Shown here in pieces: positions 1-37,800 of a stretch of 37,800 bases of DNA. A model generated the notes under the pieces. The model saw only the letters and a program-made list of their open reading frames with translations, had not been told where the DNA came from and did not search any database. Made by a program: the position numbers and the translations under genes. The stretch covers positions 1-37,800 of the forward strand of contig JAJZJL010000034.1 in NCBI GenBank assembly GCA_021810145.1. The letters run 5' to 3'. Positions within the stretch are counted from its first letter, which is position 1. Each line of letters begins with the position of its first letter. The DNA is from Planctomycetota bacterium (GTDB lineage Bacteria > Planctomycetota > Phycisphaerae > WQYP01).

Positions 1-2
1 CT

Positions 3-79
3 AGGAGTCAGGAGTCAGGAGGATTGTGAAGCGCTGCGCTTTCAATTCCTTCGAGGTTCCAGGTTCTGGAATCTGATCC
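3..79. repeat. Heptanucleotide-type repeat remnant (AGGAGTC x2 + AGGAGG; later AGGTTCC AGGTTCT)
   Basis: Direct reading: aggagtcaggagtcaggagg at 3-22; aggttccaggttctggaatctgatcc at 54-79, related to 22585-22609. Confidence 0.6.
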
Positions 80-355
80 ACCAAGTGCATGAATTAAACA
101 GCCAACGAGTATTGTTTGCGCTCGGCCCAATCCATTAAGGCACCTGCGAAACTGAGGGAATGGCGAAAAGGGCAGAAAAACTGGGGTATCTCCTTGCTCC
201 CCCGTGGACCGTATGCTTTACAGGCCTCATTGACGTTTCTGCCGGGGGTGTTCCTTGCCGATCGCTGCGCCTTGACCTAGAATTGCTTCCGGGAGTTGGT
301 AAAAGCCGGGCGTTTTCTCGGCTTTTGCGCAGCATCTGGAAGGATTGTATGCCCT

Positions 356-913
356 ATGGGTGAGAACAGGAAAGCCGCTGATTGGAAGTTTTGGCGCATC
401 GAAAACAAGAAAATATTCATCTATCGTCCGGTCATTACGTTCTGGCTTAAGTTTCGCATTGGCATGTCGGTGCTGGTGGCGATGATCACCGCCGCGTTTG
501 CCATGCTGCTGATTTTTCGTCCGCTCTGGTTTCATCTTGCAAACCCGCGCGCGGGTTATATCATCGGGGCTGTTATGCTGCTGGCCGGCGTGATTCAGAT
601 GTTCCTGATGCTGAATAGTTCGCTGGGCTGCATGGCGGTTGTGCAAAACGACTGCATTAACGTGCGTGGAAAGCGCTACTTCTGGAAACAGATTCGAGAC
701 GTCTCCGTCAAAGCCGGCGCTTTTGGCTCCAAAGGCCAGCCGGCGCTGAAGCTTCATATTGCAAAGCGGCAGGGTGAAAAGCTCATCACCATCATCCCCG
801 AAGGTATGGTTGGTCAGCAGGACCTCGATCAACTGGCCCGCCACATTAAAAAGCTTATCAAACAACTCGCGGATAAACGCACCGGCAATCCGCCGACCGC
901 CGCGGATGCATGA
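356..913 (+). CDS. Hypothetical membrane protein (two N-terminal hydrophobic helices)
   Basis: Open ORF; ATG at 356 (MGENRKAADWKFW...) preferred over the TTG at 296; hydrophobic stretches VLVAMITAAFAMLLIF and GYIIGAVMLLAGVIQMFLML. Confidence 0.6.
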   Translation: MGENRKAADWKFWRIENKKIFIYRPVITFWLKFRIGMSVLVAMITAAFAMLLIFRPLWFHLANPRAGYIIGAVMLLAGVIQMFLMLNSSLGCMAVVQNDCINVRGKRYFWKQIRDVSVKAGAFGSKGQPALKLHIAKRQGEKLITIIPEGMVGQQDLDQLARHIKKLIKQLADKRTGNPPTAADA

Positions 914-1212
914 GTTGCCGCGCGCAAGGGATGATATCGGAAGAAGTATGATACAACACCGATAACGGGGGATTCATTGTGGCCGTTAGGGGCAGGCCAT
1001 GGCGAGCCGATCTCCAGCGGCAAGGTAAGCCTTCCTGTGGCAGGCGAACGAATTCCTCGAAAATCGCCTCGCCCCATCCCGCCAACGAGGGAATGGTGGC
1101 TTGGGCCGGGTACAGATCGGCATATCGGTTGCCGCATTAAGCGGCGATCATGTTTCGCCCCGGAAAAACGGTTGCTCCGGGGGGTATTGGAGGGGGTTGC
1201 TGCCGGCTTTGT

Positions 1213-1620
1213 TCAGTTTGCTTTTTGTCCCAGATATTGTTCATCACTGACTTTTTCCAGCCACTCAACGACCTTGCCATCCAGTACTTCGGCGATGGCA
1301 ATATGGGTCATGGCTGTGGCGCTCCCGGCACCGTGCCAGTGCTTCTCGCCCGGCGCAATGCACACAATATCTCCGGGATGGATGGCTTCAATCGCCCGGC
1401 CTTCGCGCTGCACGCGTCCGCAACCGGCCGTGACAATCAGCGTCTGTCCCAGCGGATGCGTATGCCACGCGGTCCGGGCGCCGGCTTCAAACGTCACGAT
1501 CACACCGCTGACACGCGCTGGATCAACGCCCTTAAAGGAACCGTCAATTCGCACTGTTCCGGTGAACCAGTCCGCGGGGCCCGGGGTCGATGGCTGCGAG
1601 CCATTGCGTATGATTTCCAT
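1213..1620 (-). CDS. Cupin-domain protein
   Basis: Cupin motifs: [22 protein letters not shown] ... [19 protein letters not shown]. Confidence 0.85.
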
Positions 1621-1633
1621 GGTGTTCTCCTTT

Positions 1634-2665
1634 CTATTGTTTGCCGTGCAGCGCTATTTGTGCCAGCATGTGCAGGTGAATTAATCCCGATGCGGCGGCA
1701 ATGCGCACACGCGGATTCGGATCGGTGAGCATTTTTTCCAGCTTGCCCGCATTGGAGGAAACGGGAATCGAACCCAGGGCCAACGCGCCCAGTGCGCGAA
1801 TATGTGAATTGGGGCTTTGGGATGCCTGCACGGCTATTTTTTCCCCCAGCGTGCTGCCGCGCTGTCCCAGCCCGCGCGCCGCAATCAACTGTGCCGGCGG
1901 CGACGGATCTTTCAATCCGGCCAGCAGCACATTAACGGCGATTGGATTTTGCAGTGTACGGCAGGTTGATAGCGCCGCCAGATGATCGCCGGCATACGGA
2001 CTTAAGCTTAAAGCAACGATGGAATTTACCGCCCGGCGGTATCCCAACCGCGCCAGTGCGGAAGTAACCGCGAGTTTAACGGCGTGGCTGTGATCATTGG
2101 CGTCGGTAAGCAGCAATGCAATGGCGGATTTATCCCCCAGTCGTCCAAGCACAAATGCGGTATTCGCCCGGACAATCGGGTCTTTGGAACTCAGCATGCC
2201 GGGCAATGTGTTCATATAGGTGTTGTCACCCAATCGCGCCAGTGCATAGATCGCCGCGGGCCGCACGCTGACGGTGGGGCTGTGCGCCAGATGAATCAAC
2301 TGTTTTTTCAATGCGGTCATCTTCTGATTGCCCGCCACCATTGCGGCCGTAAACTCAACCATCGGCGAAGGATCAGACAGGCCTCGCCTGACGAGTTGCT
2401 GTGCCAACGGGCGGTGCAGATGTTTGAGACTTTCCAGTGTTATAGCGCGAATGCCTGCATCCGGATTGGCAAAACCCGCGCGCAACACCGCGGCGGGGCC
2501 TTGCAGATGAATTTGCGGCGGAACCGTTGAAGTTGCCGTCGCGGCACAACCGCCAAGCCCCGCAGCCAGCGGCGCGATAATGGAAATAATGGCCGCTCTG
2601 GAAAATCGTTGCAGGTATCCGCCCATGTTCTTTGCGCTTCGCATCAGCCGCACTCCATAAAGCAA
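1634..2665 (-). CDS. HEAT-repeat lipoprotein
   Basis: N-terminal hydrophobic segment with lipobox-like LGGCAA; repeated [22 protein letters not shown]-type helical repeats. Confidence 0.8.
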
Positions 2666-2667
2666 AA

Positions 2668-4371
2668 TTATTGGCCGCCAGTCCCGGCACTGAGGGACGT
2701 TTGATCCCGTGGCGCACGCTGGCCGCGGAGGTAAAGCCGCCTGGCCAGAGCCAGAGCCATCGCCAGGATCGATAGTATAACCAGCAGCCGCGAAAAGGCA
2801 TTACCGATACGGGAAAACAAGGTAATTCTTGAATCCATGGGCAACCGGGCCACGGCGATTCCCCGAACAAAGGCGCTGCGGCCATGGTGTGTGACGAGCT
2901 TGATAATCTGCCCGTCGGAATTAACAAATCCGCAATATCCTCCATTGACACATCGCGCAATGGGCACCCGATTTTCCACCGCCCGCAACTGATCTGACTG
3001 CAGATGCTGCTGGAGTTCAGGTCGGCTGTCATACCAGCCGTCGTTGCTGATACTCATGAGAAACGCCACGCCCTTCCTGCCATCTCGCACGCGCGCAAAC
3101 ATCCGCGCCGGATGAGACATGACATCTTCATAGCAGATCGGCACGGCAAATCGCCAGGCGGCCTTTCCAGCTGTGAGCGTAAAGCGGCTCCAGCTATTTC
3201 CCGGGGTTAAGGAATAATCGTTATTCGGGCCGAAGGGGGTAAGCCCCAACAGGAAGCGATGCAATGCCGGCCAGCTTTTTTTGAATGGCACATATTCACC
3301 AAAAGGCACCAGGTGTCTTTTGGCATAGTATTGTGGCAATTCACCGGCTGCGGGCGTGAACATCACCGCGATATTCTGCATTTTTCGTGTCTTCCCCGTC
3401 GCGGTAAAATGAATGGCGCTGGTTCCCACAAGCAAATTGACTTTATGACGCACAGAAAAGCCGGCAAGCTCAACGGCAAAATGTTGATCGGCTTCCAGCA
3501 GATGACGCCCGGCGCGGGAAAATTCATCCGGGCTTTGGCTCAGCCACGCCGAGTTCAAAAAGCCGGGAACGGATGTCTCCGGCCATGCAATTAAATCCGG
3601 ATGTTCCGCCGCCGCCTGCACCGACATGGCAAGGTACTTGTTAACCATCGCCTTTTCCTGCGCGGTGTCGGGGGAATCCTTTAGAGTCTGCGGGATGTAG
3701 CGCTGAATGACGGCAATTTTCGGGCCGCGCGGATTCAGCGGTTGCGCCAGGCGGTAAAGTCCGTACAGCCCCGCCGCCAGAAAAATCAGTCCTGCCGCAA
3801 CCGGAGAAATCCACCGCCGGGGGGGTGCAATGCGTACGGCATCGGTAATGGCCCCGCTGGCAATCCCCGCCAGAAAGGTCAAGCCGTACATGCCGAAAAG
3901 ATCAGCCGATTGCAGCAGCACGGTGGCCGGTGCCAGCGCCACGCCGAGGCTGAACCATGGGAATCCGGTAAACAACGTGCCGCGCAAAAATTCCAGTGTG
4001 GTCCATGCCACGGGTACTGCCACGATGGCGGGAATCTTCAGGTCTCGAACCAGGGTGCGCAGAATAAAAACAAATAGTGGAAAAACCAGTGCCAGATAAA
4101 AGCACAGCACCACATAACCCGGCAGCGTAACAATAATCAGCCAATATAAATTGATTGCAAAATAGACGTATCCCAGCAGATAATACCACGCCCACCAGCG
4201 CCAACCCGTTTTACCGCGCAAAGCACAAATGGACATGGGGGCCAGCGCCGCCAGTGCCAGCGGCCAGAGATAAAAAGGGGGAAAAGCCAGTGTCAGGCAG
4301 ATGGGCGTAAGCAGCGAAAGCCAGAGCATGGTCGAAGCGCGTAGAACCGGGTCTTTATTGGTCAAATCCAT
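2668..4371 (-). CDS. lnt: Apolipoprotein N-acyltransferase
   Basis: Multi-helix N-terminus plus nitrilase-like domain: LIAWPETSVPG, YAKRHLVPFGEYVPF, PICYEDV; ORF open to 4431, ATG at 4371 (MDLTNKDP) likely. Confidence 0.9.
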   Translation of the reverse strand: MDLTNKDPVLRASTMLWLSLLTPICLTLAFPPFYLWPLALAALAPMSICALRGKTGWRWWAWYYLLGYVYFAINLYWLIIVTLPGYVVLCFYLALVFPLFVFILRTLVRDLKIPAIVAVPVAWTTLEFLRGTLFTGFPWFSLGVALAPATVLLQSADLFGMYGLTFLAGIASGAITDAVRIAPPRRWISPVAAGLIFLAAGLYGLYRLAQPLNPRGPKIAVIQRYIPQTLKDSPDTAQEKAMVNKYLAMSVQAAAEHPDLIAWPETSVPGFLNSAWLSQSPDEFSRAGRHLLEADQHFAVELAGFSVRHKVNLLVGTSAIHFTATGKTRKMQNIAVMFTPAAGELPQYYAKRHLVPFGEYVPFKKSWPALHRFLLGLTPFGPNNDYSLTPGNSWSRFTLTAGKAAWRFAVPICYEDVMSHPARMFARVRDGRKGVAFLMSISNDGWYDSRPELQQHLQSDQLRAVENRVPIARCVNGGYCGFVNSDGQIIKLVTHHGRSAFVRGIAVARLPMDSRITLFSRIGNAFSRLLVILSILAMALALARRLYLRGQRAPRDQTSLSAGTGGQ

Positions 4372-4488
4372 TGCCTCTGATTCTACGCGAAGTGCAGCGC
4401 ATCGTCGCGTTAATCCTGCCGTGAAGCGCAAGGCTTCCTCAGCCGCTTTGCAGTCTGTCCGCCGTATTTTCGCCGGGCCCTGCGCCCA

Positions 4489-5592
4489 TCAGCGGATAAT
4501 TCGGGCGCTGCCACCATTAAATACGTGCATCAGCTCGGAAAGGTTGATCTGGCTGGTATCCCCGCGGGTGCTTTGCAGCAATGCGCCATGGGCGGCTCCG
4601 AGGTCAACAGAATCCTGCGGACTCATTCCAGTGAGCAATCCATACGCCAACCCGGAGCAAAAACCATCGCCACCGCCAACGCGATCTTCAATTTCCAGGC
4701 CTTCATAACGTCGGCTGTGATAGAATTTGCCTTCCATCCACAAAATGGCCGACCAATTATTGACCAGGCCCGACTTAACCTCGCGCAACGTGGTGCCCAC
4801 CGCTTTAATATTGGGATATTTCCTGACGACCTGTTCCACCATCTTTTCATACGCTCCGGTGTTGAGATCCGAAAGATTGTCATCAACACCCGGCACTTCA
4901 AAGCCCAGTACTTTCTGAAAATCCTCTTCATTTCCAATTAATACATCGACGTGCTTAATCAGACCGGAGGTGACACTTTGCGCCTTTTTGCTGCTCCAGA
5001 GTTTGGACCGGAAGTTCAGATCATAGGAAACCACCGTGCCGGAATCTTTCGCGGCCTTGAGCGCTTCGGCCACCACGCCGGCGGTGCCATCGGAAAGGGC
5101 GGTAAATATTCCACCGGTGTGCAACCACCGCACACCTTTTTTGAATATACGTTTAAAATCAATCATGCCCGGTTGCATATTCATGGCCGCCGAGTGGCCA
5201 CGATCATACATCGTCACCGACGCCCGCACGCTGGTGCCAACTTCCGTGAAGTTCAGTCCGATTCGATCCCTGCGGCCAACGCCGTCATATTCGGCCATGA
5301 CAACATTGCTCATATCTACGCCGACGGCCCGACCATGATTCATAATCAGGCGGCCGACGGGGTTGTCAACCAGCCGGCTGGCAAATGCGGTCCGCAATCC
5401 CAATCGCGACAGTCCATACGCAACATTGTATTCCCCGCCGCCAACCCACACTTCCAGAGAATTGGCAAATTCGATGCGGCCATGTTCCGGCGGTGAAAGC
5501 CGTACCATGCACTCGCCGAGGCTCATTTGATCAAACGTGGATTTTGCGGGGGATTTCATTTTCATTTCCATTCTCCATTCGAGATTTCTCAT
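4489..5592 (-). CDS. PfkB-family sugar kinase (2-keto-3-deoxygluconate kinase-like)
   Basis: N-terminal LGECMVRLSPPEHGRIEFANSLEVWVGGGEYNVAYGLSRLGLRTAFASRLVDNPVGR and C-terminal DRVGGGDGFCSGLAYGL (PfkB signature-like). Confidence 0.85.
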   Translation of the reverse strand: MRNLEWRMEMKMKSPAKSTFDQMSLGECMVRLSPPEHGRIEFANSLEVWVGGGEYNVAYGLSRLGLRTAFASRLVDNPVGRLIMNHGRAVGVDMSNVVMAEYDGVGRRDRIGLNFTEVGTSVRASVTMYDRGHSAAMNMQPGMIDFKRIFKKGVRWLHTGGIFTALSDGTAGVVAEALKAAKDSGTVVSYDLNFRSKLWSSKKAQSVTSGLIKHVDVLIGNEEDFQKVLGFEVPGVDDNLSDLNTGAYEKMVEQVVRKYPNIKAVGTTLREVKSGLVNNWSAILWMEGKFYHSRRYEGLEIEDRVGGGDGFCSGLAYGLLTGMSPQDSVDLGAAHGALLQSTRGDTSQINLSELMHVFNGGSARIIR

Positions 5593-5920
5593 ATTCCGAC
5601 GGGATTATTCAAGCGATGCGCCGCCCGTCGCGGCTCACCACCAAGAAAGAAAAGATTAACGGAGTTTTCTGCAAATGCAACTCGCACGATTATTGGTTTG
5701 TGCGCACAATGTGTCATAGTGCATGATCCCCTCACGTGTTTGCGTTCATCTTTATCCAGTGAAAAAACACACAATCTTGGAAATGTTGAGCGTCGGTTTT
5801 CCCCTGCTCTTCGCATGCCATCCGCCGGCGCACAAAATATTGCCCGGCGATTGCCATGTGCTTCTTTCAGAGCCATGCGAATTTGCGGCCATGATGATAA
5901 TTGTTAAAAAAGCTGCCGGG

Positions 5921-6841
5921 TTAATGATCGCGTTGTGCCAATTCGACAACCAGTTGCGCCAGCGGTTCGGCCAGCGGGCCTAAGCGCTCAGCCATATCCC
6001 GGGCAATTTGCACCTGCTGGGCGAGATGTTCACGCGATTTATCCAATCCCAGCAGTGTCGGATAGGTCAGTTTGCCGATGGCGGCGTCCTTACCGGCTTT
6101 TTTGCCGAGGTTTTCCGCCGTGGATGTGGCATCCAGCACGTCATCCACAATTTGAAAAGCCAGACCCACCGCCCGGCCTAAAGCATCAATGGTTTGTAAA
6201 TCGGTATCGGAAGCACCGCCGGATAATGCACCCATGCGGCAGGCGGCATTGATCAGGGCACCGGTTTTCATACGGTGAATGTGCTGCAGATGTTCCAGCG
6301 AGCCTTGGGTTCCCCGGGATTTTTCCGCCGGATAGCACGTATCGAGAACCTGTCCGCCGATCATTCCGGCTGCCCCGGTGGCAATGCCGAGTTCCCTGAT
6401 CAGCCGCACGGCCAATACCGGATCCGGCACCTGCGTGGCCAGCAATTCAAATGCCATGGTATTCATGGCGTCGCCGGCCAGAATGGCCACCGCATCACCA
6501 TAAACTTTATGGTTGGTGGGCCGCCCGCGCCGGAGATCATCGTTGTCCATCGCGGGCAGATCATCATGAACCAGGGAAAAGCAGTGAATGAATTCCAGTG
6601 CGGCGGCCGCGGGCAAAGCCAGCGTTACGTCACCACCCACAGCGCGGCATGATAACATCGCCAGCGCCGGGCGGATGCGTTTTCCCGGGCCAAAAAGGCT
6701 GTAGGAAATTGATTCCATCAGCAAAGGCGGTGCGTCGTGCACGTTGGCGAGAAACCGGCGCAGAAAATCATCCGTTTGCGTCGCGAATGATTTAACCATA
6801 TCCATCACATTGCTGTTTGATGCAACCGGTGCCGATGCAGC
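5921..6841 (-). CDS. Polyprenyl (farnesyl/geranylgeranyl) diphosphate synthase
   Basis: First Asp-rich motif LVHDDLPAMDNDDLRRGRPTNHK and second motif FQIVDDVLDAT; ORF open to 6964, ATG at 6841 (MAASAPVASN) likely. Confidence 0.92.
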   Translation of the reverse strand, partial: AASAPVASNSNVMDMVKSFATQTDDFLRRFLANVHDAPPLLMESISYSLFGPGKRIRPALAMLSCRAVGGDVTLALPAAAALEFIHCFSLVHDDLPAMDNDDLRRGRPTNHKVYGDAVAILAGDAMNTMAFELLATQVPDPVLAVRLIRELGIATGAAGMIGGQVLDTCYPAEKSRGTQGSLEHLQHIHRMKTGALINAACRMGALSGGASDTDLQTIDALGRAVGLAFQIVDDVLDATSTAENLGKKAGKDAAIGKLTYPTLLGLDKSREHLAQQVQIARDMAERLGPLAEPLAQLVVELAQRDH

Positions 6842-7292
6842 CATGGTGCCTCCTAAAAATTCCGCAGAAAAATTATACCGCAAGACCGCCATTTTCGCAT
6901 TCTCACCGTCCACGCCCATTGAGCACCGCATCACCGCGCGGCGCGGTTCGCCGGTTTCCGGCATGGGTCTGTGACAGATTCCGCAAGCTCTTCATGGCCC
7001 TGATCCTTGGCTTTCTAATTCTGCCGTTACCGTCACCATCAGCCAAATCCATGCTCCAATCCAGGTCGCCATCTCGTATACCCGCCGCATATAAAAATCA
7101 GTTTGCCCGTTGCTTCCCGGGTGGGCCGAGCGGCACTGATCATTGCTGGCTTTTTCATGGTGTTCGCAAGCAATCACATCCATGTTGCAGAAGCGGTCAC
7201 AGGCCTTCCGGCATGAATTTCCCGCCGGTTGCTGGATTCGTATGCCTTGATCCTGTATGACATATGGAATGTTTGGTTCTGGAGATACAGTC

Positions 7293-8648
7293 ATGCGCTT
7301 ATGCAGAGTTTTCACAGTCTTGATCCTTGCCGGCCTGATTCCCGCAGGCATATGTTCCGCCGCGGCATGGCAGCCGCATGTGAATACCGCCAATCTGCGC
7401 GATACCATTACAGTGCAGATTATTCATCATGCGGAACCGGCCATTGTCTCCATTACCGCCAAGAAGGTTATCACGCGGCAGGTTAATGTTTTCGGGTCCA
7501 TATTTGGAGTACCGACATTCGGTCCGTATGTGCGTGTGCCGGCGGATTTTCTGGGCAGCGGGTTTATCATTCAGAAAAATGGGTACGTGGTTACCAATAA
7601 CCATGTGGTTGATCAGGCCAAAGAGATTTCCGTGACATTATCCGATGGAAAAAAATATGCCGCGCATGTTGTCGGCAGCGATCCGCAGGCCGATCTGGCC
7701 ATATTGAAAATTAATTCCGCATCGGGCCGCAGCTTCCCGACGCTGGCTCTGGGAGATTCTTCCACGCTGATGATCGGTGAGCCTGCGATTGCCGTGGGCA
7801 ATCCGTTTGGCTTCAGTCAGAGTGTGAGTTCCGGAATTATCTCGGCGATGGGAAGAGAAATTCGTGAGCCGAACAATCCCGTCCCGCTTAAAAATCTTAT
7901 TCAAACCGATGCCGCAATTAACCCCGGTAATTCCGGCGGCCCGCTGCTGAATGCATACGGTCAGGTAATCGGGATCAATACCGCCATTCGCGGCAACGCG
8001 CAGAACATTGGCTTTGCCATCGGTGTTAACCGGTTGTATGAACTTATCGGCACGCTGATGAACCCGGAGACCACCAACGGTGTGTTGATTCCCGTCACGT
8101 TTGCCGGGGAAAGAACCTTTCATTCACCGGCCACCATTACCGAACAAGTTGTGCTGGCCGGAACGCACGGACCGGCGGTTAAATCCGTGGATGGCATTGC
8201 CACGCCCGATTTACTTGACGCGTATGCGGCGCTGTTGCAGGTGACATTGCGCCAGAAAAATGTGGTGGTGACATTTTCCAATGGCACAACCCGAAGCTAT
8301 CCCGTCAGTGTGGCACCGCCGACGCCGGCGGAAATCAGGGAATTGCGCGTCATTCAAGCGGTCAAACGGATCATGGGTTGTACGATCGAACAGGTTACAC
8401 CAACCTTGGGGGAAAAGTTTAATCTTGGTGTGAAAAATGGATTGCTGATAACGCAAGTCAATGCGAATTCCATGGCGGCCAAAGCTGGTTTGAAGCCCGG
8501 CGATGTGCTGGTGCAATTAGGCCCGTATCGCATCAGAACCCTTAATGATCTTGGTGCCTTGCTGCCGCGCCTGCCCAACCAGGGGCAGGTTCGGGTGATG
8601 GTTGTTCGCAATCATCGGCTCGGCGTCGGTAACTTGACCATGCCGTAA
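7293..8648 (+). CDS. HtrA/DegP-like trypsin-type serine protease with C-terminal PDZ domain, signal peptide
   Basis: Catalytic motifs TNNHVVDQA, ADLAILKI, NPGNSGGPLLN; PDZ-like AAKAGLKPGDVLVQLGPYRI; signal peptide MRLCRVFTVLILAGLIPAGICSAAA. Confidence 0.92.
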   Translation: MRLCRVFTVLILAGLIPAGICSAAAWQPHVNTANLRDTITVQIIHHAEPAIVSITAKKVITRQVNVFGSIFGVPTFGPYVRVPADFLGSGFIIQKNGYVVTNNHVVDQAKEISVTLSDGKKYAAHVVGSDPQADLAILKINSASGRSFPTLALGDSSTLMIGEPAIAVGNPFGFSQSVSSGIISAMGREIREPNNPVPLKNLIQTDAAINPGNSGGPLLNAYGQVIGINTAIRGNAQNIGFAIGVNRLYELIGTLMNPETTNGVLIPVTFAGERTFHSPATITEQVVLAGTHGPAVKSVDGIATPDLLDAYAALLQVTLRQKNVVVTFSNGTTRSYPVSVAPPTPAEIRELRVIQAVKRIMGCTIEQVTPTLGEKFNLGVKNGLLITQVNANSMAAKAGLKPGDVLVQLGPYRIRTLNDLGALLPRLPNQGQVRVMVVRNHRLGVGNLTMP

Positions 8649-8661
8649 AACAGCCGTCCGA

Positions 8662-9588
8662 TTATGGAATGATGACTTTGCGCGGTTGGGATGTGGCGGA
8701 CCAGCGTAACATCCAGAGTTGCGGCAGCGGTACGCGCTGCACATGTCCATCTTCAAATGACACATTAATCGCCCGGCCATGGCGGTCAATACACAGCCGC
8801 CCCAATCCGCCGGGGCCTTTGGGCGCACCGGTGGGATACCCGGTATTAAGCGTATAGGGCAACTGCGGCGGTTGATTACTGCTGTCGGGCCAGGTGTCAG
8901 CCCAGATTGCATCGGCAAATACGGGTGTCTGCGGGCCGGGCGACTGGTCGCTGTAACTGAAATAGGGCCTCAGCCCCAGCAATTCATGGAAGGTATACCA
9001 GTACAGTGGATTGGGATCGGCCGTTGATGCTTGCATGGATGTGTCAAAGAGCCAGGCGTTGATGCCGTAGCTGCCATAGTGGCCGGTGACGGTGGGCTTA
9101 TTCCACCATGCCGCCGGCCCCCAGGTGGTAAATGCATCGCCGTCACCGGGGGAACCCGGTGCGACGGTTTTCTGCGGCGTGCTGGGACAAATCAGAGCCG
9201 CTTGTTCAACCGCCGGAATGTATGATGCCGTATTCTGGTTCTGCAACACCGGTGGCTGATTGGCAAAATATGGTCCAAGCAGTTCCAGCCAGTACATGTT
9301 GGGCAGATCCGGGTCATAGGGCATGCCGTGCGCGTGTTCTTCCGCAAAATACTCAATATAAGCGGCACCCATTTCATGGAGATTCGAGGCGCATACCGTG
9401 GCCTGAGCGGCGCGACGGGCCATGGATAAGGCGGGCAGCAGAACGGCAATGAGTATGGCGATAATCGAAACGACCACCAGCAGTTCAATAAGTGAAAAGG
9501 CCCGGTTCCGGATCACGCACGTTCGCGTTGCCACGCTTGGAGCTGCATACATCCTTGAATTCCGACGCATAAAACTCTTCCATTCCAC
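8662..9588 (-). CDS. Type II secretion/prepilin-type N-terminal methylation domain protein with H-X9-DG-like C-terminus
   Basis: [50 protein letters not shown] near the C-terminus. Confidence 0.9.
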
Positions 9589-9763
9589 AGCGTGTCATAA
9601 TACGGGCGCTGGAGGTAATTTCAAAGCGGATCATGATGGTTATGGGGCCTAAAGGCTGATTTTTGGACTATTTATGATTTATCGACCTATCTGTTTATGC
9701 CGATAAGAAGATGGTCGTTATCAGGTGCAATCGCGACCTGTCATTGCATCGAAGAAAGAATGT

Positions 9764-10348
9764 ATGGCCAATGCTGAATTAGAATCTCTGTTCCCGGTTG
9801 TGATGCCGCATATTCAGCGGTGGTTCGTCAATGAAGAAGCCACCATACTTCGTAATGGCGTCCCGCTGACCGGATTGCAGGCCGGTGACGCGATTCTGGC
9901 CGGCGTGCAGAATCTCCGCCGAGTCCGGGTATTGCAGGTGGAGGAAATCCGTGTTCATGGTGTGGGACTGATGCAGAAACTCGCCCCCGGACTTGAACTC
10001 GTGCGAGCGGACAGCGCCGCAATGACGTTCGGTTATGGCATTTATATTCGACGGCTGTACGCCAAAGATCGCGCCGTGATGCTGCACCATCTGGTTCATG
10101 TGGCGCAAATGGAAGAACTCGGTGGATCGGAAAATTACATCAGACGCTATGTCAATGATTGCCTGCATTTCGGATACGGCAAGGCGCCGCTGGAGATTCA
10201 GGCCCGGTTTATTACCGAACAGGCGATGCGGATGGGCAGCCCGCGCGATGCCGGTAACCGTTTCCGCACTTATGCTGCCGTCAGCTTCGCCGATGACAAT
10301 GCCCGTGAGGGCCATTCGTGGCGACCGTCGCGGCAGCCGGCGGGTTAG
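9764..10348 (+). CDS. Hypothetical protein containing an HHLVHVAQ motif
   Basis: Continuous ORF; ATG at 9764 (MANAELESLFPVVMPHIQRW) preferred over 9725. Confidence 0.65.
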   Translation: MANAELESLFPVVMPHIQRWFVNEEATILRNGVPLTGLQAGDAILAGVQNLRRVRVLQVEEIRVHGVGLMQKLAPGLELVRADSAAMTFGYGIYIRRLYAKDRAVMLHHLVHVAQMEELGGSENYIRRYVNDCLHFGYGKAPLEIQARFITEQAMRMGSPRDAGNRFRTYAAVSFADDNAREGHSWRPSRQPAG

Positions 10349-10366
10349 CATGTTATACTCTCCGTT

Positions 10367-11122
10367 GTGAATGCATCATCCGCACAACATCCGCCCGTCA
10401 CACTTCCCGTCTGCCGTATGATGATTGCCGATGCGGTTCGTAAAAATCGTCGCAACATTCTCATCAAGGGTGTAATCGGAACAGTCGGTGCGTTCCTGAC
10501 GCCGATGCTGGCCGGTGCCGTTGCCATATTGATGATGTTTTATATTGTGATCTGGATTATTGTGGTAGGTTCCGCCGCCGTGGCTGTGCACATTGGTGCG
10601 GCAATTTTTGTTGTGTGGGTGCTGTTTTACATGGGGCTTATGGTTGCGGCCTGGAAGCACGAATGGGTGGCACGCAATTTTTTCTACCAGTCCAGCGAGC
10701 GCCGGCCACCGGCCGATCTGTTCCCGCGCGATATGGCTGGCCCGGTGTTTTATATTCCGCTGGGAATGGATTTGCTGCAGGATGACGTTCCTCCACATTG
10801 GCTTCTGCGCATCGCGTGCTTCTGGGCGGATATTCTCGTTAAAGCAACCCTGCAGTGGAAGGTTTTTCGATTTGCGGCAAATGCGGATCATGTCTCGGCG
10901 GCGCGGATTATGCTCGCCATTGCCAACGCCTCCGGCTCTTCAATTGAAGTTGATCCACTGCTGAATAATGGCATGACCAAACCCCAACTGCATTCGGCAT
11001 TGTGCACGCTGATGATCCTGGATCTCGCGGCTTTGAATACGGATTGGTCCAAAGTATGGCTGAATCGACCGGTCCGAGAACAACTCGGATTGCCGCCGGA
11101 ACCGGGAAAAAGACGGAATTGA
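10367..11122 (+). CDS. Hypothetical membrane protein, divergent paralog of the next gene
   Basis: Two strong hydrophobic segments then a soluble domain; C-terminal domain alignable by eye to the downstream protein. Confidence 0.65.
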   Translation: MNASSAQHPPVTLPVCRMMIADAVRKNRRNILIKGVIGTVGAFLTPMLAGAVAILMMFYIVIWIIVVGSAAVAVHIGAAIFVVWVLFYMGLMVAAWKHEWVARNFFYQSSERRPPADLFPRDMAGPVFYIPLGMDLLQDDVPPHWLLRIACFWADILVKATLQWKVFRFAANADHVSAARIMLAIANASGSSIEVDPLLNNGMTKPQLHSALCTLMILDLAALNTDWSKVWLNRPVREQLGLPPEPGKRRN

Positions 11123-11169
11123 CCGCATCCCGCTCAAGCCGCAGATGGTCTTCAACCGAACAGATAGTT

Positions 11170-11958
11170 ATGCAAAATGTTTGTAACACGCTTGATTCAC
11201 GCCCTCGCTTTATCGACAATGCGAAAATGGCTGGAATGGAATTACTATCAATTGCCGAGTTACTGAAGCGCCGGGAACAATCGCGCGACAAGGAATTGCT
11301 CTGGATGCTGGGTATCGGAGCGGTGCTGAGTTTAATTCTTCCGGTGCTGCTGGGTTCAATGGCGTATTTTGCCTATCGACAATTTTCCAGCGGTTCCGGA
11401 TCGTATCTGGGATGGTTGGCCTGCGTGATCGTCTTTTCGGCCATATTCGTTCCATTGTTGTTGTTACGTGAAAAATCCAACATTGCCCCGGATGCCGCGA
11501 TCATCCGCACACGTGAAGATGAAGACAACCGGCGAGTCGTTTCGGTAATGGAAACCGAAATGGATTTACAAAGCTTCGGCCCCTTGGGCCTGCAACTCAG
11601 TGACGATCAGGCCGACACGGAGCACTGGTTGATTCGCCCCTTTTTCTTCGGGCCGCGCATGGTGGTGCGCGCATTGCCTTTGCGCAAACTCTTGCAGATT
11701 CTTGCGGCCAATACCGATCGACCGCGCGCTGCGGAAGTACTGGTTAAACTGGCGTCCCGGGATCGAGGCATGGCCACGGGTGATCTGCTGAAACCCGGAG
11801 AAGAGCCGGCGACACTGACCCCTACTCTGGCGTACCTGCGACAATTAGACTGGGTGGATTGCAGCACAGATGGCTCACGAATCTGGCTCAATTCCGCTCG
11901 CCGCCCGCAGATTACCGAAATATTGGATCAATTCGCCCCGGCTGCGAAATCACGCTAA
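11170..11958 (+). CDS. Hypothetical membrane protein, divergent paralog of the preceding gene
   Basis: ORF open from 11002; ATG at 11170, 11227 or 11236 are candidate starts; hydrophobic ELLWMLGIGAVLSLILPVLLG and LGWLACVIVFSAIFVPLLLL. Confidence 0.65.
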   Translation: MQNVCNTLDSRPRFIDNAKMAGMELLSIAELLKRREQSRDKELLWMLGIGAVLSLILPVLLGSMAYFAYRQFSSGSGSYLGWLACVIVFSAIFVPLLLLREKSNIAPDAAIIRTREDEDNRRVVSVMETEMDLQSFGPLGLQLSDDQADTEHWLIRPFFFGPRMVVRALPLRKLLQILAANTDRPRAAEVLVKLASRDRGMATGDLLKPGEEPATLTPTLAYLRQLDWVDCSTDGSRIWLNSARRPQITEILDQFAPAAKSR

Positions 11959-12072
11959 GCATCCTGCGCGTCTCCTGAATCGTGTTACCATCACACGCCT
12001 TGGAATGCTGCCGAGGTCCGGCTTGTGTCGCAAGATAATGGTAATTAATTGCAGACTAATTTTTTACAGCCT

Positions 12073-12124
12073 AAAAAAAATATAATTTTTTTCTTGACGC
12101 GCACGGGGGGGGGCGCGGTATACT
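12073..12124 (+). promoter_or_regulatory. Putative sigma70-type promoter with A/T-rich upstream element; G9 tract in spacer
   Basis: A8-TATAA-T7 upstream; TTGACG 12094-12099; TATACT 12119-12124; 19-bp spacer containing G9 at 12105-12113. Confidence 0.6.
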
Positions 12125-12130
12125 GCCGTT

Positions 12131-12392
12131 TGTCGTAAATCATTGCTCGGCAGCGGGGTCCATTGGAATGCTGCGGAGCGGGGTAAGGTAACAACCTGAT
12201 CAGGGGGGCAGAGAATCGTGACTGGGTGCGGGCGTTGTGGAATCACAATCTCGGCGAGCCGGTGGGTTGATCCCACCGGTAATCATGCTGCGAGCACCGT
12301 CCCGCTGCGCCGGGACGGCGGTTTGTACCATGCGGGACTCGTGAACCCGGATGGTAACAGCATTCCGGGCTTCTAACGCATCGGATTCAGCG
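12131..12392 (+). ncRNA. Putative structured 5' leader RNA (cis-regulatory or stand-alone)
   Basis: Inverted repeats at 12145-12154/12170-12179, 12235-12239/12244-12248, 12259-12266/12272-12279, 12297-12304/12311-12318 and 12326-12336/12346-12356. Confidence 0.5.
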
Positions 12393-12905
12393 ATGAATGC
12401 ACGTACCAGCAGAATTCTGATTCCGTTAGCCGCGGTGGTGTTCGTGGCATCGCTGGTTGGTCTTGGCGTGTCCGTCACCAAGCTGTTCTTCAGTTCCCAC
12501 CCGCCGGCCGCCGTTCACATAGCCGCCGGCGGTACCGCACCCGCGAAAGCGCTGCTGGCGTCGCTTGGAACAGTCCTGTTTGCCCGGGTAGGCGGAGGAA
12601 ATCCGCAGTCGGCCACGGAATGGAACGGAATGTATAACTGCCCAGCTAATACGTCCTGTGGAGCCGTGCCATGCCCGCATCCGTCATCCACGGGTTCGTG
12701 TGGAACCTATGTACAGTCATTTTTTATTGGCTCAATATGCAAACCCAATAACAGCGGGACGGACTCGTCGTGTAGCTACATCGGCAGCCCGACGGAATGC
12801 TCAGCAGTTTTTAATTGCAACTACGAACCCTATGACGGCCAATGTGATCCCAACGGAAGCCCTACCGGGTCGTACGTCTACGGGCAGCAAGTGAACTGCG
12901 ACTAG
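12393..12905 (+). CDS. Small exported cysteine-rich protein (10 Cys in the C-terminal half)
   Basis: MNARTSRILIPLAAVVFVASLVGLGVSVTKLFF followed by CPANTSCGAVPCPHPSSTGSCGTY...CKPNN...CSYIGSPTECSAVFNCNYEPYDGQCDPNG...NC. Confidence 0.65.
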   Translation: MNARTSRILIPLAAVVFVASLVGLGVSVTKLFFSSHPPAAVHIAAGGTAPAKALLASLGTVLFARVGGGNPQSATEWNGMYNCPANTSCGAVPCPHPSSTGSCGTYVQSFFIGSICKPNNSGTDSSCSYIGSPTECSAVFNCNYEPYDGQCDPNGSPTGSYVYGQQVNCD

Positions 12906-13042
12906 ACACCCGTGGCGTCGGTGGCTGGGCGGTGCATTGGAGCCACTGAGGCTGCAGCATGGAGCCGAGAGCGTTGCCGGGCGCGGCGGGTGGTTTTTGG
13001 TGAGGAGTCAGGAAAATTGGATATTTACCTGGGAGGATGCGA

Positions 13043-14095
13043 ATGGCAATTTCCGTGAGGATTAAGCAAATCCGAGAGTGGGGGGGCAGCAAATTCTGTA
13101 TATATTTCCTGATCAGCGCGGCAACGCTGTCCTTGCTGGGACCACACGCTCGGGCCAGCACTGCGGTGGTTAAAGATGAACTGCTGAACGCGCTTCACGC
13201 GCTGCGGCAGGCGGTCCGCTCCAGGGTAGTGTCTGGTTGGGGCGTCGCCGTGGAGAAAACCACCGACACCCAGTGGTACGGGCACGAAATGCGCGTCCAC
13301 TATCAGCCGCAAACGGTGAAGTTCTGGTTTTCCGGTAACGCGAGCCTGGCAAAAGAGTACAGCTCAGGCCATCCGCCGGTGCTGCTTCAGGCGGCACTGA
13401 GAAAAAATGGAATACTGGCCCATTTCCGTCGTTACAACATGGGGTTAAAGCTCGCAGCACCGCAGGTAACTATTATTGGTGGGGTGTTGCCCCATGTGAC
13501 CAACGATCTGCGCCCAACCGTGTGGACATACCGCCGGATTTCAGAAATTTCCAGTGTGATGCAGCCCGATGCACAGTTCTTTCGGATAGCGGAGCGCCAA
13601 TCGGCGGCAACCGTCAAGAATACCGGCCGCCGGATTATCGTAACTTTCAGGTACCCGCCGAATCCGCCGAGCTTCTTCGGCGCGAAGGCGGTGATCGTGT
13701 TCGACATGATGCGCGGCGGGATGGTGGCAAGCTACTACAACATGACCGACGAACTCAATGCAGCCCGACACAGGCTCAAAGAGATCGATACCATCACAAC
13801 GAGGTGGCGAAAAGTGGGCGGTTGCTGGGTCCCGGTCAGCAGAACGCTTGAAAGCCACTACTGGGTTAGCGGCAAAGACCGTGGATTTACACGTACAAAT
13901 ATCAGCTTTGTGAAATTTGTTCTCGGTCCTCTTCGCAATGACATTTTGAGCGCCAGCAACTTGGGAATCCCGAATGGGACATTCGTGGACGACACGGTGC
14001 ATAAGGAATTATACCATTTCACCGAGGCTGCCGCATCCCGCATTTTTGGCACGGCGAAACACAACCCACCGCGGCAGTCGGAGGGTGTGAAATGA
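13043..14095 (+). CDS. Exported protein of unknown function (possibly LolA-like fold)
   Basis: GGGAGG at 13031-13036 ahead of ATG 13043; signal peptide-like ISAATLSLLGPHARAS; long beta-rich-looking sequence. Confidence 0.7.
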   Translation: MAISVRIKQIREWGGSKFCIYFLISAATLSLLGPHARASTAVVKDELLNALHALRQAVRSRVVSGWGVAVEKTTDTQWYGHEMRVHYQPQTVKFWFSGNASLAKEYSSGHPPVLLQAALRKNGILAHFRRYNMGLKLAAPQVTIIGGVLPHVTNDLRPTVWTYRRISEISSVMQPDAQFFRIAERQSAATVKNTGRRIIVTFRYPPNPPSFFGAKAVIVFDMMRGGMVASYYNMTDELNAARHRLKEIDTITTRWRKVGGCWVPVSRTLESHYWVSGKDRGFTRTNISFVKFVLGPLRNDILSASNLGIPNGTFVDDTVHKELYHFTEAAASRIFGTAKHNPPRQSEGVK

Positions 14096-14586
14096 CCCCG
14101 CTCCGCTATTTCGCTTTTACAGGGTGCCTGTTCACCCTCGCTTATCGCCACGGGGTGGCGTGGGCCTCTGTACTTGGAAGGTGTTTGCTTGGCTCCGTTT
14201 TCGTAGCTGCCGCAATATTCAAATGGCGCGACATGAGCCAAGGCCCAACGTTGTACGGCAGCTTGGCACCAATGGGAATTCATCTGCCCGCGCTGATCAT
14301 AGTTGGTGAGGTATTCCTCGGGCTTTGGTTGTTGTCAGGTATGGCTAGGGGTGCCGCAGGCTTCAACGGCGTTCTCACGCTCTCATTATTTACCGGTGCC
14401 GTAATTTTTGACATGCTCCAGCCACACCCAATCCCGTGCCGCTGCATGGGCGCGGCCTATGTCGCCGCGCACAGCCCCGCTGCCGTGGAGCGAGGGCTGG
14501 CTCTCGGCATTGTGCGAAACGTGATGCTGGTCGGCCTGGCTGCAACGGTTTGGCTTTCTTCAGGCGGCACACGTGCCTGCACCTGA
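14092..14586 (+). CDS. MauE/DoxX-family-like redox-associated membrane protein
   Basis: Multi-helix ~160 aa protein with FVAAAIFKWRDM, IIVGEVFLGLWLLSG and PCRCMGAAY; ATGA overlap with the upstream stop. Confidence 0.65.
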   Translation: MTPLRYFAFTGCLFTLAYRHGVAWASVLGRCLLGSVFVAAAIFKWRDMSQGPTLYGSLAPMGIHLPALIIVGEVFLGLWLLSGMARGAAGFNGVLTLSLFTGAVIFDMLQPHPIPCRCMGAAYVAAHSPAAVERGLALGIVRNVMLVGLAATVWLSSGGTRACT

Positions 14587-14897
14587 TCTTTTCCGTCAGG
14601 GGCAGTTCCCATGGGATATTCCTCAGCACGCCACGATGGCTCCAACGCATGGCCGGTTCGCGCAAACGCCCACAGTTGGCCAACGGCACAACCAAACCGT
14701 TATTACTGCGGCTACCGGCAGGCCGGCCATGAATGCGAGTTGGCTCCACGAGAACCGCGCGGTGGTGAATTCTTGAGCGCATCGGCGACACGGAAGCTTT
14801 GGGGTTACACTTCGGGCGGGTTCGGCTTGAAACATTGAAGCGCTGCCTGGGAGTGCCGCCTTTCTGAATTCTGGAAATATCTTATGATGACCGGAAT

Positions 14898-16271
14898 ATG
14901 CAATGGATTCTCGACATTTTATATCTGTTTGGCCTGCTTCTGGCGGCTCCGTTTCTGCTGGCAAAAAGCCGGCGGACCGGCAAGTATCGTTCGGACTGGT
15001 CCGGTCGGATGGGATACCTTTCCCCTGCTGTTCAGGAGATTTTACGCTCCGCACCCGGACAACCGCGGGTGCTGATTCATTGCGTATCGGTCGGGGAGTT
15101 GTTGTCCACGCGCAAACTCGTGGAAGAATTGCTGCACGGCAATAGCTCGCTGCTGGTTATCATTTCCACCACCACCGATACCGGCATGGCCCGGGCATTG
15201 GCCCTATATCCGCCGCAAGCGGCAACGCGCGTGGTGGCGGTGCGGTATCCGCTGGATTTTTCCTTCGCCGTGCGGCGATTTCTCAGCACGATCAATCCTT
15301 CATTGATCGCACTGGTGGAACTGGAAACATGGCCGAATTTTTTGGCCATTGCCCATCGCCGCGCTATTCCGGTGCAGATCATCAATGGTCGCATGACCGG
15401 GCGATCGTTGCGGCGTTATCGGATTATTAAACCGCTGATGCGAAAAATGCTGCGGCGGGTAGATCATATCAGTGTGCAAACCGCGGAAATCGCCGAGCGC
15501 TTTGCGGCATTGGGTGCTGTTCCGTCGCGCATGGAAGTCGTTGCCACAATGAAGTATGACAGCGCTGATTTCACGGATCACATAACCGGTGCGGAGGCGA
15601 TGGCGGCAAGTCTGGGTATTCTGCCGGAACAGCGGCTGCTGGTGGCGGGATCAACCGGACCGGGCGAAGAGGAGATTCTTTTAGCCGTGTATCGGACGTT
15701 AAGCCAAAAATCGTCCCAATTAAGATTGGCCATTGCGCCGCGCAAACCGGAAATAATCGGTGATGTGATCGCGGCAATCCGGCAGGCGGGATATGAACCG
15801 ATATTGCGCACACAACGACCGGATGGGGCGGGTAAAGCGGTTTCACCGATCCAAACCGGACAGATCATCGTATTAGACACAATGGGGGAGCTTAAGAAGC
15901 TCTACAGTCTGGCATTTGCGGTGTTTTCGGGCCGGTCGCTGGTGAATCTCGGTGGCAGCGACATGATCGAAGCCGCGGCCCTGGCAAAGCCGTGCTGTTT
16001 TGGTCCGTATACCCATAATTTCTCCGATGCGGTGGCATTATTAACCAGCAGCGGTGGGGGTGTGACGGTAAAAAGCGCCGATGAAATGGAGGCTTTATTA
16101 CAAGCTTGGCTGGTGCATCCGGAAGAGGCGATGGCGATTGGACAGCGGGCCAGAGCGTCTCTGGAATCTCAGCGTGGCAGCAGCCGAATTTATGCGCAAA
16201 GAATGTTGAAAAATATTTTTTCGCATGCTGCAACTTCCAATGAAGTGCCTCGTTATACCCCCAAGGGATAA
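14898..16271 (+). CDS. waaA: 3-deoxy-D-manno-octulosonic acid transferase
   Basis: VLIHCVSVGELLSTRKLVEELL, STTTDTG, YPLDFSFAVRRFL, ALVELETWPNFL, INGRMTGRSLRRYR, FSGRSLVNLGGSDMIEAAAL. Confidence 0.92.
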   Translation: MQWILDILYLFGLLLAAPFLLAKSRRTGKYRSDWSGRMGYLSPAVQEILRSAPGQPRVLIHCVSVGELLSTRKLVEELLHGNSSLLVIISTTTDTGMARALALYPPQAATRVVAVRYPLDFSFAVRRFLSTINPSLIALVELETWPNFLAIAHRRAIPVQIINGRMTGRSLRRYRIIKPLMRKMLRRVDHISVQTAEIAERFAALGAVPSRMEVVATMKYDSADFTDHITGAEAMAASLGILPEQRLLVAGSTGPGEEEILLAVYRTLSQKSSQLRLAIAPRKPEIIGDVIAAIRQAGYEPILRTQRPDGAGKAVSPIQTGQIIVLDTMGELKKLYSLAFAVFSGRSLVNLGGSDMIEAAALAKPCCFGPYTHNFSDAVALLTSSGGGVTVKSADEMEALLQAWLVHPEEAMAIGQRARASLESQRGSSRIYAQRMLKNIFSHAATSNEVPRYTPKG

Positions 16272-16431
16272 GTGTTGCCGGAGTTATCGGGCCGGTGGCG
16301 GCGCGCCGGTGCGCGTGGCGAAGTTTATTGATAACCGTGTATACTGCTGATTTCCGGTCGGCACCGGATGGCGGAATATGGTTATTTTGTCACTTGGTGG
16401 CATAAAATAATACCGTAAACGGATTGTTGTC

Positions 16432-17163
16432 ATGGTTGAATTAAAAAATACATCCTCGCTGCTGGAAATTCGCGGCATGGTCAAGCGATATACGCTTGGT
16501 GAAACAGAAGTTCTGGCTCTCAATCGTGTTGATCTGACCATTGAAGAAGGCGACATGGTGGCGATCACCGGCCCATCAGGCAGTGGAAAATCAACATTGA
16601 TGAATATTCTGGGTTGCCTTGATGATTTTGATGCCGGGACTTACATCATTTCCGGTGAAGATGTTTCCAAACTCAGCGGAGACAAACTCGCGAATATCCG
16701 CAATCGGCTGATCGGCTTTGTATTTCAGAATTTTAACTTGTTGCCGCGGCTGTCAGCCTTGGAAAATGTTGAATTGCCCCTGTTGTATTCCGCAAATAAA
16801 GATGCCAAGGCGGCGGCCCGGAAAGCTCTGGAAGCCGTCGGTTTAGCCGATCGCATGCACCATGAACCCAACCAGCTTTCCGGCGGGCAGCGGCAACGCG
16901 TGGCGATTGCCCGGGCCATTGTGACCAATCCGGCCATCATTCTGGCTGATGAACCAACGGGAAATCTCGATTCGCGGGTGGGTAAGGAAATTCTGGAAGT
17001 ATTTCACCAGATTAACGATCAGGGGCGAACGATTGTCATTGTCACGCACGATTCCACTGTGGCCCGGCATTGTCGCCGCGAAGTGCAGATTCGCGATGGA
17101 CAGATTGTAGATATCGTTGAGCATAATCGCTCGGCAAGGGAACTGGTGGCCAAGGCGGGTTGA
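16432..17163 (+). CDS. ABC transporter ATP-binding protein (MacB/LolD type)
   Basis: Walker [24 protein letters not shown] signature, Walker [14 protein letters not shown]. Confidence 0.95.
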
Positions 17164-17242
17164 GACCGGCACCCGAGGTGATTCCATATAACACAGACGG
17201 TTAAATCCATTAAAGGAGCCGCGAAAAGCGGAACAGGTACGG

Positions 17243-18592
17243 ATGAAAAAAGGTTTGATTATTACCGGCGTGGTCGCGGCAGCCGTTATTGGCGGTGCGG
17301 TTGCTTACCATCATTACCAGGCGGCGGGCGCAACGGTGGCACCCAAATTACATACCGCGGTGGTTAAAAAGGGTACTTTGACCGTGCATGTCTATGCCAC
17401 GGGTAATGTGCTGGCCAATCGAACGGTGGACATCAAATGCCAGGCGGGCGGCGAAATTACCAGCTTGCCGCTGGGAAATGGGAACCCCAATGATCAGATC
17501 GAGATCGGTGATAAAGTAAAAAAGGGACAGGTTATTCTGACCGTTGACCCGACGCTTGAATTGCAGGCTGTTACCATCGCGCAACAGGATCGGGATCAGG
17601 CCAAATTAACGCTGGAGACGGCCAAATTAAATTATGAAATCGCCCAGCAGAACCTGATTACGGCACGCCAGACCGATGAAGCCAATTTGCTCTCCGCGCA
17701 GGCGCAGGTGAAAAATGATCAGCTTAATGTGCAGCGCGATGCGACACTGTTAAAGGAAAATCTCGCGGCCCAGCAGACCTATGATACCGATTACACCACC
17801 CTGGTGCGGGACCAGCAGGCCGAACAACTGGCCAAAGTGCAGATCGCCCAGCTTAAACAACAGGCCTTGCAGGTCAAGCTTCAAAAGCTCAACGTGGCAA
17901 TGGACACTGTTGCCGTTCAAAAAGCCCAGGCCAGCCTGGATCAGGCCAACACGAACCTGGGGTACTGCAAGGTCAAAGCTCCCTTTACCGGCTATGTGGC
18001 GAATGTGGATGTGCAGCAGGGACAGGTTATTGCGTCGGCCACCAATAATGTCGGCGGCGGCACCACCGTTATGACGCTGGTCGATACATCTCATATTTAC
18101 ATCAATACAACTGTAAATGAAAGTGATATCAATCACGTCAAAATAGGTGACAAAGTGCAGATTACCGCCGCCGGAGCGCCGGGCGTGGTGTTTCCCGGCC
18201 GCGTGGCCCTGATTGCTCCGGAATCCATTCAGGATCAGAGCACCAGCAGCACCAGCGGTTCAACAAGCAATATTGTGACTTTTCAGGCAAAAATTGAGGT
18301 GCTCGGATCGCAAAAGCAGTTATTAAAACCCGGCATGACCGCCAATGTCGATATTTTTGCCGACAAATTGCCCAATGTTGTATATATTCCCCTGCAGGCC
18401 GTGGTCATTGAGAACAACGAAGATACCGTTACGGTGGTAACACCTGATGGCAAGCAAATCTTCAAACCCGTCACGCTGGGTGAACGCAACGATCTGGACT
18501 GGCAGGTGCTGCACGGATTGAAACCGGGGCAGAAAGTTCTGATCCATCTGGGCGTATCGTCAAGCATGTGGACACCGCACCATCATCATTGA
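17243..18592 (+). CDS. MacA-like periplasmic adaptor (membrane fusion protein)
   Basis: N-terminal TM anchor; lipoyl-like VKKGTLTVHVYATGNV; long coiled-coil; NLGYCKVKAPFTGYVANVDVQQGQVI; C-terminal HHHH. Confidence 0.9.
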   Translation: MKKGLIITGVVAAAVIGGAVAYHHYQAAGATVAPKLHTAVVKKGTLTVHVYATGNVLANRTVDIKCQAGGEITSLPLGNGNPNDQIEIGDKVKKGQVILTVDPTLELQAVTIAQQDRDQAKLTLETAKLNYEIAQQNLITARQTDEANLLSAQAQVKNDQLNVQRDATLLKENLAAQQTYDTDYTTLVRDQQAEQLAKVQIAQLKQQALQVKLQKLNVAMDTVAVQKAQASLDQANTNLGYCKVKAPFTGYVANVDVQQGQVIASATNNVGGGTTVMTLVDTSHIYINTTVNESDINHVKIGDKVQITAAGAPGVVFPGRVALIAPESIQDQSTSSTSGSTSNIVTFQAKIEVLGSQKQLLKPGMTANVDIFADKLPNVVYIPLQAVVIENNEDTVTVVTPDGKQIFKPVTLGERNDLDWQVLHGLKPGQKVLIHLGVSSSMWTPHHHH

Positions 18593-18609
18593 TTGTTGAA
18601 AGGATTACC

Positions 18610-19815
18610 ATGCTTTTATGGACGACAATTAAAATTGCGTTGCGCAGTATGTTAGCCAACAAGCTTCGCGCCATATTGACCATGCTGGGCATGATTATCG
18701 GCGTGGCGGCGGTCATTGCGATGCTCGCGTTGGGCAATGGTGCCAAATCCCGCATTCTCGGATGGGTTTCCCGTATGGGAAAAAATACCATCACCATCTT
18801 TCCGCATAATCCAAAAATGCCGCCGGTGCTCAATGGCTCCGCCGAACCGCTGACCCTTGGAGATGCGGAAGCCATGCTGAAAATCCCCGGTGTGAAATAT
18901 GTTTCTCCGGTTGTAACTTCGAGCGATCCGGTCAAATGGGGAACCAATGAAACATATTGCAACATCATCGGCTGTGCCTCCACTTACATCATCATCCATG
19001 ATTTCCAGATTCAGAGCGGGCACATGTTCAATGATTTCGACGCGCGCGACAGATCGTCGGTGGCGGTCATCGGCCCGGAAACGGCAACGCGGCTTTTTGG
19101 ATCACAGGACCCGATTGGCCATACCATTACAGTCCGCACGGAACGATTTAAGGTTATCGGGGTTCTGGTGCCGAAAGGCCGGCAGGGCTGGTTTGACCCC
19201 GATAATCAGGTATTACTGCCTTATACCACGGCGATGACCAAACTGATGGGCCGGGCGGTGGCATTAAATCATATAGATATGCAAGTTGATCATGCGGTTG
19301 ATCTGACTCCCGTTCAGGAAAAGGCGGAACAGGTTCTCCGCATCCGGCATTCGCTGATTCAAGGCGATGAAGATGATTTCTGGATTTCCAATCAGTTGCA
19401 GGTAATTCAGATGGCCAACAATATCGGCGGGGCGTTTACCATGTTCCTTGGATCGGTGGCGGGCATATCGCTTCTGGTTGGCGGCATCGGTATTATGAAT
19501 ATCATGCTCGTTACCGTCACGGAGCGCACACGGGAAATCGGCATCCGCAAGGCCATCGGGGCGCGGCGGCGCGACATTCTGCGGCAGTTTCTCATTGAAT
19601 CGATGCTGGTAAGCTTAATGGGCGGATTGATCGGAGTGGCGGTGGGTGTGGTAGCGGCGCATTATGTGAAATTCCGAAATTTTTCCGGTCAGGTTGAACC
19701 ACACATGGTTATTCTGGCATTGTCGATTTCAGCGGCCATAGGTATTTTCTTCGGCTATTATCCCGCCCGCCGCGCCGCCGGGCTGAATCCCATTGAGGCT
19801 CTCCGATATGAATAA
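18610..19815 (+). CDS. MacB-like ABC transporter permease (no fused ATPase)
   Basis: IALRSMLANKLRAILTMLGMIIGVAAVIAMLALGNGAK; MacB periplasmic domain; GGIGIMNIMLVTVTERTREIGIRKAIGARRRDIL. Confidence 0.93.
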   Translation: MLLWTTIKIALRSMLANKLRAILTMLGMIIGVAAVIAMLALGNGAKSRILGWVSRMGKNTITIFPHNPKMPPVLNGSAEPLTLGDAEAMLKIPGVKYVSPVVTSSDPVKWGTNETYCNIIGCASTYIIIHDFQIQSGHMFNDFDARDRSSVAVIGPETATRLFGSQDPIGHTITVRTERFKVIGVLVPKGRQGWFDPDNQVLLPYTTAMTKLMGRAVALNHIDMQVDHAVDLTPVQEKAEQVLRIRHSLIQGDEDDFWISNQLQVIQMANNIGGAFTMFLGSVAGISLLVGGIGIMNIMLVTVTERTREIGIRKAIGARRRDILRQFLIESMLVSLMGGLIGVAVGVVAAHYVKFRNFSGQVEPHMVILALSISAAIGIFFGYYPARRAAGLNPIEALRYE

Positions 19816-21583
19816 ACCGTTTTCACCGGTCAGAAAAAACCAGGTAATGTTCAATGATCTGCTGGTAAAGCGCTCTTTATGTGCTGTGGCCGCGTTGGGA
19901 GCCGCGGTGGGCTTATGCGGGTGCGCCAGTATTGATTCCGGCGGCTTTGAAAATTATCAGAAATCAGCCATTGCCCATCAACAGGCCGTTGAATCCGGAG
20001 CCGCGACGCAAACCTCGGTCAAGGAGTTATCCTCCGCGTTGCCGCCGGAGGCGGGGAAAACGCCACCGGCAACCCAGTTGGCCAGCAGTGGCCAGGTTAT
20101 TAAATTATCGCTGGCCGATGCGCTGGTGATCGGCTTAAAAAATAATCCTACCCTGCAGGTGCAGCGGTTTAATCCCGCGCTTTCGCAGGAGCAAATTGAG
20201 GCTCAGCGCGGAGCGTTTGATCCAACGGTAACCGCGGGTGTGCAGGCATCTAAAAATCGCGTGCCCACCAGCGGTGGTTATGTCACCGCGAGCGGTGGGT
20301 ATATTCCCGGCAGCCAGCACTTCGGCACGACGGATTCGGGTAATGCCAATCTGGGCTTAAGTGAAAAGCTCCCCACCGGCACATCCATTTCCGCAACGAT
20401 GAATTCCGGACTCAACAGCAGCGAGAACGGAGGCGGACAATCCACAACGGTCAATGGCTCGATCACCGTAACACAGGCCTTGCTGCAGGGCGGCGATCTG
20501 CAGGCCAACCTGGCCGGCATTGAAAGTGCGCGCATCGGAAAGAAGATATCAAACTATCAGCTGCGCGGCGAGGCCCTGACGATCACCGATAATATTATTC
20601 AGGCCTATTGGGCTTATGTGCTGGCCCAGCAGAATGTTCAGATTTTAAAAACCGCATTGAACGTGGCGCAGCAACAGGAAGACCAGACCAAGGAACTTAT
20701 TCGTGTGGGCCGCACTTCGCCGGCTGAATTTGCACCCGCCGTGGCTCAAACGGCCGTTACGCGCGAACAGCTTGTCAGCGCTGTTGGTGCCATGAAAATC
20801 GCCCGGCTGAACCTCTTGAGCCTTGTGGCCCCGACGGATCGGCCGTTCTGGCACGATCAATTGGAATTGACCACTCTGCCTTACAATCCCGGCGGCCCCA
20901 CCGCGCCGCTGGAAGAACATACCCAACTGGCTCTGAAGATGAGCCCGATTCTCAATCAGACCCGGTTGCAGATTCAGCAGGGGGATCTCTCGGTTATCCA
21001 AACCCGCAACGGTTTGCTGCCCGTGCTGAACATGTTTATTACCATGGGTAAAACCGGTTATGCCGAATCGTTCGGACCGGCGGCTGAACATCTCAACGGA
21101 TCGGCTTATCAGCTTGTTGGCGGATTATCTTTCAATTATCCGATTTTCAACCGTACGCCCACCGCCAATTATCAAAGCGCGGTTTTAAGCCGCGATCAGG
21201 AAGAGGCCGCGCTGGCCAACACCGTTCGCAGTGTGGAATTAAGCGTTCGCACCGCCTACATTCAGGCCGAAACCGACAAGCAGCAAATAACCGCCACCGC
21301 CGCCACCACCGAAGCCCAGGCGGAAACCTTACGCGCCACCCAGGGTGAATTTAAGGTCGGTGAAAGTACCGCCATTCAGGTTTCGCTGGCGCAATCCAAT
21401 CTGCTTTCCGCGCAGCTTGCACAGGCGCAGGCCAATGTCGCGTATCTTGATGCGCTGAGTACTTTGTATTTGCAGGAAGGCTCGCTGCTGGAACGCTGCC
21501 ACATGAAGGCTCCGGGGGCTGTGGCCGTCAAACCTGTCGGTCCCTCCTGGCTGCGGCGCTGGCCTGATGGCGTATTTCACTGA
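19808..21583 (+). CDS. TolC-family outer-membrane efflux lipoprotein
   Basis: Lipobox-like GLCGCAS; outer-membrane efflux protein repeats (LSLADALVIGLKNNPTLQVQRF; second-half VRTAYIQAETDKQQI); overlaps the macB-like stop. Confidence 0.9.
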   Translation: MNKPFSPVRKNQVMFNDLLVKRSLCAVAALGAAVGLCGCASIDSGGFENYQKSAIAHQQAVESGAATQTSVKELSSALPPEAGKTPPATQLASSGQVIKLSLADALVIGLKNNPTLQVQRFNPALSQEQIEAQRGAFDPTVTAGVQASKNRVPTSGGYVTASGGYIPGSQHFGTTDSGNANLGLSEKLPTGTSISATMNSGLNSSENGGGQSTTVNGSITVTQALLQGGDLQANLAGIESARIGKKISNYQLRGEALTITDNIIQAYWAYVLAQQNVQILKTALNVAQQQEDQTKELIRVGRTSPAEFAPAVAQTAVTREQLVSAVGAMKIARLNLLSLVAPTDRPFWHDQLELTTLPYNPGGPTAPLEEHTQLALKMSPILNQTRLQIQQGDLSVIQTRNGLLPVLNMFITMGKTGYAESFGPAAEHLNGSAYQLVGGLSFNYPIFNRTPTANYQSAVLSRDQEEAALANTVRSVELSVRTAYIQAETDKQQITATAATTEAQAETLRATQGEFKVGESTAIQVSLAQSNLLSAQLAQAQANVAYLDALSTLYLQEGSLLERCHMKAPGAVAVKPVGPSWLRRWPDGVFH

Positions 21584-21665
21584 TCTGGCGCGTTTGTCAA
21601 AAATGCAGCACTATCAGCGTTTTGCTTGTTCCGAGGCGATCACCTCGGCGTCTGAATCCGCCGCT

Positions 21666-22364
21666 TCACTTTCCGGAGCAGGACTTCCCCGCGTCCGATG
21701 GCGTTAACAGTGCCACATGCAGCGGTTTATAGTAATAATGGAAACCGCCGTAAAGCGGTCGCTTATACGCGCCATTGAGTCCATTGAGGTGCGATGAATC
21801 CCAATTGTGATCATTTCCGGCGTAGATTCCGCCGTGCCAGTCGGCTCCCCAGTGGTGTCCCTGCGCCGTTGCCAGCAGATCCCCTTTTACCAGCACCTTG
21901 GGATTGGAAAAATAAACCCAGTTTGGATCAGGATAATCGTTCACCGGCAGACCGCCGGGCAGATTCAGCCATCGCTTGAGATTGTACGGATGTGGATAAA
22001 AATCTTCGCGATGCGGGGAACCATCCGCCAGTATCGCATTCCACACCTGCCGGCAATAGCCGTAACAATCGCCGATGCCATTAAACCGATAAGGCCGGTT
22101 CCACGGGGCAATACCGGCACATCTTGCCATGACCATATTTTGCAGCACGACCCCGCTGATGCCGGATTTTATCAGCCGGTTGATCCGTTGCTCAATGGTG
22201 ATTGCTTTGGCGACCGGAGGCTTGGCGGCCGGCGGGGCGCTGGCGCAGCCGGCCAATGTCAACAACCCGGTGAGCGCAAGCCCCAGCACCGATGCCCAGC
22301 CGAAAAAACGAAAGCCTGATGATCGCAAAAGCGACCGCTTGATAGTGCCATTGATTCTAAACAA
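21666..22364 (-). CDS. Lipoprotein with NlpC/P60- or CHAP-like Cys/His arrangement
   Basis: Lipobox-like TLAGCAS; IGDCYGYCRQVWNAI ... GDLLATAQGHHWGADWHGGIYAGN. Confidence 0.6.
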   Translation of the reverse strand: MFRINGTIKRSLLRSSGFRFFGWASVLGLALTGLLTLAGCASAPPAAKPPVAKAITIEQRINRLIKSGISGVVLQNMVMARCAGIAPWNRPYRFNGIGDCYGYCRQVWNAILADGSPHREDFYPHPYNLKRWLNLPGGLPVNDYPDPNWVYFSNPKVLVKGDLLATAQGHHWGADWHGGIYAGNDHNWDSSHLNGLNGAYKRPLYGGFHYYYKPLHVALLTPSDAGKSCSGK

Positions 22365-22388
22365 ATGAAGTGCTCCAAATCTCGGTTC

Positions 22389-22577
22389 AGATTTGAGATT
22401 TTAAATCTCAAATCTCAGATATCAAATCCCAAATTTCAGATCTCAGCTTCGCAATTTCAAATTTCAAATTTGTGATATCAAATCTCAGATATCAAATCTG
22501 AAATTTCAAATCTCAAATTTGAGATTTCAGATTCCCAATCTCAAATCCCAAATTTCAAATCTCAAATTTCAAATCTC
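22389..22577. repeat. Degenerate heptanucleotide tandem repeat tract (AAATYTC), with inverted segments
   Basis: Five in-phase heptamers at 22543-22577; 13-bp-arm inverted repeat 22389-22401/22403-22415; perfect 20-bp palindrome 22508-22527. Confidence 0.9.
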
Positions 22578-22631
22578 CGCCCCCAGGTTCCAGCTTCCAC
22601 GTCTGATCCCCCTCGCCGGGACAGTTTCCAA

Positions 22632-24722
22632 CTATCTGCACCTCGCGCGTCGGCGCATTAACGTCAGTGCTGTCAGACCCGCTGCCAGCAGCACCAGCGG
22701 TAGCGGTTCGGGTACTGCTGTGGCGGTCAAATCCAGGGACCTGTTGGTGATGTTGTTGCTCAGCAGATAATTAAATCCGGATGGTCCGGTTATCGTCCAG
22801 GAACTCAAATCCACCGCATCCTCCAGCAATCGGTAATCAAAAAGATGGTAGGTGCCCGCGATGGGCGTGCCACTAAGCGCTACCGTGTCGCCGCTGCTCA
22901 AGATGAACGCATCACCGATTGTAATGGAGCTGTTGGACGTTCCGAGCAGATAAAAATTAAATGTCGCGGTAAGGCCATTCATGTTCAACCCCGCCGCCAG
23001 AGTCAGTTTCCCGGTGGTGGGAGAAAAGTCTTTGAAATTGCTGTTCAGCTTGCCGCCACCGGTAAAAAAGCCGCCGCTTCCCATAACGGTTACCGGCCCG
23101 CTGACAGTTCCCTCCCCGGCGATGCCACCATGAATGCCGGCCGGTTGCAGACCATTGTTGCCGCTCGCAGCGCCATTCAGCGTAACCGCCCCGTGGCCCG
23201 TGCTGCCTCCGGCTGATACCAGCAGTGTGGCCCCGCCGGTAACGTACGTTCCGCCACTCCAACCGGTATTGTTGCTGACAATATCATCGTATCCGCCGGC
23301 ATTACTGAACAGAAAGCCATTGGTATAGGATGACGGTGTGCCGCCGGCATCGGTCACGGCACCGGTGATAATCACATTACCGGGGACTTTATTGGCGTGG
23401 CTGTCCCATACCGCAATCAGGTTATTAAAGCCAAAACGCGTCACCCGCGTCTGACTGTCATTAAACGTGATATTGCCTCCGAGAATAATGTTTCCCGGAC
23501 CGGCATAAATGCTGTTGGTGCTGGAATTGGCGGCTGTGCCCATGGTGCCGAAGAATTGCATAGGAGCGTTAATCGTCAGGGTATTGGCGCTGTTGTTGTA
23601 TATGGGGTCCACATACGTTTGAAAATTAATGGGATCAGATCCATTGATGGTCACGGCCGGAGCATTGATGTCGGAAACATTGATTTGTGCGACATTGACC
23701 ACTTTGTTTCCACTGGCGGCCTGATCAAATGAAATGTTTGCGGTCGCCTGGGAAGAACTGGTGAAATCCGCAACACTTCCGGCCGTCCAGTCGCTGGTCC
23801 AGTTGGCGGCGTTACTCCAATTGCCGTTGGTGCCAGCGCCGGTCCAGGTAACAGTAGTGGCCGTTTCCTGGCCCGGGAGTTGCAGTTGGGCCGGGAGCAC
23901 CTCGGCGAGAGCCATCGACGCGAAACTGCCGTTGTAGGCGTCCAGATCAACATTGCCTGAAATGCCCGAAACGCTTCCTCTGTCGGAATATTGCCAGAAA
24001 GTCCATGTGTTCCATGGCGATATGCTCTCATTCGGCGTGGAACCTGGTGCCGGGACGGAATAAGTCCAATCCGCCAGCCAGAGCGGGTTGGCGCTGGAGC
24101 TTGAATTAAGCATGGATGCGTAACTCGTGCCAGTGTATACCACCGGTCTGGCTCCGGTCAGATTATAAACATCCGTGCACCACGCGCTGACCCACGCACC
24201 AAGTGATGTCGCCCCCACATGCGCTCCGCCGCCCGTTTCCAGATCCAGAGCCGGTGCCAGATGCCCCCCCTGAAAAGCTCCATATTGCGACGCATAATTG
24301 ACAAAATATTGGGCTTCGGCCAATGGGGTATTCGCCTCCGGATGGGCGAAATCATAAGCACCGATGCTCACGCCCGCGGCGGTTCCATTGAGCTCATTAT
24401 TCGGCAGATAAGGATCGGTATACGATACACCTTCAGTAGCCTTGGCCCACGCAAATTGGATGCCGGTTCCCGCTGCTGCATTCCAGTTGATCGTGCCCTG
24501 ATAGTTGGATACGTCAATTCCCAAGGCCTGCGTTCCCGCGCGTGCGACTGATGGAAAACCCGCGAAAGCGGCCAGGCCGACGGCTGCGCCGGCGGCAAGC
24601 CCACATAGCCGGTTCTGGAGTGTGAAACGGGTTTCCGCTTTTACGGCAGCCTGTGTATTCTGGGCGGTTAACGCCGCGGAAGTACCGGTACGTTGTCCTG
24701 ATTTGCAGTAAATCAAACGCAT
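22632..24722 (-). CDS. GH25 lysozyme-like domain fused to autotransporter-like repeat region, C-terminal PEP-CTERM signal
   Basis: LGIDVSNYQGTINWNAAAGTGIQFAWAKATEG ... HLAPALDLETGG ... LWLADWTY ... TFWQYSDRG; C-terminal VPEPLPLVLLAAGLTALTLMRRRARCR; ORF open to 24794. Confidence 0.88.
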   Translation of the reverse strand: MRLIYCKSGQRTGTSAALTAQNTQAAVKAETRFTLQNRLCGLAAGAAVGLAAFAGFPSVARAGTQALGIDVSNYQGTINWNAAAGTGIQFAWAKATEGVSYTDPYLPNNELNGTAAGVSIGAYDFAHPEANTPLAEAQYFVNYASQYGAFQGGHLAPALDLETGGGAHVGATSLGAWVSAWCTDVYNLTGARPVVYTGTSYASMLNSSSSANPLWLADWTYSVPAPGSTPNESISPWNTWTFWQYSDRGSVSGISGNVDLDAYNGSFASMALAEVLPAQLQLPGQETATTVTWTGAGTNGNWSNAANWTSDWTAGSVADFTSSSQATANISFDQAASGNKVVNVAQINVSDINAPAVTINGSDPINFQTYVDPIYNNSANTLTINAPMQFFGTMGTAANSSTNSIYAGPGNIILGGNITFNDSQTRVTRFGFNNLIAVWDSHANKVPGNVIITGAVTDAGGTPSSYTNGFLFSNAGGYDDIVSNNTGWSGGTYVTGGATLLVSAGGSTGHGAVTLNGAASGNNGLQPAGIHGGIAGEGTVSGPVTVMGSGGFFTGGGKLNSNFKDFSPTTGKLTLAAGLNMNGLTATFNFYLLGTSNSSITIGDAFILSSGDTVALSGTPIAGTYHLFDYRLLEDAVDLSSWTITGPSGFNYLLSNNITNRSLDLTATAVPEPLPLVLLAAGLTALTLMRRRARCR

Positions 24723-25115
24723 ATCGTTTTGCCTCGCTAAAAACATCACATCACCTGCCAGCCATAATCGTTCCACGCCGGATGTATCCTGCACCGATTT
24801 CCGCTTGAAACGTCATTGTATTGAAGAACCTCTCAACTCCTGCTTTTATGGGGCGTTGACAACCATTCCATTGCTGCAGTGTGACACCCCTGCCGGAAAA
24901 AAACAAGTGCCATATTTTATCAAAAGCAGTGCCAATTTTGGTCAAAGTGAACACAATTTTCAGGGATTCATCCATGCAATTCATGGTATCAGCCATCTGG
25001 AGAGCGTTTGCAGGTATGTGCGTCGCCGTTCCCGCAGTGTTTCAGGTCGGCGAAGTCAAAACGCAGCGGGGCAGGTGAATGAGATTTGTCATGGCTCGGG
25101 AATGATGACAACCAT

Positions 25116-26042
25116 TTACGTACTGCGCGCGTCCAGATATTCCACCACGTCCCGGGCCACCCAGCTCATGGCGTCCATGGCACCTTGCGTACGGGCGGCC
25201 AGATGGGCTGAAAAAATGAGATTGGGTGCAGACCACAGCGGATAATCGGCCCCCGGTGGTTCGGGTTGATGTACATCCAGAGCCGCACCGCCGATGGTTC
25301 CCGCTTTTAGCGCTTCCGCCAGCGCATAAGCATCAATCACTTCTCCGCGTGCGGTGTTTACGACAATGGCATGCTTTGGCATGAGCGCCAATGTTTCGCG
25401 ATTGATCATGCCCGCGTTGCCGGGGCGGTGGCTGACGTGAATGGAGAGAATATCGGCGTGGCGATACAACTCCGGTTTATCCACACTTTGTGCCGGAAAA
25501 TCAACGTGTGAGGCCACGTCAATGACATCGTTGTACAGCACATGCATGCCAAACGCATGCGCCACTTTTCCCACCGCCCGGCCAATACGCCCCATTCCCA
25601 GTATGCCCAGTGTCTTCCCGTGCAATTCCAGCCCACGAATCGTTTTCCGGAAGCGATGAAATTCTTCGCCGGAAATCGGTGTTTTCAGATTCACCACCGG
25701 CCGAGCCAGCGTAAAAATCAGATTAAATACATATTCCACCACCGCGTGCGTGTTGGCCTGCGGCGTGGAAAGAACCTTGATGCCGCGCTTGGCGCATGCG
25801 TCCTGATCAATATTTTCCAATCCAACGCCGGCTCGTCCCACCACTTGCAGTTTGGGGGCGAACGCAAGAAGTTCCGCATTAACCGTCGTATACGTGCGGA
25901 CAATCAGGCCCGCGGCGTCGGCCAATGCGGCGGTTAACGCGGCGCGATCTTTATATGATGCTTCACGCACAGCGGCATGTTCTTTCAGCCAGGTAAAGGG
26001 TACCGCTTCAAGTCCTTCGGTAACAACAATCGTATGATTCAT
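25116..26042 (-). CDS. D-isomer-specific 2-hydroxyacid dehydrogenase (phosphoglycerate dehydrogenase-like)
   Basis: VVGRAGVGLENIDQDACAKRGIKVLSTPQANTHAVVEY; GKTLGILGMGRIGRAVGKVAHAFGM; NTARGEVIDAYALAEALK; GGAALDVHQPEP. Confidence 0.92.
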   Translation of the reverse strand: MNHTIVVTEGLEAVPFTWLKEHAAVREASYKDRAALTAALADAAGLIVRTYTTVNAELLAFAPKLQVVGRAGVGLENIDQDACAKRGIKVLSTPQANTHAVVEYVFNLIFTLARPVVNLKTPISGEEFHRFRKTIRGLELHGKTLGILGMGRIGRAVGKVAHAFGMHVLYNDVIDVASHVDFPAQSVDKPELYRHADILSIHVSHRPGNAGMINRETLALMPKHAIVVNTARGEVIDAYALAEALKAGTIGGAALDVHQPEPPGADYPLWSAPNLIFSAHLAARTQGAMDAMSWVARDVVEYLDARST

Positions 26043-26266
26043 AGTCTGCTTTTTCCTGAATGTTCCTTGTGTGCGAGTATAGTTTCAATGCCATCGCTTC
26101 GCCACCGCCGGCAAACAATGCATCCCCCAAAGTCCGCGGATCACAATCATGCCGACACGGTTCCTCGCGGAAAACAAACCAATCAGCTCTTGCGCGGCTG
26201 GTCGGGTAGATCGCCGGCGATTGGGTTGTGTTCCCGTTGCGGCCTGTTCGGAAGTGCCGCTTGAGC

Positions 26267-27892
26267 TCAACGGTTGTCGAATCGGCGGCACTTTTGAAAA
26301 ACGCCCAGATCCAGTACCGCGCCGTCGGGGTAATCCGCGGTGACATCGAAAGCATGCCGGCTCAGGGAAGTAAATATCACCACCACGCAGCGCACCGCAC
26401 GGACATATCGCAAATCCCCCGGGGCGGGGCCGGTGTACCGTTGATTGTCGGTTTTTTGAAAATGGAAAATAAACTGGGCCAGCCCGGAAGGCGTATTTAA
26501 CAACAATGCCGGACCGGTAACATACACGCCGTTATTAATCTGTTTCAGTGATGGATAGCGTTTGAGCCGCAGCTCCGGCAGGGCGTTGCGGCGATTTTTC
26601 CGGGAAGAATTCCGCCACTGAATCAGTCCGCCTTCCTCGGTTCGCGCATTGTGCTGTGACGCTTGTCCCATTTGTGTAATGTCAGCGCGGAAATAGCGAT
26701 GCGCCAACGCGGCATAAAGGTTTTCCACCAGCAGTAAATCGCAATAGGATAATCGACTTGCGTTATCAGCAAGGGATGGATTCGGATTATCCGGCGATCC
26801 GGGATAGGGGCCGGGCCGCCGCACATGCCGATGCCCCGCGTAATAATGCTCAACAATCCTCTTGAGCACATTGGGTGGGGCATATTGTTGTGGATGGGCC
26901 AAGCGGGCAAGCAGACCGATCAGGCGAGGCGGAATTCCGCGGGGCATGCAGGAATGGGCAGGAAAAAGGGTCTGACCGCTGCGCGCCGCGGCTTGCAGCG
27001 GTTTTGCGGCGGCTGCAGGACTGCTGGTTTGACCGGTCGGCGGATCCATGCGGTGCGGATCATTCCCATTCGGCAGCAGGCGACAGTGCCTTGCGGCCGC
27101 ACGTGCCAGCGCTAAATATCCGCCGCCGTGGAATTCCTCAATCCAGGCTACTTGTTCCGCGGTATGCGGTACGTAGAAAAAAATCCGGGCATACCAACGA
27201 AGGGCGGAAAGCATGGGGTCGGAAACGCGCTTGTGATTCAGCACCAGTGCGTACAACTGCGTTGGCGGCAGCAGATGATACAGCAAGTTGAGAGCCGCAA
27301 GGCGCACCGTCAGGCTGTGCCCGTGCAGGAATGTGTCAGCCAGGCAGTGCCGCAGTCCGCTGTGGCACAACGCGCGGATCGCCTGCGCTTCCGGGCGATG
27401 TGCGAAAGTGAAACGATGTGCCGGACGCTTCAGTGACAGAATCAACGGATCCACCAGAGCCGCGTCACCGGTGCTTTGCGCCAGGGCACAGGCGTGAATC
27501 AGTACGCGCCAATGTTGAAATCGGGGAATCTGCCGGGCCAGTACGGCAATGCCAAGAAGTTTATCAGCATTCATGATCTGATCCATGGCATACATTTTCA
27601 TCGCCGGCTGCTGGCCATAGCCCGCCACCACCCGCACCAGCACGGCCAGACGTGCCGGATCGTCCGCTGCCGTGGTGCCAAGCAATTGCTGATCCGCCCT
27701 CTTTCGCGTTCTGGCGGAATCGGAAATATCACCCAATGTGCGCAGCAGCATCTTTCGCTTTTGCGCCAGCGCCGAAGAACCGGTTATCGGCGCAGTGCAA
27801 CCGGCCGGCAGGATGGCGATCAGCACTATCATCGCCGCACTTCGGGCACGCAACGGGTGGTATCGCAACGATGACGGCAAACGAAACAACAT
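26267..27892 (-). CDS. Hypothetical lipoprotein
   Basis: Long ORF; lipobox-like ILPAGCTAP near the N-terminus; helical HEAT-like segments. Confidence 0.65.
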   Translation of the reverse strand: MLFRLPSSLRYHPLRARSAAMIVLIAILPAGCTAPITGSSALAQKRKMLLRTLGDISDSARTRKRADQQLLGTTAADDPARLAVLVRVVAGYGQQPAMKMYAMDQIMNADKLLGIAVLARQIPRFQHWRVLIHACALAQSTGDAALVDPLILSLKRPAHRFTFAHRPEAQAIRALCHSGLRHCLADTFLHGHSLTVRLAALNLLYHLLPPTQLYALVLNHKRVSDPMLSALRWYARIFFYVPHTAEQVAWIEEFHGGGYLALARAAARHCRLLPNGNDPHRMDPPTGQTSSPAAAAKPLQAAARSGQTLFPAHSCMPRGIPPRLIGLLARLAHPQQYAPPNVLKRIVEHYYAGHRHVRRPGPYPGSPDNPNPSLADNASRLSYCDLLLVENLYAALAHRYFRADITQMGQASQHNARTEEGGLIQWRNSSRKNRRNALPELRLKRYPSLKQINNGVYVTGPALLLNTPSGLAQFIFHFQKTDNQRYTGPAPGDLRYVRAVRCVVVIFTSLSRHAFDVTADYPDGAVLDLGVFQKCRRFDNR

Positions 27893-28067
27893 TCCAGAAC
27901 CACCGCACCTGCCTTGAGTCTACGTATATGTGCGACCATTAAGCTGTCGCTGTCAATATTCTTGAAATGTTATCAGGATATCAACGCCGTATAAACCGAA
28001 ACGGATCCCCCGGTGTGCTTTTCGTCCGGCATGCGGGGCCTTGCAATTCAAGTCACTCCCCGACAAG

Positions 28068-29429
28068 ATGATAAACACGGTCGCGGTGTTGGCCGGAGCG
28101 GGACGGACCATGACAGCGTTTTTCATACACAATATTGACCTTTTGCTGCCGATGCTCCTGCTGTTGGGTATAGCGGCCATATTTGCCGGTGTGGAAACCG
28201 TATTTTTCTCTCTGACCCGGCATGAACTGTATCAATTCAAAAACAGCGGAAAACGGGGACAAATATTGGCCGCAACCCTGCGGGAGCGCAGCCGGCCATT
28301 ACTGGTTCTGATTCTTCTGATCAATATGGCCTGCACCATTCTGATCTTTGTGCTCAGTACCATTCTGCTGCAACGACTCAGCCGCCATTTCGGTCATCTC
28401 GCGATCATCGCCCTGAGCCTTGCGCCCGTGCTGGTGGTCGCGTATTTTGGAGAATTGGTTCCCAAAATTTTCGCCCGGCGGTTCAACCGCTATTTCGCGC
28501 CGCTGGCGGCGGGCCCCATGACCGTTCTGCTGCGGATGGCCACACCGCTGTTAAGCGTCATTGAACGCGCTTTAATTAATCCGTCGCACCGCCTTCTGGG
28601 GCGCAAAGGCAACCCCAATTTGTCGCTTGTTGAGCTGCGCGAATTGCTGATGATGAGCCGCGATCAGGGAGTCATTGATAAAGCGGAAAACCAGGTTCTC
28701 CAGCAGGTCTTGTGGCTGCGGGAGATACGGGTGCGGCATGTCATGGTGCCCCGTGTGGATATGGTGGCGTTTAACATTCAGCGCCCGCTTTCCGAGCTAT
28801 CCGAACTTATTGCCCGCAGTCACCTTTCCAAAATTCCCGTTTATGATCGGGATATTGATAATATTCTCGGCATTCTTTACGCCAAGACTTTTCTGCTTGA
28901 TACGCCCGCCACTTCCGCCGCGCTTACACCGCTGTTGCGGCCCGTCTATTTTGTGCCGGAGTTGCAGACTCTCGACCGCCTGCTGGTGGGCTTTCGTGAA
29001 AAGCATATTCAATTGGCCGTGGCGGTGGATGAATATGGCGGCATAGCCGGCATGATTGCTCTGGAAGATGTTGTGGAGCAACTGATCGGTGAAATTTATG
29101 AGCCGGACGAACCCGTTAAAATACCGGTTCGACAGATCGCCGCGGATGAATTTCTGGTTTCCGGTGATTTGTCGCTTATTGAATGTGGCGAATTCTTCGG
29201 CGATCCGGTGAAAGCCCCGCATATTTCCACCGTCGGTGGGCTGATTTACGCCCAGTTAAATCGTGTGCCCCGCGCCGGAGATTCCGTAACGCTTGATCAT
29301 CTGCGGCTAACGGTCGAATCCATGCGCGGCCGACGCGTGGATCAGGTGAAAATTGTGCTCATGGATGATGCCAATGCCGGCACCGATGACAAACATGCTG
29401 ATCAGGAGAATCCGGAGGCCCGGCCATGA
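28068..29429 (+). CDS. CNNM/hemolysin family (DUF21-CBS-CorC_HlyC) membrane protein
   Basis: N-terminal TMs; VRHVMVPRVDMVAFNI CBS region; VAVDEYGGIAGMIALEDVVEQLIGEIYEP; C-terminal CorC-like domain. Confidence 0.9.
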   Translation: MINTVAVLAGAGRTMTAFFIHNIDLLLPMLLLLGIAAIFAGVETVFFSLTRHELYQFKNSGKRGQILAATLRERSRPLLVLILLINMACTILIFVLSTILLQRLSRHFGHLAIIALSLAPVLVVAYFGELVPKIFARRFNRYFAPLAAGPMTVLLRMATPLLSVIERALINPSHRLLGRKGNPNLSLVELRELLMMSRDQGVIDKAENQVLQQVLWLREIRVRHVMVPRVDMVAFNIQRPLSELSELIARSHLSKIPVYDRDIDNILGILYAKTFLLDTPATSAALTPLLRPVYFVPELQTLDRLLVGFREKHIQLAVAVDEYGGIAGMIALEDVVEQLIGEIYEPDEPVKIPVRQIAADEFLVSGDLSLIECGEFFGDPVKAPHISTVGGLIYAQLNRVPRAGDSVTLDHLRLTVESMRGRRVDQVKIVLMDDANAGTDDKHADQENPEARP

Positions 29430-30466
29430 CCACCGCATTACACACTGTGTTGATTCTGGCGGCTGCCCCGGCGGACAATCGATGGTATGCGGCCATCTGG
29501 CCATGGGCGATTCTTGCCATTGCTGGACTCGTCGGCTCGATGATTTTCAGCGGAATGGAAACCGGCCTGTACACCCTTTCCCGTCTGCGGCTGCAGTTGC
29601 GATCATGGCGAAGAGATCCGGCGGCGCTGCAGGTGGAACGCTGGCTGCGGGCACCGGCGGCCGTGCTGGCAGGATTGTTGATCTGGCAGAATATCTGTAA
29701 CTTTGCTGTTTCAGCGGCCGCTACCGTGATTCTGCGCGACGTCGACGTTCCGGATCAAATTCAGGCGTTGCTGACCACCTTTCTTCTCACCCCGTTCATG
29801 TTGCTGGTTGCGGAAATTATTCCCAAGGACATGTTCATGATCCATGCCGACCAGTGGACCTATCGCCTGACCGGATTTTTAAAATCCGCATTGCGGCTGA
29901 TCACCATCATTCCACTGCTGCCTCTGTTGCTGCTGCTTAATATTCTGGCGCTGCGGCTTTTCAGGTCGGGCGATATAAAAACCGGTTCGGCACCGGCGGT
30001 TCTGAGTTTTGCTGAGGAATCATCCGCGACGGGCCTGATCAGTGATACGCAGCGCGATTTAATCAGTCGGGCGTTGCGCATGGCCCACGTGGTGGTGGGG
30101 GATGTGATGGTGCCATGGAATCGTGTTATTGGAATTCCGCAGACCATCAGTCGCGTGGGTTTTCGCGCGCTGGTGCGGCGATATCATGTGTCTCGTCTTC
30201 CGGTACTGGGCCGCAGCACGGAGGACATTCTCGGTGTGGTTAATGTCGTTGATGTGCTGGGACAGAAAGATGGCTTTAATATCAAGGCTAATCTCCAACA
30301 ACCCATTACGTTATTTCCTGAACAATCGGTGCGCTCGGCCATAACACTTATGCAGTCCGCCCGCCAAACTCTGGCCATTGTGGTTAACCGGCAAGGCCGC
30401 CCCATGGGACTCGTGACCATGAAAGATCTGGTGGAGGAACTCATCGGCGAATTGCAAAGCTGGTGA
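29426..30466 (+). CDS. CNNM (DUF21-CBS) membrane protein, second copy, lacking the C-terminal CorC_HlyC domain
   Basis: IFSGMETGLYTLSRLRL; VGDVMVPWNRVIGIP; IVVNRQGRPMGLVTMKDLVEELIGELQSW at the C-terminus; ATGA overlap with upstream gene. Confidence 0.88.
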   Translation: MTTALHTVLILAAAPADNRWYAAIWPWAILAIAGLVGSMIFSGMETGLYTLSRLRLQLRSWRRDPAALQVERWLRAPAAVLAGLLIWQNICNFAVSAAATVILRDVDVPDQIQALLTTFLLTPFMLLVAEIIPKDMFMIHADQWTYRLTGFLKSALRLITIIPLLPLLLLLNILALRLFRSGDIKTGSAPAVLSFAEESSATGLISDTQRDLISRALRMAHVVVGDVMVPWNRVIGIPQTISRVGFRALVRRYHVSRLPVLGRSTEDILGVVNVVDVLGQKDGFNIKANLQQPITLFPEQSVRSAITLMQSARQTLAIVVNRQGRPMGLVTMKDLVEELIGELQSW

Positions 30467-30469
30467 CAC

Positions 30470-31648
30470 TCAAGCGCCGATGGCTTTCAGTGCGGCGAGT
30501 TCTTTTTGCGCCAGTTCGCGCTGCGTGCCGTCGTGCAGTTTGGGCAGGGCTTTCTGAAATAGATCAATAGCCCGATTCCGATTGATAAAATACCGCGCAT
30601 AAATCAATGCCAGTACGAGCTGGACCTGATCACAGTTGGCGCCGGTTCCGTAGTATTTCAGGTAATCTTCGTAGGCGTCGGCGGCCTGGGGATAATGCCC
30701 GGCTGCCATAAGCTGATTGGCTATATCCAACTGGATTTGGGCCGAGAGTACCTGCGCTGGATCAAGTTTCTTTAACTCAAGGTAAACATTGGCGGCCTCC
30801 GGCAGCAGATGATCTCGGCGCAGTTCGGTAATGCGGTTTCGCAGTTCCTGGCAGCGAAGATAATCAGGATCGTCGGACCGCAACGGCATGGGGCCGTCCG
30901 GTCGAACGATGTTGCCGCCTTGCGGAGCGGTTGCGAAAGGGTTAAATCCGGCCGCCACCATCGAGCGGTACACATGCCTGCGTCGCAGTCGATTGATCAA
31001 AGCCAGCAGGTCCGATTGATCGCGCGGCACCAGTCGCATCGCCAGCAGAATGATTCCCACGGTAAAGCCGGTGGTATATCCGGTGAGATGGGCAAAATGG
31101 GCAACGTTGTCATTGCGGCCCGGGAAAATTTCCCCGGCCAGATCAAAGGTCACAATTTCAAAGATGACAAACAGCAGACTTGGCACCTTGAAGATAAAGA
31201 AGAAAAACCAGACGCGAATATTGGTCATGGGGGCCAGCACCAGAAACATTCCCGCCACGGCCGCAATAGCTCCCGATGCCCCCAGTGTTGGTGCGCCGGA
31301 TGTTAAAACCTGCCCGACACCGGCAAAAATACCGCCCGCCAGGAAAAACAATAAATAGGGAATATGCCCCAGTCTCTCATTGACGACATCGCCAAAGACC
31401 CATAAAAACAGCATATTTCCCAATATGTGCATGATGCTGGCATGGAGAAACAGGTACGTGACAAACTGATATAAATGCAGATGCTGTCGCCACAGCAGAA
31501 ACTTGCCCCATCCGGAATTTACACCCAGATAATGGGCGCTGGGATTGTCCGGGTGCGAAATCAAATAGATGACAAAACACAGCGCAATAATCGCCCAGTT
31601 CATCCATGGAGTGCGCCGTCGGGGTGCATCAGTACCTATCGGGATCAT
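30470..31648 (-). CDS. Rhomboid-family intramembrane serine protease with C-terminal TPR-like region
   Basis: HASIMHILGNMLFLWVFGDVVNERLG; LGASGAIAAVAGMFLVL (catalytic Ser); HFAHLTGYTTGF; TPR-like QAADAYEDYLKYYG. Confidence 0.92.
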   Translation of the reverse strand: MIPIGTDAPRRRTPWMNWAIIALCFVIYLISHPDNPSAHYLGVNSGWGKFLLWRQHLHLYQFVTYLFLHASIMHILGNMLFLWVFGDVVNERLGHIPYLLFFLAGGIFAGVGQVLTSGAPTLGASGAIAAVAGMFLVLAPMTNIRVWFFFFIFKVPSLLFVIFEIVTFDLAGEIFPGRNDNVAHFAHLTGYTTGFTVGIILLAMRLVPRDQSDLLALINRLRRRHVYRSMVAAGFNPFATAPQGGNIVRPDGPMPLRSDDPDYLRCQELRNRITELRRDHLLPEAANVYLELKKLDPAQVLSAQIQLDIANQLMAAGHYPQAADAYEDYLKYYGTGANCDQVQLVLALIYARYFINRNRAIDLFQKALPKLHDGTQRELAQKELAALKAIGA

Positions 31649-31894
31649 GTATGCCTCTGGGTCAACCTATATCGCCGCCAATCGCATCTTCTATTATTGA
31701 GATATTGGCATAGCAGGTCAAACCGCAATACTTTTTAATCGCGGCGCCTGGCGCATTTGGATCGCGCATTGCGTTCAACCACATGACACTCCGGCAAGCC
31801 GCCCCGACATCCGCAATCTTTCGCCGATCTCAACCGCCATGTGTGGAGAATCCGATAACCATCGGCTCTTTGCGGATGATGCCGTTTTAATCTG

Positions 31895-32058
31895 AGAGCC
31901 TGTTTAAAAAGTCCGGTGCGGGTTCATTGGCTTGGCAAATGGACGGATGCAAGAACGCAGATCCGAAACATATTCCGGAATATGTTGAGGATTCAGGACG
32001 CCGCGGACGGCCGTTTGCCAAGCCAAGGCGCTCCCAGGGGAATTTCCAAACAGGCTCT
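31895..32058. mobile_element. 164-bp palindromic element (MITE/REPIN-like candidate)
   Basis: Arms 31895-31976 and 31977-32058 match without gaps at about 56/82 positions by hand count; 11-bp perfect tips AGAGCCTGTTT/AAACAGGCTCT; 13-bp TTGGCTTGGCAAA/TTTGCCAAGCCAA; central 20-bp palindrome AACATATTCCGGAATATGTT. Confidence 0.7.
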
Positions 32059-32231
32059 ATGTCCCGGTGGCCATGGGGATGAAAACCTGCGGTATCGCGC
32101 TGTTTGCGCGCCGCGCAAGGCTTGGCGCATCGCTTTCATCGCGGCCAGAGAGTTGCATCAAAACGCCGGGGCGGATACAAACAATGGAATTGGATTGGGA
32201 TAACCGCCCATAACCGGCGGCCAGCCAAAAC

Positions 32232-32304
<73 letters not shown>

Positions 32305-32473
32305 ATACTTGATTTTACGCGTGTTTCGGCATTTCATTCGCGGCGTGTTCGCTTCCGAACAGGCCTTTATTGTTTGCCTGGCACGATTCAGCGTGTTCAC
32401 TGCTGCCATGCGCGGTCTCTCCGGCATCCACTTGCCGCCGGCGTGATCGAATGCAAGTGCGACTGATCAGCGA

Positions 32474-35392
32474 TCAATGCCGGGCGGTAAGTAAAAATGC
32501 TTCACCGCGCGTGGTATTGACTTGCAACACCTTCCCGGAAATGACCGCCGGCTTTCTTCCGGAAATCCGCAATTCCACCGCATGGCCCGGCCACGGATTG
32601 GCGATGGAACACACGCCGCCGCGCTGGCTGATAATCCGCACATAGCCGATCTGACCTTGATCAATGGCACTGGAAACCAGAAAGTCTCCGCAAGCCAGAA
32701 GGTTGCCAAATGAAGCGTTCTGGTTGTTGGGCCAATCAGGAAACAGATGGATATGTTTTTGATAGCTTTGCAGAAACATGGCGCAGATTGTCGTTGGCAC
32801 GGTCGCTTCATTTTCCACGCCGCCGTTTCCGATGTTGTACGCAAAATTGGGAAATCCAATGTGCGTAACCAGCAGATGCAGGTGCCGCAGTATGGTTTGC
32901 GGATTGTACCCGGCGCAGGCGGCTGCGGGATAAAAGCTTGATGTATTGTTGGCGTCATACCATGTTTGTTGAAAGCGTATGGTATTCAATGCCGCCTGGC
33001 GCAAAAACCGCGGACTTTCCAGGCCGACGGCCCATGCCGGAAAAATCGCCTGATGTGAATTCATCCCCGCGGAAGAACCCGTTACGCGAAGCGGTGGATT
33101 GGGTGACAGTAGTTGGCCCAGATAAATCCATTGCGATCCCTTCATCGCATTGCGAATGACATATTTCCCCTGCGTGGCACCACGGCCGACGGCATGGACA
33201 ATCGGACCGATGGAAGAGGCCGGAACAACCGGCAGCGGACTTAAATGAGCAAGAATATGCCGCCATTTTCCCGCATCAGGATCACCGATTTGCAACGTCT
33301 GATTGATATCCAGCAGCCCGGAATACAGCATCCGCAAAAATGCGATGCTTGTGGCCGGATTGACATCATGGGGATAATGCAGTTCATCGGCGGCATCGTT
33401 GTAGTCCATGTATACGCCGTTTTTCAGCACCAGATAATGATCCCAGAATTGCGCCACGCCGCGCAGAAAGGGATATACCCGCCGGGCGTATCGCACGCTG
33501 CGGGTGTAACGCCAGCGTTGCAGACAATCCACGCTGGTAAACAACGCATCGGATTTCTGCCGAATGGCTTTTGCGCCGTCTGCACTCCAGCCCGGCAGGG
33601 GGCTTAAATGGGCGTAGAAGAATAATCCATGATAATGCCGGTGCCGGGCCAGGCCCCGGCCGCGCTTCATCCAATCCAGCGGGGCCTGATCGTAATTGTC
33701 CGCCAGTGCAACATGATTGGTCGGATATGCCGCCCAGTAGGGCGCTTCATAGTTGTAATCAAGGGTGTAATCTCCGTTCCAGCCCATATTGGGCGTGGTA
33801 ATGAAATTGCCCCACAACCCCGGCGCAATATTTCCCGGTGCACTGCAACATGCCAACACGTATAAGGAGCCGTACCAGGCGCTTTGAATTTTTTTATCCG
33901 CCAGTTTCACGTAGGATCGTTGCCAGAATTTTCTCCACCACGCCAGATGCTGCTTCCATAAATGTTCCACGCCGGATGCGGATAATGAATTCAGCAATTT
34001 CAATGATGCGGCACGGTCGTTCGGCGCGTCACGATCATCCATGGCGGATAACAGTACCGTGGCGTTTGCTCCGGCTTGCAGTGTCAGTGTTACCTGCCCA
34101 TGCGCAATATCCGAAGCACCGCCCAAAACACGCACCGCCAGCAGACCGCGGGGTGAACACCCGTCGAAGGGAAGGCTCTTATCACCCGGGTGAATGGCAT
34201 TCCAATCCCATTGCGGTCCAACAACTTGTGCGGCAGTCGGGAAATGATTCGTCGCCGCCACGGCTGTTCCATTGACCACCAGAGAAAGGGTTTTGCCGTT
34301 ATAGATCGCCGCGACATGCGACCAACGGTTCATCGGCAGCGGTTGTGAAGCGGTAACTCGCACGCGGTTAAGCATCGCCGAGAGCTTCCCGTCGATGGTG
34401 GAAAAGGCAAAGCCATAGGAAATCTGCGGTGGATTAGGCCCCGGCTGCATCCAATGCTGCCAAGTATCGCTGGTCATGGCGCTGAAAATAGCCTGCTGCC
34501 CCTTTGCCGATCTTGGATAAACCCACGCCGATACCGTAAACGCTCGCTCCGGCATGGCCAGATTCCCGCAATCCATACGCGTTGATTTGCCTTGCGGCCG
34601 CCTGGCTTGCTTTACATCGCTTAAAAAGGAAAATCGCGTTGGCAATCGCACCGCACGCGCTGCCGAGGGCATATTACCAAGCAGGCTCGGGGAAGCCGCC
34701 TTCGGCAGAACCTGCACCTTGGCAATCAGACCATGAAATATTCCCGCCGGATCACGTCCGCTGGGCTCACCGATGCGGGCATCAACCGTATCGGGTGAAA
34801 CGCGCAGCCATCGGACGGCACCGGTTCGTCCGAACATTCCTTTTGCGCCGTGTGTGCCCCATCCATCTAATAAGGTGGCGTTGATGGCCAGAGGTAATTC
34901 ACCGCTGTTATGCAGTTGCAGCACCAGCAGATTATCCGGATCAGCCACCCATGATCTGAAGACCAGTGCATGTCCGTCGCGCCCGACAAATTTCCCGGTA
35001 ACATCTGCCGGGCCTGTGTTTTCATGCGTCAGATAGCTCGCGTTGCGCAATGCCGCAATAGACATGCTCAGGCGTCCCACCGGCATGATCCGGCCGCGCA
35101 AAACACTCCAGAAGTCATCGCGGCCGAGATAAAACTGCGGGTTATTGGGTGCTCCGCCCAGCACTGAACCCAGGCTGCCATTTCCCAGCAGCGGCCCGCC
35201 GGGCATGGTCCGTGATGGAACCCAGCCCGGTGGACGCGTCCATACGCCTCTGACCTTGGATGCCAAGGCGTTGGCGGTAGGGCCTGTTTTCGGCACTGCC
35301 GGAATTGCCGATGCAAGGCCGATTCCGCCGGCCGCATTCACGGCAAACCCCATAAACGCCAACATCCAACATGCTTGCGAAGATTTCATCAT
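32474..35392 (-). CDS. Secreted glycoside hydrolase, GH95-like (alpha/alpha)6 catalytic region with inserted LamG-like domain
   Basis: Signal peptide; GGPLLGNGSLGSVLGG; LamG-like AFTVSAWVYPRS...WSHVAAIYNGKTLSLVVNGTAV; NMGWNGDYTLDYNYEAPYWAAYPTNHVALADNY. Confidence 0.75.
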   Translation of the reverse strand: MMKSSQACWMLAFMGFAVNAAGGIGLASAIPAVPKTGPTANALASKVRGVWTRPPGWVPSRTMPGGPLLGNGSLGSVLGGAPNNPQFYLGRDDFWSVLRGRIMPVGRLSMSIAALRNASYLTHENTGPADVTGKFVGRDGHALVFRSWVADPDNLLVLQLHNSGELPLAINATLLDGWGTHGAKGMFGRTGAVRWLRVSPDTVDARIGEPSGRDPAGIFHGLIAKVQVLPKAASPSLLGNMPSAARAVRLPTRFSFLSDVKQARRPQGKSTRMDCGNLAMPERAFTVSAWVYPRSAKGQQAIFSAMTSDTWQHWMQPGPNPPQISYGFAFSTIDGKLSAMLNRVRVTASQPLPMNRWSHVAAIYNGKTLSLVVNGTAVAATNHFPTAAQVVGPQWDWNAIHPGDKSLPFDGCSPRGLLAVRVLGGASDIAHGQVTLTLQAGANATVLLSAMDDRDAPNDRAASLKLLNSLSASGVEHLWKQHLAWWRKFWQRSYVKLADKKIQSAWYGSLYVLACCSAPGNIAPGLWGNFITTPNMGWNGDYTLDYNYEAPYWAAYPTNHVALADNYDQAPLDWMKRGRGLARHRHYHGLFFYAHLSPLPGWSADGAKAIRQKSDALFTSVDCLQRWRYTRSVRYARRVYPFLRGVAQFWDHYLVLKNGVYMDYNDAADELHYPHDVNPATSIAFLRMLYSGLLDINQTLQIGDPDAGKWRHILAHLSPLPVVPASSIGPIVHAVGRGATQGKYVIRNAMKGSQWIYLGQLLSPNPPLRVTGSSAGMNSHQAIFPAWAVGLESPRFLRQAALNTIRFQQTWYDANNTSSFYPAAACAGYNPQTILRHLHLLVTHIGFPNFAYNIGNGGVENEATVPTTICAMFLQSYQKHIHLFPDWPNNQNASFGNLLACGDFLVSSAIDQGQIGYVRIISQRGGVCSIANPWPGHAVELRISGRKPAVISGKVLQVNTTRGEAFLLTARH

Positions 35393-35539
35393 ATCAGCCC
35401 CTTCCGGTGAACCGGTAAATAAATCGCGGTGGGCAACGGCAAAAAAGCCAGTCGCCTGCCGAACACTCAGGAGGCATAAAGCCTCAGCGGCATTCTACCT
35501 GACATGTCATATCCTTAAAACGTCATCCCGGCCGCCAGC

Positions 35540-35568
35540 TTGACTTCCGCGGAATATTGGTATACAAT
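35540..35568 (+). promoter_or_regulatory. Putative promoter of marR-like gene
   Basis: TTGACT 35540-35545, 17-bp spacer, TACAAT 35563-35568; ATG starts 8 nt downstream. Confidence 0.5.
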
Positions 35569-35575
35569 TAAACCA

Positions 35576-36064
35576 ATGAGTGCAGTGTCAAAAAGTTCTG
35601 GTGTGTCGCCGCGGCTCAATGTTCTGGTGCCGGATGCCCAATTGCCTCGGGAAAACTGGCTGGCCATTGCCCGTGTCTACTCGCTGATGACCAAGCAATT
35701 GGATCGCAGTTTACGCGAAATACATCTCACCATCTCCCAGTTTGAAGTACTGATGATCCTCAGCAGTAAAGAAGGGATCTCCCAGCAGGATCTGGCGCAA
35801 AGCCTGCTGGTCACCAAGGGTAATGTGTGCACGGTTCTGGGCCGAATGGAAAAAAGCAAATGGGTTCTGCGGCGGCAGGACCCGGATGATCGCCGCGCCA
35901 ATTGCCTGCATCTGACGGAAAAAGGCCGCGAGCTGGTTGAAAAGGCGGCACCGCTGGCAGCCAGAGAGGTGCGAATGCTGATGGACAGCTTATCGTTGTC
36001 TGAGCAGCGGTCGCTCCACGGTCTATTGGATCGTCTGGAGGGTTCACTGGGGCATTGGATTTAA
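35576..36064 (+). CDS. MarR-family transcriptional regulator
   Basis: Winged-helix: LTISQFEVLMILSSKEGISQQDLAQSLLVTKGNVCTVLGRMEKSKWVLRRQDPDDRRANCLHLTEKG. Confidence 0.93.
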   Translation: MSAVSKSSGVSPRLNVLVPDAQLPRENWLAIARVYSLMTKQLDRSLREIHLTISQFEVLMILSSKEGISQQDLAQSLLVTKGNVCTVLGRMEKSKWVLRRQDPDDRRANCLHLTEKGRELVEKAAPLAAREVRMLMDSLSLSEQRSLHGLLDRLEGSLGHWI

Positions 36065-36084
36065 CTTTGCGTTAACAAAACGTA

Positions 36085-36108
36085 TGTCAATCAATGAAAT
36101 GATTGTGA
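36085..36108. promoter_or_regulatory. Candidate operator upstream of wrbA
   Basis: TGTCAATCA-ATGAAA-TGATTGTGA inverted repeat (7 of 9 arm positions). Confidence 0.4.
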
Positions 36109-36132
36109 TGTTTTCTTTTTAAGGAGTTTGTC

Positions 36133-36753
36133 ATGTCGGTTAAAGTGCACATCGTCTTTTACAGCATGTACGGCCACATCTGGAAAATGGCCGAAGCCGT
36201 TGCCGCCGGAGCGCGGGAAGCAGCCGGGGCGGATGTTAAAATTTTCCGCGTGCCGGAAACCATTCCTGCCGACATTCTCGAAAAGTACGGAGCCGCCGGC
36301 GCGCAAAAAGCTTTCGCCCATATTCCGGTTATTGCTCCCGCGCAACTCACTGAGGCGGATGCCATTATCTTCGGCACGCCGACCCGCTTTGGGAATATGG
36401 CGGCACAGATGCGGAATTTTCTGGATCAGACCGGCCAGATCTGGGCCACCGGCGGATTGATCGGCAAGGTGGGCAGTGTTTTCGCCAGCAGTGCTTCGCA
36501 GCATGGCGGGCAGGAAACCACCATCACCAGTTTCCACACCACGCTGCTGCATCATGGCATGGTCATTGTCGGTGTGCCGTACTCTGAACAGCGCCTCGTG
36601 GCCATGGATCAGGTCTCCGGTGGAACACCTTACGGTGCCACGACTCTGGCTGGTGCCAAAGGCGATCGCAATCCGAGCGAAAATGAATTGGCCATTGCCC
36701 GCTTTCAGGGTAAGCATGTCGCGCAGATCGCGGCCAGGCTGGCTGCCAAATAA
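36133..36753 (+). CDS. wrbA: NAD(P)H:quinone oxidoreductase, WrbA type
   Basis: [101 protein letters not shown]. Confidence 0.95.
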
Positions 36754-37094
36754 ATCAGCCAGGGCTGGAAGAATGTTCCCGGCGCAACGGGCCGTGAATG
36801 ATTGTTCAAGCCAGCCGCCTTTTGCGCAGAGCTTCCGCGAGCAGCGGTTTTGAGTTCCGCGCTGCATCCATGCTGGTGTTGAATGGTTCCGCCTCCGCAT
36901 GCAGTTGTGGTCTGCCTGGTACGCCGGAACGATGGAAGCTTTCGGCGCATTGCTCTGTGCACTGGCAAGTCCTGGCAAAGCGGGCGGGTCAGGTTCTGTT
37001 ATGCTCCAGCCGTGCCGCAGAGCAGCTTGTGCGTATCGCCCGACACCCGCTGAGGTGTAACGCCGTGATAAAATGAAAAATAAGGAGACCCGCC

Positions 37095-37667
37095 ATGTCC
37101 GTGCCGGAAAGAATTCCCGATGCCCCCATTGATTCAATGTTCATCGAGCGCTGGTCGCCCCGGGCTTTTTCAACGCGCCCACTTTCGGATCAAATGGTGC
37201 GATCTCTTTTTGAAGCTGCGCGCTGGGCTCCGTCGTGTTCCAATGAACAACCATGGCTGTTTGCGTATGCGGTCAGTGAATCCGGAAGAGCCAAAATTGC
37301 TGATCTGCTGGTAGCGCAGAATCAGGTGTGGGCGGCGAAAGCGCCGTTACTGATGGTGGTCTTCGCCCGGCGGAATTTTGCTCATAACGGCAAACCCAAC
37401 GCCTGGCACAGCTTTGATGCCGGCGCGGCATGGATGAGTCTGGCCCTGCAGGCCCACAAATTGGGGCTGTTCGCTCATGCCATGGGGGGCTTTGACGTGG
37501 ATCGCTCCTATGCGGCACTGGGCCTTGATAAAGAAACGCATGCCGCCATCGCCGCAATTGCGGTGGGCTATTACGGTGCTCCCGCCGAACTGCCGGCTCC
37601 GTTGCAGGCCCGCGAAGTTCCGGGGCCGCGCTCCCCAATGGCTGACAAGCTGCTTCTGATTCAGTAG
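37095..37667 (+). CDS. Nitroreductase-family protein
   Basis: ERWSPRAFSTRPLSDQMVRSLFEAARWAPSCSNEQPWLFAYA; AWMSLALQAHKLGLFAHAMGGFD. Confidence 0.92.
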   Translation: MSVPERIPDAPIDSMFIERWSPRAFSTRPLSDQMVRSLFEAARWAPSCSNEQPWLFAYAVSESGRAKIADLLVAQNQVWAAKAPLLMVVFARRNFAHNGKPNAWHSFDAGAAWMSLALQAHKLGLFAHAMGGFDVDRSYAALGLDKETHAAIAAIAVGYYGAPAELPAPLQAREVPGPRSPMADKLLLIQ

Positions 37668-37800
37668 CCGCCACGTCCACCCGTTCGACACACCGCCGCA
37701 GTCGCCCAATGGCCGGGACGGGTGCTCAATAATGGGTGTGAGCCGGAACTGGCCGCTGGTCTCCCACAGCTTAACGTGCCGCAATGTTGTCGAAGCCTTG

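Follow-up and report, generated by a model that had tools for sequence, protein, structure and literature searches.

A recurrent Planctomycetota-family operon pairing MauE with a fast-evolving secreted Cys-rich protein, and its probable rearranged copy

The window (the whole stretch of 37,800 nucleotides analysed here, on a contig that is part of a 4.47-Mb genome) carries a locus that is probably a rearranged copy of an operon recurrent in a Planctomycetota family, which would make and fold a fast-evolving secreted disulfide protein. Judged from its sequence, the locus is a chimeric, shortened derivative of a larger operon and not an ancestral three-gene system, because ORF A and ORF C are both fusions and a thioredoxin remnant follows them. 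The first-pass annotation had described a candidate three-gene system, in which these fusions and the remnant were absent. That description needs changing, since the usual operon also has a propeller gene and frequently includes a DUF1573-like gene and a MauE that carries a thioredoxin domain. The features of the locus are the following.

12039-12573, + strand: repeated block of promoter, leader, and ORF A codons 1-60; 535 bp, 95.5-96.8% identical to the copies on C19 and C54
12094-12099 (TTGACG) and 12119-12124 (TATACT), + strand: promoter-like hexamers with a 19-nt spacer, kept in five leader copies
12254-12279, + strand: REP-like dispersed palindrome in the leader; six genomic copies within two mismatches
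12393-12905, + strand: ORF A, 170 aa; ten Cys, all past the hydrophobic N-terminus; fusion of a propeller N-terminus and a 10-Cys core
13037-14095, + strand: ORF B, 352 aa; exported, hydrophobic N-terminus; ortholog of the gene after the G001 Cys-rich gene
14092-14586, + strand: ORF C, 164 aa; polytopic, PCRCMG motif; DUF1573-like start (~aa 1-17) and short MauE (~aa 23-164)
~14597-14746, inside ORF 14573-14776, + strand: C-terminal thioredoxin remnant of a MauE-thioredoxin (MauE-Trx) gene, found by profile and tblastx

The basic layout described earlier was present in full, namely three same-strand ORFs, ten cysteines in ORF A with a hydrophobic N-terminus, the ATGA overlap of ORFs B and C, and the PCRCMG motif. 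The Pfam search assigned ORF C to MauE (PF07291) with 46.7 bits against a curated cut-off of 27 (residues 24-155), which bears out its reading as MauE-like. The protein has four hydrophobic segments, and a CxC at 116/118 lies between the third and the fourth. ORFs A and B had no family match in Pfam and nothing significant in NCBIfam. The Cys-family profile matched ORF A with E=4.5e-6 from position 28 on. ORF B has a 35% identical paralog on contig C142 of the window genome; its profile comparison with the ~350-aa proteins of other operons gave 2%, and its predicted model (pLDDT 37) was unusable for the fold. A plasmid search with ORF C returned no matches, and a PDB sequence search with ORF A, ORF C, MauE-Trx, and the Cys family returned nothing meaningful.

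The fusion in ORF A joins a propeller N-terminus (aa 1-59) to the 10-Cys core (aa 59-170). Residues 1-59 are 93-95% identical to other ORFs in the window genome (95% to the C19 propeller), and aa 59-169 are 80% identical to the G001 Cys-rich protein, which bears a signal peptide of its own. This G001 ortholog keeps all ten cysteines, and the core has a dN/dS of 0.17, which mostly reflects the time before the fusion. ORF B is 72% identical to its G001 ortholog, the next gene after the Cys-rich one, with a dN/dS of 0.29. ORF C begins with ~17 residues that, at the protein and DNA level alike, correspond to the start of the G001 DUF1573-like gene; over aa 23-164 it shows 59-64% identity to short MauE proteins from G005 and G002. 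The thioredoxin remnant was detected by profile (E=1.3e-5) and by tblastx (39-47% identity, E down to 2e-9). The window locus mixes both recurrent operon layouts, the MauE-Trx type and the short-MauE type.

The repeated block connects the locus to propeller genes. The C19 copy is the 5' end of a 1024-aa beta-propeller protein (Reg_prop, E=3e-18), and the C54 copy is the 5' end of a truncated 260-aa propeller version. Diverged forms of the leader precede propeller genes of 993 and 1008 aa in two sister genomes. The window copy has the family's secreted Cys-rich protein upstream of the exported protein and MauE; of the full propeller gene at the head, only the 5' end is left, fused to ORF A, and of a MauD-type thioredoxin partner only the C-terminal remnant. 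Differences from the C19 and C54 copies are scattered along the whole block, so the window block looks like a third real copy and not an assembly misjoin. For the same reason, an assembly error as the origin of the chimera is not favoured. A further fusion was observed on C54 (L029 10473-11966, G000:C54), where a MauE N-terminus is joined in frame to the operon's ~350-aa exported protein beside the truncated propeller.

One alternative takes the window locus as a relic, in which recombined operon copies have left fused frames that no longer cooperate, and the intact operons elsewhere in the genome are the functional ones. The two fusions, the loss of the DUF1573 body, and the thioredoxin remnant fit this alternative, and so do C54, with its truncated propeller and its fused MauE, and the short-MauE remnant present on C19. 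However, the three frames are open, both fusions are in frame, and the promoter hexamers and the start codon are retained. The ten cysteines and the CxC are also retained, and the dN/dS values of the ORF A core and ORF B are low, although they mostly predate the fusion. We consider a relic somewhat unlikely and retain the rearranged operon copy as the preferred reading, although a copy with several parts gone may be non-functional.

The upstream region had been described as a strong-looking promoter with a structured leader. The promoter hexamers are common to five leaders, including those of two sister genomes, and the paralogous leaders also share the ORF A start at 12393. However, a standard sigma-70 scan did not report the window hexamers due to the 19-nt spacer. 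The leader folds with an MFE of -112.4 kcal/mol against -101.6 +/- 4.8 for shuffles; this z = -2.3, like the neighbourhood counts given below, rests on metagenome-type fragmented assemblies. A structured leader is consistent with this value, but a dedicated RNA element is unsupported, as no Rfam covariance model matched the leader at the gathering threshold, nothing relevant appeared at E<=5, and part of the leader is the REP-like palindrome. A riboswitch was rejected on the same grounds, and the leader copies are either too similar or too diverged for covariation. The palindrome GCGAGCCGGTGGGNTNATCCCACCGG (window 12254-12279) is itself family-wide and dispersed, with many sites in sister genomes in mixed contexts; its reversed control pattern had zero copies in the genome versus six for the palindrome.

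We then considered the wider family. PF07291 matched in 27 of the 28 family genomes, above the cut-off in 24. About 60 MauE neighbourhoods were fetched, and their genes were labelled with profiles built in this analysis. In the first layout, a propeller gene (~1000 aa) is followed by a Cys-rich gene, a ~350-450-aa exported protein, a DUF1573-like gene, and MauE-Trx. In the second, the propeller and Cys-rich genes are followed by a different ~350-aa protein and a short MauE. The thioredoxin domain is fused to MauE in most sister operons. The DUF1573 label denotes profile similarity seeded by the G001 gene; against the Pfam DUF1573 family, one labelled member scores weakly and another exceeds the cut-off. 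Thirteen genomes from six genera hold operons that include the Cys-rich gene, and profile matches add three genomes. Recurrent small Cys-rich ORFs beside homologs had been proposed as a check on the earlier reading, and the genes indeed co-occur.

The scan around MauE took small ORFs within 7 kb that combine a hydrophobic N-terminus with six or more cysteines. Forty such ORFs lay on the MauE strand and one on the opposite strand; in a few rows of this count, a single ORF is matched to two MauE pieces. Among MauE genes with more than 3 kb of upstream sequence, a Cys-rich ORF was present for 22 of 31 operon-type genes versus 3 of 18 others (Fisher p=3e-4), and for those three (L107, L145, L148) the operon genes lie slightly further off. 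None of the stand-alone MauE-Trx genes of 310-320 aa has operon partners nearby. The propeller was found at E<=1e-40 in only two further genomes among 294 sampled across the phylum; both distant matches are without MauE and Cys-rich neighbours, and an operon outside the family was rejected.

Unrelated small secreted Cys-rich ORFs were also observed beside MauE in other families of the class (L195, L198, L206, L209, L212, L214, L215, L218). Within 3 kb, eight pairs were on the same strand and two on opposite strands (p=0.055), which is no more than suggestive, and the MauE/Cys-rich pairing may therefore be much more general. Two other kinds of neighbour were noted. A sigma-70-type (ECF-like) sigma factor gene, possibly the operon's own regulator, lies just upstream of the Cys-rich gene at L034 560-1744, L111 40-1056, and L112 7833-8879. 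Prepilin-like genes follow MauE at L034 5851-6516, L103 6358-7410, and L107 6462-7454; such genes are common in Planctomycetota, so this link may be due to chance.

The Cys-rich proteins share a leader with an approximate consensus of AAAVCAAGL..G.GG..LLAQ, and mean pairwise identity is 40% in the leader versus 23% in the core, or 14% in the core without the shared cysteines. None of them matched a Pfam family. The number of cysteines after the signal was even (6, 8, 10, 12, or 14) in 27 of 27 members, including the window protein, with signal boundaries drawn by eye, a choice that matters for the C19 and C21 proteins. The resulting p=7e-9 assumes independence and is optimistic, as the members are partly related. 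This parity matches the prediction of full disulfide pairing. CxC or CxxC clusters are rare among these dispersed cysteines. The mature part of ORF A has one Trp, and several other cores have none.

The conserved leader and the hypervariable core could also describe a RiPP-like or bacteriocin-like precursor with a core that undergoes modification and release, MauE being among the modifying enzymes. In Streptomyces, candidate RiPP clusters likewise pair mauE/mauD homologs with precursors of at least eight cysteines (PMC7794033). Nevertheless, the leader here resembles an export signal, unlike a cytoplasmic RiPP leader, and the even parity is compatible with plain disulfides. Among the labelled operon genes, there is no recurrent peptidase, transporter/exporter, or other modifying enzyme. 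A RiPP-like system is, in our estimate, improbable.

Among the redox proteins of the operon, all 25 MauE-Trx proteins share CGCFG, CxxC, and a proline at the cis-Pro position without variation, and CxC is invariant in 12 short MauE proteins. In a predicted model of MauE-Trx (pLDDT 79), a thioredoxin domain comes after the membrane helices, and this domain model matches ResA, DsbE, CcmG, and DipZ (probability 1.00, E 1e-3 to 1e-2). Since ResA/CcmG-like domains are able to work as reductants too, the sequence does not fix which way the electrons run. The short-MauE operons examined showed no thioredoxin gene immediately after MauE.

Other MauE neighbourhoods contain larger Cys-rich proteins. In the same genome as the window, L099 4369-7758 (G000:C7) encodes, in order, a Cys-pair protein, MauE, a MauD/thioredoxin-like protein, a Tat-type 19-Cys protein, and a 376-aa exported protein. 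The spacing W..CC, CC..D, WC..YxC of the 19-Cys protein recalls the methylamine dehydrogenase light chain, and Pfam and PDB searches with it returned nothing significant. L145 2286-5738 and L148 2484-5936, from two sister genomes, encode a Tat-type 17-Cys protein, a 381-aa exported protein, MauE-Trx, and a second Cys-rich protein. The 17-Cys protein scored sub-threshold against PF02975 (E 4.2 alone), and this module is possibly a divergent dehydrogenase-like one. Light-chain homology of the Tat-type proteins in L099 and L145 was rejected, as the scores were sub-threshold only.

The operon as a whole also holds mau-type parts, that is, a propeller, a disulfide-rich small protein, MauE, and a thioredoxin. 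It could thus be read as a methylamine-dehydrogenase-like periplasmic oxidoreductase, with the propeller as large subunit, the Cys-rich protein as small subunit, and MauE-Trx as MauE plus MauD. However, PF02975 was above the cut-off in none of the 28 family genomes, the Cys-rich cores were unmatched, and the propeller is of the Reg_prop type. Moreover, a light chain carries two tryptophan tryptophylquinone (TTQ) tryptophans, against the one Trp of mature ORF A, and in the several cores without any Trp, this cofactor is impossible. Such an enzyme appears distinctly improbable. Finally, metal binding by the cysteines (metallothionein-like or sensor-like), kept reduced by the MauE/thioredoxin proteins, would suit the high Cys density and the reductant capacity of ResA/CcmG-type domains, but strict even parity over very different cores fits pairing, the cysteines are spread with few CxC/CxxC clusters, and the protein is exported to an oxidising compartment, which makes this reading very unlikely.

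For the preferred reading, a folding operon with a rearranged copy in the window, we propose the following mechanism. In the usual form, the beta-propeller protein and the small Cys-rich protein would both be exported. MauE, whose CxC lies in a loop with a predicted outward orientation and which in most cases carries a fused thioredoxin domain (CxxC, cis-Pro), would withdraw electrons from the newly made cysteines and deliver them into the membrane, which would let every cysteine of the Cys-rich protein pair. The exported ~350-aa and DUF1573-type proteins may serve in the periplasm as partners or carriers. All that would remain of the propeller gene in the window copy is its promoter, its leader, and an N-terminal membrane segment, which would now drive and export the 10-Cys core, and the DUF1573 gene would have shrunk to a start fused onto short MauE. 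As the thioredoxin domain of the window is a remnant, any thioredoxin step must come in trans, presumably from C19, C54, C121, C21, or the stand-alone gene on C173.

MauE is probably the dedicated periplasmic oxidative-folding partner of the Cys-rich protein. This role, already suggested by the first-pass annotation, withstands all three refuting conditions given there, in view of the co-occurrence of the genes, the family assignment of ORF C, and the conservation of the cysteines. The architecture, the fusions, the conservation, the cysteine parity, and the redox motifs are observed in the sequences, whereas we infer oxidative folding, the direction of electron flow, the topology, the partner roles, and the expression of the window copy. 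More tentatively, and with less than even confidence, the family might constitute a diversity-generating secretion and folding system. Across multiple operon copies, an unchanging export leader and an equally fixed MauE-thioredoxin oxidase would then serve a hypervariable, fully disulfide-bonded protein working with the large propeller, and promoter-leader-signal cassettes would be copied between loci into new fusions. The window also illustrates the way in which these operons evolve, with a copied promoter-leader-export cassette placed on new cargo. MauE is a widespread family, and the operons make its disulfide role directly testable, since they offer dozens of natural pairs of MauE or MauE-Trx with hypervariable even-Cys substrates, and the stand-alone MauE-Trx genes in the same genomes are natural controls.

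Comparison with known systems places the operon near several of them. NVEALA-type proteins of Bacteroidetes are short, exported, and Cys-containing, with a conserved leader region and a variable remainder, a description that the Cys-rich proteins share; however, the latter have no Pfam family match. In Dsb/VKOR systems, a membrane redox protein with a Cys pair works with an exported thioredoxin-fold protein. The operon would be a functional analogue of this arrangement, but it uses the MauE family, not DsbB/VKOR, and would have one dedicated substrate per operon instead of a general system. In the literature searched, we found no description of the operon and no mention of NVEALA.

The mau cluster likewise combines a MauE-family protein, a thioredoxin-type partner, a small exported disulfide-rich protein, and a beta-propeller, and MauE and MauD are required for the maturation of methylamine dehydrogenase, as cited in PMC7794033 (van der Palen 1997). 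The role of MauE in disulfide formation or electron transfer is still termed speculated there. The operon differs from the mau cluster in its hypervariable small protein without a PF02975 match above the cut-off, its Reg_prop propeller, its additional DUF1573-like and ~350-aa exported proteins, and its fusion of MauE with thioredoxin.

The operon is previously undescribed in the literature searched, whereas MauE beside Cys-rich precursors has already been proposed in Streptomyces by decRiPPter, where mauE homologs adjoin precursors with at least eight cysteines and precursor modification was suggested (PMC7794033). Like the operon, those clusters place a MauE homolog next to such a precursor, accompanied by MauD in one family, and hold no other mau genes. 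The operon differs in its phylum, its conserved four to five genes with a propeller, its signal-type leader, its MauE-Trx fusion, and its even Cys number in 27 of 27 members. With its parity signature and its more extensive conserved gene content, it carries the MauE/Cys-rich idea from Streptomyces into a different phylum.
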